The notes under the pieces were generated by a model. That model was given only the letters and a program-made list of their open reading frames with translations. It did no database searches and was not told the DNA's origin. From Candidatus Woesearchaeota archaeon (GTDB lineage Archaea; Nanobdellota; Nanobdellia; Woesearchaeales; UBA12501), in contig JAUSFM010000004.1 in the NCBI GenBank assembly GCA_030651375.1, forward strand, positions 1-52,110: a stretch of 52,110 bases of DNA, given 5' to 3'. The translations under genes and the position numbers were made by a program. Shown here piece after piece: positions 1-52,110 of the stretch; within the stretch, counting starts at the first letter, position 1, and every line of letters starts with the position of its first letter.

Positions 1-342
1 CTTGCGCGCCTTGGCCAGCAGTTTTTTGAGCATGGTGGTGCGCGCTGCTGCAGATTCTGCTGCAAGCGTTTTTTCCGCTTCTGAAAACGCGTGTTCAACC
101 AAAGCTTTTTTCTTGTCAAGCATTCGCTTTTTGACGTCGAAATCTGCCTGCGCGAGTTCGCGCCGCTCAAGCTGCTGCACAATCCGCTGGCTGTCTTCAG
201 CCCGTTTCACGCGGTACGCTTCAACGGTTTTCTCCGCCTCTTTTTTCAGCTGTGTAGCTTCAGCGTTTCCTTCGTCTATGGTGCGCTGTGCTTCGCGGCC
301 TGCTGCGTCGAGGATTTCCTGCTTTACTTCTTCAAGTCCCAT
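1..342 (-). CDS. atpE: A-type ATP synthase subunit E (partial, C-terminus outside window)
   Basis: The reading frame starts with MGLEEVKQEIL and stays open to the window edge, so only the first 114 residues are present. They form one long charged helix (EAQRTIDEGNAEATQLKKEA and onward, rich in E, K, A and R), as in the N-terminal coiled coil of subunit E, the peripheral stalk of archaeal ATPases that pairs with subunit H. The start is 8 nt after the subunit K stop and has an AAGGTG ribosome binding site. Gene order H-I-K-E on this strand supports the call. The globular C-terminal domain that contacts the catalytic head is not in view. Confidence 0.85.
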   Translation of the reverse strand, partial: MGLEEVKQEILDAAGREAQRTIDEGNAEATQLKKEAEKTVEAYRVKRAEDSQRIVQQLERRELAQADFDVKKRMLDKKKALVEHAFSEAEKTLAAESAAARTTMLKKLLAKARK

Positions 343-350
343 AGTTCACC

Positions 351-581
351 TTATCCAGCCATGCCGATAATAAGGATAGCGACGACAAGCCCGAAAATGA
401 CAATTGTTTCGGGAATAACCGTCAGGATAAGTCCTTTACCAAACAGCTGTTCCTTTTCTGCCATCGCGCCAATGGCTGCTGCGCCGATAGTCTTTTCTGC
501 CCATGCAGTTGCAATTGCACTTAATCCAATTGCGAGCCCTGCGCCGAGGGCGATCATTCCGGTTTCACTTCCTGCTACCAT
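351..581 (-). CDS. atpK: A-type ATP synthase rotor ring subunit K (c subunit)
   Basis: A 76-residue proteolipid with two membrane helices (about residues 8-40 and 50-74) joined by the polar loop AEKEQLFGKG. It forms the ion-translocating rotor ring of the membrane part. The expected carboxylate lies in helix 2 within VIPETIVIF (E58, followed by T59). Helix 1 is odd: around residues 27-31 it reads WAEKT, where family members usually have small residues and, in sodium-binding forms, a glutamine. A GGAGG site 8 nt upstream sets the start. An own TATA box (ACTTAAAAAC, minus strand near 611-620) lies in the repeated cassette upstream, so K and E can be transcribed apart from H and I. Confidence 0.93.
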   Translation of the reverse strand: MVAGSETGMIALGAGLAIGLSAIATAWAEKTIGAAAIGAMAEKEQLFGKGLILTVIPETIVIFGLVVAILIIGMAG

Positions 582-609
582 AGTTCATTCCTCCATTCAT
601 GTTTTTTAA

Positions 610-694
610 TTGTTTTTAAGTTTTATGTTGTTATGTGCGTAAGCGTCATTCGTCGTGTGCAAACTTTTTGCGCCGCAGCGCAAAAAGGTTGTTT
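610..694 (-). repeat. Hairpin-plus-TATA cassette, second copy at 48.4 kb
   Basis: Read on the minus strand, this stretch begins a few bases after the subunit I stop. It has a perfect 10-bp hairpin (CTTTTTGCGC at 664-673 with GCGCAAAAAG at 678-687), then TTTGCACACGACGAA, a GC-rich patch, and AAAACTTAAAAAC, a good TATA box for atpK. The same order and much of the same sequence recurs on the plus strand at 48418-48518, where an extra hairpin is inserted in the middle. It probably ends or attenuates one transcript and starts the next; that role is inferred. Confidence 0.75.
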
Positions 695-697
695 AGT

Positions 698-2680
698 TTA
701 TGCTTCCTCTTCCCGCGCTCCAAACGGCAGGTATGAAACGCCGCCGCCTTGGTAGAACTTCGAGAAAAATTCCACATAATGCAGCCGAAGTGCGTGCAGG
801 AATGGCCCCAGCACGCCCAGTGCGATGTTAATCACATGGCCAATAATAAGGATGAGTATCGCAAGTACCGTGAAAATTCCACCTTTCTCAAAAAAAGGGA
901 TTGCGAGATTTTCGTTCACAACGACTGCCAAGCCGACGGATGCAAGCCCCACAGCCCCGAGCCGCATGTACGAAAGGATGTTGCTGAAAATGGCAGGAAT
1001 TTCAACCAGCCCTTTGGCGCCTTCGCCGAGGTAAATCATCACTATCCCCATGCCCAGCAGGGCGAATCCTGCAAAGGGGCTTAGTGCAATGGTGCCGCCG
1101 TAGCTCAATGCCAGCACCGCGACGCCTGCTTCCATCACCATCCAGCTGATTTTTTCAAGGAACGCGTGCATGAATCCATGCTCAAACAGGATATTGAAAA
1201 AGCCGATGAGGAGCGCGAGGTTGAGATGAATCAATCCAACAATGGCGCCGATAACCAGTACGGATAGCACTTTGAACTTGCCAATCTGCACATGCCCCTG
1301 CACTCTGCTGATAAGCCGCGGAAAATCAGCGACATTTTCAACGCCATGCGCCATTTTCACCGCATGGGTTGGCAGGCAGAGCCCTATGCTGCATAGTTTT
1401 TCTCCCGTTTCCACGCTGACGTGCTCAAATCCAAAATATTCACCAAACATAAACCCAAATCCAATCGTTATAATCGCGGAAAAAATCATGATGTTGAGCA
1501 GCGCGCGCGCACTTGGCATTTTTGCGCGCAGTGCGAGGAACAAGAGAAGCGTGACAATTCCATAGCCGACATCACCGAGCATAAACCCAAAAAATAACGG
1601 GAAGGTTATGAACATCATAATCGACGGGTCAATCTCGCGGTAATTTGGCAGTTCATAGAGCCGGAGAAAAAACTCATACGGCTTGACGAGAATATTATGC
1701 CGGAACTTGATAGGGATGTTGTCATGCTCTTCGAGCGGCTCATCGATGATGTGGATGCTGTTGTTTGTTGTTTTCTTCAGCTCATCAACGACCTGCACCA
1801 ACTGTTCCGTGGGAATCCAGCCGCGAATGGTGAATGATTTTTTTGTTTCGCCGAAGTTGAGCGGGACTTCTGCTTTTTTTGTCTCTTCCGTTAGCATGCG
1901 CTCATTTTCGACGAGGAATCCCACCTGCTCGCGCTTTATTTTGTTGAGGTTGAGCTGCGCCGCATTGCGCTGGGTTGTTGCTTTGCTCAAGTGCGCGTGC
2001 AGTTCACTAAGCTGTTCCGTTATCTTTTTTCTGCTCTCAAACGCCGGCGCAAGGTCAATATCAATAAATCCAAACGGCGCCAGGGCATCGCGCAGCGCAG
2101 CAATTTTTTCTTTTTCTGCATACAGCGCAAGAAGGTGCTTGTGTTCTGTTTTTGACGTTATCAGTTCGTGTTTTGCCGTGACCGCGTGAATTGCGGCTTT
2201 GACCGGTGCGATGTCGGTTGTGCCATCGAGTTCGCCGATGAGCCGGCCGAGGTGCTTGGAGTCCTGCAGCAGCTCCTTGGAAATCTGCAGTTTTCTAAGC
2301 AGGTCGAGGATGCGGATTTTTTCCGTGAGCAGGGTTATCTGGGTGCCGGCTGTTTTGATGGAATCAGTCAGTGCAAGGGTATCGTCATAAATCTGGCGGC
2401 ATTTTCTGCCGAGCTCGTACTGGTCTTTTTCTCCCTTTCCGGTGTACTGCATGCGTATGCTTTTTTCAATGTCCAGCAATGACAGCAATGCGCGGATTTT
2501 GACGAGAATTTCAGCCAGCTTTTCCGAACGCTCCAGCGGCTTGCCGATGTCAAGGTCGTCGGTTTTCTGGTGCGGCTCAATGTGATACATCCCCAGCTGG
2601 TATAATTTCTGGATGACGCGCTCCATGTACGTTTTGGGGCAGACAATAGATATCTTCGACATTGGTTCTGGCGTTATCAT
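698..2680 (-). CDS. atpI: A-type ATP synthase subunit I (membrane stator, subunit a equivalent)
   Basis: 660 residues with the two-part architecture of subunit I. A soluble, coiled-coil-rich N-terminal half (about 1-340) forms the stator collar. The hydrophobic C-terminal half (about 345-650) holds seven or eight membrane segments and the ion half-channels. The conserved segments LSYMRLGAVGLASVGLA and HALRLHYVEFFSKFYQGG are present; the family's essential membrane arginine is in such a segment. The ATG overlaps the stop of the H gene as ATGA, and the N-terminus MITPEPMSKISIV fits family starts, so 2680 is preferred over the internal ATG at 2662. Length is typical. Confidence 0.95.
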   Translation of the reverse strand: MITPEPMSKISIVCPKTYMERVIQKLYQLGMYHIEPHQKTDDLDIGKPLERSEKLAEILVKIRALLSLLDIEKSIRMQYTGKGEKDQYELGRKCRQIYDDTLALTDSIKTAGTQITLLTEKIRILDLLRKLQISKELLQDSKHLGRLIGELDGTTDIAPVKAAIHAVTAKHELITSKTEHKHLLALYAEKEKIAALRDALAPFGFIDIDLAPAFESRKKITEQLSELHAHLSKATTQRNAAQLNLNKIKREQVGFLVENERMLTEETKKAEVPLNFGETKKSFTIRGWIPTEQLVQVVDELKKTTNNSIHIIDEPLEEHDNIPIKFRHNILVKPYEFFLRLYELPNYREIDPSIMMFITFPLFFGFMLGDVGYGIVTLLLFLALRAKMPSARALLNIMIFSAIITIGFGFMFGEYFGFEHVSVETGEKLCSIGLCLPTHAVKMAHGVENVADFPRLISRVQGHVQIGKFKVLSVLVIGAIVGLIHLNLALLIGFFNILFEHGFMHAFLEKISWMVMEAGVAVLALSYGGTIALSPFAGFALLGMGIVMIYLGEGAKGLVEIPAIFSNILSYMRLGAVGLASVGLAVVVNENLAIPFFEKGGIFTVLAILILIIGHVINIALGVLGPFLHALRLHYVEFFSKFYQGGGVSYLPFGAREEEA

Positions 2681-3003
2681 GGTCGTGGTTCTACGGATTC
2701 CTTGAATTTTTTCAGAATGAGCGCTTCGGCTTTTTTCAGTTGTCCTTCGGCACGGCGCTCGAGTGCGGCGATTGTTTGGGCTGCCGCGTCAAGAATCCGC
2801 TGTTTTTTTTCATCAATTTCTTTTTCACGCTGGTGGAGAAATGCGTCCTGCTCATCGTCTATTTTTTTTTGAGCGTCAGAAATAAGCTGCAGCGCATCAT
2901 GGCGCGCTTTTTCAAGAATTTTCCCTTTATCTTTCTGCGCCTCTGCGATGATGTCATCAGCTTTCTTTTCTGCTTCAATTACTTTCTTGACTGCGGTAAT
3001 CAA
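2677..3003 (-). CDS. atpH: A-type ATP synthase subunit H (peripheral stalk coiled coil)
   Basis: 108 residues, almost all one amphipathic helix rich in K, E, A and D, with no membrane segment. This matches subunit H (AhaH/G-like), which wraps around subunit E to form the peripheral stalk. The start is TTG: GGGTGA lies 6 nt before it and the next in-frame ATG is far inside the helix. A TATA box (CTTTATAAAC, minus strand near 3060-3070) precedes it, so it is likely the first gene of the ATPase operon. It overlaps atpI by 4 nt. Confidence 0.87.
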   Translation of the reverse strand: MITAVKKVIEAEKKADDIIAEAQKDKGKILEKARHDALQLISDAQKKIDDEQDAFLHQREKEIDEKKQRILDAAAQTIAALERRAEGQLKKAEALILKKFKESVEPRP

Positions 3004-3094
3004 TCTGATTCACCCTTGGTCGCATTTTTCTCTTATATGCTCTCGTTTTTTCCCATTGTTTATAAAGTTTTATGTTTTAAATTTAATTTTAAAT

Positions 3095-3394
3095 TTAAAC
3101 AGCTTTATAAACGATCACCGCCGCGAGCGGCACAACCTTAAACACCACAAACCGCATAAGCCACGCGGTTATTTCTTGGCGGTGTTTTTCATATCCTTCT
3201 TTTCCGAGCGTCGCCGCTTTATAAATGCTCATCAACCCGATGCTGAAACCGATAACCAGAAGAAGTGTTTCGAGTCGGGAGAATCGCATCAGTTCAGCGA
3301 CGAGAAGGAAACTAAAAAATAGCAGCCACCCGACGATTTCAAGTGGGGTTATGCGTTGTCGGGAGAGCGGGGAGGGGAGCAGTGAGGAACGCAT
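3095..3394 (-). CDS. Small membrane protein, unknown function
   Basis: 99 residues with about three hydrophobic segments (roughly 19-36, 40-58 and 80-98), a basic N-terminus and a short polar loop (ATLGKEGYEKHRQE) between the second and third. No family is recognised. The start is about 25 bp from the TATA-like element at 3413-3430, fitting a leaderless message. It lies head-to-head with the small plus-strand gene at 3448 and apparently shares its promoter. It is outside the ATPase operon, with an AT-rich gap containing that operon's own promoter in between. Confidence 0.6.
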   Translation of the reverse strand: MRSSLLPSPLSRQRITPLEIVGWLLFFSFLLVAELMRFSRLETLLLVIGFSIGLMSIYKAATLGKEGYEKHRQEITAWLMRFVVFKVVPLAAVIVYKAV

Positions 3395-3412
3395 GGAGTC
3401 TGCACCAATCGG

Positions 3413-3430
3413 TATCTTTAAATACTTTTA
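3413..3430. promoter_or_regulatory. Shared TATA element for two divergent genes
   Basis: The only TATA-like sequence between the divergent starts at 3394 (minus) and 3448 (plus) is the palindromic core TTTAAA at 3417-3422 in ATCTTTAAATAC. It is about 25 bp from the minus start and about 28 bp from the plus start. Both distances are normal for leaderless archaeal genes, so one element may serve both directions. Confidence 0.55.
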
Positions 3431-3447
3431 TGCACCTCGCCAACACC

Positions 3448-3612
3448 ATGGACCTGACCAACCTGACCTACATCAAATACGTTCTCATATTTGTCATCGG
3501 CGTGATTGCCGGGCGGTTTTCCATGGCAATCCAGTACGCGTTCATGGAGAAAAAAGCGGATAAACAAAAAGAATCCACTCTCAAGAAAAACAAAAAAACT
3601 AATGCCGCTTAA
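3448..3612 (+). CDS. Small single-pass membrane protein
   Basis: 54 residues: a short N-terminus, one membrane helix (about 9-26, YVLIFVIGVIAGRFSMAI) and a strongly basic tail (EKKADKQKESTLKKNKKTN) that should remain in the cytoplasm. The frame is open further upstream, but the ATG at 3448 sits at leaderless distance from the TATA box at 3413-3425, so the short form is preferred; an ATG at 3430 would fall before the expected transcript start. Its 3' end overlaps the convergent lipoprotein gene by 14 bp. Family unknown. Confidence 0.5.
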   Translation: MDLTNLTYIKYVLIFVIGVIAGRFSMAIQYAFMEKKADKQKESTLKKNKKTNAA

Positions 3613-3976
3613 TCAAATTGCAGTTCTCATCCACTTCAACAAAATGATTTGCTTTGCCACGTATGAAATCAGCGCACTGGTTTTCGGGTTTGTCATCAAT
3701 CGGCTGCCGCGGATAATGCGCACTGTCGCACACCCAGTCCTCGACAAACGGCGTGCCATCGCTCAAGCACGGCCCTGCACTTAGTTTTTCCCCTTGTTTT
3801 TTGGCAGCGTTGCACAACTCCATGCACTGCGCAATGACATGATTACTCACGTCCGGCGGCAGGGATGCTTGTGCCGTTATGTCGTTGGTGTTTGTTTTTT
3901 CTTCAACCGTGGGTGTTGTTGTACAACCCATGACCAGAACGACGAAGATACAAAAGAGGATCAGGAGTTTTTTCAT
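3599..3976 (-). CDS. Putative secreted lipoprotein, cysteine-rich
   Basis: 125 residues. The N-terminus is a lipoprotein-type signal: MKK, a hydrophobic stretch to residue 16, then VMGC with the modifiable cysteine at 18, followed by a Thr-rich linker. The mature part has six further cysteines (CMELCNA, GPCL, WVCD, QCAD, ENCN), suggesting disulfide bonds outside the cell. No family is recognised. It converges on the small membrane protein gene, overlapping by 14 bp. Confidence 0.6.
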   Translation of the reverse strand: MKKLLILFCIFVVLVMGCTTTPTVEEKTNTNDITAQASLPPDVSNHVIAQCMELCNAAKKQGEKLSAGPCLSDGTPFVEDWVCDSAHYPRQPIDDKPENQCADFIRGKANHFVEVDENCNLIKRH

Positions 3977-4020
3977 ATTCTCTTTGTATCCTATTTTCTA
4001 TAAAAATTTTTTGAAAAAAC

Positions 4021-4620
4021 TCAAAGAATAACTCTCTCAGTATATACTCCTGTTCCTGCATCGGCATGCATTGTTCGTACTTCAGTTCCCGGAGGCAGAT
4101 ACGGCGTTAAGACCGATCGTCCTTCTTCTTTTATCCCAGTTCTATCTCCGCGCCGTACGCACCATTGGCTCGTGTCTAAACTCATTTGAACATAAAATTG
4201 GTTCACAGCACTTTGGAGGATTGCAGCAGTCCCTTCCTGATCCTGTGCTTCAATGAGCACAGCGAATCCCGGAATGAACACACAGTCACGCATACTTCCT
4301 GATCCGGGCGGCAACAGCCGCGCTCCCTGATGAAATTGTACACCAACGTGATGGGACGAGCCAGTATATGTACAAATGCCGCCATACTCTTCAGGAAAGA
4401 GTTTTACATCTATTCCTGTTCCGTGATACTGTTTCGGCAGCCCTTCCAGATATGCGCGTGCCTGCTGTTCCCCAAATTCCATATATCTTTGTTTGTTGCG
4501 AAAGGATGCCCACTCACCCCGATTCGCAACAACGTCTGGAAGCAAAAAAAGAACTATAGTCTCAACACTCTCTGGGATTTTTGCGGTGCGCGCTGCTGCC
4601 GGTGCCATATGGTTCTGCAT
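4021..4620 (-). CDS. Hypothetical protein
   Basis: 199 residues with no signal peptide or membrane segment, of mixed alpha/beta appearance, with several histidines (SSHHVGVQFHQG) and a glycine-rich region (PPGSGSMRDCVFIPGFAVLIEA). No motif allows a functional call. ATG codons at 4620 and 4608 are both possible; the AT-rich TATA-like run at about 4640-4650 is at leaderless distance from 4620. It is divergent from the pilin-like gene at 4699. Confidence 0.5.
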   Translation of the reverse strand: MQNHMAPAAARTAKIPESVETIVLFLLPDVVANRGEWASFRNKQRYMEFGEQQARAYLEGLPKQYHGTGIDVKLFPEEYGGICTYTGSSHHVGVQFHQGARLLPPGSGSMRDCVFIPGFAVLIEAQDQEGTAAILQSAVNQFYVQMSLDTSQWCVRRGDRTGIKEEGRSVLTPYLPPGTEVRTMHADAGTGVYTERVIL

Positions 4621-4698
4621 GAGGAGGTTATTAATATATTTTTATATTCTCCAACCAAAAAGAAAAACTTAATAAATCTCTTCATCTCCCCCCATCCC

Positions 4699-5208
4699 AT
4701 GAAAAAGAAGGGCGAGATGCAGCAAGTTTTCATGTACATTCTCGGCGTCGTAATCATGGGCCTTCTTTTATTGTTTGCCTACCGTGGCATCAAATCAATC
4801 ATGGTCACGTCGGAAAACGCAGACATTGAAAAATTCAAGACCGACTTCACCAACCTGATTGACGAAATGTCAGCATTCGGCAGAGGAAGAGTAGATACTA
4901 TCACCGCACCGGCGAATTATGCCAAGCTGTGCCTCATTGACCAGACCAGTTTTCTTGACCCCACCAGTATCCTTCCGACTGGTGTTGATGTTGTTGACGT
5001 ATCGGTTGCTGCCAAGTCTGACAACACGGTCTACCTTGTTTCAGCCGACGGCTCAACCGTGGAAGCGTTCAAAACAAAGCCGATGACGGTTGTCAACAGC
5101 GCAAACCAATTCAAAAACACCTGCTTCGACATCAGCCTCGGAAAAATAAAGCTCAACTTCCAAGGCCAGTCCAAATTCACGATTGTCAAAGAAGTGAAGG
5201 AAGCGTAA
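4699..5208 (+). CDS. Pilin-like or secreted membrane-anchored protein
   Basis: 169 residues. The N-terminus MKKKGEMQQVFMYILGVVIM is a short basic head followed by one long hydrophobic helix (about 10-30), as in type IV pilin-like or class III signal proteins; the remainder is polar and probably extracellular. No clear prepilin peptidase site (K/R-G followed by the hydrophobic stretch) can be assigned, so plain membrane anchoring is equally possible. A TATA box (ACTTAATAAATC near 4667-4678) lies about 25 bp before this ATG, which is why this start is chosen over a longer open frame upstream. Confidence 0.6.
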   Translation: MKKKGEMQQVFMYILGVVIMGLLLLFAYRGIKSIMVTSENADIEKFKTDFTNLIDEMSAFGRGRVDTITAPANYAKLCLIDQTSFLDPTSILPTGVDVVDVSVAAKSDNTVYLVSADGSTVEAFKTKPMTVVNSANQFKNTCFDISLGKIKLNFQGQSKFTIVKEVKEA

Positions 5209-5302
5209 TTCTATGATTATTCTATATCGTTAATGGTTTACCTTAGTCGGCAACCCATTTCCACGGAAGGTATATAAATCACCTGCCTTGTGCCTTGTTT
5301 TT

Positions 5303-7705
5303 ATGCCTAAACCAATGGTTGTTTTGCCGACCGACCGCGAGATACAGCGGTTGGTTGAAATCAGTGTACTGGTCAATCATACTGGTTCTGAAGAACGCCC
5401 TCTCCATACACGAATCAAAGACGCACTTGCTGATGCAGCGAAATACCGGGAAATAAAAGAACTGCGCGAACAGGGTGTACTGCCAGCTGAATTATCTCGG
5501 CGTTTTGGCATTTCTCCATTCGTATTAACACACTGGACTCATCATGGCTCTATTCCCATCACTCTTGAGCCAATCTTTTTCGGGGCCAATAATCACTCAA
5601 TGCACGATTTTACTCCTTCCCATGAAAAAGACATCCCTCTTGCCTATCTTCTCGGGCAGTCACTGGGCAGAACAAAATCAACAACCCGCGTGCTGCGCTC
5701 ACTTGAAGTGTGCACGGCAGACGCCGCGGTTGCTGAACGCTTTACTGATTCCACTGAAGCAGTGTTTGGTGTTCGGCCGCCCATCGGCCCACATGCAAAT
5801 TATCCGTACGCTGTTGAATTCGATTCCGCGGCCTTTGTTCGCCATTTTGATGCAGTCACCAACCAGCTTTCAGCGATTCCGTGGCACCATCTTGGCACCC
5901 GGGCAGAATATATCTCTTTTTTGAGCGGGTATTTGAGCAGCCATGCGATTCATCAAGATGCAAAAGATCGAGCACGCGATTGCATCACCCTTAGCCAGTC
6001 ATCAGACAAGGGAATGCTCCTCGAAGACCTTGCGCTTCTGATGTATCGTCTGGGCATGCGCCCCAGTTTTGGCATTCAATCAAAAACAATTGCCCAGATC
6101 AGGATATTTGAGCCAGACGATCTCACACTTCTGCTTGACGAGGGATGTTTGAATACAAAAACAAAAGCCCTTGCTGAAACTATTCGTGAAAAAAGATTGG
6201 CAAAAATTGCCGCAGGAGACGTGTACCACGCCCGTGATATTGAAGCAGCGTATGACCAGTTTCGTTATTTGACTGGAAAAAAACGCATGCCGAAACTCAC
6301 TGCTGCGAAACAACTGCGGGAACAGGGCTCTCCGCTCCCTCTCGCAACTATGCAGCCATGGAAAACGATTACTCCTCCGGCAGTGCAGAAGCGGGCGGTG
6401 CTCGAAGAAATCGCTCGTACCCATCTTGATCCCACTGTCATACATTATGTGTACCGCGAGCTCGGCGGTACCGTGGATGAGGCGCGCGCAGTTGCAACAC
6501 GGTATCGCCTGAAAGATATTGCTCCACTCGAACGATTTTTCTTTTTGTACATAGGAAGCATGCCTGCAGATTGCGCAACATGGCTTGCGCTGAATAGTGT
6601 TCCGCTTCGGTACGAAAATGGTGTTGCCCGTTTTGATGTGCCATCTGCACATTATTCTGAACCAGTGCACACTGAACCTTTTTTACCCTCTTCACCAACG
6701 CCAACGATAACAAACGCGAACGCTCCCGCTCCACAAGCTCACCGTCGAAAATCATCCGTTTCAGGAACAGCATCACGTTCTCCAAAAAAAGAAGAAGGAG
6801 TCGAACTATCTATTCGGGTGTACACAGATCGCGTCGATGAAAAACGTGATTTGCGCCGGTTTTCTGAAGTTCGCGAAAAAGATGATCCTGCGCTTGTTGG
6901 GGTTCCGTTTACAACCAAAGAAGAAAGAGAGGGGATCAAACTGCCTGTTCGGGTGTACACCGCGCGAACAGGAGAACAACGTGATTTGCGCCGTTTTTCT
7001 GAACTTCGTGAACAAGATGATCCTGGCCTTGTTGCGGTTCCGTTTTCAGTCTATGCACACGAAGACATAGCTGATATTCTCACTGATGAAACACCTCCTG
7101 AAAAATCGGTCCGTGTTCCTGTTTTTGCCTATCGCCAGACTCGGTTTGGCACTGAAGTGGTTGGCCCGGTGCGTCCAGACTTTGCAGCTATTCCTGACGA
7201 CGTGAGAATTCCAGTCACTCGTGATGAATTGCATTCTTCTATTTCTTCTGCTTCTACCTCTTCTTCTGCCGACCTTACTTCATACTACAATACAATGGGT
7301 AAAACCTACCTACACCACTGCCTTCGCGATGCAGGTGTTCCTGAACAAAAACGCAGAAGCTATGCAACCATGAAACTTGAAGATGCACTTGAACGGCTTG
7401 ACCAAGAACATCCAATCACCGTGAAAGTAAATGGTTTCAATCTTCACGTAACCCGCGATGCAGGGCTTCGCTATGCTGCTTCGTATAATCTGGCTGATGC
7501 GCGTGCTCTTGCCGATAGCGCCGGTGCCCAATCATTAAAATCCGTTATCCGCGAAGATTTTGTTGCAGCAGGCAAGTGCGATTTGAAACAGGTCAACGGC
7601 TCTGGCCTCTTTACCGACGGCCATGATTACCTTCTGGTTGAGCGGGTAAATCAAAAAGAGTTCAAAGTCACCCATCTTGGTGCGAATCCGGCGTCGTTAC
7701 GCTAA
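5303..7705 (+). CDS. HTH protein with degenerate LAGLIDADG-like region and internal repeats
   Basis: 800 residues, leaderless start 25 bp after the TATA box GGTATATAAATC. Residues about 45-82 form a helix-turn-helix of resolvase/homeodomain type (LREQGVLPAELSRRFGISPF). Residues about 110-285 follow the pattern of a LAGLIDADG endonuclease: LAYLLGQSLGR (113-123) and ISFLSGYLSSH (204-214) are the two core helices, and the latter is followed by ITLSQSSDKGMLLEDL and LMYRLGMRPSF, as in that fold. The acidic residue ending each core helix is replaced (R and S), so cleavage is unlikely. Residues about 500-600 hold two copies of a 45-residue repeat (KRDLRRFSEVREKDDPALV and QRDLRRFSELREQDDPGLV). A DNA-binding regulator of WhiA-like design is an inference. 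Confidence 0.6.
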   Translation: MPKPMVVLPTDREIQRLVEISVLVNHTGSEERPLHTRIKDALADAAKYREIKELREQGVLPAELSRRFGISPFVLTHWTHHGSIPITLEPIFFGANNHSMHDFTPSHEKDIPLAYLLGQSLGRTKSTTRVLRSLEVCTADAAVAERFTDSTEAVFGVRPPIGPHANYPYAVEFDSAAFVRHFDAVTNQLSAIPWHHLGTRAEYISFLSGYLSSHAIHQDAKDRARDCITLSQSSDKGMLLEDLALLMYRLGMRPSFGIQSKTIAQIRIFEPDDLTLLLDEGCLNTKTKALAETIREKRLAKIAAGDVYHARDIEAAYDQFRYLTGKKRMPKLTAAKQLREQGSPLPLATMQPWKTITPPAVQKRAVLEEIARTHLDPTVIHYVYRELGGTVDEARAVATRYRLKDIAPLERFFFLYIGSMPADCATWLALNSVPLRYENGVARFDVPSAHYSEPVHTEPFLPSSPTPTITNANAPAPQAHRRKSSVSGTASRSPKKEEGVELSIRVYTDRVDEKRDLRRFSEVREKDDPALVGVPFTTKEEREGIKLPVRVYTARTGEQRDLRRFSELREQDDPGLVAVPFSVYAHEDIADILTDETPPEKSVRVPVFAYRQTRFGTEVVGPVRPDFAAIPDDVRIPVTRDELHSSISSASTSSSADLTSYYNTMGKTYLHHCLRDAGVPEQKRRSYATMKLEDALERLDQEHPITVKVNGFNLHVTRDAGLRYAASYNLADARALADSAGAQSLKSVIREDFVAAGKCDLKQVNGSGLFTDGHDYLLVERVNQKEFKVTHLGANPASLR

Positions 7706-7784
7706 TGTGTACCAATCCCGAAAAGAAATCTTTATAAACCTCCACTTATCTACTCGGCATCAATAATATACGGGGGTTGGAACT

Positions 7785-9821
7785 ATGTTAGAATACGTCT
7801 TTATTATCAGTTTCCTTGCATTGGGCGTTGCTGCACTGCTGGCACGGTATGTGCTCAAACAGGACCAAGGCACACCGGCCATGCAGAAAATTTCTGACGC
7901 AATCCGCGAGGGCGCTGAAGCATTCCTCAAGCGCCAGTACAAAACCATTGCCATTCTTACCCTCATCCTTGCCGTCGTTATCGTCGGCATTTACGGCTTT
8001 CTCGGCCGCTGGGATTACGCAATAAAAACCGGCGCGGCCTTTGTGCTCGGTGCATTCTGTTCAGCTATCGCCGGCATTATTGGCATGTACATTTCAGTGC
8101 GCGCAAACATTCGCACCGCGTCCGCAGCGCGGACATCCATGAGCAAGGCACTGCGCATCTCATTCTGGGGCGGCGCAGTCTCCGGCATTCTCGTTGTCGC
8201 GCTCTCACTTATCGGCGTTGCAGGCCTCTATATGCTTTTCGGCGCTGACCCAAAAACTACACCCTTCATGATTGTTGGCTATGGTTTCGGCGCGAGTTTC
8301 GTCGCACTGTTCGCCCAGCTCGGCGGCGGTATCTTTACCAAAGCAGCTGATGTGGGCGCTGACCTCGTCGGCAAAGTTGAGGCAGGCATTCCTGAAGATG
8401 ACCCTCGAAACCCCGCGGTTATTGCTGACCTTGTCGGCGACAACGTTGGGGACTGTGCTGGCAGAGGCGCGGACTTGTTCGAAAGCACGGCCGCTGAAAA
8501 CATCGGCGCCATGATTCTTGGTGTTGCGCTCTATCCATCATTTGGTGTGAACGGTGTTTTGTTTCCGCTTGTTGCACGCGCCTTCGGCCTTATTGCATCC
8601 ATCATCGGTATTTTGAGTGTCAAGGCATCAGAAACAGAAGACCCAATGAAAGCGCTCAACCGCGGCTACTTCATTGCAAGCATACTTTCCGCGATACTAT
8701 TGTACGTTGCCACGCGCATCCTGCTGAACAACATCTGGTTCTTTTATGCAGGACTCGTCGGCATTGTGATGAGCATCCTCTTTGTGTACATCACGCAATA
8801 TTATACTGAATACAAATACCGTCCAGTAAGAGAAATTGCCGAGGCCTGTAAAACTGGCCCCGCAACAACAATCATCTCCGGCCTTGCCGTTGCGTTTGAA
8901 TGCACCGGCGCGCCGACTATTGTTATTGCACTCGCGCTGTTCTTTTCGTACGTCTTCGGCCTCTGGTCCGGCGTGCCACATGGCGGCCTCTATGGAACAG
9001 CCATTGCAACCATGGGCATGCTCTCAACCGCTGCATACATTCTTGCCATGGACACCTTCGGCCCCATCACCGACAACGCCGGCGGCATTATCGAAATGTC
9101 CAAATCGCCGGCGAGCGTACGCCGCAGAACTGATCGGCTTGATTCAGTGGGCAACACCACCAAGGCGCTCACTAAAGGATATGCCATCGGCTCAGCAGCC
9201 CTTGCCGCATTCCTCCTGTTTTCCGCCTACCTCGACGAGGTTGCACTTCTGACTGGCAAGGCATTTGCAGTTGTTGACCTCGCCAAAGTGGAAGTCTTCA
9301 TCGGCGCCCTGCTCGGTGCCATGCTCGTCTTCCTCTTCAGCGCATTCGCTATCCGCGCCGTTGGAAAAACCGCAGGATGCATCATTGAAGAAGTCCGCAG
9401 ACAATTCAAGAACAAGGGCATCATGAAAGGAACGGTGAAACCTGATTACGCAGCATGCGTCGACATAACGACGCGCGGTGCGCTCAAAAACATGATACTT
9501 CCCGGCGTTCTTGCCATTGGCTTCCCTATTGTGGTTGGGGTCCTGCTTAAAGCCGAAGCGCTTGCCGGCATGCTCATGGTCAGCACCATTACTGGTGTGC
9601 TCCTCGCGACCGTGTTGAACAACGGCGGCGGCGCATGGGACAACGCAAAGAAATACATTGAAACCGGCGTGATGGGCGGCAAAGGAAGCCCTGCGCACAA
9701 GGCAGCAGTTGTCGGCGACACGGTCGGTGACCCATGCAAGGACACGGCAGGCCCCAGTCTCCATGTGCTCATCAAGCTCTTGGCGACACTTGCGCTCGTT
9801 CTTGCGCCGTTGTTCCTGTAA
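7785..9821 (+). CDS. hppA: Membrane-bound proton-pumping pyrophosphatase, K+-independent type
   Basis: 678 residues with about 16 membrane segments, full family length. It couples hydrolysis of pyrophosphate to ion transport across the membrane. The catalytic region DVGADLVGKVEAGIPEDDPR is followed by DLVGDNVGDCAGRGADLFES, with the aspartates that hold Mg-pyrophosphate, and a second acidic cluster (VVGDTVGDPCKDTAGPS) is near the C-terminus. The potassium-dependence determinant GNTT-x-A reads GNTTKALT: lysine at 460 and threonine at 463, diagnostic of the K+-independent class. A TATA box (TTTATAAAC near 7731-7739) lies upstream. It probably supplements the A-type ATPase in building membrane potential. 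Confidence 0.96.
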   Translation: MLEYVFIISFLALGVAALLARYVLKQDQGTPAMQKISDAIREGAEAFLKRQYKTIAILTLILAVVIVGIYGFLGRWDYAIKTGAAFVLGAFCSAIAGIIGMYISVRANIRTASAARTSMSKALRISFWGGAVSGILVVALSLIGVAGLYMLFGADPKTTPFMIVGYGFGASFVALFAQLGGGIFTKAADVGADLVGKVEAGIPEDDPRNPAVIADLVGDNVGDCAGRGADLFESTAAENIGAMILGVALYPSFGVNGVLFPLVARAFGLIASIIGILSVKASETEDPMKALNRGYFIASILSAILLYVATRILLNNIWFFYAGLVGIVMSILFVYITQYYTEYKYRPVREIAEACKTGPATTIISGLAVAFECTGAPTIVIALALFFSYVFGLWSGVPHGGLYGTAIATMGMLSTAAYILAMDTFGPITDNAGGIIEMSKSPASVRRRTDRLDSVGNTTKALTKGYAIGSAALAAFLLFSAYLDEVALLTGKAFAVVDLAKVEVFIGALLGAMLVFLFSAFAIRAVGKTAGCIIEEVRRQFKNKGIMKGTVKPDYAACVDITTRGALKNMILPGVLAIGFPIVVGVLLKAEALAGMLMVSTITGVLLATVLNNGGGAWDNAKKYIETGVMGGKGSPAHKAAVVGDTVGDPCKDTAGPSLHVLIKLLATLALVLAPLFL

Positions 9822-9832
9822 GTCCATTTAAT

Positions 9833-9925
9833 CTATTTTATTTTTATCTTTTTTATTTCTGTTTTTTCTTTTTTCGCTTTTTTTCTCTTTCTTTTTCCGT
9901 TTTTCGTTCTTTTTCTGATTCTCTT
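9833..9925 (+). terminator. Long pyrimidine tract after hppA
   Basis: About 90 nt composed almost wholly of T and C, with many T runs of four to seven, directly after the hppA stop. Archaeal RNA polymerase terminates at such U-rich runs, so this is the likely hppA terminator region. The next gene has its own TATA box (ACTATATAAACC) immediately downstream. Confidence 0.6.
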
Positions 9926-9962
9926 CGTAAACTATATAAACCCATTTTTTATTCTCGTGCCT

Positions 9963-10265
9963 ATGGCTGACGAAAACCAACAAACACAACAACCAGCGCA
10001 ATCGCAACCGCTTCCCCATCCACAGCAATCAGCATCGCACGTTCCGCCCGTGGCGTATTCGCAGCCGCAGCCCGGGAAGGTTCCTGAGCGCACGGAAAAG
10101 CCCGGCGCGCCAGTCTGCGAGGGCTGCATAAAATGGCAATGGTTTGGCAGAAGCTGCTGGGTGTACTGGGAAGGCAAGCGCGCCTGCAGCCAGTTTGAAG
10201 ACGAATTCGGCGAAAACAAAGGCGGCTACCGCTTGATGAAAGAGGATGAATTGTTTCATTTGTGA
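9963..10265 (+). CDS. Small protein with Q/P-rich N-terminus and four-cysteine C-terminus
   Basis: 100 residues. Residues 5-48 are low complexity, rich in Q, P and A. The folded C-terminal part has C52, C55, C65 and C75 among aromatic residues (CEGCIKWQWFGRSCWVYW), which could bind one zinc ion. The ATG at 9963 lies about 27 bp after the TATA box at 9930-9940, so it is preferred over the GTG two codons upstream. Function unknown. Confidence 0.6.
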   Translation: MADENQQTQQPAQSQPLPHPQQSASHVPPVAYSQPQPGKVPERTEKPGAPVCEGCIKWQWFGRSCWVYWEGKRACSQFEDEFGENKGGYRLMKEDELFHL

Positions 10266-10313
10266 ATTGATTGTTTTTGTTTCTTCATCTGCGTTATTGA
10301 ACTGTTCTTCAAA

Positions 10314-10428
10314 TGCGGGGCGCCGCCGTGGTTTGCTAAAGCAAACTCTTTTTTCTCCCCACGACTGCCCCGGGTCAGCGTGGGGAAAAAAAGACCCCAA
10401 CTGTGTTGGGGCACGGCGGCGCCCCGCA
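10314..10428. other. Cloverleaf palindrome: 17-bp stem enclosing three hairpins
   Basis: TGCGGGGCGCCGCCGTG at 10314-10330 is perfectly complementary to 10412-10428. Enclosed are a 6-bp hairpin (10331-10346, loop TAAA), a two-part hairpin (CCCCACG at 10357-10363 with CGTGGGG at 10379-10385, plus an inner CTG/CAG), and a 7-bp hairpin (CCCCAAC at 10395-10401 with GTTGGGG at 10405-10411). Hairpins one and three abut the closing stem, so the whole can fold as a four-way junction in RNA or in extruded DNA. It lies between two plus-strand genes. It is not a tRNA: the closing stem is far too long and there is no T-loop consensus. It may be a structured RNA, a terminator or a short mobile palindrome. 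Confidence 0.75.
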
Positions 10429-10495
10429 ATTAATTATGTTTTTAATTTGTCTCTCCGTCACTATCTTTTTATAACCCTCACGCTTCTCCACATTC

Positions 10496-11710
10496 ATGCA
10501 CGTTCACTGCTCGCTCTGCAAAAAACAGCATTTCTACCGCGATCCTTGCCCATTGTTATTTTCACTCGCAAAAAAACAGGAGCTCGCACAAAATGCAAAG
10601 CAGGATTACTTCGGTGCAGCTCCGAACATTTTTGTCGGGCGGTTCGGCTATCCACACATCAACGTCGGCATCCTCAACACCGAACAGTACGAAAATAACG
10701 ACGATTATTTGTTGTGGAGCAAAGATAATTATTCCATTCCGCAGATTATCAACCTGCGCCTCGCTCTGATTAACTCGCGATTTCAGACTGACATAAAATC
10801 ATTCAACCACACCTTCACGCCGGTCAGCCAGGAAATTTCAATGGCGAGCCAGCCGGTTGATGTTGAAATCAACCTCTCAAAAAAGCCGGACTTCTCACGC
10901 TTTCTTCGTGCGGAACAGGAAGTGAGTCCGTTCGGCCCCAGCGTCACGCTGAAAAAAGCAAGAATCACGGAAAATCCGAAAATTCCAACTGCCGTCGACA
11001 AAGCAGTGTCAGATACTGACTTCAAAGCAGGCGACGCGCTTGCCTCGCTCTACAAAAAGCATTTTGACGAACAATATCTGACCAAACTTCTTAGTGCCGG
11101 AACGCTCGGCGTTAAACTCCAGCGGAAACTGGTGCCAACCCGCTGGTCCATCACCGCGGTTGATGACACGCTCGGCAAAAACATCGCGGACGATATCAAA
11201 GATTTTTCCGAAGCAGACTATTGCGCGTTTATCGGCAGTTATTTCGGAAACTACTTCATTATCCTCTTTTTTCCTGACGTGTGGCGGTACGAATTATTCG
11301 AAACCTACGCGGGTGGCACTACCATACCCCGAGCAACAATCCAATTCACCACCGACTTTGAGGATTACACCGGCAGGAAAACCTACGCAGAGCACTGCGC
11401 CGGCGGCTATTACGCAGCGCGGCTCGCCATTCTTGAAAAACTCAAGAGCATGAAGCGACGTGCCTCTGTCCTTGCGCTTCGGTTCATTACTGACGAATAC
11501 ACAGCGCACCTCGGCGTGTGGGTAGTGCGCGAAGCCGTGCGCAAAACGCTTGCGACGAGGCCGATTGTATTCTCTGACAAAGGACTGATGCTGTCATTTG
11601 CTGAAAAATATGCAGCAAAACATTTCACCTATCCACTTGGTGAATTGACGTGCGCAAGCAAATTGCTCACCATTTGTTCATCACAGCGAAAATTATCTTC
11701 TTTTCTGTAA
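10496..11710 (+). CDS. nreA: DNA repair protein NreA
   Basis: 404 residues of the archaeal Nre family, involved in recovery from DNA damage and known to bind the PCNA clamp. The N-terminus has a small zinc-finger pattern (C5, C8, H12, C18). The conserved core includes APNIFVGRFGYPHINVG and FGPSVTLKKA. The last eight residues, QRKLSSFL (397-404), match the PCNA-interacting consensus Q-x-x-L-x-x-F-[FL]. The leaderless ATG is 25 bp after the TATA box CTTTTTATAACC, directly downstream of the cloverleaf palindrome. Confidence 0.9.
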   Translation: MHVHCSLCKKQHFYRDPCPLLFSLAKKQELAQNAKQDYFGAAPNIFVGRFGYPHINVGILNTEQYENNDDYLLWSKDNYSIPQIINLRLALINSRFQTDIKSFNHTFTPVSQEISMASQPVDVEINLSKKPDFSRFLRAEQEVSPFGPSVTLKKARITENPKIPTAVDKAVSDTDFKAGDALASLYKKHFDEQYLTKLLSAGTLGVKLQRKLVPTRWSITAVDDTLGKNIADDIKDFSEADYCAFIGSYFGNYFIILFFPDVWRYELFETYAGGTTIPRATIQFTTDFEDYTGRKTYAEHCAGGYYAARLAILEKLKSMKRRASVLALRFITDEYTAHLGVWVVREAVRKTLATRPIVFSDKGLMLSFAEKYAAKHFTYPLGELTCASKLLTICSSQRKLSSFL

Positions 11711-11792
11711 GCCAAAATGATAAACAATATAAATGAAAAGATACTTTCTTTTTCCAGAAAAAAGCAAAAAAAAGAAAAAGCAGGTGATACAT

Positions 11793-12014
11793 ATGGAAGA
11801 AGGACGCATCATGTCGGTTTCAACGCGATGCGCAGGCCGCCAGCGTACCTACATCGGCAAATTGGTTCCTCTCCACAATCTCGATTCTATCCTCAGCTAT
11901 GAGCTTTCCGCTGAAGCCGTGCGCACCATTGGCATTCCGCCACGAGAGCGGCGGCTAGTCAAGTATAAAAAAGTTGCAGAAGACAAAGCGCACGTGATTG
12001 ATATTCTTCGCTGA
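11793..12014 (+). CDS. Small conserved-looking protein, unknown function
   Basis: 73 residues, basic, no membrane segment. The ATG at 11793 has AGGTGAT six nt upstream, so it is preferred over the ATG at 11733, whose extra residues are lysine-rich low complexity. A TATA box (CAATATAAATG near 11725-11735) gives a short leader. The text MSVSTRCAGRQRTYIGKLVP suggests a folded basic domain; a nucleic-acid role is possible but not shown. Confidence 0.55.
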   Translation: MEEGRIMSVSTRCAGRQRTYIGKLVPLHNLDSILSYELSAEAVRTIGIPPRERRLVKYKKVAEDKAHVIDILR

Positions 12015-12052
12015 CGCTTTCTTTGTTTTTTTCTTTCTAAATCTTTTTCTTC

Positions 12053-12196
12053 CTAATCCTTTTTGTTGTATGTTTCAATACATTCCGGGCCGCAGAAATA
12101 TTCTTCTCCCTCGTTAGGGATGCCAAAGTACAAGAACTCCTTGTCGCAATGGCTGCAATGAATAATTCTCTGTCCGAGAAGATTTATCGTGTCCAT
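12053..12196 (-). CDS. Small zinc-binding protein (47 residues)
   Basis: Translation gives MDTINLLGQR, then IIHCSHCDKEF and EEYFCGPECIETY: CxxC at 14-17 and CxxxC at 35-39, a treble-clef pattern like TRASH/YHS-type metal-binding knuckles. A TATA box (ATTATAAAG, minus strand near 12226-12235) is at a suitable distance. The good motif spacing and promoter argue for a real gene. It may deliver or sense metal or bind a partner; nothing more specific is visible. Confidence 0.65.
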   Translation of the reverse strand: MDTINLLGQRIIHCSHCDKEFLYFGIPNEGEEYFCGPECIETYNKKD

Positions 12197-12350
12197 AGTA
12201 GTGTTTTTTCCTCTTTTGAAAAATTATCTTTATAATTTTTTTATGTTTGTTTTTATTTTCTCTGGTAACACATCAGAGCAAAACCATGATAAGATATCAG
12301 ATGAAAAAAGAGAAGTATCGCAGGTATATAAATCTTTTGCCCCGTGTACC

Positions 12351-12698
12351 TTATTTTCCCAACCATTGAACAAATCTGTTGTTTGGGTCAACCAGAATTA
12401 CTTTGGCAGCGATTGGCTGGTCATTCAATTCAAATCCCATAATTATAATCTCTTCCCCTGTCTTGATGAGATGTGCCGCTGCGCCGTTCATCTCAATGGC
12501 GCCCGAGCCGCGTTTACCTGCAATGACATACGTTTCCAAACGTGCGCCCGTTGTATTGCTCACGACCAGCACTTTTTCTCCAACAAAAAAACCGGCAAGG
12601 CCAATCAGCTCTTCGTCAATCGTGATGCTTCCAAGATAGTCAAGATGTGCCTCAGTAACCGTTGCCTTGTGGATTTTTGAGCGAAGCACGAAACGCAT
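12351..12698 (-). CDS. panD: Aspartate 1-decarboxylase, bacterial pyruvoyl type
   Basis: 115 residues, the usual size. It makes beta-alanine from aspartate for pantothenate/CoA synthesis. The proenzyme cleaves itself between Gly and Ser to create the pyruvoyl group: the site reads YLGSITID (G23-S24). Other family residues are present: K8 in [22 protein letters not shown] with the active-site Arg and Tyr, and NGAAAHL. A GGTG site six nt before the ATG at 12698 decides against the GTG two codons upstream. Archaea normally use a PLP-dependent decarboxylase, so this gene suggests acquisition from bacteria. No other pantothenate gene is nearby. Confidence 0.93.
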
Positions 12699-12757
12699 AT
12701 GCACACCTTTTTTTTTGTGATTTTTATTTTCGATTTTTCAGCTCTGTTCAATACTCA

Positions 12758-13429
12758 TCAATCGATCACATATAGTGGCGGGCGAGAGTCAAAAGGAAGG
12801 CGTATTGTTATCGTTGTGCCCGATTGATCAGGATTATGTTCTCCTATTGTGCACAGGCGGCCATCATGTTCGTACGTTGTTCCGCTTATAAAAATTCTTC
12901 CTCCTAATCGCTCTACGATATTTTCAGAAATGCCCAACCCACATCCTGATGTTCCTTTTGTTGAAACTTCATACGAAAAAGCACGGAGATTGAGCTGCGC
13001 CACCAGATATTCATCTTGCGTCCTACCGGTACTGTCGTGCCAAGGAACGCTTGCTTGAATTCCAAACACATCGGGATTCATGCCGCAGCCAGTATCAGAA
13101 ACACGAAGAACGGCGCGGTCGCCATCAACAGCGGTGGTGTACTGAATACCGCCCGGAGCCGCTGGCGTATATTTTGCAAACAACTCATCGAGGTCTTCCC
13201 AGACAATCTTACTCATTGCCCACATTGCGTTTTCAGTGAGATGGTCAAGCACCTCTGAAAGAGCGCGATATGCAGGATACGGAAGAAACGGCTGTGGGCA
13301 CTGCAACGAGGTTCTCACCTCAAAACGAACAGGATCGATATTCAACGGACCGCATTTCTGATGCCACCCTCGAACATAGTGCTCAACCACCGTATCAATA
13401 CTGTGCGCCTGTGGTTCCGAAAGTCCCAT
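12758..13429 (-). CDS. Stand-alone histidine-kinase-type ATPase domain protein
   Basis: 223 residues. The GHKL ATP-binding boxes are clear: N box (VLDHLTENAMWAM), G1 (VSDTGCGM) and G2 (GTSGCGLGISENIVERLGG), followed by a final strand (TTITIRLPF). There is no sensor, membrane segment or phosphoacceptor (DHp) helix; residues 1-60 are not a known dimerisation domain. It could phosphorylate a partner in trans or act as an anti-sigma-like or chaperone ATPase. It is divergent from the AbrB-PhoU gene. A TATA-like TACTTTTTATC lies about 23 bp upstream. Confidence 0.75.
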   Translation of the reverse strand: MGLSEPQAHSIDTVVEHYVRGWHQKCGPLNIDPVRFEVRTSLQCPQPFLPYPAYRALSEVLDHLTENAMWAMSKIVWEDLDELFAKYTPAAPGGIQYTTAVDGDRAVLRVSDTGCGMNPDVFGIQASVPWHDSTGRTQDEYLVAQLNLRAFSYEVSTKGTSGCGLGISENIVERLGGRIFISGTTYEHDGRLCTIGEHNPDQSGTTITIRLPFDSRPPLYVID

Positions 13430-13540
13430 TCATCGTCCGGATTCGATAAAAAGTATGTACTTTTCTCATGTATAATGTATATCAATACATTTCTATATAT
13501 TTCAGGAAAGTATATATACCTCCTCGGGTTTGCGAACCGC

Positions 13541-14455
13541 ATGAAACGAAAACTCGTTCGCCATGGAAACACAAGTCTGACGGTTTCTCTTCCAAAAAAA
13601 TGGACTGATACCTTTCATCTTCAGAAAGGAGATGAAATTGAGCTTACTCCTCATGAAGACCAGATTATTCTTCAAGCAAGAGCAGGGAAAAAACCTGCAA
13701 AAAAAGGAACCTTGGATATTTCTCAACTCGGCTCATTAACTCGGCGGGCGTTTGATGCCATGTACAAATCAGGATACGATGAAGTTGAGGTGCTCTATAC
13801 CAACCACCGCCAGCTTGGCGATGTTGAGCAGGCCATTGCGCTTGAAGCAATGACCTTTGAAATTGTCAAGCAAGAAAAAAATCGTTGTGTTGTCAAGGAT
13901 ATTTCAGAAGCAGAGACCAAAGAATTTGACGCACTGCTGCGAAGAACGGTTCTTCTCCTCAAAGTAATGGGTGAAGACCTCCTTGTTGCGCTCAAAGAGC
14001 GGGATTTTGAAACCATCCTCCTCATTCGAGACCTTGAAAAAACAAACAACAAATTCACTCATTTTTGCCGGCGGGCGCTGGCAATCAACGGCTATCCTGA
14101 TCGCGGAAAAACAGTGTTTTTATACACGATTGTTGAACAGCTTGAAACCTGCGCTGACGAATTCAAATTTCTGTGCGACTATCTTGTTCAGCATCAGAAA
14201 CTAAAAATCTCAAAAGAAGTCCTTGATCTTTTCCAGCAGGTCAATGCCACGATCGCTCTTTTTACCGAGCTCTTTTTGAAACATGACATTGAGAACGCGA
14301 AAAAACTGAACGATCTTAGAAAAAAAACAATCACCTCTGCCTTCTCGCTTTTTGAGGCAACGAAAGACCAGCAAAAAATTATCATTCATTATTTAATCAA
14401 TATTGAAAGCATGGTGTTTGGCATGCTCGGGCCTTATCTTGCAACGGTGCTCTGA
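13541..14455 (+). CDS. AbrB-PhoU family phosphate/transport regulator
   Basis: 304 residues. Residues 1-45 are a SpoVT/AbrB swapped-hairpin DNA-binding domain (MKRKLVRHGNTSLTVSLPKK, then KGDEIELTPHED). The remainder is all helical and fits tandem PhoU repeats (for example VEQLETCADEFKFLCDYL). Archaeal proteins of this design are annotated as phosphate uptake regulators; no Pst transporter is in the window, so the target is unknown. The start is chosen by the TATA box GTATATATACC at 13510-13520, about 26 bp upstream. Its last 22 bp overlap the convergent giant gene. Confidence 0.82.
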   Translation: MKRKLVRHGNTSLTVSLPKKWTDTFHLQKGDEIELTPHEDQIILQARAGKKPAKKGTLDISQLGSLTRRAFDAMYKSGYDEVEVLYTNHRQLGDVEQAIALEAMTFEIVKQEKNRCVVKDISEAETKEFDALLRRTVLLLKVMGEDLLVALKERDFETILLIRDLEKTNNKFTHFCRRALAINGYPDRGKTVFLYTIVEQLETCADEFKFLCDYLVQHQKLKISKEVLDLFQQVNATIALFTELFLKHDIENAKKLNDLRKKTITSAFSLFEATKDQQKIIIHYLINIESMVFGMLGPYLATVL

Positions 14456-17400
14456 TTACTCTGATTCGACTCATTACTGCCTGCGGAAACTGTCTCTCTG
14501 CGTTGAGCATATGCCTCATGCAACCTTTTTTGAACCGAAGAAAGCTCATCCCGATCAACACCAACCAATCGCTGGGCGTGTAAGGCTGCCCAACTTTCTT
14601 GCGAACACTGCCAATAATGGTCTGCTTCTTCAAGGCTTCCTTTTCCCCGTGCTCCCATCTCATGAAGTATATTTCCTGCCTGCAACAGATTGCGGTGCAG
14701 GCGTGCAACAAGATACGCGAAATCAAACAGGGCAGGAGTATCCGGATTGATCACTTTTCGCGTCAGGCCTACACACTGTTCTTTCACCTCGGGCGCTACG
14801 TTCAACCCGTATGAATCAAGAAGCATTGCGTCATCAAATAACAGAACATCATATCTCAGATTGTTAAAATCAAATGAAACAACCTGCTCGCCGTCAATGG
14901 CAAGGTTACCGGCAAAATTATCACGCAGCCAACCATAATATTCACCGGGCAGAGTGGTAAGCATCCGGCCAACCGTGTTGGTATACGCTTTTAGAAACCC
15001 AGCATCTTCAAACCCAAGCGCCCGCATCACTCGCCACGCATACATCTGCTCACCAATTTCACTGCGGGACGCACGCTCTTCAAAATGCTCATACATGCTC
15101 TCAACCTGGCGTTCCTGCAAAAACACTTTTTCATCAGGGCGTAAGATGGTTTCCAGTGCACGGCTGATGGCAAGTCGCTGGTGTGTTGCCTGTACCAGAT
15201 ACTGTGCATACTGTGTTTCATCACGGCCCGGAGTTTGCGCATACGCCATCAGAGGAACGCCGGAATATTCCACCGTAAGCTCAGCTCCTGACATTGAAAT
15301 CGGTGTTGCAACAGAAAATTGTGAATGTTTTAACGCTTCAAGGACATTATATTCTATTTGGGTAATTCTTGCATCATCATTCACTTTGGTGACGATGCTT
15401 CGCCGCCCTGCACTTCTTGTTTTCTCTGACTCGACACTGAGTGTGTGCCACCGAACCTCTTCTGATCCGCGTCCGCGCATGACATCACTGTGGAGTATGA
15501 CCTTGACGAGCTGTCCTTCATCTCCTACAAATTGAAGTGTGGTCTCACCCTGGTTTTCGACATCACTTCCATCGGCAGTTTGCTCGTTAACCACCGCACC
15601 ATGGCGTGCATAGAGTTCAACTAAAAAAGCCAGTGTCCCTTGTGCCGGATCCAGTTTTTTAAACAAGTGGTGGGCTTGAGCATATTCTCGTGCGTCAATA
15701 TGTGCACCTGCTTCTTGGTACACTGCTGTTTTTAATTTTTCAGGAAGTTCACGCTGAAATTCCAATGGCCAATACATTTTAAACCAACGCCCGATCTCAT
15801 GCCCGTGTGCACGCAATGCTTCTGCTCCTCCACACAAGACGCGATACGAACGCAGGCGCGCCGCAGTTGTCATGTACGCATCAAACAGCTCAAAATCAAT
15901 TCCACTCTTCTCTTTTGTTTCTTTCTTCAATTCTCTCCCTATTTTTTGCTCCAGAAGTTTTTTTGCTTCCCGTAATTCTTCAGGCTCTTCTTCAATAAAC
16001 TGGGTGCAGCTTCGCACCAGGTTAATTTTTTGTGGTGCAGTCAACGTGTCATATCTGCCCAACAGCTCTGTTGCTTGTATCGACCACAACAAAGGAGAGT
16101 CATAGCCCATAATAATCCACTGCTCTCGTGCTTTCAGCAAGTCCCCTGTTTTGATATGCTCTGCCGATTGAAAGAACGCACTGGTTCGAGAGTGAATCAT
16201 ATGATACAGAAAACTATTGTTCCAGATTCGTTTTTCACGTGAGTAATCATTGTCAATCAATAATTGGGCAAACCGTTCCTGCCAACGCTGTAGTTCGTCA
16301 GGTTTCAAAAAAGTGTGTGGGTAACTGGTTTGTTCAAGGCGGCTATCAAGATGTTTCGAAGCCAGCGAGAATTGAGGGAAATAGCGCCCCATCACGGTTG
16401 CTAACAGAAGGTGGCTTCCGTCATGTTCGTCATGCGCACGCGTAACAATCGCTTCAGCAACCGCATAATCAACTGCCGGATCTCCCATGTATTTGGCAAG
16501 ATGTACTGCTGGATTAAAATGAAGCAGAATATCAAGGGGCATACCTCCTAATTCAGGAGGCGTTTGCTTCAGAATGCGTTCAGTGATGACTTCATCAACT
16601 ACATACTGCTTTATTGTAGCTATGCGAGCATCAATTGTTTCGGAGTGTTGTGTTCCGTTGGCGGATGGTGATTCTTTCTCATCTTCTGGTGTATCTTCTG
16701 TTCCTCCTTTCTTTTCTTGCATGCGCATGCGTGCATGCCACGTTAGAAAAAGAGATTCGACCAGCGGACTAAGGTGTGGATCAATGGGTTCATCAAACAG
16801 TTCTCGCCTGAATCCGCAATGATCCTTCAGCCCATGTTCTTCAATATGGCGCTCAACATTCATAACCTGCAGTTCAAGCACGTTTTCAAGCCCTTTTCTA
16901 TCTACTGTTTCATAACACAATTGAGCATACTTTCTTTGGTATTCGGCAAACGCGAATCCAACCGCACCAAACGCAAGGTCAGCACAGATATGTTTATACT
17001 TTTCTAACAACCGTGTTTTTTCCTTCACTCTCTCTTGCGGAGGATTTTGTTCTTCAATCGTCATCATCAGCATGCGAAGGCCCAATGCGAACTCTGCATA
17101 GGGATCAGACGAAGAATCAAATGGATCAATCAGTTTTCCATATGCACCAGCCCACATCTGTGTTTTTTCAAGGCGTTGGTGTTTCGGTTCCTGTGCCTCA
17201 TAGGCAACATCCGCTCCCACGAGCAAAAGCGAATCAATGACAGAAGCCCCTAACGCAAACGCAGGAAACAGCATCGAGGTTTCATCCCGCATGCTGAACG
17301 CGTGGGCATTTCGCGTGAGGTCCCAGCTAAATTCGTAACAAAACGCGCGATCAATTTCCTTTCGTGCCGCTTCTCCAAAATCAGGAAAATCTTCGCCAAG

Positions 17401-17910
17401 AGCATGGTGATGTGCCCGTTGGTAAAATGTATCTGCAACCTCTGCAGGAAGATGCGTGATGCGTATAAACTCGTCAAGCACTGCGCGCGTTTCTTCCTTG
17501 GTGCTTGCAAGGCTCAATTGGGCCTGAAGACCCTGCAAAAATTCAGCAACCTCTGCTTCTTTTGGCGTTAAAAAACCAGCGAGCATGCTTTTTTGCTCAT
17601 CCGGAGGAAGGACGCTGAGCGCTACGACCTGTCCGGGTTGTTTATCATCTTCTGAGCCTGCTTCAGAATCTTTACCATTAAAAGAATAAAACACTTTTGG
17701 GTGTTCATCTGGAAAAAGAAAATGAAGCATTTTTTGAACAGGATACATCACGCGTTGACCATCCCATCTTCCTTCACTTGCAAGAACAATATATGCACCA
17801 TCCGTCATTGTTTGTGCGGAATATTTTCTTCTCAACACCGGGTCTTCGAGGCGAAGGCCGTGCGGAAGCATGTACTGCAGGTGTCTGATAACGCGGGCAT
17901 CAAGGGACAT
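14434..17910 (-). CDS. Giant protein (1158 aa) with APH/kinase-like C-terminal domain
   Basis: Residues 1 to about 790 are soluble, mostly helical and match no family I recognise; an acidic insert lies near 430 (EDTPEDEKESPS). Residues about 800-1120 resemble the aminoglycoside-phosphotransferase/protein-kinase fold: an N-lobe with a candidate lysine (SIVTKVND), a catalytic-loop-like LRDNFAGNLAID (D997, N1002, the D-x4-N spacing of that fold), then SFDFNN (D1014) in the metal-binding position. A Ser/Asn-rich tail ends the protein. A TATA box (GGTTTATAAGG) lies 27 bp before the leaderless ATG. The substrate is unknown; it could be a small-molecule or protein kinase. Confidence 0.65.
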   Translation of the reverse strand: MSLDARVIRHLQYMLPHGLRLEDPVLRRKYSAQTMTDGAYIVLASEGRWDGQRVMYPVQKMLHFLFPDEHPKVFYSFNGKDSEAGSEDDKQPGQVVALSVLPPDEQKSMLAGFLTPKEAEVAEFLQGLQAQLSLASTKEETRAVLDEFIRITHLPAEVADTFYQRAHHHALGEDFPDFGEAARKEIDRAFCYEFSWDLTRNAHAFSMRDETSMLFPAFALGASVIDSLLLVGADVAYEAQEPKHQRLEKTQMWAGAYGKLIDPFDSSSDPYAEFALGLRMLMMTIEEQNPPQERVKEKTRLLEKYKHICADLAFGAVGFAFAEYQRKYAQLCYETVDRKGLENVLELQVMNVERHIEEHGLKDHCGFRRELFDEPIDPHLSPLVESLFLTWHARMRMQEKKGGTEDTPEDEKESPSANGTQHSETIDARIATIKQYVVDEVITERILKQTPPELGGMPLDILLHFNPAVHLAKYMGDPAVDYAVAEAIVTRAHDEHDGSHLLLATVMGRYFPQFSLASKHLDSRLEQTSYPHTFLKPDELQRWQERFAQLLIDNDYSREKRIWNNSFLYHMIHSRTSAFFQSAEHIKTGDLLKAREQWIIMGYDSPLLWSIQATELLGRYDTLTAPQKINLVRSCTQFIEEEPEELREAKKLLEQKIGRELKKETKEKSGIDFELFDAYMTTAARLRSYRVLCGGAEALRAHGHEIGRWFKMYWPLEFQRELPEKLKTAVYQEAGAHIDAREYAQAHHLFKKLDPAQGTLAFLVELYARHGAVVNEQTADGSDVENQGETTLQFVGDEGQLVKVILHSDVMRGRGSEEVRWHTLSVESEKTRSAGRRSIVTKVNDDARITQIEYNVLEALKHSQFSVATPISMSGAELTVEYSGVPLMAYAQTPGRDETQYAQYLVQATHQRLAISRALETILRPDEKVFLQERQVESMYEHFEERASRSEIGEQMYAWRVMRALGFEDAGFLKAYTNTVGRMLTTLPGEYYGWLRDNFAGNLAIDGEQVVSFDFNNLRYDVLLFDDAMLLDSYGLNVAPEVKEQCVGLTRKVINPDTPALFDFAYLVARLHRNLLQAGNILHEMGARGKGSLEEADHYWQCSQESWAALHAQRLVGVDRDELSSVQKRLHEAYAQRRETVSAGSNESNQSNQSTVAR

Positions 17911-17987
17911 AAAAAATGAGGATAAGCAATGCCTTATAAACCTTTCCCTGATTCGCCGGATGTCTCGATGTGCTTCTCTTGCCTAAC

Positions 17988-20510
17988 CTACGCTTCCCGT
18001 AATTCCTTCAGAAACCGTTCAGTCGTCTTGACGAGGTGCTCGGGCTGGGTCTTATAGATGTCGCAGAGTTTCATCAGTATGTCCTTTTCGCTGCCAGAAT
18101 ATTCGTCGGTGCTGCACAGCTCTTTGTCACCTGTTTTTTTCTTTTTCACTACATCTTTCCACTTGGTGAACAGTTCTTCGGCGCGGCTGGGCACCTGCGC
18201 AATGGCACAGGCGAGCAGGCGCGCGACCTGCTCAAGAATTGTGTGTTCATGGCGCTCTTCCTGCTGTGCAGCGCCGCCGGCAGTGTAGGTCAGCCGAACC
18301 ACCCCATCTTGCACTTTTGCGGAGCTGAGCATTTTTATTTTTCCAACGTCAGCGGTGTTCGTGAGGTGTGTTCCGCCGCAGCACTCAACATCAATTTCCG
18401 GAATTTCAACAATGCGTAAATCTTTGCCGGGAACTGCGCCGCCCTGATAGATGGTCATGCCGAATTTTTTTTCTGCCTCATCGCGCGCAAAAAATCCGAG
18501 GCGTACCGGCATTCGTTCATGGACAATACGATTTGCTTCATCTTCAATTTTCTTCAGTTCCTCTTCAGTCACTGATTCATAATGCGTGATGTCAATATGC
18601 GCTTTTTCGGTTGTCTTTTTCGAGCCGGCTTGGTTGATATGGCTGCCGAGTATCCTCCGCGCCGCAGCGCCAACAATGTGGGTTGCCGTGTGGTGCTGGG
18701 CAAGTTGTTTCCGCCGCTCAAAATCAACCGCACATTCAACGGTTTCTCCAGCGACAAACCGTGTTGGCTCATGCTCAAGTACGTGCACAATCTTGCTTCC
18801 CTGCTTGAATACATCAACCACGCCGTAGCCGCCGAGTGTTCCGATGTCATGCAGCTGGCCGCCGGATGTTGGGTAAAAAACAGTTTTGTCCAGCACGACC
18901 TTGTTTCCGATAATTTTAATTACTTTTCCTTGGCTCGTTGTTTTGCGCCAGTCATCAAAGTACAATGCTTTGGTGTCCGGTACGTCATCAAGGTCAAGCT
19001 GTTCCTTTTTTTTCGTTGCGTGCTCCTGTTCCATTTGCGTGTGGCGCTCTGCCACCAGCGCATAAAAGTTTTCTGGCACATTCGCCGTGATGCCTGCCTG
19101 TGCAGCTTCCTCGCGCACGAGTTCTGGGGCAATACCATTTGAATCGTAGAGTTCAAGCAATTTTTCCGTGGTCAAGTTTTCTTTTTTTGCGATGAGGTGG
19201 GCAACAATGGATTTTGTTTTTTGTTTTGTGTTTTCATACCGGTTTTTTTCAACTTCAAGAATTTTCTGCACACCGTCAAGGTGTTCGCTGACCTCGGGGA
19301 ACAATGGTTTCAAATACTCTGCGTGCCAGTCGCAGATCGTGGGAAGGTCAAGTTCCCATCCATACTGGTCAATAAACGCGAGCGCCCTGCGGAGAATCAC
19401 GCGCAGGTTGTATCCGCCGGCAGTATTTGACGGCAATGCTCCGTCGCTCAGCGAAACGAGCAATGAGCGCGCATGTTCCCCGACTGAAAACAGCGCGGCA
19501 AGCGGAAGAATTTTTGCCTTGAGCTCTTTGGCATCAACGCCGACTTTGTCAGCGACAAATTGCCATGTTTTGTTGATGTCTTCAACCTCGTCGATGTTTA
19601 GATACGATGAATACGGCAGGAACCGCTGGATGAGCTCCTTGTTTTTTTTCGTCGTGTCAATGCCGGTTGCGTGGAACAGTTTTTTGCACACCGTCGGAAA
19701 CGTTGTTTCATAACTTGTTGCCGTGCCCTGCGTGAACCACGCGTTGCGCTCGTGGCCCATGCCCATGTCCAGCACACGGAGATTCAAGGGCTTCGGCCCG
19801 CTGGGCGCGTTTTCAAACATCATGTACACCTGATTGCCCAGCTCAAGGCCCCGTGAAAAAAATTCCATGCACGGCCCGAAATTTCCGCCGCCTGCCCACG
19901 CGTCCTCGTGGAACGTGATTTCATTGTTCGGCAATCCAAGTCCCTGCGTCAGCCACGTATGAATGTCTCTGAAATATTGCGCTTGATCCCATTCTTTTTC
20001 CGTGACAAACGCGTGCTGGCCAATCATCACAAAGCCAGTATAGTGTGCGCCGGTAATGCCGACGTTGTCAATGTCGTTGAATCTCAAACAGAACTGCGGC
20101 ACGACCAGCTTTTTTGCAGGTGGCTTCACTTCGCCGCTGACGACGTAGGGTTGAAAATCGTAAATTGATGCCTGCACGAAATCAGTGTCATCTCTCCATC
20201 TCGCTACAACCGGATAGCGGTCGATGGGAGTGTAACCGAGTTTCTTGAACAACTTTGAAAATTCCTGCCATGTTTCGATATAATCCATCTTCTTTTTTGC
20301 CGGGCTCGTTCCGAAGAAGCCGAATCCGCCGGCGCATGCCGGGTCGCCGCAATGCATTTGGCCGACATTGACGCTCCAGAACCAGGTGCCACAGGCGCAT
20401 TGCCTTCGGCAGAATCCCTGCTCTTTCAGCACGCCAACTGCGTAATATTTTTCTGGATTCTGCGACGCGGTTTTTTTGAATTCTTTTTTGGTTTCCTTGT
20501 CGGTGGGCAT
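17988..20510 (-). CDS. alaS: Alanyl-tRNA synthetase (archaeal type)
   Basis: 840 residues. It charges tRNA-Ala. The cysteine-rich N-terminal extension typical of archaeal AlaRS is present (QGFCRRQCACGTWFWSVNVG, then HCGDPACAGGFGFFG). The class II catalytic core follows (about 60-450; FCLRFNDIDNVG, FHEDAWAGGGNFGPCMEFF). The editing domain has its metal motif HHTATHIVGAA and the partner CCGGTHL. The C-terminal dimerisation/C-Ala part is short, so the protein is somewhat below the common archaeal length near 900. The ATG is about 28 bp after a TATA box (CTTTTTAAACG, minus strand). Confidence 0.96.
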   Translation of the reverse strand: MPTDKETKKEFKKTASQNPEKYYAVGVLKEQGFCRRQCACGTWFWSVNVGQMHCGDPACAGGFGFFGTSPAKKKMDYIETWQEFSKLFKKLGYTPIDRYPVVARWRDDTDFVQASIYDFQPYVVSGEVKPPAKKLVVPQFCLRFNDIDNVGITGAHYTGFVMIGQHAFVTEKEWDQAQYFRDIHTWLTQGLGLPNNEITFHEDAWAGGGNFGPCMEFFSRGLELGNQVYMMFENAPSGPKPLNLRVLDMGMGHERNAWFTQGTATSYETTFPTVCKKLFHATGIDTTKKNKELIQRFLPYSSYLNIDEVEDINKTWQFVADKVGVDAKELKAKILPLAALFSVGEHARSLLVSLSDGALPSNTAGGYNLRVILRRALAFIDQYGWELDLPTICDWHAEYLKPLFPEVSEHLDGVQKILEVEKNRYENTKQKTKSIVAHLIAKKENLTTEKLLELYDSNGIAPELVREEAAQAGITANVPENFYALVAERHTQMEQEHATKKKEQLDLDDVPDTKALYFDDWRKTTSQGKVIKIIGNKVVLDKTVFYPTSGGQLHDIGTLGGYGVVDVFKQGSKIVHVLEHEPTRFVAGETVECAVDFERRKQLAQHHTATHIVGAAARRILGSHINQAGSKKTTEKAHIDITHYESVTEEELKKIEDEANRIVHERMPVRLGFFARDEAEKKFGMTIYQGGAVPGKDLRIVEIPEIDVECCGGTHLTNTADVGKIKMLSSAKVQDGVVRLTYTAGGAAQQEERHEHTILEQVARLLACAIAQVPSRAEELFTKWKDVVKKKKTGDKELCSTDEYSGSEKDILMKLCDIYKTQPEHLVKTTERFLKELREA

Positions 20511-20609
20511 GGAACAAGAAATCTATTTGTCGTTTAAAAAGTTAGTGGAAGAAGTGATTGTGTTTTGAAAGCAGATACTTTTATAAGCAACTTCTTTTTC
20601 CCTCTGTTT

Positions 20610-21155
20610 ATGAATCTTAGATCTGTTGTACTGACGGGAGTGACTGAAGCAGAATTTTTGCGATTGCATCAGGCCCATTACGAAAGACCATGGGAAGATC
20701 GTGGCTCAAACTACCTGTTTGCGAAAGTCGTACAAGCACGAGCATATCTTGACTATAAAGCGCTCCTCACTGAATTTCGCAGTCAACCTCATGCTTTTCG
20801 TGTTGCTTTCTTTAATCCAGAAAAAAATGAGAACCGTGGAGCTTGGGAGCATGTTTCTCTTGACATGCTTACCGACGAATCAATAGCGCGAATAAGTGAA
20901 GTTGCTCAACCAAACCCATTTCAAAAAAGTTCTCTTGAGTTAGTATATTGGAATCCCCAATATAAATCGTACCATTCCACCCGAACACTAACCATTGGAA
21001 TTGAAAAAAGAGATGGGTATATTGTTCCTTGCAGAGTTTTTGTTCCCAAAGGATACGGTTCTGAAGTTTCATGGAATGGACGACCCCTTTTTCCCGGCAG
21101 AAACAACCGCGTTCTCGCACTGACCGATCCGGCGCATCTTGACGTACGGCTCTAA
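20610..21155 (+). CDS. Hypothetical protein
   Basis: 181 residues, soluble. It starts MNLRSVVLTGVTEAEFLRLH and has a beta-rich C-terminal half (HSTRTLTIGIEKRDGYIVPC, then PKGYGSEVSWNGRPLFPG). No family is recognised. The ATG follows the TATA box ACTTTTATAAGC at 20577-20588 by about 27 bp, fitting a leaderless message, and the gene is divergent from alaS. Confidence 0.55.
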   Translation: MNLRSVVLTGVTEAEFLRLHQAHYERPWEDRGSNYLFAKVVQARAYLDYKALLTEFRSQPHAFRVAFFNPEKNENRGAWEHVSLDMLTDESIARISEVAQPNPFQKSSLELVYWNPQYKSYHSTRTLTIGIEKRDGYIVPCRVFVPKGYGSEVSWNGRPLFPGRNNRVLALTDPAHLDVRL

Positions 21156-21226
21156 AACACTCCCTTTTTCGCCTGAACCCTCTTTTCAAGAAAAACTTTA
21201 TATTCTCGAGCTGCTTCACCTGCCGT

Positions 21227-21370
21227 ATGAAGAAAGGCATGGCCTGCATGATATGCGAAGCCGGCATTGGCCGGTTTACCTGTGACCTCTGCGGTTTGCT
21301 TGCCTGCGCAGACTGTTTTGACCGCGCGAAGAATATGTGCGTGCAATGCAGTGGCGGGAGACGGGTATAA
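21227..21370 (+). CDS. Small protein with four CxxC knuckles (47 residues)
   Basis: The translation contains four CxxC pairs: C7-C10 (ACMICEAG), C19-C22 (TCDLCGLL), C27-C30 (ACADCFDR) and C38-C41 (MCVQCSGG). Eight regularly spaced cysteines in 47 residues imply two zinc ions in a cross-brace or tandem ribbon, as in B-box/RING-like mini-domains. A TATA box (ACTTTATATTC near 21195-21205) lies about 27 bp before the ATG. A protein- or nucleic-acid-binding role is likely; no specific family is claimed. Confidence 0.7.
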   Translation: MKKGMACMICEAGIGRFTCDLCGLLACADCFDRAKNMCVQCSGGRRV

Positions 21371-21402
21371 CAATTCTAAAAAAAGAAGAAAAAATAAATT
21401 AA

Positions 21403-21786
21403 TTATCGAAGAGTTCTTTCAAGGCCGCCTTCTCTTGTTTCAACCCGTGTTCTCTGTCCGCCTCGCCGTTCATACACTCCAGTTGGACCTTGGTATTCGA
21501 CAGGGCGTCGAGCTTGTGCAGCTTGCGCATACACATCATCCTTTCTTTCACCAGAAGGAAGAGCTGGTAATCCTTGTTCTTTTCTTATTCGCAGGTAGAC
21601 TTCTTCTCGGTGTATCGGGTACTCTACTCTATTGTCTACCGGTTTTCCGGTTTTTGCGTCAAGAATTTCAATGCCCACCCGTGTTTGTCTTCCCCGTACT
21701 TCACGAGTTATATACCTCACTAAATATTGTCCTCCTGGAAGAGGCATAACAATTGATTCCCCTGGTTTTCTTGTTACTGTCAACAT
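21403..21786 (-). CDS. csrA: CsrA-like RNA-binding protein with basic C-terminal extension
   Basis: 127 residues. Residues 1-72 follow the whole CsrA pattern: MLTVTRKPGESIVM, then VRGRQTRVGIEI, then PIHREEVYLRIRKEQG. The RNA-contacting positions of bacterial CsrA are conserved (L2-x-x-T-R near the start and the R of HREE). Compared with bacterial CsrA there are a few extra residues in the first hairpin and about nine before the HREE strand. Residues 73-127 form a Q/R/G-rich, probably disordered tail. The ATG at 21786 gives the canonical N-terminus, with GGAGTG upstream, so it is chosen over a GTG three codons earlier. CsrA normally binds GGA motifs in mRNA leaders; a target here is unknown. 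Confidence 0.85.
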   Translation of the reverse strand: MLTVTRKPGESIVMPLPGGQYLVRYITREVRGRQTRVGIEILDAKTGKPVDNRVEYPIHREEVYLRIRKEQGLPALPSGERKDDVYAQAAQARRPVEYQGPTGVYERRGGQRTRVETREGGLERTLR

Positions 21787-21857
21787 TCTCAGCACACTCC
21801 ATATTGTTTTTACTGTTATTTCTCTTGCGCGAAACAGAAATATATAAAAGTATCTTT

Positions 21858-22259
21858 TTATACTGCGTCATCCCAAATAAGACATCTGACTTCCGTGACT
21901 GTTCGCTCAAAATCATCTTTGGTAAACCTGCTGACGTCGCTAAATCGCGCATTTGCTTCTTGAGCAATCTCATCGAGCCGTTGCACACGCCACTGGTTTT
22001 CAAGAGTGACAACATCTTGATACACTGTTGCCGGGAAGCGTTCTTCGTATCTTTTTATTGGACGGTCTCTAAACGAGCGTGCAACTCTCTCCAAATTACC
22101 CCGCTCAAGTATCATTCCTTTGCCAATATATTCATTGAAATAATCCTGGCTCATTCCTGTTCCTGGCCATATTTGGGGTATCTGTTCCATGCAGATGGTA
22201 TTCCGGCGTTGCTTATTAACCTTTCCAAACTGTTTTTTCCGTGTACGAGGTTCAGACAT
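21858..22259 (-). CDS. Hypothetical protein upstream of the CsrA-like gene
   Basis: 133 residues, highly charged, soluble, mostly helical (GNLERVARSFRDRPIKRYEE, then NQWRVQRLDEIAQEANARFS), basic N-terminus (RTRKKQFGKVNKQRR). No family is recognised. It precedes the CsrA-like gene on the same strand by 71 bp. A TATA-like CTTTTATATATTTC lies between them, so they may be separate transcripts. The N-terminal basic patch could contact RNA or DNA. Confidence 0.5.
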   Translation of the reverse strand: MSEPRTRKKQFGKVNKQRRNTICMEQIPQIWPGTGMSQDYFNEYIGKGMILERGNLERVARSFRDRPIKRYEERFPATVYQDVVTLENQWRVQRLDEIAQEANARFSDVSRFTKDDFERTVTEVRCLIWDDAV

Positions 22260-22333
22260 AAGTCATGCCCTATACACTTTTTATGGTGCTGCACACAACA
22301 AGGTATAAATCCAACCTCTTCTTTTTGGCTGTC

Positions 22334-23185
22334 ATGGCTACCACTGCGACTGACAACTACGACTCTATCGTCTTCGGCATGCTCGGCGGCAGGAAAGCGT
22401 ACGAGCAATCAATCGCTGCTCTCGTTTCATTTGTCCAGCTTCAGCCCGATGAATCGGTGCTTGAGCTGTGCTGTGGCACGGGCATTTCCACGGGAGAATT
22501 ATTGCGCGTGAACCAGAATATCACTGCCGTTGAATTGAACAAAGAGCGTATCCAGCGTGCAAAAGAATCGCTGCCGCCAGAGGTGCGCCTGCTCGCCAAG
22601 GATGCGCTTGAGCTCACGCCGGAAACCGACGGACGCTATGATGTCGTCATGTGCATCAATGGTTTCTATCATTTCAACGAGGCTGATTTTTATGCGCTTG
22701 CCGAACGCATGCTGAAGCCCGGTGGCCGCCTAGTATTTAATGCCAAACTCAAAGACCACAACGGCGTTCCGCCCATTCATCAAACTCTGACTGATGCCAT
22801 CAGTCGTATAATTCACGAGATGCGCCTTTTTGGGCGTAATCCTGTCCAACCTACTTTTATTGATAGGTCGTACATTAAGTCGGCTATTGAGCCAGAAACA
22901 TTCACGGTACCTCCTCCGTTCATTATGTCACGCCACGAAGCACAGGCATTCTACTTTGACGACAGCGAGAAACGGCGTACGTATTACTCATATTGGCGCA
23001 GCTACTTTTTTGGCCTCATACAACAAGACGATCCGGGAGATTCTGCTATTCCCACCAGCAGGCCATGGTGGCTCGCAACAACATTTGAAGATAAGTTTGA
23101 TTCAGTGTGGTACAACATTCCCCCTGAACGTATGCTCGCTAAAGCAGAACTTTTCATCGAAGCACGCATTCCACCACAACGTTAA
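22334..23185 (+). CDS. SAM-dependent methyltransferase (class I)
   Basis: 283 residues. The Rossmann motifs are clear: VLELCCGTGISTGELL binds S-adenosylmethionine, AVELNKERI ends strand 2 with its acidic residue, and YDVVMCINGFYHFNEADF with LKPGGRLVFNAKL are the later strands of the UbiE/Methyltransf_11 type. The C-terminal 120 residues include an aromatic stretch (AFYFDDSEKRRTYYSYWRSY) that may form the substrate lid. A TATA box (GGTATAAATCC) is 27 bp before the ATG at 22334, which decides the start over a longer open frame. The substrate is unknown. Confidence 0.85.
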   Translation: MATTATDNYDSIVFGMLGGRKAYEQSIAALVSFVQLQPDESVLELCCGTGISTGELLRVNQNITAVELNKERIQRAKESLPPEVRLLAKDALELTPETDGRYDVVMCINGFYHFNEADFYALAERMLKPGGRLVFNAKLKDHNGVPPIHQTLTDAISRIIHEMRLFGRNPVQPTFIDRSYIKSAIEPETFTVPPPFIMSRHEAQAFYFDDSEKRRTYYSYWRSYFFGLIQQDDPGDSAIPTSRPWWLATTFEDKFDSVWYNIPPERMLAKAELFIEARIPPQR

Positions 23186-23211
23186 TATATCCATCTGTCT
23201 TTATGTTGTGT

Positions 23212-23802
23212 ATGGGACTGACCGACGTCTTTCAAAGAAAGAACAGAAGACTTATTGACTATGTCGACACCGACAAAGGCAGAGTTATCTACACCTCTGC
23301 TTGGCCGAAGACCCAACGCTTGGTTCCCGGAGCGCCGGATGAAACGTATGATCCCACTCCCTCGTTGCCGCCACGGCCCGGGCCGATGGAATACATTCCA
23401 GAACCTGAACCGTCTCATCTGGAGAAAGCGGTCGCCGAGCAAGGGCAGGCAGCTGCTGAATTCAGTGTTGAACTCAGCGTGCGGGTTCCTAGCAAATATT
23501 CCTCACCGTATTCTTCATCCTCCTTCCGAAGATTTCTCGGTTGTTCCAGTTTAATATCACTCGCCTCGCTGGCTGGAAGCGTGATGATTGGTATGTACGA
23601 TACTTCGCCTCAAAAACTCATGCACGCGGCAGCTACGTTTGTTGGAGGAACATTGGTTGGTGTACTTGGTGGGCTGTATGGAGTGTACGGGATAGAAGGA
23701 TTTTCTTTGAGGAAAATAAGACCGGACTATCACCAGACACCATCAGTTTCACCCGAACAACACCCTCCCTCTTCCGATCAGAACATATCGCTCAATCCGT
23801 AA
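23212..23802 (+). CDS. Membrane protein with Pro-rich linker
   Basis: 196 residues. A soluble N-terminal part (1-90) contains the Pro/Glu-rich PTPSLPPRPGPMEYIPEPEP. Two membrane segments follow (about 104-124 and 133-155), then a Pro/Ser-rich tail. No family is recognised. The TATA box TTAATATATC at 23182-23192 is about 26 bp from the ATG at 23212, so the ATG at 23203 is less likely. It follows the methyltransferase gene closely. Confidence 0.5.
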   Translation: MGLTDVFQRKNRRLIDYVDTDKGRVIYTSAWPKTQRLVPGAPDETYDPTPSLPPRPGPMEYIPEPEPSHLEKAVAEQGQAAAEFSVELSVRVPSKYSSPYSSSSFRRFLGCSSLISLASLAGSVMIGMYDTSPQKLMHAAATFVGGTLVGVLGGLYGVYGIEGFSLRKIRPDYHQTPSVSPEQHPPSSDQNISLNP

Positions 23803-23933
23803 CCATTACCAACCATCAGATTTATATATTACCTCTTCCTTTCTTAGGTCTGACAGAGAGAAAGAGCGCGAGAAAAGAGCCCAGAAAAACCCCTTTCTCA
23901 CCGCATTAAAACAATACAGGTGACCTTGGCTGC

Positions 23934-24287
23934 ATGGCTATAAAAGGCATTAAAGGGCTTTTACCATCACTCCGCGAGAAAAAGCGGTATGTGGTGTGCG
24001 AGGTTCTCTCGGAAAAGCCGATGACGGACCGAAAACCAATCACGAGTTCCATTCTTTCGACCTTTCTCTCCCTGTTCGGTGAGGCAACTCTTGCCAAGGC
24101 AGGAATTCAAACAATTAATGATTACAACGCGGAAACCCAGCGTGTCATCCTGCGCATTGCCCATACGGCCGTGCAGCAGCTGAAGTCTGCGCTGCTCCTC
24201 GTGCGCACCATTAACGGCCAGCCCGTGATTGTGCGCAGCGTGGCGGTTTCCGGCATACTAAAAAAAGCAAAATCGCATGTTGCCTAA
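23934..24287 (+). CDS. rnp2: RNase P protein component 2 (Pop5)
   Basis: 117 residues. Pop5 with Rpp30 activates the RNase P catalytic RNA for 5' processing of tRNA. The family patterns LPSLREKKRYVVCEVLSEKP at the start and VRSVAVSGILKKAK at the end are visible. It is the first gene of a plus-strand block that continues with proteasome alpha, SBDS and the exosome, an order widespread in archaea. A TATA box (GATTTATATATT near 23819-23830) gives a leader of about 80 nt; GGTGA is 11 nt before the ATG. Confidence 0.9.
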   Translation: MAIKGIKGLLPSLREKKRYVVCEVLSEKPMTDRKPITSSILSTFLSLFGEATLAKAGIQTINDYNAETQRVILRIAHTAVQQLKSALLLVRTINGQPVIVRSVAVSGILKKAKSHVA

Positions 24288-24312
24288 AAATAATAAGTAT
24301 AGAGGTGTTTCA

Positions 24313-25050
24313 ATGCAACCAATGAGCCATCAAGTAATGGGATATGATCGGGCAATCACCATGTTCAGCCCAGACGGACGCCTGCTCCAAGTTGAGTACG
24401 CAAAAAAAACCGTCAAGCAGGGCTCAACCGCCATCGGCATGGTCTGTTCAGACGGCGTTGTGCTCATCACCGACAAGCGCATTGTTGACCCGCTCGTTGT
24501 GGCAGAATCCGTCGAGAAAATATTCAAAATCGATGACCACATGGCGGCAACCGCATCCGGCATCCTGTCCGATGCACGCATCCTTATTGAACGCGCACAA
24601 GTCAAAGCGCAGCAACATCACGTAAGTTTCGACAGCCCCACCGACATCCTGACCATCGTCAAGGACATCTGTGACCTGAAACAAATCTGCACGCAATCCG
24701 GCGGCCTCCGGCCGTTCGGTGTTTCCTTGCTGATTACCGGCGTGGACAACAACGGCCCGTGCCTATACGAAACTGACCCAACGGGAATATTTTTCCAATA
24801 CTACGCAGCCGTTATCGGCGAAGGCGACACTGAAATTGAAAAAATCCTGCAAAAGGAACACAACGCGGCCCAGCCGGTTGAAGAGGGCATTAAGCTCGGC
24901 ATTCGAGCGCTAGCCCGTTGCGTTGAAGGCATCACGCTTGAGCGCATTGACTGCGCCTACATCACGACGCAGGAAAAGAAGCTCATCAAGCTTCCCCGCG
25001 CAAAAATTGAAAAAATATTCAAAGACGTCAAAAAAACAGCGCCGAAATAA
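24313..25050 (+). CDS. psmA: 20S proteasome alpha subunit
   Basis: 245 residues. The alpha-type N-terminus YDRAITMFSPDGRLLQVEYA forms the gate and outer ring of the proteasome; the body has the typical GSTAIGMVCSDGVVLITDKR and GGLRPFGVSLLITGVD segments. Alpha subunits lack the catalytic threonine, as here. The GAGGTG site seven nt before the ATG at 24313 decides against a longer frame. The beta subunit is not in this window. Confidence 0.97.
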   Translation: MQPMSHQVMGYDRAITMFSPDGRLLQVEYAKKTVKQGSTAIGMVCSDGVVLITDKRIVDPLVVAESVEKIFKIDDHMAATASGILSDARILIERAQVKAQQHHVSFDSPTDILTIVKDICDLKQICTQSGGLRPFGVSLLITGVDNNGPCLYETDPTGIFFQYYAAVIGEGDTEIEKILQKEHNAAQPVEEGIKLGIRALARCVEGITLERIDCAYITTQEKKLIKLPRAKIEKIFKDVKKTAPK

Positions 25051-25095
25051 AAACAAGTAAAAAATAAATAAATAAAAACGTGAATAAGTGAAACC

Positions 25096-25821
25096 ATGAG
25101 CACCAAAGGACGACAAACCATGGACCATGAGCGTGTCCACTTTAACTTGGCGCGCTTAAACAAAGGCGGCAAACGATTTGAAGTTGCCATCGAGCCAGAT
25201 CTCGCCATCCAATTCAAGAAAGGAAGCGATGTCGCGGTCCACGACGTTATCAGAAGTGAGCACATTTTTGCCGACGTCAAAAAAGGGCTGCGCGCAGAAG
25301 AGACTGCGATGAAAACGCTGTTCAACACGACCGACGTGCTTGAAATCGCAAAAAAAATCCTGACTGAAGGAGAACTGCAGCTCACCGAAGACTACCGGAA
25401 TTCGCTTCGCGCGGAAAAGCACCAGAAAGTTATTGAGCTCATCTGCAGAAATGCGATTGACCCAAAATCAAACCTTCCACACCCGCCGCAGCGCATTGAA
25501 AACGCACTGCACGATGCCAAAGTTCGCATTGACGAGTTTAAGACTGCCGAGGAACAGCTCGACGCAGTCGTCGAAAAACTCAAGCCACTCATTCCCATAC
25601 GAATCGCGGTCAAACAAATCGAGATAACCGTGCCGAACCCGCACGCGCCAAAAGCGCACGGCATCATAGCGCCGTTCGCCAAGCCACAGCGGGAATCATG
25701 GGGCAACAATGGGAGCTATACCTGCATTGTTGAAATCCCCGCAGGGCTCGAGCTTCAGCTGTACGACAAGCTGAACAGTTTCACGCGCGGCAGCGTGCAG
25801 ACAAAAGTGCTGAAGCAATAA
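25096..25821 (+). CDS. sbds: Ribosome maturation protein SBDS
   Basis: 241 residues with the three-domain layout of the Shwachman-Bodian-Diamond protein. The N-terminal domain (NLARLNKGGKRFEVAIEPDL, then FADVKKGLRAE), a helical middle (ILTEGELQLTEDYR, then KVIELICRNAIDP) and a C-terminal ferredoxin-like domain are all present. It promotes release of the anti-association factor from the large ribosomal subunit. An in-frame ATG at 25120 is an alternative start. It sits between psmA and rrp4, as in many archaea. Confidence 0.96.
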   Translation: MSTKGRQTMDHERVHFNLARLNKGGKRFEVAIEPDLAIQFKKGSDVAVHDVIRSEHIFADVKKGLRAEETAMKTLFNTTDVLEIAKKILTEGELQLTEDYRNSLRAEKHQKVIELICRNAIDPKSNLPHPPQRIENALHDAKVRIDEFKTAEEQLDAVVEKLKPLIPIRIAVKQIEITVPNPHAPKAHGIIAPFAKPQRESWGNNGSYTCIVEIPAGLELQLYDKLNSFTRGSVQTKVLKQ

Positions 25822-25920
25822 AAAAGTTAAAAAGCAAAAAAGTCAAACCGCAAAAAAACACAAAAAAAGTAACAATCAACAACCAACGAAAAACACGAAA
25901 AACAAACAATGGTGAATCAC

Positions 25921-26874
25921 ATGCTTGAAAGCAAAGAACTACTCAAAGAAAAAAAAATAATGGAAAAAACAATAGAAGGAACTGACGCGCTCGTGATGAG
26001 CGACCGCTCGGTCGTCGTACCCGGTGATGTGCTCGCCACCGGCATGAGTTACCTGCCGTCGCAAGGAACGTACCGGCTCGGTGATAAGCTCCTCGGCGCA
26101 CGCCTCGGCATCCTCAAAGTTGAGGGAAAAGTGCTGCGCGTGATTCCGGTTTCCGGCGTCTATTACCCGAAAATCGGCGACATGATTGTCGGCCAAGTCA
26201 TTGACATTCTCATGAGCGGCTGGCGTATCGACACGACATCACCCTATTCAGCGGTGCTGCCTCTCAAGGACGCAACTACTTCATTTATTGAAAAAGGCGA
26301 AGACTTGAGCAAATACTTTGCACTCGGTGATTATGTCGTGTGCAAAATAACAAATGTCACCAGCCAAAAACTGGTTGATGTCACGATGAAACAGCCTGGG
26401 CTGCACAAGCTCAGCGGCGGCCGCCTCATCACAGTGAACCCCGCCAAGGTGCCGCGCATTATCGGCAAGCAGGGCTCGATGGTTTCGCTTATCAAAGAAG
26501 CAACCGGCTGCAAGATCGTCGTCGGACAGAACGGCATTATCTGGTTCGAGGGCGATCCGCAAAAAGAAATTCTTGTCGTTGAAGTGATTGAAAAAATCGA
26601 AAAAGAAGCGCACCTCTCCGGCATGACCGAAAAAATAAAAGAGCTGCTCGAGAAAAAACTCGGCATCACCATTGACATGAACACAATCATGGCAAAGGCG
26701 CAGGCAGAGCGGGAAGCAAGTTTCCGCAGCGACCGCGGTGAATTCAGGTCTGAACGGTTTGACCGGCGCGACGGCCCGGGCGGTCGTGGTCCCGGAGGCC
26801 CAGGAGGCCCCGGCGGCTTTGGTGGCGGCGGCGATCGACGAGGCTTCGGGCGCAGCAGCTTCCGACGAAGATAA
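25921..26874 (+). CDS. rrp4: Exosome RNA-binding cap subunit Rrp4, with Gly/Arg-rich tail
   Basis: 317 residues. It has an N-terminal domain (VVPGDVLATGMSYLPSQGTY), an S1 domain (PKIGDMIVGQVIDILMSGWR) and a KH domain with the GxxG-type loop (PRIIGKQGSMVSLIKEATGC). It feeds RNA into the Rrp41/Rrp42 ring. The C-terminus is unusual: after about residue 265 comes an arginine-rich stretch and then an RGG-like run (GPGGRGPGGPGGPGGFGGGG), making the protein well longer than common archaeal Rrp4. GGTGA six nt before the ATG at 25921 decides the start. It ends 24 nt before rrp41. Confidence 0.95.
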   Translation: MLESKELLKEKKIMEKTIEGTDALVMSDRSVVVPGDVLATGMSYLPSQGTYRLGDKLLGARLGILKVEGKVLRVIPVSGVYYPKIGDMIVGQVIDILMSGWRIDTTSPYSAVLPLKDATTSFIEKGEDLSKYFALGDYVVCKITNVTSQKLVDVTMKQPGLHKLSGGRLITVNPAKVPRIIGKQGSMVSLIKEATGCKIVVGQNGIIWFEGDPQKEILVVEVIEKIEKEAHLSGMTEKIKELLEKKLGITIDMNTIMAKAQAEREASFRSDRGEFRSERFDRRDGPGGRGPGGPGGPGGFGGGGDRRGFGRSSFRRR

Positions 26875-26898
26875 ACAAAACAATACACGGTGATTATT

Positions 26899-27696
26899 AT
26901 GGCTTACACAAAACGAATTGACGGACGAAAATCATTCACGGAATTGCGTGAAATGGAAGCAAAAGCAGGCATCATTCCGCGCGCAAACGGCTCGGCGCTG
27001 TTCCGCATGGGCAAAACAATCGCCTATGCCGCAGTCTACGGCCCGCGCGAACTGCACCCTAAATTTTTGCAGGACCCGAAATGCGGCATACTCCGATGCC
27101 ACTACAACATGATGCCGTTTTCCGGCTCCGGCGAGCGCATCCGGCCAGGGCCCAGCAGGCGGTCACGCGAAATTTCGCTGGTGACTGAAAAGGCGCTTCG
27201 CCCGGTGTTGAACCTTGACAATTTTCCCAACGCAGTTGTCGACATTTTTATTGAGTTTCCGCAAACCGATGCGGGCTCGCGCTGCGCAGGCATTTGCGCC
27301 GCATCCATTGCGCTTGCAGATGCAGGCATTGAAATGAAAGACCTTGTTGCGGCGGTCAGCGTTGGCCGTGTCGACGATAAAATGGTCGTTGACCTCAACT
27401 ATGACGAAGAGGCCTACGAAGGCGGCCCGGTTGCAGACATTCCGCTTGCGTTCATTCCAAGCACGGGCGAAGTAACCCTGCTTCAGATGGACGGCGAGAT
27501 TGAAAAAGCCCAGCTTATCAAAGGGCTTGAAATGGGCAAGGAAGCAATCAAGAAAATCGTCGAGCTTCAGCGAAAAGCACTGCGCGAAAAATACGCGTCA
27601 GAGACTGTTGGCGATGATGAGGAAGTAACCACCTCCCCAGCACATGCGCCTGTATCAGACGCACCCGATGCATCATCGGGCAATCAAGACTACTAA
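26899..27696 (+). CDS. rrp41: Exosome catalytic subunit Rrp41 (RNase PH fold)
   Basis: 265 residues. The RNase PH fold is evident (TKRIDGRKSFTELREMEAKA; ERIRPGPSRRSREISLVTEK with the phosphate/RNA-binding arginines; DAGSRCAGICAASIALADAG). The catalytic acidic region is KMVVDLNYDEEAYE followed by VADIPLAF, keeping the aspartates expected of active Rrp41. It degrades RNA 3' to 5' with phosphate and can add A-rich tails. The last 30 residues are an acidic, Ser/Pro-rich extension. GGTGAT seven nt upstream selects the ATG at 26899. Confidence 0.96.
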   Translation: MAYTKRIDGRKSFTELREMEAKAGIIPRANGSALFRMGKTIAYAAVYGPRELHPKFLQDPKCGILRCHYNMMPFSGSGERIRPGPSRRSREISLVTEKALRPVLNLDNFPNAVVDIFIEFPQTDAGSRCAGICAASIALADAGIEMKDLVAAVSVGRVDDKMVVDLNYDEEAYEGGPVADIPLAFIPSTGEVTLLQMDGEIEKAQLIKGLEMGKEAIKKIVELQRKALREKYASETVGDDEEVTTSPAHAPVSDAPDASSGNQDY

Positions 27697-27708
27697 TCAG
27701 GTGAAATT

Positions 27709-28485
27709 ATGGAAAACGAAAGCATGAAACAACATCTCATTGAATGCCTCCAGCGCGGCGTCCGCTACGATGGGCGCAAGCTGAATGAATTCCGGCCGGT
27801 CGTGGTCGAACGGGGCATCTCGTGCAATGCAGAAGGATCTGCACGCGTCAAGCTCGGCAAGACTGAAGTCGTTGCCGGCGTCAAATTGATTATTGATAAA
27901 CCCTATCCGGACACGCCCGATCAGGGCAGCCTGATGGTTAATGCAGAATTTTTGCCCATGTCCTCTCCCAATTTTGAGTCAGGGCCGCCAGGCATGCCTG
28001 CCATCGAAGCAGCACGTGTTATTGACCGCGGTATTCGCGAGTCAAAAGCAATTGATGTCTCCAAATTGTGCATCAAAGTCGGCGAAAAAATCTGGATGGT
28101 CTCCATCGACATCTGCACCATCAATGATGATGGTAACATCCTCGATGCAGGAGGCCTTGCTGCGCTTGCCGCACTCAAGGACGCGTGCTTCCCGTCCTAC
28201 GATGGCACCGAGCTTGATTACAAAAAGAAAACAACAAAAAAACTTCCGCTGGACAAATACCCATTGCCCATTACCGTCTACAAAATCGGCAAGGTGCTTC
28301 TGGTTGATCCGTCGCCGGAAGAAGAAGCAGTGTGCGATGCGCGGCTGACCGTGACCACGATGAAAGGTGGTGAGCTGTGCGCGCTCCAAAAAGGCGGCGA
28401 CAAGCCCATGTCCATTGACGAAATCAGTACGATGATTGACTTCGCGCTTGAGAAAGCAAAAGAGCTTCGCGAACTATTCATGTAG
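27709..28485 (+). CDS. rrp42: Exosome non-catalytic ring subunit Rrp42
   Basis: 258 residues with an RNase PH fold (RYDGRKLNEFRPVVVERGIS; GKTEVVAGVKLIIDKPYPDT; VSIDICTINDDGNILDAGGL). Rrp42 alternates with Rrp41 in the hexameric ring; it lacks the catalytic aspartate pair but is needed for activity. It starts 12 nt after rrp41 with GGTGA before the ATG, and ends 9 nt before rpoK, so all are probably one message. Confidence 0.95.
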   Translation: MENESMKQHLIECLQRGVRYDGRKLNEFRPVVVERGISCNAEGSARVKLGKTEVVAGVKLIIDKPYPDTPDQGSLMVNAEFLPMSSPNFESGPPGMPAIEAARVIDRGIRESKAIDVSKLCIKVGEKIWMVSIDICTINDDGNILDAGGLAALAALKDACFPSYDGTELDYKKKTTKKLPLDKYPLPITVYKIGKVLLVDPSPEEEAVCDARLTVTTMKGGELCALQKGGDKPMSIDEISTMIDFALEKAKELRELFM

Positions 28486-28494
28486 GTGACGCAC

Positions 28495-28737
28495 ATGGAA
28501 AAAACCACTGAAAAATACACAAAATACGAGCGGGCACGCATGATTGGCAGCAGAGCCCTCCAGATTTCCATGGGCGCACCGCCAATGATGACCCTCGACA
28601 AAAAAGCGCTTGAGGCACTCCGGTACAACCCGCTTGAAATCGCAAAACAAGAGTTTGAGCTTGGTATAATCCCTCTAAAAATAAAGCGGCCCCTGCCAGG
28701 CGACAAGAAGCGAAAAGTCAAGGATAAGAAGGAATAA
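28495..28737 (+). CDS. rpoK: RNA polymerase subunit K (Rpo6, omega homologue)
   Basis: 80 residues. The hallmark YTKYERARMIGSRALQISMG and the end segment PLEIAKQEFELGIIPLKIKR identify Rpo6/Rpb6, which holds the largest polymerase subunit in place. The tail is lysine-rich. GGTGA is seven nt before the ATG at 28495, so this start is preferred over the one three codons earlier. It ends the exosome block, where many archaea have L37Ae and other small genes instead. Confidence 0.95.
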   Translation: MEKTTEKYTKYERARMIGSRALQISMGAPPMMTLDKKALEALRYNPLEIAKQEFELGIIPLKIKRPLPGDKKRKVKDKKE

Positions 28738-28798
28738 TTTTACTGTTTTTTTTCTTTTTATACTTTTTTTTTATGGCTCTCTTTTTGGTATTTTTTTA
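28738..28798. terminator. T-rich intergenic region between convergent genes
   Basis: After the rpoK stop come T runs of eight to ten (near 28746-28753 and 28766-28774) and a further run near 28791-28797. These would end the exosome transcript on the plus strand. No clear A-rich hairpin serves the opposite strand. Confidence 0.55.
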
Positions 28799-29368
28799 CG
28801 GTATCCTTGTTATATGCTTGATTTGATAATCTTCATAGTCTTCGGGAGGTGCTTCTTTTTCTTCTGTTTTTTTCATTTCTTCTTTTGTTTCTTTCGCCTC
28901 TTCTGCTTCACCAACTTCTTTGAGCGCGTCAATCGCCTGTTCCCTCGGCGTGCCGGTTATTTTGGCGCATTCCTCTTTGAGCTGCAATTCAACCGTTGCC
29001 ATCTGCTCTTCAGTGAGCTGGCGTGGAAGCCAGACAAAACTCAATTCGTCGTTTGACATTCTCGGAATGACATGCACCATGCAATGCGCGCTTTCCTGCC
29101 CTGCCGGTACACCGTTGCAGATGAGCACATTGGTTCCCTGCGCATGAAGGGCGTCAAAGAGCGCCATTGAAATTTTGTTTGCAACCACATACAAGTGCGC
29201 TGCCATTTCGTCCGGCACGTTTTCAAGAATCGGAAAATGCGCTTTGGGCATGACCACAACATGCCCGGGTGTTGCCGTGGGAGATGCCAGCACGGCAAAT
29301 ACTTTGTCGTCTTCATAGATGAACGGCTTTGACGGCAGGTCAAGGATTTTGCATTGGTCGCAGTTCAT
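28796..29368 (-). CDS. HIT-family protein lacking the catalytic histidine (paralogue B)
   Basis: 190 residues. The HIT fold is clear: CDQCKILD zinc-type pair (C3, C6), TPGHVVVMPKAHFPI, VLICNGVPAGQ and HVIPR. The signature triad aligns without gaps as H95-C-M97-V-H99, so the middle histidine, the nucleophile in Hint/Fhit enzymes, is methionine. Nucleotide binding may persist without normal hydrolysis. A long acidic, Lys/Glu-rich C-terminal tail follows (about 145-190). The ATG at 29368 is preferred over a TTG six codons earlier that would overlap the upstream gene. It is the second gene of a two-gene unit with paralogue A. Confidence 0.85.
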   Translation of the reverse strand: MNCDQCKILDLPSKPFIYEDDKVFAVLASPTATPGHVVVMPKAHFPILENVPDEMAAHLYVVANKISMALFDALHAQGTNVLICNGVPAGQESAHCMVHVIPRMSNDELSFVWLPRQLTEEQMATVELQLKEECAKITGTPREQAIDALKEVGEAEEAKETKEEMKKTEEKEAPPEDYEDYQIKHITRIP

Positions 29369-29378
29369 GGTTTTTGTC

Positions 29379-29960
29379 TCACGCAAACAGTTTTGCTATG
29401 CTGTCAAGGCTTTTTTCATTGCTGGCTTCTTCGCCTTTTTCTTCGTTTCTTTCTTCTTTCTCTTCATCTCCACCGAGCATTTTTGCCATGCTCCTTTTCA
29501 GCACGGTTTTGAGGCCTTCTGCCTCTTTTTCATCAAGCTCTTTTTTGGGCAGGTAAAACGCCGTAACTCCATCCCCTTCTCTCCGCGGGATGATATGCAC
29601 CATACAATGCTGGGCTTTTTGTCCGGCGGCGACGCCGTTGGCAAGAAATATATTTGTGCCTTCTGACTTGAACGCTCGAAGCATGGCATGCGATATTTTT
29701 TTTGCCGCAACACTTATTTTTTTAACGACGTCATCAGGCATGTGGGGCATGACTGCGTAATGTTCTTTTGGAAGCAGCAGCACATGGCCGGGATTTGCCG
29801 GGTTGATATCAAGAATTCCCATGCATGCCTCATCTTCATACACTTTTTTTGACGCGACCTTTCCGGCGATGATATGGCAGAAAATGCACTGCTGTTTTTG
29901 GAGTTCAGCGATCTGCTCGGGCGGAAGCTGGGCGTGTTGTTCTTCAGTGAGCTGCTGCAT
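29379..29960 (-). CDS. HIT-family protein lacking the catalytic histidine (paralogue A)
   Basis: 193 residues. It has a Gln-rich N-terminus, C25-C28 (CIFCHIIAGK), NPGHVLLLPKEHYAVMPHMP, and VAAGQKAQHCMVHIIPR. The triad is H118-C-M120-V-H122: the same middle-histidine-to-methionine change as in the neighbouring paralogue, while surrounding residues match active enzymes. The C-terminal third is a Glu/Lys-rich helix. Both genes probably share one transcript, being 10 nt apart. A regulatory or AMP-binding role, perhaps as a heterodimer with paralogue B, is inference. Confidence 0.85.
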   Translation of the reverse strand: MQQLTEEQHAQLPPEQIAELQKQQCIFCHIIAGKVASKKVYEDEACMGILDINPANPGHVLLLPKEHYAVMPHMPDDVVKKISVAAKKISHAMLRAFKSEGTNIFLANGVAAGQKAQHCMVHIIPRREGDGVTAFYLPKKELDEKEAEGLKTVLKRSMAKMLGGDEEKEERNEEKGEEASNEKSLDSIAKLFA

Positions 29961-30037
29961 ACCCTAATTTAATGTGCAAGAAGTTTAAAAAGGTTGTTAG
30001 CACAAACTTTATAATCCTGCCATCGCTTAAAACAAGC

Positions 30038-30868
30038 ATGGTCAAACTCGTGCTTAACATCACTAAAACGCTGGAACAAAACGCAGCGGACTATTTTGAA
30101 AAAGCAAAAAAGGCAAAGAGAAAAATTGAAGGCGCCGAGGGCATGCTCGAACGGGCAAAAGCGAAACTGAAAGTGCTGGTTGAGAACGAGCTCAAGGAAG
30201 AATATCCTCCTGACGAAATCGAAGAAGCCCAAAACCGCCGGGAAAAAAAAGCGCAGGAGCAATGGTATGAAAAATTCAGGTGGTTTGTCTCATCAGAAGA
30301 TTTTCTTGTCGTTGGCGGCAGGGACGCCACGACCAACGAAATCGTCATCAAAAAGCACACAGACAATAACGATGTCGTGTTCCACACCGACATGGCAGGC
30401 AGCCCGTTTTTTGTGGTAAAATCAGAGGGCAAAACACCCGGTGAACTAACACTTCAAGAAGTTACCAATGCTGTTTTCACGTTTTCCCGCGCTGCGAAAT
30501 TGGGTCTTGCCACAGCGGGTGTTTTTTGGGTGACTCCTGCACAGGTTTCAAAACAGCCGAACCAGGGCGAGTTTCTTCCCAAGGGCGCGTTCATGATTCG
30601 CGGCAAGACAAATTATCTTTCTCCCAGTTTTGACCTTGCTATCGGCCTCAATGAGGACGGCAAAATTATGGCTGGGCCGCGCGCAGCAGTAAAAAAACAC
30701 TGCGAAAAACAGCTCGTTCTTGAGCGGGATGAAGGGGCAAAACCGTCTGACACCGCGAAGCGCATTCGCCACATTCTCGGCGGCGACCTTGATACGATTA
30801 TCCGCTGCCTGCCGTCTTGCGGCGCGAGCATACAGAAAGAGAAATTTCGCCCATCAAAAAATAATTAA
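30038..30868 (+). CDS. NFACT-R domain protein (short Rqc2/Tae2 relative)
   Basis: 276 residues. An N-terminal coiled-coil element (TLEQNAADYFEKAKKAKRKI) leads into the NFACT-R (DUF814) domain: WYEKFRWFVSSEDFLVVGGR, then HTDMAGSPFFVVKSEG and RAAKLGLATAGVFWVTPAQV. Full archaeal NFACT proteins are roughly twice as long, with an N-terminal NFACT-N and HhH part that is absent here. The family acts in ribosome quality control. A TATA box (ACTTTATAATCC near 30006-30017) 26 bp before the ATG at 30038 fits a leaderless start. It overlaps the next convergent gene by 4 bp. Confidence 0.88.
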   Translation: MVKLVLNITKTLEQNAADYFEKAKKAKRKIEGAEGMLERAKAKLKVLVENELKEEYPPDEIEEAQNRREKKAQEQWYEKFRWFVSSEDFLVVGGRDATTNEIVIKKHTDNNDVVFHTDMAGSPFFVVKSEGKTPGELTLQEVTNAVFTFSRAAKLGLATAGVFWVTPAQVSKQPNQGEFLPKGAFMIRGKTNYLSPSFDLAIGLNEDGKIMAGPRAAVKKHCEKQLVLERDEGAKPSDTAKRIRHILGGDLDTIIRCLPSCGASIQKEKFRPSKNN

Positions 30869-31476
30869 AACTTCGGCATCGGCGGCATTTTGTAGGATGC
30901 CACTGGTTTTCTTTCTCCGATTATATCTTCGGTGTACGCATGCGGTTTTGGCGTGACGCGGTCAATCAGCTCTATCACAAAATAAAACAGCGGGAAAAAC
31001 AATACGATCGCGAGGAAATACTGATAGCTCGGCGTGATAAGCCCGTACACAAACGGCGTGAACATCGCCAGCACATACGTCACTTCGCGGATTCTTCCAA
31101 AGTAGCGGATAAACGGCCTGCCCTTGATCCCATACACAATAATGATAAGCCCGTATGCCAGCGCGAGTGCAGCTATCGCATACTTGCTTGCCACGAGCGA
31201 CGTAAATGTTCCGTTCGGTGCACGCAGCTGAGTGGTGAGCTGACGTATCCAATCAATGCCGACCCAGAACGGTATGACACCATTGCTGATGGCATTGCCG
31301 AATGAGGTACCTTCTTTTTCCTGAAAGAATTCCGCGAAAAACCAGCTTAGCCATATCGGCACAATAATCCACACCGTATTAAGATTAGTGAAGGAAATAA
31401 AAAATGCCTCAAACCACATCTTCAGCAAGCCCCATAAAAAAGTGAGAGCGCTGAGGGCGATAGTTTCGATGGCCAT
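30865..31476 (-). CDS. Multi-pass membrane protein, unknown function
   Basis: 203 residues with about five or six hydrophobic segments (roughly 5-28, 34-52, 68-80, 97-117, 128-147 and 150-172) and a polar C-terminal tail. No transporter motif is recognised. A TATA box (ATTATAAAAT, minus strand near 31498-31507) lies 26 bp before the ATG. It lies between the NFACT-R gene and tRNA-Leu. Confidence 0.65.
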   Translation of the reverse strand: MAIETIALSALTFLWGLLKMWFEAFFISFTNLNTVWIIVPIWLSWFFAEFFQEKEGTSFGNAISNGVIPFWVGIDWIRQLTTQLRAPNGTFTSLVASKYAIAALALAYGLIIIVYGIKGRPFIRYFGRIREVTYVLAMFTPFVYGLITPSYQYFLAIVLFFPLFYFVIELIDRVTPKPHAYTEDIIGERKPVASYKMPPMPKF

Positions 31477-31540
31477 ATATCATATCCTGTATGTTTTATT
31501 TTATAATGTTTGTGATGAATTTCAGCATACAAAATAAAAG

Positions 31541-31626
31541 TGCGAGGGAGGGGATTCGAACCCCCGAACCCACTAAGGGACAGGATCTTAAGTCCTGCGC
31601 GTTTGACCGGTCTTCGCTACCCTCGC
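31541..31626 (-). tRNA. tRNA-Leu (anticodon UAA)
   Basis: On the minus strand the gene begins GCGAGGG and ends CCCTCGC plus discriminator A. The anticodon arm is CAGGA-CTTAAGA-TCCTG, giving anticodon TAA. There is a long variable arm (CCCTTAGTGGG) as expected for leucine tRNA, and a T arm with GGTTCGAATCC. No intron is seen and CCA is not encoded. A TATA box (CTTTTTAAACAC, minus strand near 31649-31660) is at normal distance. Confidence 0.96.
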
Positions 31627-31687
31627 CTGAGAATACAGTGATTTTATCGTGTTTAAAAAGGTTTCTTAGACTTCTGAAAAATCCGAT

Positions 31688-32347
31688 TTAATGCTTCTCC
31701 TCTTTCAGTTCTTCCGCAATCTTTTCCTGCGCCTCCTCTTCTGCCTTAACCGCTTCAATGCGGTACTGATAGATTATCATCGCCGCGCGTAGCTGTTTTG
31801 CCAAATCTTTTGCATCGGACACGACCGTGCCGCCGAGGCTGGGCCGCTCGAGCTTGTAGATAAACTTGTCAATAATTTTTCGAATCAGCGCAAATTTTGG
31901 CCGGGATTCCCAGCGCGCCTTCAAATGCGTCATCAGGAAGCCGTTGAAGACAATCTCCACGTCGCCTTCATTGAGCGTGACGTGGCGTCCGTCAATACTA
32001 TATTCCCGTTCAATCATATGGTTTCCTGCTATCACCACATCAAGGACTGATATATGCAGGGGGGTGAATTTGCGGTGGAGCTGGAAGCTGACCACGGATG
32101 TTTTTCCATCCTTTGCAACTTTGTGTTTCTGACTGATGATCTCTTTTTCATATTTGTTTACGCGGCACCATGCTTCAACCAATTCAAGAAGCTCTTTGTA
32201 CCTGAACGGTCCATTGTACCTGATAATCATCCGGTCAACATAAATCTCGCGTTCCATGTCCGAGAGCAATTCGAGATTGAACCGCTCTTCCCGTGACGGC
32301 GAATAGTCCGGGTCAGTTGGTTTCATGCCATGCATGGTGATATCCAT
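31688..32347 (-). CDS. Member 1 of a three-gene paralogue family, unknown function
   Basis: 219 residues. It shares with the two upstream genes the pattern I-x-Y-x-G-x-F-x-Y-x-x-L near the start (here MIIRYNGPFRYKELLELVEA, ending in W), then a beta-rich middle (SVVSFQLHRKFTPLHISVLD) and a short segment RHVTLNEGDVEIVFNGFL. This member has a long Glu/Lys-rich C-terminal helix. There is no membrane segment or signal. GGAGTGA four nt upstream favours the ATG at 32347 over 32362, which would overlap the previous stop. Function is not recognised. Confidence 0.65.
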   Translation of the reverse strand: MDITMHGMKPTDPDYSPSREERFNLELLSDMEREIYVDRMIIRYNGPFRYKELLELVEAWCRVNKYEKEIISQKHKVAKDGKTSVVSFQLHRKFTPLHISVLDVVIAGNHMIEREYSIDGRHVTLNEGDVEIVFNGFLMTHLKARWESRPKFALIRKIIDKFIYKLERPSLGGTVVSDAKDLAKQLRAAMIIYQYRIEAVKAEEEAQEKIAEELKEEKH

Positions 32348-32361
32348 CGTTTCACTCCTCA

Positions 32362-32868
32362 TTACTCAACTTTGTATTGGCTTGCGTTCAGATAGCTACT
32401 CAGCGAAAAATACAAATCATTCGCGTGATCCGTCAGCATATTAATATATTTTTTCGTGATGTACCAGTTGAAGTATCGGTCGAAAATGTCGCGGATGAAC
32501 GTGAGCAGGGGATGGCGGTCCCAGTACCCCTCATAATCGACGATAAGGTACCCAGTAATCTGGATGTCAATGCTGCCGTGGTTCATTTTTCTCTTCTCAC
32601 CACGCACCATGATCTCGACTTCTTTCATATGCTGGACTGTTATAACAATTTTGAAGACTCCTTTAAAATAATCCGTGTACTTTTTCCAGGGCAGGAATTC
32701 AAGGTCAATATTTTTTCCCTTGTCCGTTACCATCTCCTCACTGCGATGCTCTCTCTTGTCATAAAACTTGTCGCGCTGCCAGAAGTCAAGAATGCGAAAG
32801 AGCTCACGGTAATTAAAATAGCCCTCATACGATATCTTTTTGACAATGTATTTTTGTTTTTCGCCCAT
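32362..32868 (-). CDS. Member 2 of a three-gene paralogue family, unknown function
   Basis: 168 residues, the shortest copy. Matching pieces: ISYEGYFNYRELFRILDFW, then IDLEFLPWKKYTDYFKGVFK, then KRKMNHGSIDIQITGYLIVD and YWDRHPLLTFIRDIFDRYF. AAGGTG is four nt before the ATG. It starts 9 nt after member 3 and its stop meets the beginning of member 1, so the three are one operon. The Y/F/W-rich amphipathic C-terminal helix may bind a membrane or a partner. Confidence 0.65.
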   Translation of the reverse strand: MGEKQKYIVKKISYEGYFNYRELFRILDFWQRDKFYDKREHRSEEMVTDKGKNIDLEFLPWKKYTDYFKGVFKIVITVQHMKEVEIMVRGEKRKMNHGSIDIQITGYLIVDYEGYWDRHPLLTFIRDIFDRYFNWYITKKYINMLTDHANDLYFSLSSYLNASQYKVE

Positions 32869-32877
32869 CCGTGCACC

Positions 32878-33405
32878 TTACCACATGTCATCAAAGATGT
32901 CGCTGTGGGATTCCATATCAAGGAATTGCTTGATGCGCTGCTGGAGCTTTTGCGCATTGTACCACAGCTTGTCTTGATACACGGTACTGATGTCTTGGCG
33001 CATTAAAAAATAGTTGTAAAACGTGCGCCAGAGCCGCTTGGCCTTTGAGTCTTCCCACTGGCTCAGGTAATCTAATTCCACTTCAGCACGGATGTCAATA
33101 AGCATACGTGCCCGCGTTAATTTTCTCTTTTTGCCGTTGCGGAGCGTCTCCACATAATTGACATCCCACAGGTGGATAAATGCATAGACGTTATTGCGGA
33201 CGTAGTCATTGAGCGGGCGTTCGCCTTTCCAGGTAATTTCAATCTCATTTCCCAGCGGCTTTGTTTTTTCCTTATAACGCGTCTCAAAGAAGGTGTATTT
33301 TCGCTCCTCATACCACGAGCGCATGACGCGGTACAGCCCATCAAAATCAAATGCCCCTTTGTACCGAATGCGGTTCATCGGCTCAAGGGAAGTAATTATC
33401 GACAC
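32878..33405 (-). CDS. Member 3 of a three-gene paralogue family, unknown function
   Basis: 175 residues, first gene of the triplet. Matching pieces: IRYKGAFDFDGLYRVMRSW, then IEITWKGERPLNDYVRNNVY, then KRKLTRARMLIDIRAEVELD. The start is GTG: GAGGTGAC lies six nt upstream, and the next ATG (33378) would remove nine residues. A TATA box (ATTTATAAACACC, minus strand near 33436-33448) precedes it. It follows the nucleotidyltransferase-like gene on the same strand by 57 bp. Confidence 0.65.
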   Translation of the reverse strand: MSIITSLEPMNRIRYKGAFDFDGLYRVMRSWYEERKYTFFETRYKEKTKPLGNEIEITWKGERPLNDYVRNNVYAFIHLWDVNYVETLRNGKKRKLTRARMLIDIRAEVELDYLSQWEDSKAKRLWRTFYNYFLMRQDISTVYQDKLWYNAQKLQQRIKQFLDMESHSDIFDDMW

Positions 33406-33462
33406 AGCGTCACCTCACGCTGGCTATCAACAAAACGGTGTTTATAAATATTCCTATGCGAT

Positions 33463-35331
33463 TTATGCAGTCACTAGAATTTCTACGTCTCTGCCAAACA
33501 CTCGCTTGAGGTCTTCAAAAATGGGCTCTTTGATAAATGCCTTTTGAAGGAGAGTAACCGTTGCAAGGTGTTTTTCAAATTCTTCCGGCGTTGTTTTTTC
33601 CAGTGTGCCGAGGCTGCCGTCTGGCCGCAGGGGCGCTTTGCTGTACTGTTTTTCTTCTTGGTCAATGTCGTGGATAATAAATGCAACATCCCCTAACAGC
33701 ATGACCTCGCCATATTTCTCGCCATACTTGACACGGATGCGTGTTTTTTCCAGCTCCCGGCCGCGCATGCGCTGGAGGTATTCAACCATAAACTGGGTGA
33801 AATGCGCTGCTTCCTTTTTTGTTTTTTCAATGTCTGCCTTGTTGAGCGTGCCGGCATCGTATTGTTTTTTCGCCTGCATAATCTCATGCAGTATGCGGAG
33901 GTATTTTTGGGGAATTTTTCCGGCGTGAATCATCTCCGCCTCAAATAAGGTAATCATCTCATCGTCTTTGACGCGCTCAACGCCTTCAAGCTTGAGCAGG
34001 TCGCGGATTGCCGTGACCACATGCTCATAACTGTGGAGCATGGTTTCTTCCTCTTTCATTTTCTCAAGCTGGGTAAAGAGCCGTTTGATGCGTTTCAGGT
34101 AGTCGTCTGCATCACTCAACAGCTGGTCAACTTCTTTGCCCGTCAAGGTTTGTTTTGTGCCGTGCTCAATGTCTTTGCGGATTTTGATGTTGTTCTCGAG
34201 GATTTTGATGTATTTTTCTTCAAGGATTTTTTCTTTTTTGACAAAAATTTCGTGCATGAGCTCCGGCGTTTCTTTGGGCGTTGGCGGTGGCACGCCGTAC
34301 ATCATCAATGCGGCCTGTGACGGTGTGAGAATGGCGTAGAACGTATCTTCCATACCTATGTCTTTCAGCTTGAATTCGACGCGCTTCAGCATCTGCTCGC
34401 CACTGGACATGTACATGTCAATGGCTTCCATTGAGGGCTTGATTTTGCCCATGCGCAGCAGCTGTTTCCATGGCATGAAAATGCCACGGTCATAGAACGG
34501 CACGCCATCGCGGAGGAAGGTGAAAATAATGGGGTTAGCTTCCTTGATGGATTCCCAAAAGTCCGTCAAAATGTAGACTTGAATGTTGATTTTGTTGCGG
34601 ATGCCGGTCATTTCGCCGGCTTCAACGCCCATGCCAATGATGATGGCGCGGAGCTTGTCTTTGAGCTCTCCCCTCGTCATTTTCTTGACATCAGTATCGT
34701 CGATAACAACGAAGACGTCAATGTCCGAGCTCTTGGTCGCGCGGCCCTGCGTGAGCGAGCCGGCAAGCACATAGCTCACGATATACTTTTCGAACTTTTT
34801 CAGCACCATCTTCTTGTGCACTTCTGCAATCTTGATGGCTGCGAGCATCCCAGTATCGTGCACCGGCGCGGCAAGCGCGAACAGTTCGAGCAAGTCGTAT
34901 TTCGCGTCGTAGCACGACTGCCAGACTTCTGAAAGAATGATGGTTTGCGTGACAAAATTCTTGTTGATGTCTTCGCCGATTTTTTTGATGATGAGCGCGA
35001 GTTTGTCTTTGAGTTCAAACTTCGGCATGCGCTTGCTGTCAGAGTCATCGACAAGAATAAGCACATTGACTTTTTCGCGCTCCGCAGGATCCTTTGCCGG
35101 AGGCAGCAGGGCAATGCCCATGATATACTGGTCGAATTTTTCCAGCACTTCTTTCTTAAATTTTTCCAGCTCGTCTTTTATTTTTTTGAGCTTTTCCTGC
35201 ACTTCCGGCGGCAGGTTTTTTGCCATGTCTTGCAGTTCCTGCTCGGTTGGTGCAGGCGATTCGGTTGCAGGCGCTGCGGGGGCTGTTGCCAGCGGGCTTT
35301 CCGGCTGTTCATCTTTTTTTTTCTTTGCCAT
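33463..35331 (-). CDS. Protein with two nucleotidyltransferase-type domains, one degenerate
   Basis: 622 residues. After a Pro/Ala-rich N-terminus and a charged helix, residues about 62-170 look like a nucleotidyltransferase fold without its signature (KVNVLILVDDSDSK where the active form has SDIDVFVVIDD). Residues about 178-310 are the intact copy: LAGSLTQGRATKSSDIDVFV with G191-S192, D203 and D205 in the GS-x-DxD arrangement of minimal nucleotidyltransferases. The remainder is helical with a coiled coil (350-500) and an alpha/beta end. Family members transfer nucleotides to RNA, protein or small molecules; the target is unknown. The paralogue triplet follows downstream. Confidence 0.7.
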   Translation of the reverse strand: MAKKKKDEQPESPLATAPAAPATESPAPTEQELQDMAKNLPPEVQEKLKKIKDELEKFKKEVLEKFDQYIMGIALLPPAKDPAEREKVNVLILVDDSDSKRMPKFELKDKLALIIKKIGEDINKNFVTQTIILSEVWQSCYDAKYDLLELFALAAPVHDTGMLAAIKIAEVHKKMVLKKFEKYIVSYVLAGSLTQGRATKSSDIDVFVVIDDTDVKKMTRGELKDKLRAIIIGMGVEAGEMTGIRNKINIQVYILTDFWESIKEANPIIFTFLRDGVPFYDRGIFMPWKQLLRMGKIKPSMEAIDMYMSSGEQMLKRVEFKLKDIGMEDTFYAILTPSQAALMMYGVPPPTPKETPELMHEIFVKKEKILEEKYIKILENNIKIRKDIEHGTKQTLTGKEVDQLLSDADDYLKRIKRLFTQLEKMKEEETMLHSYEHVVTAIRDLLKLEGVERVKDDEMITLFEAEMIHAGKIPQKYLRILHEIMQAKKQYDAGTLNKADIEKTKKEAAHFTQFMVEYLQRMRGRELEKTRIRVKYGEKYGEVMLLGDVAFIIHDIDQEEKQYSKAPLRPDGSLGTLEKTTPEEFEKHLATVTLLQKAFIKEPIFEDLKRVFGRDVEILVTA

Positions 35332-35439
35332 AATTATCAGTACTCTCAGTATACATGAAAAGCGTATTTAAACACTTATATACTGGAGAATATAGATGTG
35401 CGACAAAAAAATCAGGACCTATGCCAAAAACATATACCC

Positions 35440-35688
35440 TCAGAAAACTCGTTTCTTCGACTTCTTAGGCCGGTTATGGCGCTTTTCAAGTCGACGCTGT
35501 TCTGAAATACTCTTCCAGTCAGTTTTCCACAGGGGGCGCCAGTGCTCAAGCTTTTCGTCGTTTTCCCGGACAAACACCTTGTCGAGTTCCGGCGGCTTCA
35601 GTTGGCTCACTTGCTTGATGCGGTCTTCAACGCCAGAAGCATACTTCTTGACTTTTTTGACCTTTTTTTCCTTGTCTTTTCTGCTCAT
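35440..35688 (-). CDS. Small basic protein
   Basis: 82 residues, about one third K or R, soluble (KDKEKKVKKVKKYASGVEDR at the start, RHNRPKKSKKRVF at the end). No family is recognised; such proteins often bind RNA or ribosomes, but this is not shown. The ATG at 35688 has GGGGGTGG just upstream and a TATA box (CTTTATATATG) about 30 bp away, so the much longer open frame reaching 35838 is not used. It is divergent from the tail-anchored-type gene at 35762. Confidence 0.6.
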   Translation of the reverse strand: MSRKDKEKKVKKVKKYASGVEDRIKQVSQLKPPELDKVFVRENDEKLEHWRPLWKTDWKSISEQRRLEKRHNRPKKSKKRVF

Positions 35689-35761
35689 ACCACCCCCAGT
35701 TTTTTCCTCATATATAAAGTTTACCTGAATATTTATATATGTTAATCCCCTTGGAACTCCT

Positions 35762-36718
35762 ATGGCAAAACCCAAATCCAAGCCTGCGCCATCAAAAAAA
35801 TACTCGCCTGACGAAGTGCTCGAGCGTTTTCGCGCCAAGGATGATCCGGAACTGGGCCGCTACGCAGGCTACGCCGCGTCGCACCGGACAAAACTTGCAA
35901 AAGTTTCTGAAAAAGAAAAAGCGCGGCAGGAAAAAGAGGCGCAAAAAGAGGCAGAAAAGAAAAAACAATTCCAACAAGCAGTAACGCCTGAAGAGCTATA
36001 CAAGGATGAGAGCGAATCAGCAATCGATGATACTGAATACGAAGACGACGACATGCCCTCAAGCGACATCAAAGGAAAAATATTTAGCAATTATCAGCCA
36101 TTGTCATCAGCTCCGCAGCCGGGTACGCAGGGAAAACAAGCATCAACTACTCCTCCACCAATAGTATCTCCTCCCAAACCGTCAATGCGTGATTTGACTC
36201 GGATGTTCAACCAGAAATTTTCAGATGAGAAGAAGGAAGAAGAAAAAAAAGCTGCAGAAAACAAAAAAGAAAAAGCAGAGAAAACACCCACAAAAAAAGT
36301 AACGAAAAAACTCATCAAAAAAACAAAAACCGTGCACATTCCTGACGCCCCTGTTTCACCGGGGAAAAAATCATCGGCGCCGCCCATGCCGCCGGCGAAA
36401 AAAGTTGACGCGAAATACGTGAAACAGCAGCAGGAAGCGCTTCAGAAAAAACAGGAACAGGAAGAGAAATCAGCGGAAAAAAAAGCGTCAGCAGACGAAG
36501 CAGCGAAAAAAGAAGCTGAAAAACCTGCTGCTACCACTCCTCAACCGCAATCTTCAGGCCCTCACAAACGTAACCCTTTTCGGACCGGTTTCTGGATTGC
36601 CTGTGGCATTTTTGCGTTTCTGATAATCCTCCTCATTTTGTTCATCATCGCCATTGCCGCAATTGCTTCTATCACCCACGTTCCGCTGCTTGAAAACGGA
36701 ACTCTTGTCTTGCCATGA
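35762..36718 (+). CDS. Charged coiled-coil protein with C-terminal membrane anchor
   Basis: 318 residues. Residues 1-270 are soluble and low complexity: K/E-rich helices (EKEKARQEKEAQKEAEKKK), an acidic patch (DDTEYEDDDMP), Pro-rich linkers and further K/E/A-rich stretches. One strong membrane helix lies at about 277-305, with a short outer tail. This is a tail-anchored layout, with most of the protein in the cytoplasm. The leaderless ATG is 26 bp after the TATA box TTTATATATG. Function unknown; scaffold or division roles are possible. Confidence 0.6.
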   Translation: MAKPKSKPAPSKKYSPDEVLERFRAKDDPELGRYAGYAASHRTKLAKVSEKEKARQEKEAQKEAEKKKQFQQAVTPEELYKDESESAIDDTEYEDDDMPSSDIKGKIFSNYQPLSSAPQPGTQGKQASTTPPPIVSPPKPSMRDLTRMFNQKFSDEKKEEEKKAAENKKEKAEKTPTKKVTKKLIKKTKTVHIPDAPVSPGKKSSAPPMPPAKKVDAKYVKQQQEALQKKQEQEEKSAEKKASADEAAKKEAEKPAATTPQPQSSGPHKRNPFRTGFWIACGIFAFLIILLILFIIAIAAIASITHVPLLENGTLVLP

Positions 36719-36753
36719 AAAGCTTAATAAACACTGTTTATTCTTAGAATTGC

Positions 36754-37329
36754 ATGGAGCCGGCATCGTCACCTCTTGAAAAAAAACGATTCTTCAATTT
36801 CGACATAGGCCATATTATGTTTCTGGTTGTGATTCTTATTGTCGTCATTGCTGCCGCAGGCGCGATTGTGTATTCCAGCAAGCGCTATGTCGCGCTCGGG
36901 CAGGATTATCAGGAAAACACCCGCGCGCTGGAAGCGAAAACAACTGAAGCAGCAGATCTCCAGCAGCGGTTGGATGACCGTGAGGCGCAGCTGAAACAGC
37001 TCAAAAACGAAGACCGCGCCGGCTCTGCAGCTGACCTTCTGGTGCGCCAGAAAAACAAAGACATTGAAAACTTAAAAAAACAGCTTCAAGAAACACAACT
37101 CGAGTTGAGCTCGCTGCAAAATTATTCCCGCTGCGATGAACTGCTCCAAGAATTCAAAGGAGAATACAACGACGCCGTTGACGAGTTATTTCAGAAGACC
37201 AAAGATGTCTGCGCCGAGCTGTATTTCGGCGGCACAACGTATGACAACCGCAAGCAGTTCAAATCCCTGATTGACGCCGAAGTTGATGTTGAAACGTACA
37301 AGGCGGGATATACCAATTTGACGACTTAA
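36754..37329 (+). CDS. Membrane-anchored coiled-coil protein
   Basis: 191 residues: a short basic cytoplasmic head, one membrane helix (about 20-43, IMFLVVILIVVIAAAGAIVY), a coiled coil (50-125; LQQRLDDREAQLKQLKNED) and a small C-terminal part with two cysteines (RCDELLQEF, DVCAELYFG). No family is recognised. A TATA box (AGCTTAATAAAC) is about 28 bp before the ATG. It follows another membrane-anchored coiled-coil gene, suggesting related envelope roles. Confidence 0.6.
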   Translation: MEPASSPLEKKRFFNFDIGHIMFLVVILIVVIAAAGAIVYSSKRYVALGQDYQENTRALEAKTTEAADLQQRLDDREAQLKQLKNEDRAGSAADLLVRQKNKDIENLKKQLQETQLELSSLQNYSRCDELLQEFKGEYNDAVDELFQKTKDVCAELYFGGTTYDNRKQFKSLIDAEVDVETYKAGYTNLTT

Positions 37330-37334
37330 ACAAC

Positions 37335-38438
37335 TTAAGAATATCGTGCACTCATATCTTTCAATGCTTCTCGCGCTTGTTGTTCTGATTGTTCCCGCAC
37401 GCCAAGAAACCGTATGCGAATAGGCTGGATACCAAACGACTCGTCAACCTGATATCCTTCAAGTTTGGTGTACCCCACTGCGTCGCCCTTTGTTCCTTCG
37501 CCCAAGCGAACATCACCGACTTCTTTCGGTGCTTGCGCGGGCGCCACGGGCGGTTGATATGATGGGCTTAATCCGGTTAATGATAAACCTCTTGACATGC
37601 TGCGTGTGAGATCACTGCCACCAAAGCTCAATGATCTGCTGCCCGTCTCACCATCTCCTCCCAAACCTAAGGTACCCAACGTAAATAGTTTTGCCACATC
37701 TAGTTTCATTGTAGCAGGATGTTGAGCCATGCGATAGACAAAAATTTCAAGTTCGCCTGCATTTGCAGCGGTTGTTGCGAGTTCTTCTGGCTGTAATGAA
37801 ACAAGCATTTCTGCTTTAAACAACGTTGCATGATACGGGTCAGCAAGTATTTCTAAGTGCGCGTGATCGGATCCATTGACCATTTGTTTAATTGGTCTTC
37901 CATTATAGAGCGCAATAGCACCAAAATAATTATCTGCGTCGCCCAGCGGCGCGCGAATGGCAAGCGAGACATAAAATTCAGGAGAGAATTGCTCTTCCGG
38001 CGGCGCGCCTTGTTTTGCAAACGGAAGAAATGAAACAAGGTCAATTCTATTTCGCAATGAGGGTTTACCCGGTCGGCCTAACTCATTTCCCACACGCGTA
38101 TCAAGTGTTTCCGGAGCCGGGCTCATGCGGCTCAACAGGGGCATTGTCCAATAAAAGTCCATGCCTTCATTCGGTACTAACACCTTTGCTGGCGCAACCA
38201 CGCTTATATCCATCGGCGTCGGATACAAAAAAGTAACACCTTCTGGAAACTCATAAGCAAAATCAACCGTCCGGCGGATACCAGCCTGCGGGTCATTTTC
38301 TGGTGCGATCCATCTCAAACCTTCAATCTGGCTTCGGTCGCCTTCTAATGTTTTTGCAACCTGCCATGCGCGTTCAACTGCCTTGGCCTTGCGACTCTGC
38401 GCAATTCTTTCTTGAAGGGAAACAACAGCTGCGGTCAT
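37335..38438 (-). CDS. Hypothetical protein, probably soluble
   Basis: 367 residues from the ATG at 38438. No family is recognised. The middle is beta-rich (FYVSLAIRAPLGDADNYFGA, then ELEIFVYRMAQHP), and residues about 260-320 are Ser/Gly/Pro-rich linker. The frame is open to 38540 and would add a hydrophobic N-terminus. However, a TATA box (GTTTATAAAC, minus strand at 38461-38470) lies 27 bp before 38438, the leaderless spacing used throughout this window, so the shorter form is preferred. The longer membrane-anchored form cannot be excluded. Confidence 0.5.
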   Translation of the reverse strand: MTAAVVSLQERIAQSRKAKAVERAWQVAKTLEGDRSQIEGLRWIAPENDPQAGIRRTVDFAYEFPEGVTFLYPTPMDISVVAPAKVLVPNEGMDFYWTMPLLSRMSPAPETLDTRVGNELGRPGKPSLRNRIDLVSFLPFAKQGAPPEEQFSPEFYVSLAIRAPLGDADNYFGAIALYNGRPIKQMVNGSDHAHLEILADPYHATLFKAEMLVSLQPEELATTAANAGELEIFVYRMAQHPATMKLDVAKLFTLGTLGLGGDGETGSRSLSFGGSDLTRSMSRGLSLTGLSPSYQPPVAPAQAPKEVGDVRLGEGTKGDAVGYTKLEGYQVDESFGIQPIRIRFLGVREQSEQQAREALKDMSARYS

Positions 38439-38594
38439 AAAAAGGGGAAATAAGAGGTAGTTTATAAACCTTGCTCTGTTCAGGGCTCTGTAGAAAAGAA
38501 GAGCAACAGCATTGTTTTGCATATCCTCTGCATCCGCCACCTCAATGATTAAGAATATAAAATTATTTAAACCTCCCTCTTTAAGCGGGGACTG

Positions 38595-39965
38595 ATGACA
38601 ACTGCCTTGGAGCCCGGTTTTGAAATCAATCTTGCAACGCTTCTCGTTGGTGTTGACACGCTCTGCGGCGGCAATGTTGGCGGTTCTTCAGCTGAACGAT
38701 TCATTCTTGATACCTGGTCGTCAGGAAAACAACTTCCGCCAATCTATCATGACACCAATGCGGCACTGCTTAGAAGAAGCAACGGCGCGTCTCCAACTAC
38801 TCGAGATACCGTGTGTGATTTTGTTGTGGACTATGAACTGCGGGATCTTCCGGCGCAGGTACGATGCGATGCTGCAGATTTTGCTCCTGCGCGCCGCGCC
38901 TATGTTAACCACCTTTGTACAGCGCTTGATGTAATTCTCCAAACTATGTTTGGGCATGCCACAGGCGAAAAAATGCCGTCATTCGACGAGCGGCGTGCAG
39001 CCGTACTTCTCTCTTCATCAGGGAGTGTGGTGATTGATCCTGCGCCTGCGCGTGAAGTTCTTCGAGAGGCACTTGAGAAAGCAGGATATGGGTACAGAAC
39101 CGGCGGCAATCTTCGTGAAAATGTGGTGGTATGGCGTGACCAGCGTGTTGTTCCTGTACAGTCTGTTGGACAGAAAATGGCTGAAATAAAAACTGAATTA
39201 ACGGGCTTATTAAGAGAACGAATACTCTCTCGTCTTACGGTCTCACCTCCTAATTACTGGCCACGATTGGAAGATACGCCGTTTACCAATCACACGTTAC
39301 GTTTTACTACAGACCAGCATTATACTGGATTTAGTCAGTACGATGGCGGCACTGATACCGCTGGTGTGCCTGCATTGCACGGTCTTTTTGAATTCAACAC
39401 TGATCATCCCGTGACTCGAGAAAATCTCTATCACCTTGTTGCGCACGAAGTCTTGGCACATTACCCATCGCAGGTCATGTGCGATCTGGGATACCGCAGC
39501 GGCAGATTACCCTTTGAGGCAACCGTCGGAACCATGTGCACTCCCAGTACTATGCTTGAGGAAGGCACGGCAGAAAATATGCTGTATACTATTTTTGGTT
39601 CACGTCAAAATGCAATCGATGCTTTAGGGGCAGATCTTGCCGTGGTGCTTGCACTGAACGACCTTGAAAACATTGCAAAAAACAATGTGGGCATTCTTCG
39701 CCTGCGCGAAGGATGGCAACCTAATGCCGTGAAACAATATGTGGCAGAACAGTGTGTGCAACAGGATTCTATTGTGGATAAAATGTCACGAGATTGGGCA
39801 TCTAATATTATTATCGCACCGATGTATGGGCCGGCATATTATCATGGAACAGAAGTTGTTTCAAATGCACTTGCGCGGTATGGCCCGATGTCTGTTGCGC
39901 GCGTTGGTTTTCATTTTGATGGATTGGTTGACCATCGCACGTTTGAACAGCATTTGTCGTCTTAA
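38595..39965 (+). CDS. Putative metallopeptidase with HExxxH motif
   Basis: 456 residues, soluble. Residues 284-289 read HEVLAH and a downstream EEGTAE motif begins at 322. HExxxH followed by an EG-containing helix is the zinc site of the DUF1704/MATCAP tyrosine carboxypeptidase group; the classical HExxH spacing is not met. The N-terminal 270 residues are not recognised. A zinc-dependent peptidase is therefore a reasonable but unproven call. The leaderless ATG is about 25 bp after the TATA box (TTATTTAAACC). It is divergent from the gene starting at 38438. Confidence 0.55.
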   Translation: MTTALEPGFEINLATLLVGVDTLCGGNVGGSSAERFILDTWSSGKQLPPIYHDTNAALLRRSNGASPTTRDTVCDFVVDYELRDLPAQVRCDAADFAPARRAYVNHLCTALDVILQTMFGHATGEKMPSFDERRAAVLLSSSGSVVIDPAPAREVLREALEKAGYGYRTGGNLRENVVVWRDQRVVPVQSVGQKMAEIKTELTGLLRERILSRLTVSPPNYWPRLEDTPFTNHTLRFTTDQHYTGFSQYDGGTDTAGVPALHGLFEFNTDHPVTRENLYHLVAHEVLAHYPSQVMCDLGYRSGRLPFEATVGTMCTPSTMLEEGTAENMLYTIFGSRQNAIDALGADLAVVLALNDLENIAKNNVGILRLREGWQPNAVKQYVAEQCVQQDSIVDKMSRDWASNIIIAPMYGPAYYHGTEVVSNALARYGPMSVARVGFHFDGLVDHRTFEQHLSS

Positions 39966-39970
39966 AACCG

Positions 39971-40678
39971 TCAACGCTTAAACATCTTCTCGACGATATC
40001 CATCGTGTACAGTATCGTCGCGTGCGCCTGTGCTTTTGTTGGGATAAAGGGCTCGTTCTTTTTGTGGACGGATGAAATGCGCACATTGTTGATGAGATGG
40101 ATTTGCTGGGTGACCGCCGGGTCAAACGGAATGTTTTTCTCCTTCAATTTTGCGACCAGCGTGCCCAACCCAATGCCCGGCTGGGTTTCGAGAATGTCCT
40201 TGCCGATGACTTCAAAATATTTTCTATGAAGGGCAGTTTCAAGAATTCTGCCGCACAGCACGATGGTGCTTCGGTAGCACGCAGCGTCAAAACATCTGCC
40301 CAGTTCAGTGATGTCAGCATGGATTTCATCTTTGATTTCTTCCGGTAGGCGCGGAAGAGTGATGGTGATAAGTCCGAGGTCGGGGGCTTGTGGTCTATGG
40401 TTTAAATGCGATCGCATTTGTTCAACAATCTTCTGCATTTCTCCGTAGCGCTGGGGCAGCGAAGCGAGAGATGCCTTTTCAAATTCCTGCCGGAGCGGAA
40501 TATCCTGTGCCAGAATTTCCTTGCTTATTTTTTCAACGGCTTCCTGATAATACGATGCTCGCTTTGTTTTGTAGTCATAGAGGTTCTTGACTGATTTTGC
40601 GTCGCTTGTTTCGGTGCTGTATTTCAGCGCGCCTTTGAGCGCATCGGAAAGTTTGGAAAGGGTAGTGGGGAGAGGCAT
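39971..40678 (-). CDS. HEPN/DUF4145-like protein
   Basis: 235 residues. The N-terminal half is helical and charged. The C-terminal half (about 120-235) resembles DUF4145/HEPN domains: CFDAACYRSTIVLCGRILET, then a four-helix pattern, with SSVHKKNEPFIPTKAQAHA in the region where HEPN proteins carry an R-x4-6-H motif (VRISSVH gives R and H five apart). Some HEPN proteins are RNases; here the motif is suggestive only. No toxin-antitoxin partner is adjacent. A TATA-like CTTTTTAATCC lies about 25 bp before the ATG. Confidence 0.6.
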   Translation of the reverse strand: MPLPTTLSKLSDALKGALKYSTETSDAKSVKNLYDYKTKRASYYQEAVEKISKEILAQDIPLRQEFEKASLASLPQRYGEMQKIVEQMRSHLNHRPQAPDLGLITITLPRLPEEIKDEIHADITELGRCFDAACYRSTIVLCGRILETALHRKYFEVIGKDILETQPGIGLGTLVAKLKEKNIPFDPAVTQQIHLINNVRISSVHKKNEPFIPTKAQAHATILYTMDIVEKMFKR

Positions 40679-40779
40679 GAGGAAAGAAAACAGTAGGCAG
40701 GATTAAAAAGATTGTGGTGACTTTAGTTTATCATCAAAACACTTTTTTGTCTGCTTTTCTCTCAAAACATCTTGTCAAC

Positions 40780-40859
40780 CACTGGACATGCCAATTCTGC
40801 GTTAAAACCACCGACCATAAGCTATAAGCCCCAAACGCACTACCACTGGACACTGGACA
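40780..40859 (+). promoter_or_regulatory. Three copies of CACTGGACA before a winged-helix gene
   Basis: The 9-mer CACTGGACA occurs at 40780-40788, 40844-40852 and 40851-40859 (the last two overlap by two bases). The TATA box GGTATATAAACC follows at 40871-40882. Repeated sites next to a TATA box and before a DNA-binding protein gene suggest an operator, possibly for self-regulation. Confidence 0.4.
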
Positions 40860-40902
40860 GATGCGCGTGAGGTATATAAACCCTGACACCTCTGTTTTGG
40901 TT

Positions 40903-41370
40903 ATGGCAACTCATACCATTTCCCGTGACATTCCGCTGGCAGAAATAACCCTGCGCAAATACGAAAAGCCACTGGCCATGGAACGGCGCGAACTCGTACG
41001 AAAACTTTGTCTCTCCACAGGCCTGCTCCAGCCCGGTGACTCGCGGGACATCATTGTTGATATTCTCTACACGCTTTTGAACGTGCGAAAAGATAAGCGT
41101 ATGCTTTCCAGCGATGAAATCAGAGACCTCATCATCATCGGCAGAGAGCAGGGAAAACTCAAGCTTGTCGGCATTGCTTCATCAAACATCCGGCGCCAAT
41201 TAAAGCGCCTGCGCGAACTCTTTTTGGTTGAAAAAGTCAAAAACAGGTACCGCATCAATGAGCACGACTACCTCCACACCATCTTCAGTGAAAAAATCGA
41301 GCAGTACCTGCTCGGCTCGGTTGTTGGCCGCGTGCGGGAATACATTACCAAGGTGGATGAGGTGTTTTGA
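40903..41370 (+). CDS. Winged-helix transcription regulator
   Basis: 155 residues. The central part reads as a winged helix: IIVDILYTLLNVRKDKRMLS, then SSDEIRDLI, then GIASSNIRRQLKRLRELFLV (recognition helix) and KVKNRYRINEHD (wing). The N-terminal 40 residues (ISRDIPLAEITLRKYEKP) and the helical C-terminus may mediate dimerisation. The ATG at 40903 lies about 27 bp after the TATA box, favouring it over the ATG at 40861 that would precede the promoter. Three CACTGGACA repeats lie upstream. Confidence 0.75.
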   Translation: MATHTISRDIPLAEITLRKYEKPLAMERRELVRKLCLSTGLLQPGDSRDIIVDILYTLLNVRKDKRMLSSDEIRDLIIIGREQGKLKLVGIASSNIRRQLKRLRELFLVEKVKNRYRINEHDYLHTIFSEKIEQYLLGSVVGRVREYITKVDEVF

Positions 41371-41416
41371 TAAATCACGGTAAACTATTTAAAACATTCA
41401 TCCTCTCTTTCATATC

Positions 41417-42079
41417 ATGCCCCTCAAACTCGTCGTCTTCGACATGGACCAGACACTGGTCAACTCAACCGCATGCATCTGCAATGCAACAAACGCCGGT
41501 TTGAAAGCAATCGGCAAGCCAACCATGGCGCCGGAAAAAATTCGCCCAAAAATTGGCATGCAGACCTGGCGGTTTCTGCAGCTTTTCTCCGGCGAGAAAG
41601 ATATCCAGAAATCAGAGCAGCTCATCACTGCCTACAAAGCCTATTTCAAAGAGCACTGCCTCAAAGAATGCACGCTCTACGATGGCGTGAAAGAAACGCT
41701 TGCAGCATTGCAGCAGAAAAAAATCCGGCTGGCAATTGCTACAACAGCAAAACTTGAGCTTGCTGTCCGCCTGCTCAAAGGCCTTGGCATTGTTGACTAT
41801 TTTGACTTGATGGTTGGCGAAGAAGTCATCCATCACGAAAAGCCTGATCCGGAAAGCCTCTTCATGATCGCTGACCATTTCAAGATTGATCCGGATGACG
41901 CGTTCATGGTCGGCGATACAGTTATGGACGTCGAAGCAGGAAAAAGCGCAGGGATGCACACCGTTGCAGTCACCTATGGCATTGACTCTCGAACAGAACT
42001 TGAAGGGGCCGAGCCCGACCATCTCATCAATTCGATGCACGAGCTTCTTCCCCTCCTCGAGACCCATGAGCGACGATGA
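41417..42079 (+). CDS. HAD-family phosphatase (phosphoglycolate phosphatase-like)
   Basis: 220 residues with all HAD motifs: VVFDMDQTLVNS (motif I aspartates D9 and D11), AIATTAK (motif II threonine), KPDPESL (motif III lysine) and FMVGDTVMDVEAGKSAG (motif IV acids). A helical cap is inserted after motif I, as in the phosphoglycolate phosphatase/beta-phosphoglucomutase group. The substrate is not predictable. The ATG follows the TATA box ACTATTTAAAAC by about 27 bp. Its stop overlaps the next gene start (ATGA). Confidence 0.9.
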   Translation: MPLKLVVFDMDQTLVNSTACICNATNAGLKAIGKPTMAPEKIRPKIGMQTWRFLQLFSGEKDIQKSEQLITAYKAYFKEHCLKECTLYDGVKETLAALQQKKIRLAIATTAKLELAVRLLKGLGIVDYFDLMVGEEVIHHEKPDPESLFMIADHFKIDPDDAFMVGDTVMDVEAGKSAGMHTVAVTYGIDSRTELEGAEPDHLINSMHELLPLLETHERR

Positions 42080-43245
42080 TGCTAATGATGAACACCGATG
42101 AATTCTACGAGCCGCGAGAAGACTCTTTCCTTCTTGCGACGCAGGTAAAAAAATACACCCGTGGAACAGTTCTTGATATGTGCACCGGCACCGGCATTCA
42201 GGCGATCACCGCAGCAAAAAAGAAAACCGTTCGTTTAGTTCTTGCCGTCGATATCAACAAAAAAGCTCTTGGATACGCCAAAAAACATAATTCCCACAAA
42301 AAAATAAAATACTTATATTCGGACTTGTTTGACAACATTACTGGAACGTTCGACACTATCATCTGCAATCCCCCCTACCTTCCGAATGAGCCCAGGCTGA
42401 AAGACATCGCGCTGGACGGCGGGAAAAAAGGATATGAGTTTATTGCACGTTTTCTTGCCACGACAGGAGAGTTTTTGAAAAAAGGAGGCAACATCCTGCT
42501 GGTTTTTTCCTCACTCACCAACCAATCAATTGTTGACCAGCTCATCAGCCGCCAAGGACTTCTCTTCACGCAACTCTCATCGCAACGATTTGATTTTGAA
42601 GAATTGTTCGTCTACAAACTCCAGTATCCTCCTTTCATCCAGCAAGTGTATTTCCGAGGAATTACGCACATCAATCGCTTTGCCACTGGCCACCGCGGGT
42701 TTATTTTCACTGGGCTTTTCAAAACCAAAAAAGTTGCCATCAAAATCCAGCGGCCCGATACCGCAGCGCATGGTACGGTTGCGCGGGAAGCGACCGTGCT
42801 GAAACAGCTCAACAAACATCACATCGGCCCCCGTCTTCTGTTTGCGAAGAATAATTATTTTGTGTATGAATTTGTATTTGGCTCTTTTATCCGCGACTTT
42901 GTTAAAACAGCTTCGTCCGCCGCAATCAAAAAAATGCTTGCGAACGTATTTTTACAAATGAAAAAGCTTGACGAGCTCGGTTTCACGAAAGAAGAAATGC
43001 ATCACCCGTTCAAACACATCATCATTTCAAAACACAAACCCGTGCTCATTGATTTCGAACGGTGCACAAAAACAGCAAAGTCGCATAATGTGACACAATT
43101 CTGCGAATGTGTTGCGCGGATGGCGCCGGAGCTTCGACGCGCCGGTGTGCTGGTTGATGCCGATAAACTCCGTTGGTACGCTGCTCGGTACCGACATGAT
43201 ATCTCTGTTTTCAAAGAACTCATCACCTATATCCATGCTGCGTAA
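42076..43245 (+). CDS. Fusion of HemK2-like methyltransferase and COG2112-type kinase
   Basis: 389 residues. Residues 5-190 are a methyltransferase of the HemK2/Mtq2 type: YEPREDSFLLA, SAM motif VLDMCTGTGIQAI, and catalytic IICNPPYLP. That family methylates release factors or related Gln/Lys/N targets. Residues about 195-389 are a small kinase-like domain: VAIKIQ with the ATP-binding lysine, VAREATVLKQL with its glutamate, then MHHPFKHIII and VLIDFERC, the divergent catalytic and metal motifs of archaeal COG2112 proteins. ATG codons at 42076, 42079, 42085 and 42088 are possible; 42076 gives the usual ATGA overlap with the HAD gene. Confidence 0.85.
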   Translation: MMLMMNTDEFYEPREDSFLLATQVKKYTRGTVLDMCTGTGIQAITAAKKKTVRLVLAVDINKKALGYAKKHNSHKKIKYLYSDLFDNITGTFDTIICNPPYLPNEPRLKDIALDGGKKGYEFIARFLATTGEFLKKGGNILLVFSSLTNQSIVDQLISRQGLLFTQLSSQRFDFEELFVYKLQYPPFIQQVYFRGITHINRFATGHRGFIFTGLFKTKKVAIKIQRPDTAAHGTVAREATVLKQLNKHHIGPRLLFAKNNYFVYEFVFGSFIRDFVKTASSAAIKKMLANVFLQMKKLDELGFTKEEMHHPFKHIIISKHKPVLIDFERCTKTAKSHNVTQFCECVARMAPELRRAGVLVDADKLRWYAARYRHDISVFKELITYIHAA

Positions 43246-43260
43246 TTGATTATCACTTGG

Positions 43261-44049
43261 TTATTTCAACTGCTTCCTGCCCATTTTTCTCATGAGCCAC
43301 AGCCACATCCGCTTGGAAATGGATGTCTCTTCTGCTCCTGCAAGATACTGCTCAATAAGCTGCCGGAGAAGCGGCGGATGGCCGCTTGAAATTACGTCAA
43401 CCCCATTTTTGATGTGCCACTTTAATCGGTTTATATTATCCGTACCCAGTGAAACAACACACATATTCCGCTGGTGCGCTTTTCTGATAAAACTTTTTGT
43501 CAGCAGCAATGCGCCGACGTATCGGGCGCCGATTTTCTTGGCGCGCAGGAGCACCTTGCGCTGCGGGAGCAGGCCGAAACAGCAATATTCCAATTCAGGA
43601 TACTCCTGGGCAATCCTGCGCAGCAGATGATAATTGATGCACAAAATAACAACGCGGCTTTCAAGCTTCTGTTTCTTTATTTTTTTAATGCATTTCCGGT
43701 AATCAAATATTCCACTGTTCAAATCCTTAATGTCTAAAATCAGTTTTGTTAACGGGTATTTTTTTACGAGCACCAGTACATCATCCAGCGTTGGAATCGT
43801 GCTGCCATCCTTCAGCCGCACTTTTTGCAGCGTCTTGAGCGTTTTCGTATTGACAAGTCCGCTCCAGTTCGTGAGCCGGTCAAGAATCGCGTCATGGAAA
43901 AGCACAAACTCTTTGTCACGCGTCATGCGCACATCGACTTCAATCATGTCGGGGTGCTGAGCCAGGGTTTTTTTAATGGCCTCCATGCTGTTCTCAAATG
44001 CATTGCCCTTTCCTCCGCGGTGGGCAACAACGATGTATTTGTGCACCAT
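43261..44049 (-). CDS. Glycerophosphodiester phosphodiesterase
   Basis: 262 residues with a TIM-barrel GDPD pattern: VVAHRGGKGNAFENSMEA (HRG and E-N), then IEVDVRMTRDKEFVLFHDAI (E-x-D and HD), DGSTIPTLDDVL and LILDIKD. These residues bind the divalent metal and the phosphodiester. No signal peptide, so it is probably cytoplasmic; substrates would be glycerophosphodiesters from lipid turnover. The ATG at 44049 is about 26 bp after the TATA box GATTTAAATAC, favouring it over an upstream extension. Confidence 0.92.
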   Translation of the reverse strand: MVHKYIVVAHRGGKGNAFENSMEAIKKTLAQHPDMIEVDVRMTRDKEFVLFHDAILDRLTNWSGLVNTKTLKTLQKVRLKDGSTIPTLDDVLVLVKKYPLTKLILDIKDLNSGIFDYRKCIKKIKKQKLESRVVILCINYHLLRRIAQEYPELEYCCFGLLPQRKVLLRAKKIGARYVGALLLTKSFIRKAHQRNMCVVSLGTDNINRLKWHIKNGVDVISSGHPPLLRQLIEQYLAGAEETSISKRMWLWLMRKMGRKQLK

Positions 44050-44170
44050 AGTCTTTTTTAGCGGGAAGAAGTATTTAAATCTTCTATCCCCTACCAAAAT
44101 TCCAGACAGGGCACTATTCAGCATAAACAATTTAAATACCAACTGTGTATGCCCTAACAGAGGTGATGGC

Positions 44171-44566
44171 ATGCGAAGATTCCTTTCAGGTAGCCTGTTT
44201 ACCATGGTCGGCCTTTTTCTCGTTGATGCCAGTTACCCGCTCAGTTTTTCGATTCACCACCTTGTTCGTTCCTTGCTCGTTGTCTCCGTTGTAACCGTAA
44301 TTTCCCTTGTTGCACTCATGCTCGTTCGCCGCCAGCAAATTACACTCACTGCGCCTCTTCCACGGCTGCGAGTGTCATTCAAGGAAAAAATAGCCCAACT
44401 CCGGCTGAAAAAGAACACTGAACACGAGGTGCATGCAGCCAAAGAGCGTGTTGCCTACCAGCACCAGCGCATCATAAAAAAGCTCGGCAAGGCGCATGAT
44501 ATTTCTTTTCATACAACACAGCATGTGAAGGTGCAGCAGAATCTTGGCTTTTTGAAGAAAAATTGA
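44171..44566 (+). CDS. Small two-pass membrane protein with basic tail
   Basis: 131 residues: two hydrophobic segments (about 7-27 and 32-54) followed by a basic, mostly helical cytoplasmic tail (FKEKIAQLRLKKNTEHEVHA). GAGGTGAT lies before the ATG at 44171, and a TATA box (ACAATTTAAATACC) lies near 44126-44139, so the long open frame upstream is not used. Function unknown. Confidence 0.6.
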   Translation: MRRFLSGSLFTMVGLFLVDASYPLSFSIHHLVRSLLVVSVVTVISLVALMLVRRQQITLTAPLPRLRVSFKEKIAQLRLKKNTEHEVHAAKERVAYQHQRIIKKLGKAHDISFHTTQHVKVQQNLGFLKKN

Positions 44567-44601
44567 GAAACTTAATTAACTCTCTCCCTTTCTTTTTTTG
44601 T

Positions 44602-44904
44602 ATGGCCTCGTTTAACGAGCGTGTTTGGGCACTCTGTGCCAAAATACCGAAAGGAAACGTCACGACCTATCAGGAGATTGCACATGCGCTGGGTACGCGT
44701 GCCTACCGAGCGGTCGGCAATGCACTCAATAAAAATCCGCATGCGCCGGTTGTGCCGTGCCATCGCGTGGTGAAAACTGACGGAACGCTTGGCGGCTTTG
44801 CAGACGGGTGTGCTGCGAAAGAAGCGCTGTTGAGGAACGAGGGCGTTGCATTCCACAAAGGTACGATTGTTGACTTTGACAAAAACTGCTTTAAATTCAA
44901 ATAA
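44602..44904 (+). CDS. Minimal methylated-DNA cysteine methyltransferase (MGMT fold)
   Basis: 100 residues, only the C-terminal DNA-binding and catalytic domain of O6-methylguanine-DNA methyltransferase: FNERVWALCAKIPKGNVTTY, YRAVGNALNKNP, and the acceptor PCHRVV with C53, followed by GTLGGFADG. The cysteine is present, unlike alkyltransferase-like proteins, which have Trp. The usual N-terminal domain is missing. It likely repairs alkylated guanine. A TATA-like AAACTTAATTAAC is about 27 bp before the ATG at 44602. Confidence 0.9.
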   Translation: MASFNERVWALCAKIPKGNVTTYQEIAHALGTRAYRAVGNALNKNPHAPVVPCHRVVKTDGTLGGFADGCAAKEALLRNEGVAFHKGTIVDFDKNCFKFK

Positions 44905-44935
44905 TTATATAAACCAGTGCACTGTTTTTTCTCTC

Positions 44936-45832
44936 ATGAACATCAAAATCTACGAGGAAAAAGAAATCCATCCACATGCTTTCGCGCTCCTTGAGCAGCA
45001 CGGTCACCATATCACCACCGACTCTGAACGGGCAGAGGCAATTCTCATTCGCACGGCAACCCACGCCGATAAAAAATTTATTGACCGGCATTCAAAACTG
45101 AAATACCTTTTGCGCGCCGGCGCAGGGCTTGACAACATCAACATTGATGAATGCCGGCAACGCGGCATTATTCTTCTGAATTCCGCCGGCGCAAATGCGA
45201 ACGCGGTTGCTGAATACACGATTGGGCTCATGTTTGCCGCGCTGCGAAAAATTTCTGTGGCAGACCGGCATGTGCGTGGTGGCGGCTGGGATCGTTATTC
45301 ATTTCTCGGCGCTGAACTGCAGGGAAAAACAATAGGCCTTGTCGGCTTCGGCGCGATTCCCAAGCTCGTTGCGAAAAAACTGCAGGGATTTGACGTCAAG
45401 ATTCTTGCCTATGATCCCTTTTTGAAAAAAGAACAGATTGAGATATTTCCCAACACTCATCAGATGGCTGAACTGCATCACCTTCTGCAAAAAAGCCAGA
45501 TTGTTTCAATTCACGTGCCGCTGGTTAAAGAAACTGAATATATGATTGGCGCTGCTGAGCTCAAACTTCTCAATCCCGGAACCGTGCTGATTAATACATC
45601 GCGCGGCAAAATTGTTGATGAAGAAGCACTTATTCCTCTTCTCGTATCACAGAAACTTATTGCAGCGCTTGATGTTTTTTCCGAAGAGCCGCTCGGTGAA
45701 AAAAAAATTGCTGCGCTAAAAAAACTTGACAACGTGATTCTGACCCCTCATATTGCGGCTATGACTCCAGAAGCCCACGAGGCGATGGCAGTGGAAGTTG
45801 TGAAGAAGTTCTGTGAGATGGTTAAGAAATAA
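44936..45832 (+). CDS. D-2-hydroxyacid dehydrogenase (phosphoglycerate dehydrogenase-like)
   Basis: 298 residues, NAD-dependent. It has the substrate domain (LLRAGAGLDNINIDECRQRG), a nucleotide-binding domain (KTIGLVGFGAIPKLVAKKLQ; the last Gly of the usual GxGxxG is Pro), and catalytic R223 (NTSRGKIVDEEAL), E251 (EEPL) and H272 (LTPHIAAMT). No ACT domain. It is close to 3-phosphoglycerate dehydrogenase of serine synthesis, but other 2-hydroxyacids are possible. The TATA box ATTATATAAACC is 27 bp before the ATG. Confidence 0.9.
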   Translation: MNIKIYEEKEIHPHAFALLEQHGHHITTDSERAEAILIRTATHADKKFIDRHSKLKYLLRAGAGLDNINIDECRQRGIILLNSAGANANAVAEYTIGLMFAALRKISVADRHVRGGGWDRYSFLGAELQGKTIGLVGFGAIPKLVAKKLQGFDVKILAYDPFLKKEQIEIFPNTHQMAELHHLLQKSQIVSIHVPLVKETEYMIGAAELKLLNPGTVLINTSRGKIVDEEALIPLLVSQKLIAALDVFSEEPLGEKKIAALKKLDNVILTPHIAAMTPEAHEAMAVEVVKKFCEMVKK

Positions 45833-45865
45833 TGGCTAATCGAATTAATTCTTGTGTACTCTTCT

Positions 45866-46837
45866 TTACCGTTGCTCAATATCAATAACCGTATTAATAA
45901 GCCGTGCGAGATAGCGTGTCTTTGCTACTGCAGAGCCAATGGTGCCCGTGGTGTCACGCGCCGAGACAATGCCTATAAGTTCGCCAGTGTGTGCATCCAC
46001 AACTGGCCCGCCGCTGATACCTTCCACGGCGCGTGCGCTGGTCGTGAAGAAATTATTAAACGGGCGGCCGATTTCTTCTGCATTTCCGTGGACTGCCGGT
46101 TCAAGCACCTTTCCTGTTTGCTCATACTGTTTTCCGTTCAGTATGCCATACATCCTGACCTGTTGGCCACGAGTTGGTTCTGCAGGAACATATCGAGGAA
46201 TCATATCCGACGATGCACCTGCCGGGAGTTGTTCTTGCTCAAGCGCATAGCCCAGCGGCGTTGGTATCGGTTTTCCTTGCAGGCCTGCTTTGACGAGTGC
46301 AAGGTCATTGCGCATATCAACATTCGGAACACCCAGCGGGTAGTCTTTGCCGTTGATACGCACGCCGAAATTCATATATCCCGACGTGATGGGCAGGCAA
46401 TGTGCTGCAGTTACCAGCCAGCCATCCTCTGTGAGAAGTAGGCCTGAACACAATGTTCTTTCGATATACAAAATCTCAACGAGATTATCTTTCACATTTC
46501 TGTGTGCATTTTGCGGCGATCGCCCGACGGGATTGCGCATATATGTTTGCAGTGCGACAAGGCCGTCGATGTTTTCCTTCTGTGGTTTTTGTGGCGCAGC
46601 GGATGCTTCATCTGCTCCATCAGATCCATTCATTTCAGGAGCATGGTCTGTTTTGCGGAGATTGATACCTGCTTCGTGTGCTGCTATTTCGAGCGGCGCA
46701 TACAGTGCTTCGCTGGTTGAGAAATTTCCCTGGGTGCGGAGAAAAGTGGAAAGGCTTAGATATCCAAATGCAGCGAGTGCCGCAGCTCCAATACCTGCTC
46801 TCTTTGCCGCTCGTCCAATCGTTGTGGTGATAGTCAT
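45866..46837 (-). CDS. Membrane-anchored trypsin-like serine protease
   Basis: 323 residues. One N-terminal membrane segment (about 15-33), a low-complexity linker (60-90), then a chymotrypsin-fold domain. The triad is visible: LVTAAHC (H146), NDLALVK (D178) and GISGGPVVD (S275). C130 and C147 could form the disulfide near the active-site histidine. The catalytic domain should face outside. There is no PDZ domain. A second, HtrA-like protease is encoded at 48.8 kb; the two are not close copies. Confidence 0.85.
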   Translation of the reverse strand: MTITTTIGRAAKRAGIGAAALAAFGYLSLSTFLRTQGNFSTSEALYAPLEIAAHEAGINLRKTDHAPEMNGSDGADEASAAPQKPQKENIDGLVALQTYMRNPVGRSPQNAHRNVKDNLVEILYIERTLCSGLLLTEDGWLVTAAHCLPITSGYMNFGVRINGKDYPLGVPNVDMRNDLALVKAGLQGKPIPTPLGYALEQEQLPAGASSDMIPRYVPAEPTRGQQVRMYGILNGKQYEQTGKVLEPAVHGNAEEIGRPFNNFFTTSARAVEGISGGPVVDAHTGELIGIVSARDTTGTIGSAVAKTRYLARLINTVIDIEQR

Positions 46838-46880
46838 GTCTCTTAGCTTGTATTTTCAGTCTGCTTTCTACCACCCAGAA

Positions 46881-47801
46881 TTATTTTTTCTTCTTTGTCT
46901 TTTTGATTTCTTTTTCAAGGTCGAGCTTGTCGAGCAGTTCCTTGTACCGGTTTCGGATGGTGACTTCAGTCACGCCGGCAACATCTGCCACTTCGCGCTG
47001 GGTGCGTTTTTCACCGTGAATCAGCGCCGAAACATACAGCGCAGCGGCGGCAATACCCGTTGGTCCACGTCCTGAAGTGAGCTCTGCTTTTTGCGCTTTT
47101 TCAAGAACTTCAATTGCCTTGGACTGGGTTTCAGCGCTCAGTTTCAAAGATGAGGCGAAGCGTGCGATGTAATCCGCCGGGTTTGACGGCAAAATCGTGA
47201 TGTTCAGCTCTCGGGTAACAAAGCGGTAGGTTCGGCCGACTTCTTTCTTGTCGATACCGGATGCTTCGCTGAGTTCGTCGAGCGTACGGGGCACATCATG
47301 GCCTCTGCAGGCAGCGTAGAGCGAACCTGCCACCACACTTTCCATGCTTCTTCCACGGACCAGGCCGCGCTGGACTGCCATAGTATAAATTCTGGCAGCT
47401 TCTTCTTCAACTGATTTTGGCAGCTTTAAGTAGGATGAAACTCTCTTGAGTTCAGCCAGTGCAAGCTTCAGGTTGCGTTCGATGGCGGTGCTGATGCGGT
47501 ACTGCCACTTTCTAAGCCGGAAGAATTTGTTTTTGTCCTTGCCCTCGAGCCGGTACAGGTCAGCTTTTTGGCCGACTTCAGTGCCAAGGCCTTGGTCGTA
47601 CTGCGTGTACGTCATCGGGGCGCCAGTACGCCGCTTGTTTTCCCCATCGTCAGAATCAAATTCGCGCCATTCCTGCTCGAAGTCCACCATACGGTCTTCG
47701 ACCACGAGGCCACAGTCTTTGCAGATAACTTCGCCTTTGTCGCGGTTGTGAAAAAGATTAATACTGTCGCATTCAGGGCATTTTTTGACAAAACTCATCA
47801 T
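46881..47801 (-). CDS. tfb: Transcription initiation factor B (TFB)
   Basis: 306 residues, full length. It bridges TBP-TATA complexes and RNA polymerase. There is an N-terminal zinc ribbon (C8, C11, C27, C30 in KKCPECDSIN and VICKDCGLVV), the B-reader/linker (EWREFDSDDGENKRRTGAPM) and two cyclin repeats (SVVAGSLYAACRGHDVPRTL; GPTGIAAAALYVSALIHGEK). The C-terminal HTH (TQREVADVAGVTEVTIRNRY) recognises the BRE. GGTGGT lies five nt before the ATG; a second ATG follows at once. It is divergent from the small gene at 47972, with several TATA boxes between. Confidence 0.97.
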   Translation of the reverse strand: MMSFVKKCPECDSINLFHNRDKGEVICKDCGLVVEDRMVDFEQEWREFDSDDGENKRRTGAPMTYTQYDQGLGTEVGQKADLYRLEGKDKNKFFRLRKWQYRISTAIERNLKLALAELKRVSSYLKLPKSVEEEAARIYTMAVQRGLVRGRSMESVVAGSLYAACRGHDVPRTLDELSEASGIDKKEVGRTYRFVTRELNITILPSNPADYIARFASSLKLSAETQSKAIEVLEKAQKAELTSGRGPTGIAAAALYVSALIHGEKRTQREVADVAGVTEVTIRNRYKELLDKLDLEKEIKKTKKKK

Positions 47802-47971
47802 GGCAGACCACCATAGTTACTGTTTCTTCCCCTGCGGTCCCCACCACCAATTTCATTAATTTTATAAAGAAAATCATGTTCTGCTATATAAACCTTTCGC
47901 TTTTTCTTTATAAAACCACAAACTTAATAAAAACTGAACACTCCGGGTATAAAAAGCTACAGGGTGATACT

Positions 47972-48223
47972 ATGGTTCGCGGCGTTATTGTCAAAATCAA
48001 CGAACAGCGCGGTGCTACGGGCGGGCAGCTGTCCGGCACGGTCAAGCGCGAAGATACTGGTGCAGTAATCCCATTCAAGACATCTCTTTCAGGCATGTCC
48101 AACATTGGCGAGGGTGATTGGGTTTCCGGCACCGTTGGTGTTGGGAAACGCATGATGACTAATGTCAAATTCGCCCAGCGTGGTATGCGCTCGGGAGTGG
48201 CGGGAAGGACGAGGAAACAGTAA
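47972..48223 (+). CDS. Small OB/cold-shock-like protein
   Basis: 83 residues. The pattern MVRGVIVKINEQRGATGGQL, then TGAVIPFKTSLSG and IGEGDWVSGTV, resembles a five-strand cold-shock/OB fold, without the usual aromatic RNP residues. The tail is basic. It may bind RNA. GGGTGAT six nt upstream and TATA box ACTTAATAAAAAC near 47921-47933 support the start at 47972 over an upstream extension. It shares its promoter region with tfb. Confidence 0.6.
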   Translation: MVRGVIVKINEQRGATGGQLSGTVKREDTGAVIPFKTSLSGMSNIGEGDWVSGTVGVGKRMMTNVKFAQRGMRSGVAGRTRKQ

Positions 48224-48246
48224 GATACTTTTTTCTTTTTGTAAAA

Positions 48247-48348
48247 TTTTATAAACCCCCCATCGCTTTTAATCTTCTATCTGCCGCAGTCGCATAACCC
48301 GAGACAACATTTTTTGCTTCGCAAAAAAAGCTTGGGCAACGGCGTTGC
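48247..48348 (+). repeat. tRNA-Ser 5' fragment copy 1 with own TATA box and hairpin
   Basis: A TATA box (TTTTATAAAC, 48247-48256) is followed after about 31 bp by GCCGCAGTCGCATAACCCG (48283-48301), identical to the first 19 nt of the tRNA-Ser gene at 48542. The copy then departs into AGACAAC and an 8-bp hairpin (TTTTTTGC at 48310-48317 with GCAAAAAA at 48321-48328). A second hairpin follows (GCAAC/GTTGC, 48336-48348). The promoter spacing equals that of the real tRNA, so transcription is plausible. No tRNA can form. Confidence 0.85.
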
Positions 48349-48360
48349 GTGTTGAAACAA

Positions 48361-48518
48361 GATTAATAAACCACCTCATCCAGCTCTTTTTTCATTTGCC
48401 GCAGTCGCATAACCCGAGACAACCTTTTTGCGCTGATGCGCAAAAAGCTTGCACACGACGAACATTTTCGCCTTCGGCGAAAACAGCGCTTTGCGCATAA
48501 CGACAAAACTTAAAAACA
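48361..48518 (+). repeat. tRNA-Ser 5' fragment copy 2 with TATA box and hairpins
   Basis: A TATA box (GATTAATAAACC, 48361-48372) precedes a second identical 26-nt start (48398-48423; same 19 nt of tRNA-Ser plus AGACAAC). Then come a 10-bp hairpin (CTTTTTGCGC, 48424-48433, with GCGCAAAAAG, 48438-48447), the GCACACGACGAA segment, an 8-bp hairpin (TTTTCGCC, 48465-48472, with GGCGAAAA, 48476-48483) and a 4-bp one (GCGC, 48486-48496). The stretch ends in ACTTAAAAAC (48508-48517), the TATA box of the intact tRNA. Most of it matches, inverted, the cassette at 610-694. Confidence 0.85.
48508..48517 (+). promoter_or_regulatory. TATA box of tRNA-Ser
   Basis: ACTTAAAAAC centred about 30 bp before the tRNA 5' end. 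The same box with the same flanks (AAAACTTAAAAACAA) serves atpK at the other end of the window on the opposite strand. Confidence 0.7.
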
Positions 48519-48541
48519 AAACTCCAAATCACATTCACATT

Positions 48542-48625
48542 GCCGCAGTCGCATAACCCGGTATTGCGCAGCCCTGGAAAGGCTGTTTCCGCAAGGATGT
48601 CCCGGTTCAAATCCGGGCTGCGGCG
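48542..48625 (+). tRNA. tRNA-Ser (anticodon GGA)
   Basis: Acceptor stem GCCGCAG pairs with CTGCGGC (48618-48624), discriminator G. The D arm has CGCA/TGCG. The anticodon arm is CAGCC-CTGGAAA-GGCTG, giving anticodon GGA. The long variable arm (TCC-GCAA-GGA) is typical of serine tRNA. The T arm is CCCGG-TTCAAAT-CCGGG. No intron, CCA not encoded. A T-rich run (48626-48637) follows and may end the transcript. Partial copies of this gene lie on both sides. Confidence 0.95.
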
Positions 48626-48674
48626 TATTATTTTTATTGCCGAGCGAAGCGAGGCCGGGACTCCGAACGAAGTG

Positions 48675-48750
48675 AGGATGTCCCTCTTTTGGTCAAGCTT
48701 TTTTGCTTGCAAAAAAGATTGTGCAGGTTCCCAAATCCGGGCTGCGGCGT
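48675..48750 (+). repeat. tRNA-Ser 3' fragment split by a hairpin element
   Basis: AGGATGTCCC (48675-48684) equals tRNA-Ser 48594-48603, and CAAATCCGGGCTGCGGCGT (48732-48750) equals 48608-48626, the T-arm and acceptor end. Between them, exactly after TCCC, lie about 41 bp holding the hairpin CTTTTTTGC/GCAAAAAAG (48698-48717); this is similar, in inverted orientation, to the hairpin following copy 1. GGTTC resumes at 48726, with two extra C. So a 3' tRNA copy is interrupted by the same kind of element that ends the 5' copies. Confidence 0.8.
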
Positions 48751-48799
48751 TTATTTTTTTTTCACAACCTTTTTAACCACCACTTCTTCTGAATCATCC

Positions 48800-49807
48800 A
48801 TGAGCCAGAAAACCCCGCTTACCTATTTCCTGCTGTCAGTCGTTATCACTGTCGTACTCGTCGTCTCCACCAATGTCTTTACTTACTACAAGCTGACCAC
48901 TGGTGTCAACCAGCAGCTCCAGACATTCCAAACGCAGGTCAGCGATGCACTGCACGGCACGCAGGAATCACTGCTCGACGCTATCAAACAAGAACATACC
49001 TACGGTGTCACCCAGCGCGCTGCCTTGGAAAACAAGACGATTGAAAATTTTAAAAAATTGCAGGATGTTATCAATCGGCAGGCAACACAAATTAAACTCG
49101 ATCTTGAATCACAAGCATCAAACATTGAAAACGTGCGCCAGCAGGCTGAAGCGGGATTGGGAGATATTTCACAACAGGTCGGCGGGCTGAAAAAGAAAAG
49201 CTCCGAGCTGGAGAGCAAAATTTCAGAAATCAATGTGCAGAGTTCTGATTTTTCCGCGATTGTGCAGGACGTGGTGAAAGCAGTGGTTAGTGTTCGCACA
49301 CCGAGCCAGCAGGGCAGTGGCGTATTCTATGACGGCCGTGGGTACATCGTCACCAACAAACACGTTATTCAGGATGCTTCATCAGTTCAGGTCATCGACT
49401 ATGCCGGGCGTGTGTATGCCGCGCAGGTTATCGGAACCGCGACGAATGCAGACATCGCCATACTAAAAATCAGCGGGCCTGATGCGTTTCCATCGCTTTC
49501 GTTTGCTTCCGAAGATTCTATTCGTGTCGGCCAGCGCGTTATTGCCGTGGGCAATCCGCTTGGCCTCTCGTTCAGCGTCACCGAAGGAATCATCAGCGCC
49601 GTGAACAGAGTCATTGACGCGAGTGGTGTTCCATACATTCAAACCGATGTTTCTATCAACCCGGGGAATTCCGGCGGTCCGCTGGTTGACGCGGGCATGC
49701 ATATTGTGGGCATTACCACGCTGAAATTCCAGCAGGGCGAAGGTCTCGGCTTTGCGCTGCCGTCAACGATTGTTCAGCAGGTTGCTGAGCAGGCGATTTC
49801 TTCGTAA
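48800..49807 (+). CDS. HtrA/DegP-like membrane-anchored serine protease without PDZ
   Basis: 335 residues. N-terminal membrane helix (about 8-29), long coiled coil (35-150), then a trypsin-fold domain: YIVTNKHVI (H188), NADIAILKI (D218), and VSINPGNSGGPLVD (S291), all in the HtrA pattern. No PDZ domain follows; the protein ends after the protease fold (GLGFALPSTIVQQVAEQAIS). It probably acts outside the cell on damaged proteins, with the coiled coil giving oligomerisation. A TATA box (CTTTTTAACC, near 48770-48779), just past the tRNA 3' fragment, is about 26 bp before the ATG, which is why the upstream open frame is not used. Confidence 0.88.
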   Translation: MSQKTPLTYFLLSVVITVVLVVSTNVFTYYKLTTGVNQQLQTFQTQVSDALHGTQESLLDAIKQEHTYGVTQRAALENKTIENFKKLQDVINRQATQIKLDLESQASNIENVRQQAEAGLGDISQQVGGLKKKSSELESKISEINVQSSDFSAIVQDVVKAVVSVRTPSQQGSGVFYDGRGYIVTNKHVIQDASSVQVIDYAGRVYAAQVIGTATNADIAILKISGPDAFPSLSFASEDSIRVGQRVIAVGNPLGLSFSVTEGIISAVNRVIDASGVPYIQTDVSINPGNSGGPLVDAGMHIVGITTLKFQQGEGLGFALPSTIVQQVAEQAISS

Positions 49808-49863
49808 GTTTCTCAAAACAGAAATATTTATAATACTGTGCCGGTCTTTTCATCACGAGGCAT

Positions 49864-50970
49864 ATGGACAACGCAAAAATTCTGGCAACTGCACTCGTAT
49901 TTTTCTTACTTAGTGCGCTGCTCACTACAGTTGTCGCTGCTGAAGAAAATGTTTCAGCACCTGAACCGCCGGCAGAAGAGCCGATACCTGAGCCGGTTGC
50001 TCCTCCTGCGCCCATTGCAGAACCGGCTACACCACCCGCTGCAGAACCAACACCTCCTCCAACACCTGAGGAACCCGAGGAGATTATTGATTTTGAGCTG
50101 GTAAATGTCACCCCTGACGATGCGCAGACGGGGGACGTGCTGCTCAAGATTATGATAAAAAACAGTGGGAACACCAAGCTTGAAAATCTAGTGCCCGTTG
50201 TTGTCGCACGCGGCTTTTCAACCTATGATACCATTCCCTTGAAATCACTGACTCCTTTCCGCGTCGGTGAACTGTTTGTGTCCGGCCATATTGCTGACGC
50301 AGGCGACATTCTGCTCACCATCAAAATCAACGACAAAATATTCTACGACACCATCAAAGTCATTGAAAAAGAATCAGTCTCTGCCCAAGAACGGTTGGCA
50401 ACCGAGGTGGCTCGGGAAAAAGAGATCGGCAACTTCACCGCGCAGGTTGCCGCATTAAAAACAAACTATGATGCACTGGAACAAGAAGTCCGCGAAAAGA
50501 AAAAAGGTTATGACTTGTCTGACATCAAGCTTGATGATTTGAAAAAATACTTGCTTGCTGCCGATGCCGCTGCCGTGAATCGCGACCTTGAAAAGCTCAA
50601 GACCAATGTGATTCAGGCGCGCGGTGAATATGTTGACCAGAAAGAACGGCTGGCCGCTGCGCAGAAAAAGTCATTCATGAGCGTCATCCGTGACAATATC
50701 ATTTTTATATCGGCAATTGCCGGTGGCATCGTGACTATTTTCGCCGGCTATGAGTTGCTGAAGAAAAAACAGCAGGGCATTGTTGAAAAAATAAAAGAGA
50801 TTAAGACAAAAACTGCTGCGCGCCGGGAAAACAAGAAGGCAGGGAAGGAGAAAAAACAGAAAAAAGCAAAACCAAAAAAGAAAGCGCAGAAAAAAGAGAA
50901 AAAGGAAGCAAAGAACGAGAAATCAGACACAGAAGCCATTGACGCTCCCAGTTCATCAGATTCTTCATAA
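49864..50970 (+). CDS. Secreted/membrane protein with beta domain, coiled coil and Lys-rich tail
   Basis: 368 residues. Signal peptide (1-25), Pro/Glu/Ala-rich linker (30-72), an immunoglobulin-like beta domain (73-165; LLKIMIKNSGNTKLENLVPV, the CARDB-like pattern), coiled coil (170-275), one membrane helix (about 278-300) and a cytoplasmic tail of K-rich repeats (KAGKEKKQKKAKPKKKAQKK) ending acidic. This topology places the beta domain and coiled coil outside. Similar designs in archaea are S-layer- or adhesion-associated; the role here is not known. Confidence 0.65.
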   Translation: MDNAKILATALVFFLLSALLTTVVAAEENVSAPEPPAEEPIPEPVAPPAPIAEPATPPAAEPTPPPTPEEPEEIIDFELVNVTPDDAQTGDVLLKIMIKNSGNTKLENLVPVVVARGFSTYDTIPLKSLTPFRVGELFVSGHIADAGDILLTIKINDKIFYDTIKVIEKESVSAQERLATEVAREKEIGNFTAQVAALKTNYDALEQEVREKKKGYDLSDIKLDDLKKYLLAADAAAVNRDLEKLKTNVIQARGEYVDQKERLAAAQKKSFMSVIRDNIIFISAIAGGIVTIFAGYELLKKKQQGIVEKIKEIKTKTAARRENKKAGKEKKQKKAKPKKKAQKKEKKEAKNEKSDTEAIDAPSSSDSS

Positions 50971-50992
50971 TTCTTGATCTTTTTTTACTTTT

Positions 50993-51079
50993 TTAGCTGG
51001 TGTTTGCTATCAGAAACAGCACAGCTAATCCGACAATGCTTGTCGTGAGTGCAATTTTGAGCAGGAGTGCGTCATCCAT
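50993..51079 (-). CDS. Possible 28-residue membrane peptide
   Basis: Translation: MDDALLLKIALTTSIVGLAV followed by LFLIANTS, a single hydrophobic helix with an acidic head. A TATA-like AGTTAAAG lies about 22 bp upstream on the minus strand. Short membrane proteins of this kind are easy to miss. It may also be the truncated start of a longer membrane protein. Evidence is limited to the promoter and the helix. Confidence 0.4.
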   Translation of the reverse strand: MDDALLLKIALTTSIVGLAVLFLIANTS

Positions 51080-51167
51080 AACTGTTGTTGATGAAGCAGG
51101 CTTTAACTATTCTTGTTGTAGTGATCAAAAAGAAGAGTTTATAAATCCCTGTTTGTTTCCGTAGTGT

Positions 51168-52110
51168 ATGCAAGACGCGCTGAACCTCCTCGTCAAATAC
51201 GGCCATGTGAATGATCCTTCTCGTGCCCCTGATTTTCGGGCCGCAGACATTCCACCACAAAAAACCATGCGCAGTGTTCGTCCGCCCTTTTTCGGCGATG
51301 CAACGCACATCCAGCCGGGAGTTCCCGGCGACGAGGTTTACCGTCAGGATTTTGCCAGAATACGTCTGCCATCGATGCTTGAACAGGATTTTGAAGGGCT
51401 TCCTTGGCGGGATATTCCAGATACCTCTGGCCAAGTTCTCGTTGATATTGGCTCGCATCTTGGTAGACGCGTCACACTGCCGTTTGCGCGTGCGCGTCCT
51501 CATGTCTCAATTTTGATGGTTGACCATCTTACTCCTGATGAAGTTGCTGACTCACTCAATTTTACTGATTTAGGAGATAATGCGCATGCCGGCGAGCCGT
51601 TTCGCGTGCGTGTACCTGCTCAGCCAACGGTTGAAGCAACGGTGAATGCTCTGCTTGCTGCCAATGGCTATCCCAACGTACGCTACGTGAACAAGCGGCT
51701 CGCACCGGGCGACACACGGATTCAGATACCTTTTCTTGGAAATTCGCGGCTGGTAGTCACTGGCTTTAGCAATCCTCGCGGGTTGGGCGGCCTCACGCTG
51801 GAATATGCAGTGCGCGCCGGTGCTGAAATCGTGTATCTCAATAATGCGGGCATTGAGCAGATTTCTCCTGATTCTGCGCATTTCAGCCAGCTTCGCGCGT
51901 ATCTTCTTAAACACGGATTCACGGGACGAGCTATCGATAAAACCCTCTCTCTGATTCACGATCCTGACTATGGTCATCGTCACGAGCCCGCGCCTTTTGA
52001 AAAATATGACTCTGCTTCAGAAGGCAAACGCTTGTTTGCTGACGTGCTCAAACTTTTGTTTGTATTGCCGCAGAAGGAATTTCTTGAACAACATGGATAC
52101 TCCGTGCAGC
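51168..52110 (+). CDS. Methyltransferase-like protein (partial, runs off window)
   Basis: 314 residues are present with no stop before the window end. The start MQDALNLLVKYGHVNDPSRA is a leaderless ATG 25 bp after the TATA box GTTTATAAATCC. The segment QVLVDIGSHLGRRVTLPFAR resembles the first, cofactor-binding loop of Rossmann methyltransferases, followed by a hydrophobic strand ending in an acid (SILMVDHLTPDE). Later motifs are unclear, so the family assignment is tentative. Confidence 0.55.
   Translation, partial: MQDALNLLVKYGHVNDPSRAPDFRAADIPPQKTMRSVRPPFFGDATHIQPGVPGDEVYRQDFARIRLPSMLEQDFEGLPWRDIPDTSGQVLVDIGSHLGRRVTLPFARARPHVSILMVDHLTPDEVADSLNFTDLGDNAHAGEPFRVRVPAQPTVEATVNALLAANGYPNVRYVNKRLAPGDTRIQIPFLGNSRLVVTGFSNPRGLGGLTLEYAVRAGAEIVYLNNAGIEQISPDSAHFSQLRAYLLKHGFTGRAIDKTLSLIHDPDYGHRHEPAPFEKYDSASEGKRLFADVLKLLFVLPQKEFLEQHGYSVQ

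Follow-up and report, generated by a model that had tools for sequence, protein, structure and literature searches.

A divergent CsrA/RsmA-family protein, apparently acquired by horizontal transfer, in a Woesearchaeota-type DPANN archaeon

Introduction

CsrA is a textbook global regulator of bacteria. It forms a dimer in which strands β1 and β5 are intertwined, and recognises GGA at the Shine-Dalgarno site or in the loops of hairpins; RNA binding needs R44, and L4 matters as well (PMC7652899, PMC7366521). One member of the family, RsmN/RsmF, carries a structural rearrangement (PMC7366521). A 2020 survey detected CsrA exclusively in eubacterial chromosomes and foresaw remote archaeal homologues (PMC7366521), and csrA transcripts are mentioned in passing in a survey of ultra-small microbes (PMC9938205). 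We found no other paper on CsrA in DPANN archaea in the open-access literature, although databases may contain archaeal proteins annotated automatically as CsrA.

Here we describe a csrA-family gene in a 52,110-nucleotide stretch of a Woesearchaeota genome (the whole of this stretch is hereafter called the window). Our reading, to which we give a probability of about 0.7, is that its product belongs to the CsrA/RsmA family as a divergent member, that this Woesearchaeota-type DPANN archaeon acquired it horizontally and that it most likely works like bacterial CsrA.

Results

A divergent CsrA homologue

The gene occupies 21403-21786 of the minus strand, running from the ATG at 21786-21784 through 127 codons to the stop at 21405-21403; read on the plus strand, this interval is interrupted by stop codons. 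The first-pass annotation had recognised CsrA in the N-terminal 72 residues, quoting the peptides MLTVTRKPGES and HREEVYLRI, which are indeed residues 1-11 and 59-67. Profile searches agree with this assignment: CsrA is the top match of the protein in Pfam, NCBIfam, PHROGs and, by sequence, the PDB. The NCBIfam model NF002469 (PRK01712 CsrA) aligns residues 1-72 to its positions 1-56 (E = 1.8e-5), PHROG 9500 ('CsrA-like regulator') matches with E = 2.8e-5, and the best single-sequence matches in the PDB are solved CsrA chains, with weak scores. The suggested comparison with PF02599 had a mixed outcome, as the E value is 1.6e-5 but the score of 25.2 bits falls about 2 bits short of the curated Pfam cut-off of 27 bits. 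Together with the alignment and the order of elements in an AlphaFold2 (AF2) model, these matches delimit a CsrA domain (β1 to β5 and the start of helix H1) at 21571-21786 on the minus strand.

As the NCBIfam csrA equivalog cut-offs are missed (24.6 vs 73 bits for NF002469 and 18.7 vs 70.1 bits for TIGR00202), we file the protein as a divergent CsrA-family homologue and not as a csrA orthologue. The curated cut-offs are probably missed because two loops are longer, namely the β2-β3 loop and an insertion of 11 residues ahead of β5. A leave-one-out profile, built from 12 other archaeal CsrAs (see below) with the window protein excluded, was run against the 1013 six-frame ORFs of the window and retrieved csrA as the sole significant one (E = 1.2e-7, the runner-up being at 1.4). 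When the window protein is included, the archaeal CsrA profile matches solved CsrA/RsmA chains at 1.5e-19 and RsmN/RsmF (4kji, 4k59) at about 1e-10. In RsmN, a helix has come to lie between earlier strands, whereas the window protein has its insertion between β4 and β5, and H1 stays at the end. Judged from these sequence comparisons, the window ORF is real and its product is a divergent homologue of CsrA.

The nearest homologue found is carried by another genome of the same order, Candidatus Woesearchaeota UBA10194 (G102; contig DUFZ01000010.1, locus L048), with 44% identity over 75 residues and E = 2e-10 in a single BLASTP comparison. It is followed by a CsrA from the Candidate Phyla Radiation (CPR), that of Candidatus Magasanikbacteria UBA10197 (L049; E = 8e-10, again as a single comparison). 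Over the domain columns used for the tree, identity is 48% with the UBA10194 protein and 37% with the Magasanikbacteria one. These two nearest relatives found have the start LT[VL]TRK.GESI in common with the window protein, which alone of the three has the β4-β5 insertion; the tails differ.

Conserved residues, insertions and predicted structure

As in E. coli CsrA, Pseudomonas RsmA/RsmE and Geobacillus CsrA, the protein is small, and its match spans the five-strand and helix core from the first residue to H1. The alignment shows that the CsrA invariants M1, L2, R6, I12 and R60 are retained, as is E62. R6 (codon at 21769-21771, minus strand) is invariant in the CsrA alignment and lies in the β1 RNA-contact strand, and R60 (codon at 21607-21609, minus strand), also invariant, occupies the β5/H1 junction and corresponds to E. 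coli R44, which RNA binding requires. By contrast, position 4 is V4 instead of the L4 of CsrA, a conservative change. Further differences from the described family are the archaeal host, the scores below curated cut-offs, the two expanded loops and a tail of 55 residues. The inserted loop noticed ahead of the HREE strand in the first-pass annotation proves to be the 11 residues between β4 and β5 (AKTGKPVDNRV, about residues 44-54; 21625-21657, minus strand), a gap in every other row of the alignment, and it is accompanied by an extended β2-β3 loop (about residues 15-19; 21730-21744, minus strand), which is partly common to the UBA10194 protein. The tail (residues 73-127; 21406-21570, minus strand) is predicted with low confidence or disordered (pLDDT 41-76 by block). 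It had been described as rich in Q and R and untypical of CsrA; the tail is there, but it is rich in R, G, Q and E, and long tails are present in several bacterial, viral and archaeal CsrAs.

An AF2 monomer model of the window protein, computed from an alignment of 22 sequences, has strands at 11-15, 21-31 and 34-43 and a helix at 61-70; across most of residues 11-50 and 61-70 its pLDDT is about 90 or higher. As a control, a canonical CPR CsrA was modelled from the same rows, and it has strands at 11-14, 18-26 and 29-35 and a helix at 45-58. The β2-β3-β4-helix order, which is that of the CsrA/RsmA family, is thus equal in both models, offset by the insertions. In Foldseek searches of the PDB, the window monomer matched no CsrA, whereas the control matched CsrA structures at 1e-5. 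The idea that monomers of swapped dimers cannot match the PDB is thereby refuted, and the missing match counts against the window model. Against BFVD, a viral library, the window model finds a phage CsrA as its top Foldseek match (probability 1.00, E = 6.6e-3), other CsrAs ranking 3, 7 and 16. At the level of the monomer, the fold check proposed earlier therefore had a mixed outcome, with element order and the viral library in favour of a CsrA fold and the PDB against.

Genomic context

The source is a metagenome-type assembly. The csrA gene is surrounded by alaS (17988-20510), Pop5, psmA, SBDS, rrp4, rrp41 and, farther off, TFB, each of which matches its Pfam family, so that the contig is archaeal on both sides, as first noted. 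The genome (1.30 Mb in 23 contigs) is 100% complete and 0.9% contaminated, and its 16S rRNA is archaeal. From the flanks, the genome quality and the 16S rRNA, we conclude that csrA sits in an archaeal chromosome. The exosome genes are about 2 kb away, an arrangement reminiscent of the csrA insertions between SBDS and rrp4 in related genomes (see below), but they are on the opposite strand with genes in between, and we claim no link between csrA and the exosome operon from proximity.

Two orphan ORFs flank csrA, at 20565-21155 (196 aa, ORF196) and 21858-22259 (133 aa, ORF133), neither having a Pfam match above cut-off. No relative of ORF133 was found in 39 other near genomes, and a pattern search of IMG/VR contigs returned none for either ORF. 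Downstream of alaS, an ORF of 1158 aa at 14434-17910 also has a low third-codon GC (GC3), 0.41.

Origin of the gene

The GC3 of csrA is 0.27, vs a mean of 0.516 (s.d. 0.089) among 392 chunks of csrA length taken from about 230 kb of the window genome, none of which is as low. ORF196 (0.32) and ORF133 (0.40) also lie below the neighbouring genes (about 0.55). Since csrA and both flanking ORFs are low in GC3 and ORF133 has no relative in the 39 near genomes, a small block at 20565-22259 was probably acquired. It comprises the three genes (ORF196 on the plus strand, csrA and ORF133 on the minus strand) and is bordered by alaS on one side and a methyltransferase gene on the other. None of 59 other near genomes, of which nine belong to the same family, yielded a csrA homologue, and a search of genome contigs with the window protein as single query returned no relatives. 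Foreign GC3 and absence from near relatives indicate that the window csrA was acquired horizontally, from a bacterium or via a mobile element.

With only 61 columns, a tree of 43 CsrA domains is poorly resolved. It groups the window protein with the UBA10194 and Magasanikbacteria CsrAs and with two CsrAs of Deltaproteobacteria/Myxococcota (support 93/93), and a single archaeal CsrA clade is rejected (p-AU 0.003). By this grouping, CPR and Myxococcota/Deltaproteobacteria are candidate donors. The Magasanikbacteria csrA (L049:3488-3685) has itself a third-codon GC of 0.87, vs 0.36-0.54 in its neighbours, and from this deviation it looks recently transferred too. The two origins left open in the first-pass annotation thus fare differently: for the window gene, composition, the 59 near genomes without it and the grouping with bacterial CsrAs speak for transfer from bacteria, whereas a distinct archaeal branch is contradicted as a single clade and is partly right elsewhere in the phylum.

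CsrA elsewhere in the phylum

Searches over the phylum, the order, the class and one family found CsrA homologues in 14 further genomes, six genomes passing the PF02599 cut-off in one of these searches. The homologue of genome G591, on a 206 kb contig, reaches 89.5 bits, and that of UBA10194, which is without the β4-β5 insertion, 49.5 bits. In four genomes, csrA is located between SBDS and rrp4 in a psmA-SBDS-rrp4-rrp41-rrp42 operon (L083:7103-9789 in G591, L034:1002-3413 in G220, L033:2217-4845 in G372 and L084:2725-4448 in G624), G220 having two copies there. By eye, these exosome-operon CsrAs have in common a helical-looking C-terminal tail (Y..A...L.....P....L..L..GL). More divergent copies are found after S19e and before L39e/L31e (L086:1626-3303 in G263, L085:202-1978 as a second copy in G372, L037:8883-10569 in G385, L092:1097-2511 in G655 and L093:1077-2541 in G246), in five genera of one DPANN family; S19e and L31e were confirmed by Pfam in G263, while L39e, and the genes of this operon in the remaining genomes, were named by eye. 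Finally, csrA is near L21e and Rpb4 in two genomes (G386 and G481), and a homologue in G443 (L047:3006-3329) is another loop-expanded archaeal CsrA, with a long β3-β4 insertion.

The codon composition of csrA agrees with that of its neighbours in G591 and G220, so that these copies look old and resident. As the exosome-operon copies all come from one genus, and the operon-embedded copies all from one family (f96), they represent few independent events. The existence of the exosome-operon copies and of the archaeal-only S19e-operon group implies that archaea hold several CsrA lineages.

Leaders and regulatory partners

The 16S rRNA tail of the window genome is GGATCACCTCC, in which the anti-Shine-Dalgarno CCUCC is intact, and Shine-Dalgarno sites with GGAG are therefore possible. 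Shine-Dalgarno-like motifs are enriched upstream of starts in this genome (0.18 vs 0.05). The csrA leader itself has, 10 nt before the ATG, a Shine-Dalgarno-like GGAG (21797-21800, minus strand), which includes a GGA motif, and inspection suggests a putative archaeal TATA-box-like site, TTTATATA, about 54 nt before the ATG (21841-21848, minus strand). Folding of this leader puts GGA in no stable predicted hairpin loop. A survey of leaders for GGA hairpins, which had been proposed as a check, gave no excess: with approximate starts, such leaders make up 3.2% in the window genome vs 7.2% and 3.1% in two relatives that lack csrA, and there is accordingly no regulon signal. A whole-genome search found no FliW, and an Rfam search of the window no known Csr sRNA, two further departures from the described CsrA/RsmA systems.

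Discussion

From its sequence, the window protein is probably an RNA-binding translational regulator, and its most likely function is that of a dimeric, GGA-binding regulator acting at Shine-Dalgarno sites. Two protomers would swap β1 and β5, giving a dimer with two RNA-binding faces around R6 and R60, and each face would recognise GGA in the leader of an mRNA. As the Shine-Dalgarno GGAG contains GGA, binding there would block the archaeal 30S subunit, and autoregulation could occur through the gene's own GGAG leader. The anti-Shine-Dalgarno in the 16S rRNA, the enrichment of Shine-Dalgarno-like motifs and the GGAG 10 nt before the ATG make such occlusion, autoregulation included, possible. 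Counting against this reading are the missed curated cut-offs, the window model without a CsrA match in the PDB, V4 in place of L4, the lack of FliW in the genome and of known Csr sRNAs in the window, the leaders without excess GGA hairpins, and the metagenome-type source of the assembly.

The most serious competitor, to which we nevertheless give less than a one-in-five chance in our own estimate, is a CsrA-derived protein which has kept the fold and been re-purposed: it would still bind RNA, perhaps without GGA specificity, its β4-β5 insertion and basic tail would contact other partners, and it would not repress by occluding Shine-Dalgarno sites. The divergent domain with its two loop insertions, the replacement of L4 by V4, the missed cut-offs, the model without a PDB fold match and the leaders without a GGA-hairpin signal would all fit such a protein. 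On the other hand, R6, I12, R60 and E62 are retained, and the UBA10194 homologue, which has no β4-β5 insertion, scores well above the PF02599 cut-off. Somewhat more doubtful is a recent arrival, still in transit, that belongs to a mobile element such as a virus or plasmid and serves this element (for example against host translation control) rather than the archaeon. csrA is frequent on viral contigs and on plasmids, and the foreign composition and orphan flanking ORFs of the window copy would agree with such an origin, but neither a viral hallmark nor an integrase was recognised in the immediate flanks of csrA, the orphan neighbours have no IMG/VR relatives by pattern search, and tblastn of the window CsrA against phage records gave no match.

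A bacterial csrA fragment misassembled or misbinned into an archaeal contig appears very improbable: the low-GC3 block is short and has no relative in the same family, but archaeal genes flank csrA on both sides of a single 52 kb contig, identity is highest with a Woesearchaeota CsrA, and other archaeal CsrAs, on contigs of 83-206 kb, form part of operons or gene clusters. Chance resemblance without any homology to CsrA is the least credible of all and has a negligible probability in our view; the individual database scores are weak, yet the leave-one-out profile, which separates csrA from every other ORF of the window, already contradicts it, as does the agreement of four databases on CsrA as top match. 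We thus retain a horizontally acquired CsrA homologue, working like its bacterial counterparts, as the preferred reading.

Taking the phylum as a whole, we tentatively suggest, while holding it to be rather less probable than its contrary, that DPANN archaea domesticated CsrA several times as a native layer of post-transcriptional control, placing copies in the exosome superoperon (SBDS-csrA-rrp4) and in a ribosomal operon (S19e-csrA-L39e-L31e), where it couples translation with RNA decay, and that the window gene is a further, recent case of this. The resident CsrAs in DPANN exosome and ribosomal operons are a more surprising part of the find than the window copy. The presence of CsrA in archaeal chromosomes, repeatedly and inside core archaeal operons, would make GGA-dependent translational control in archaea testable, and it would mean that a bacterial RNA regulator acts on an archaeal ribosome with the same CCUCC anti-Shine-Dalgarno.
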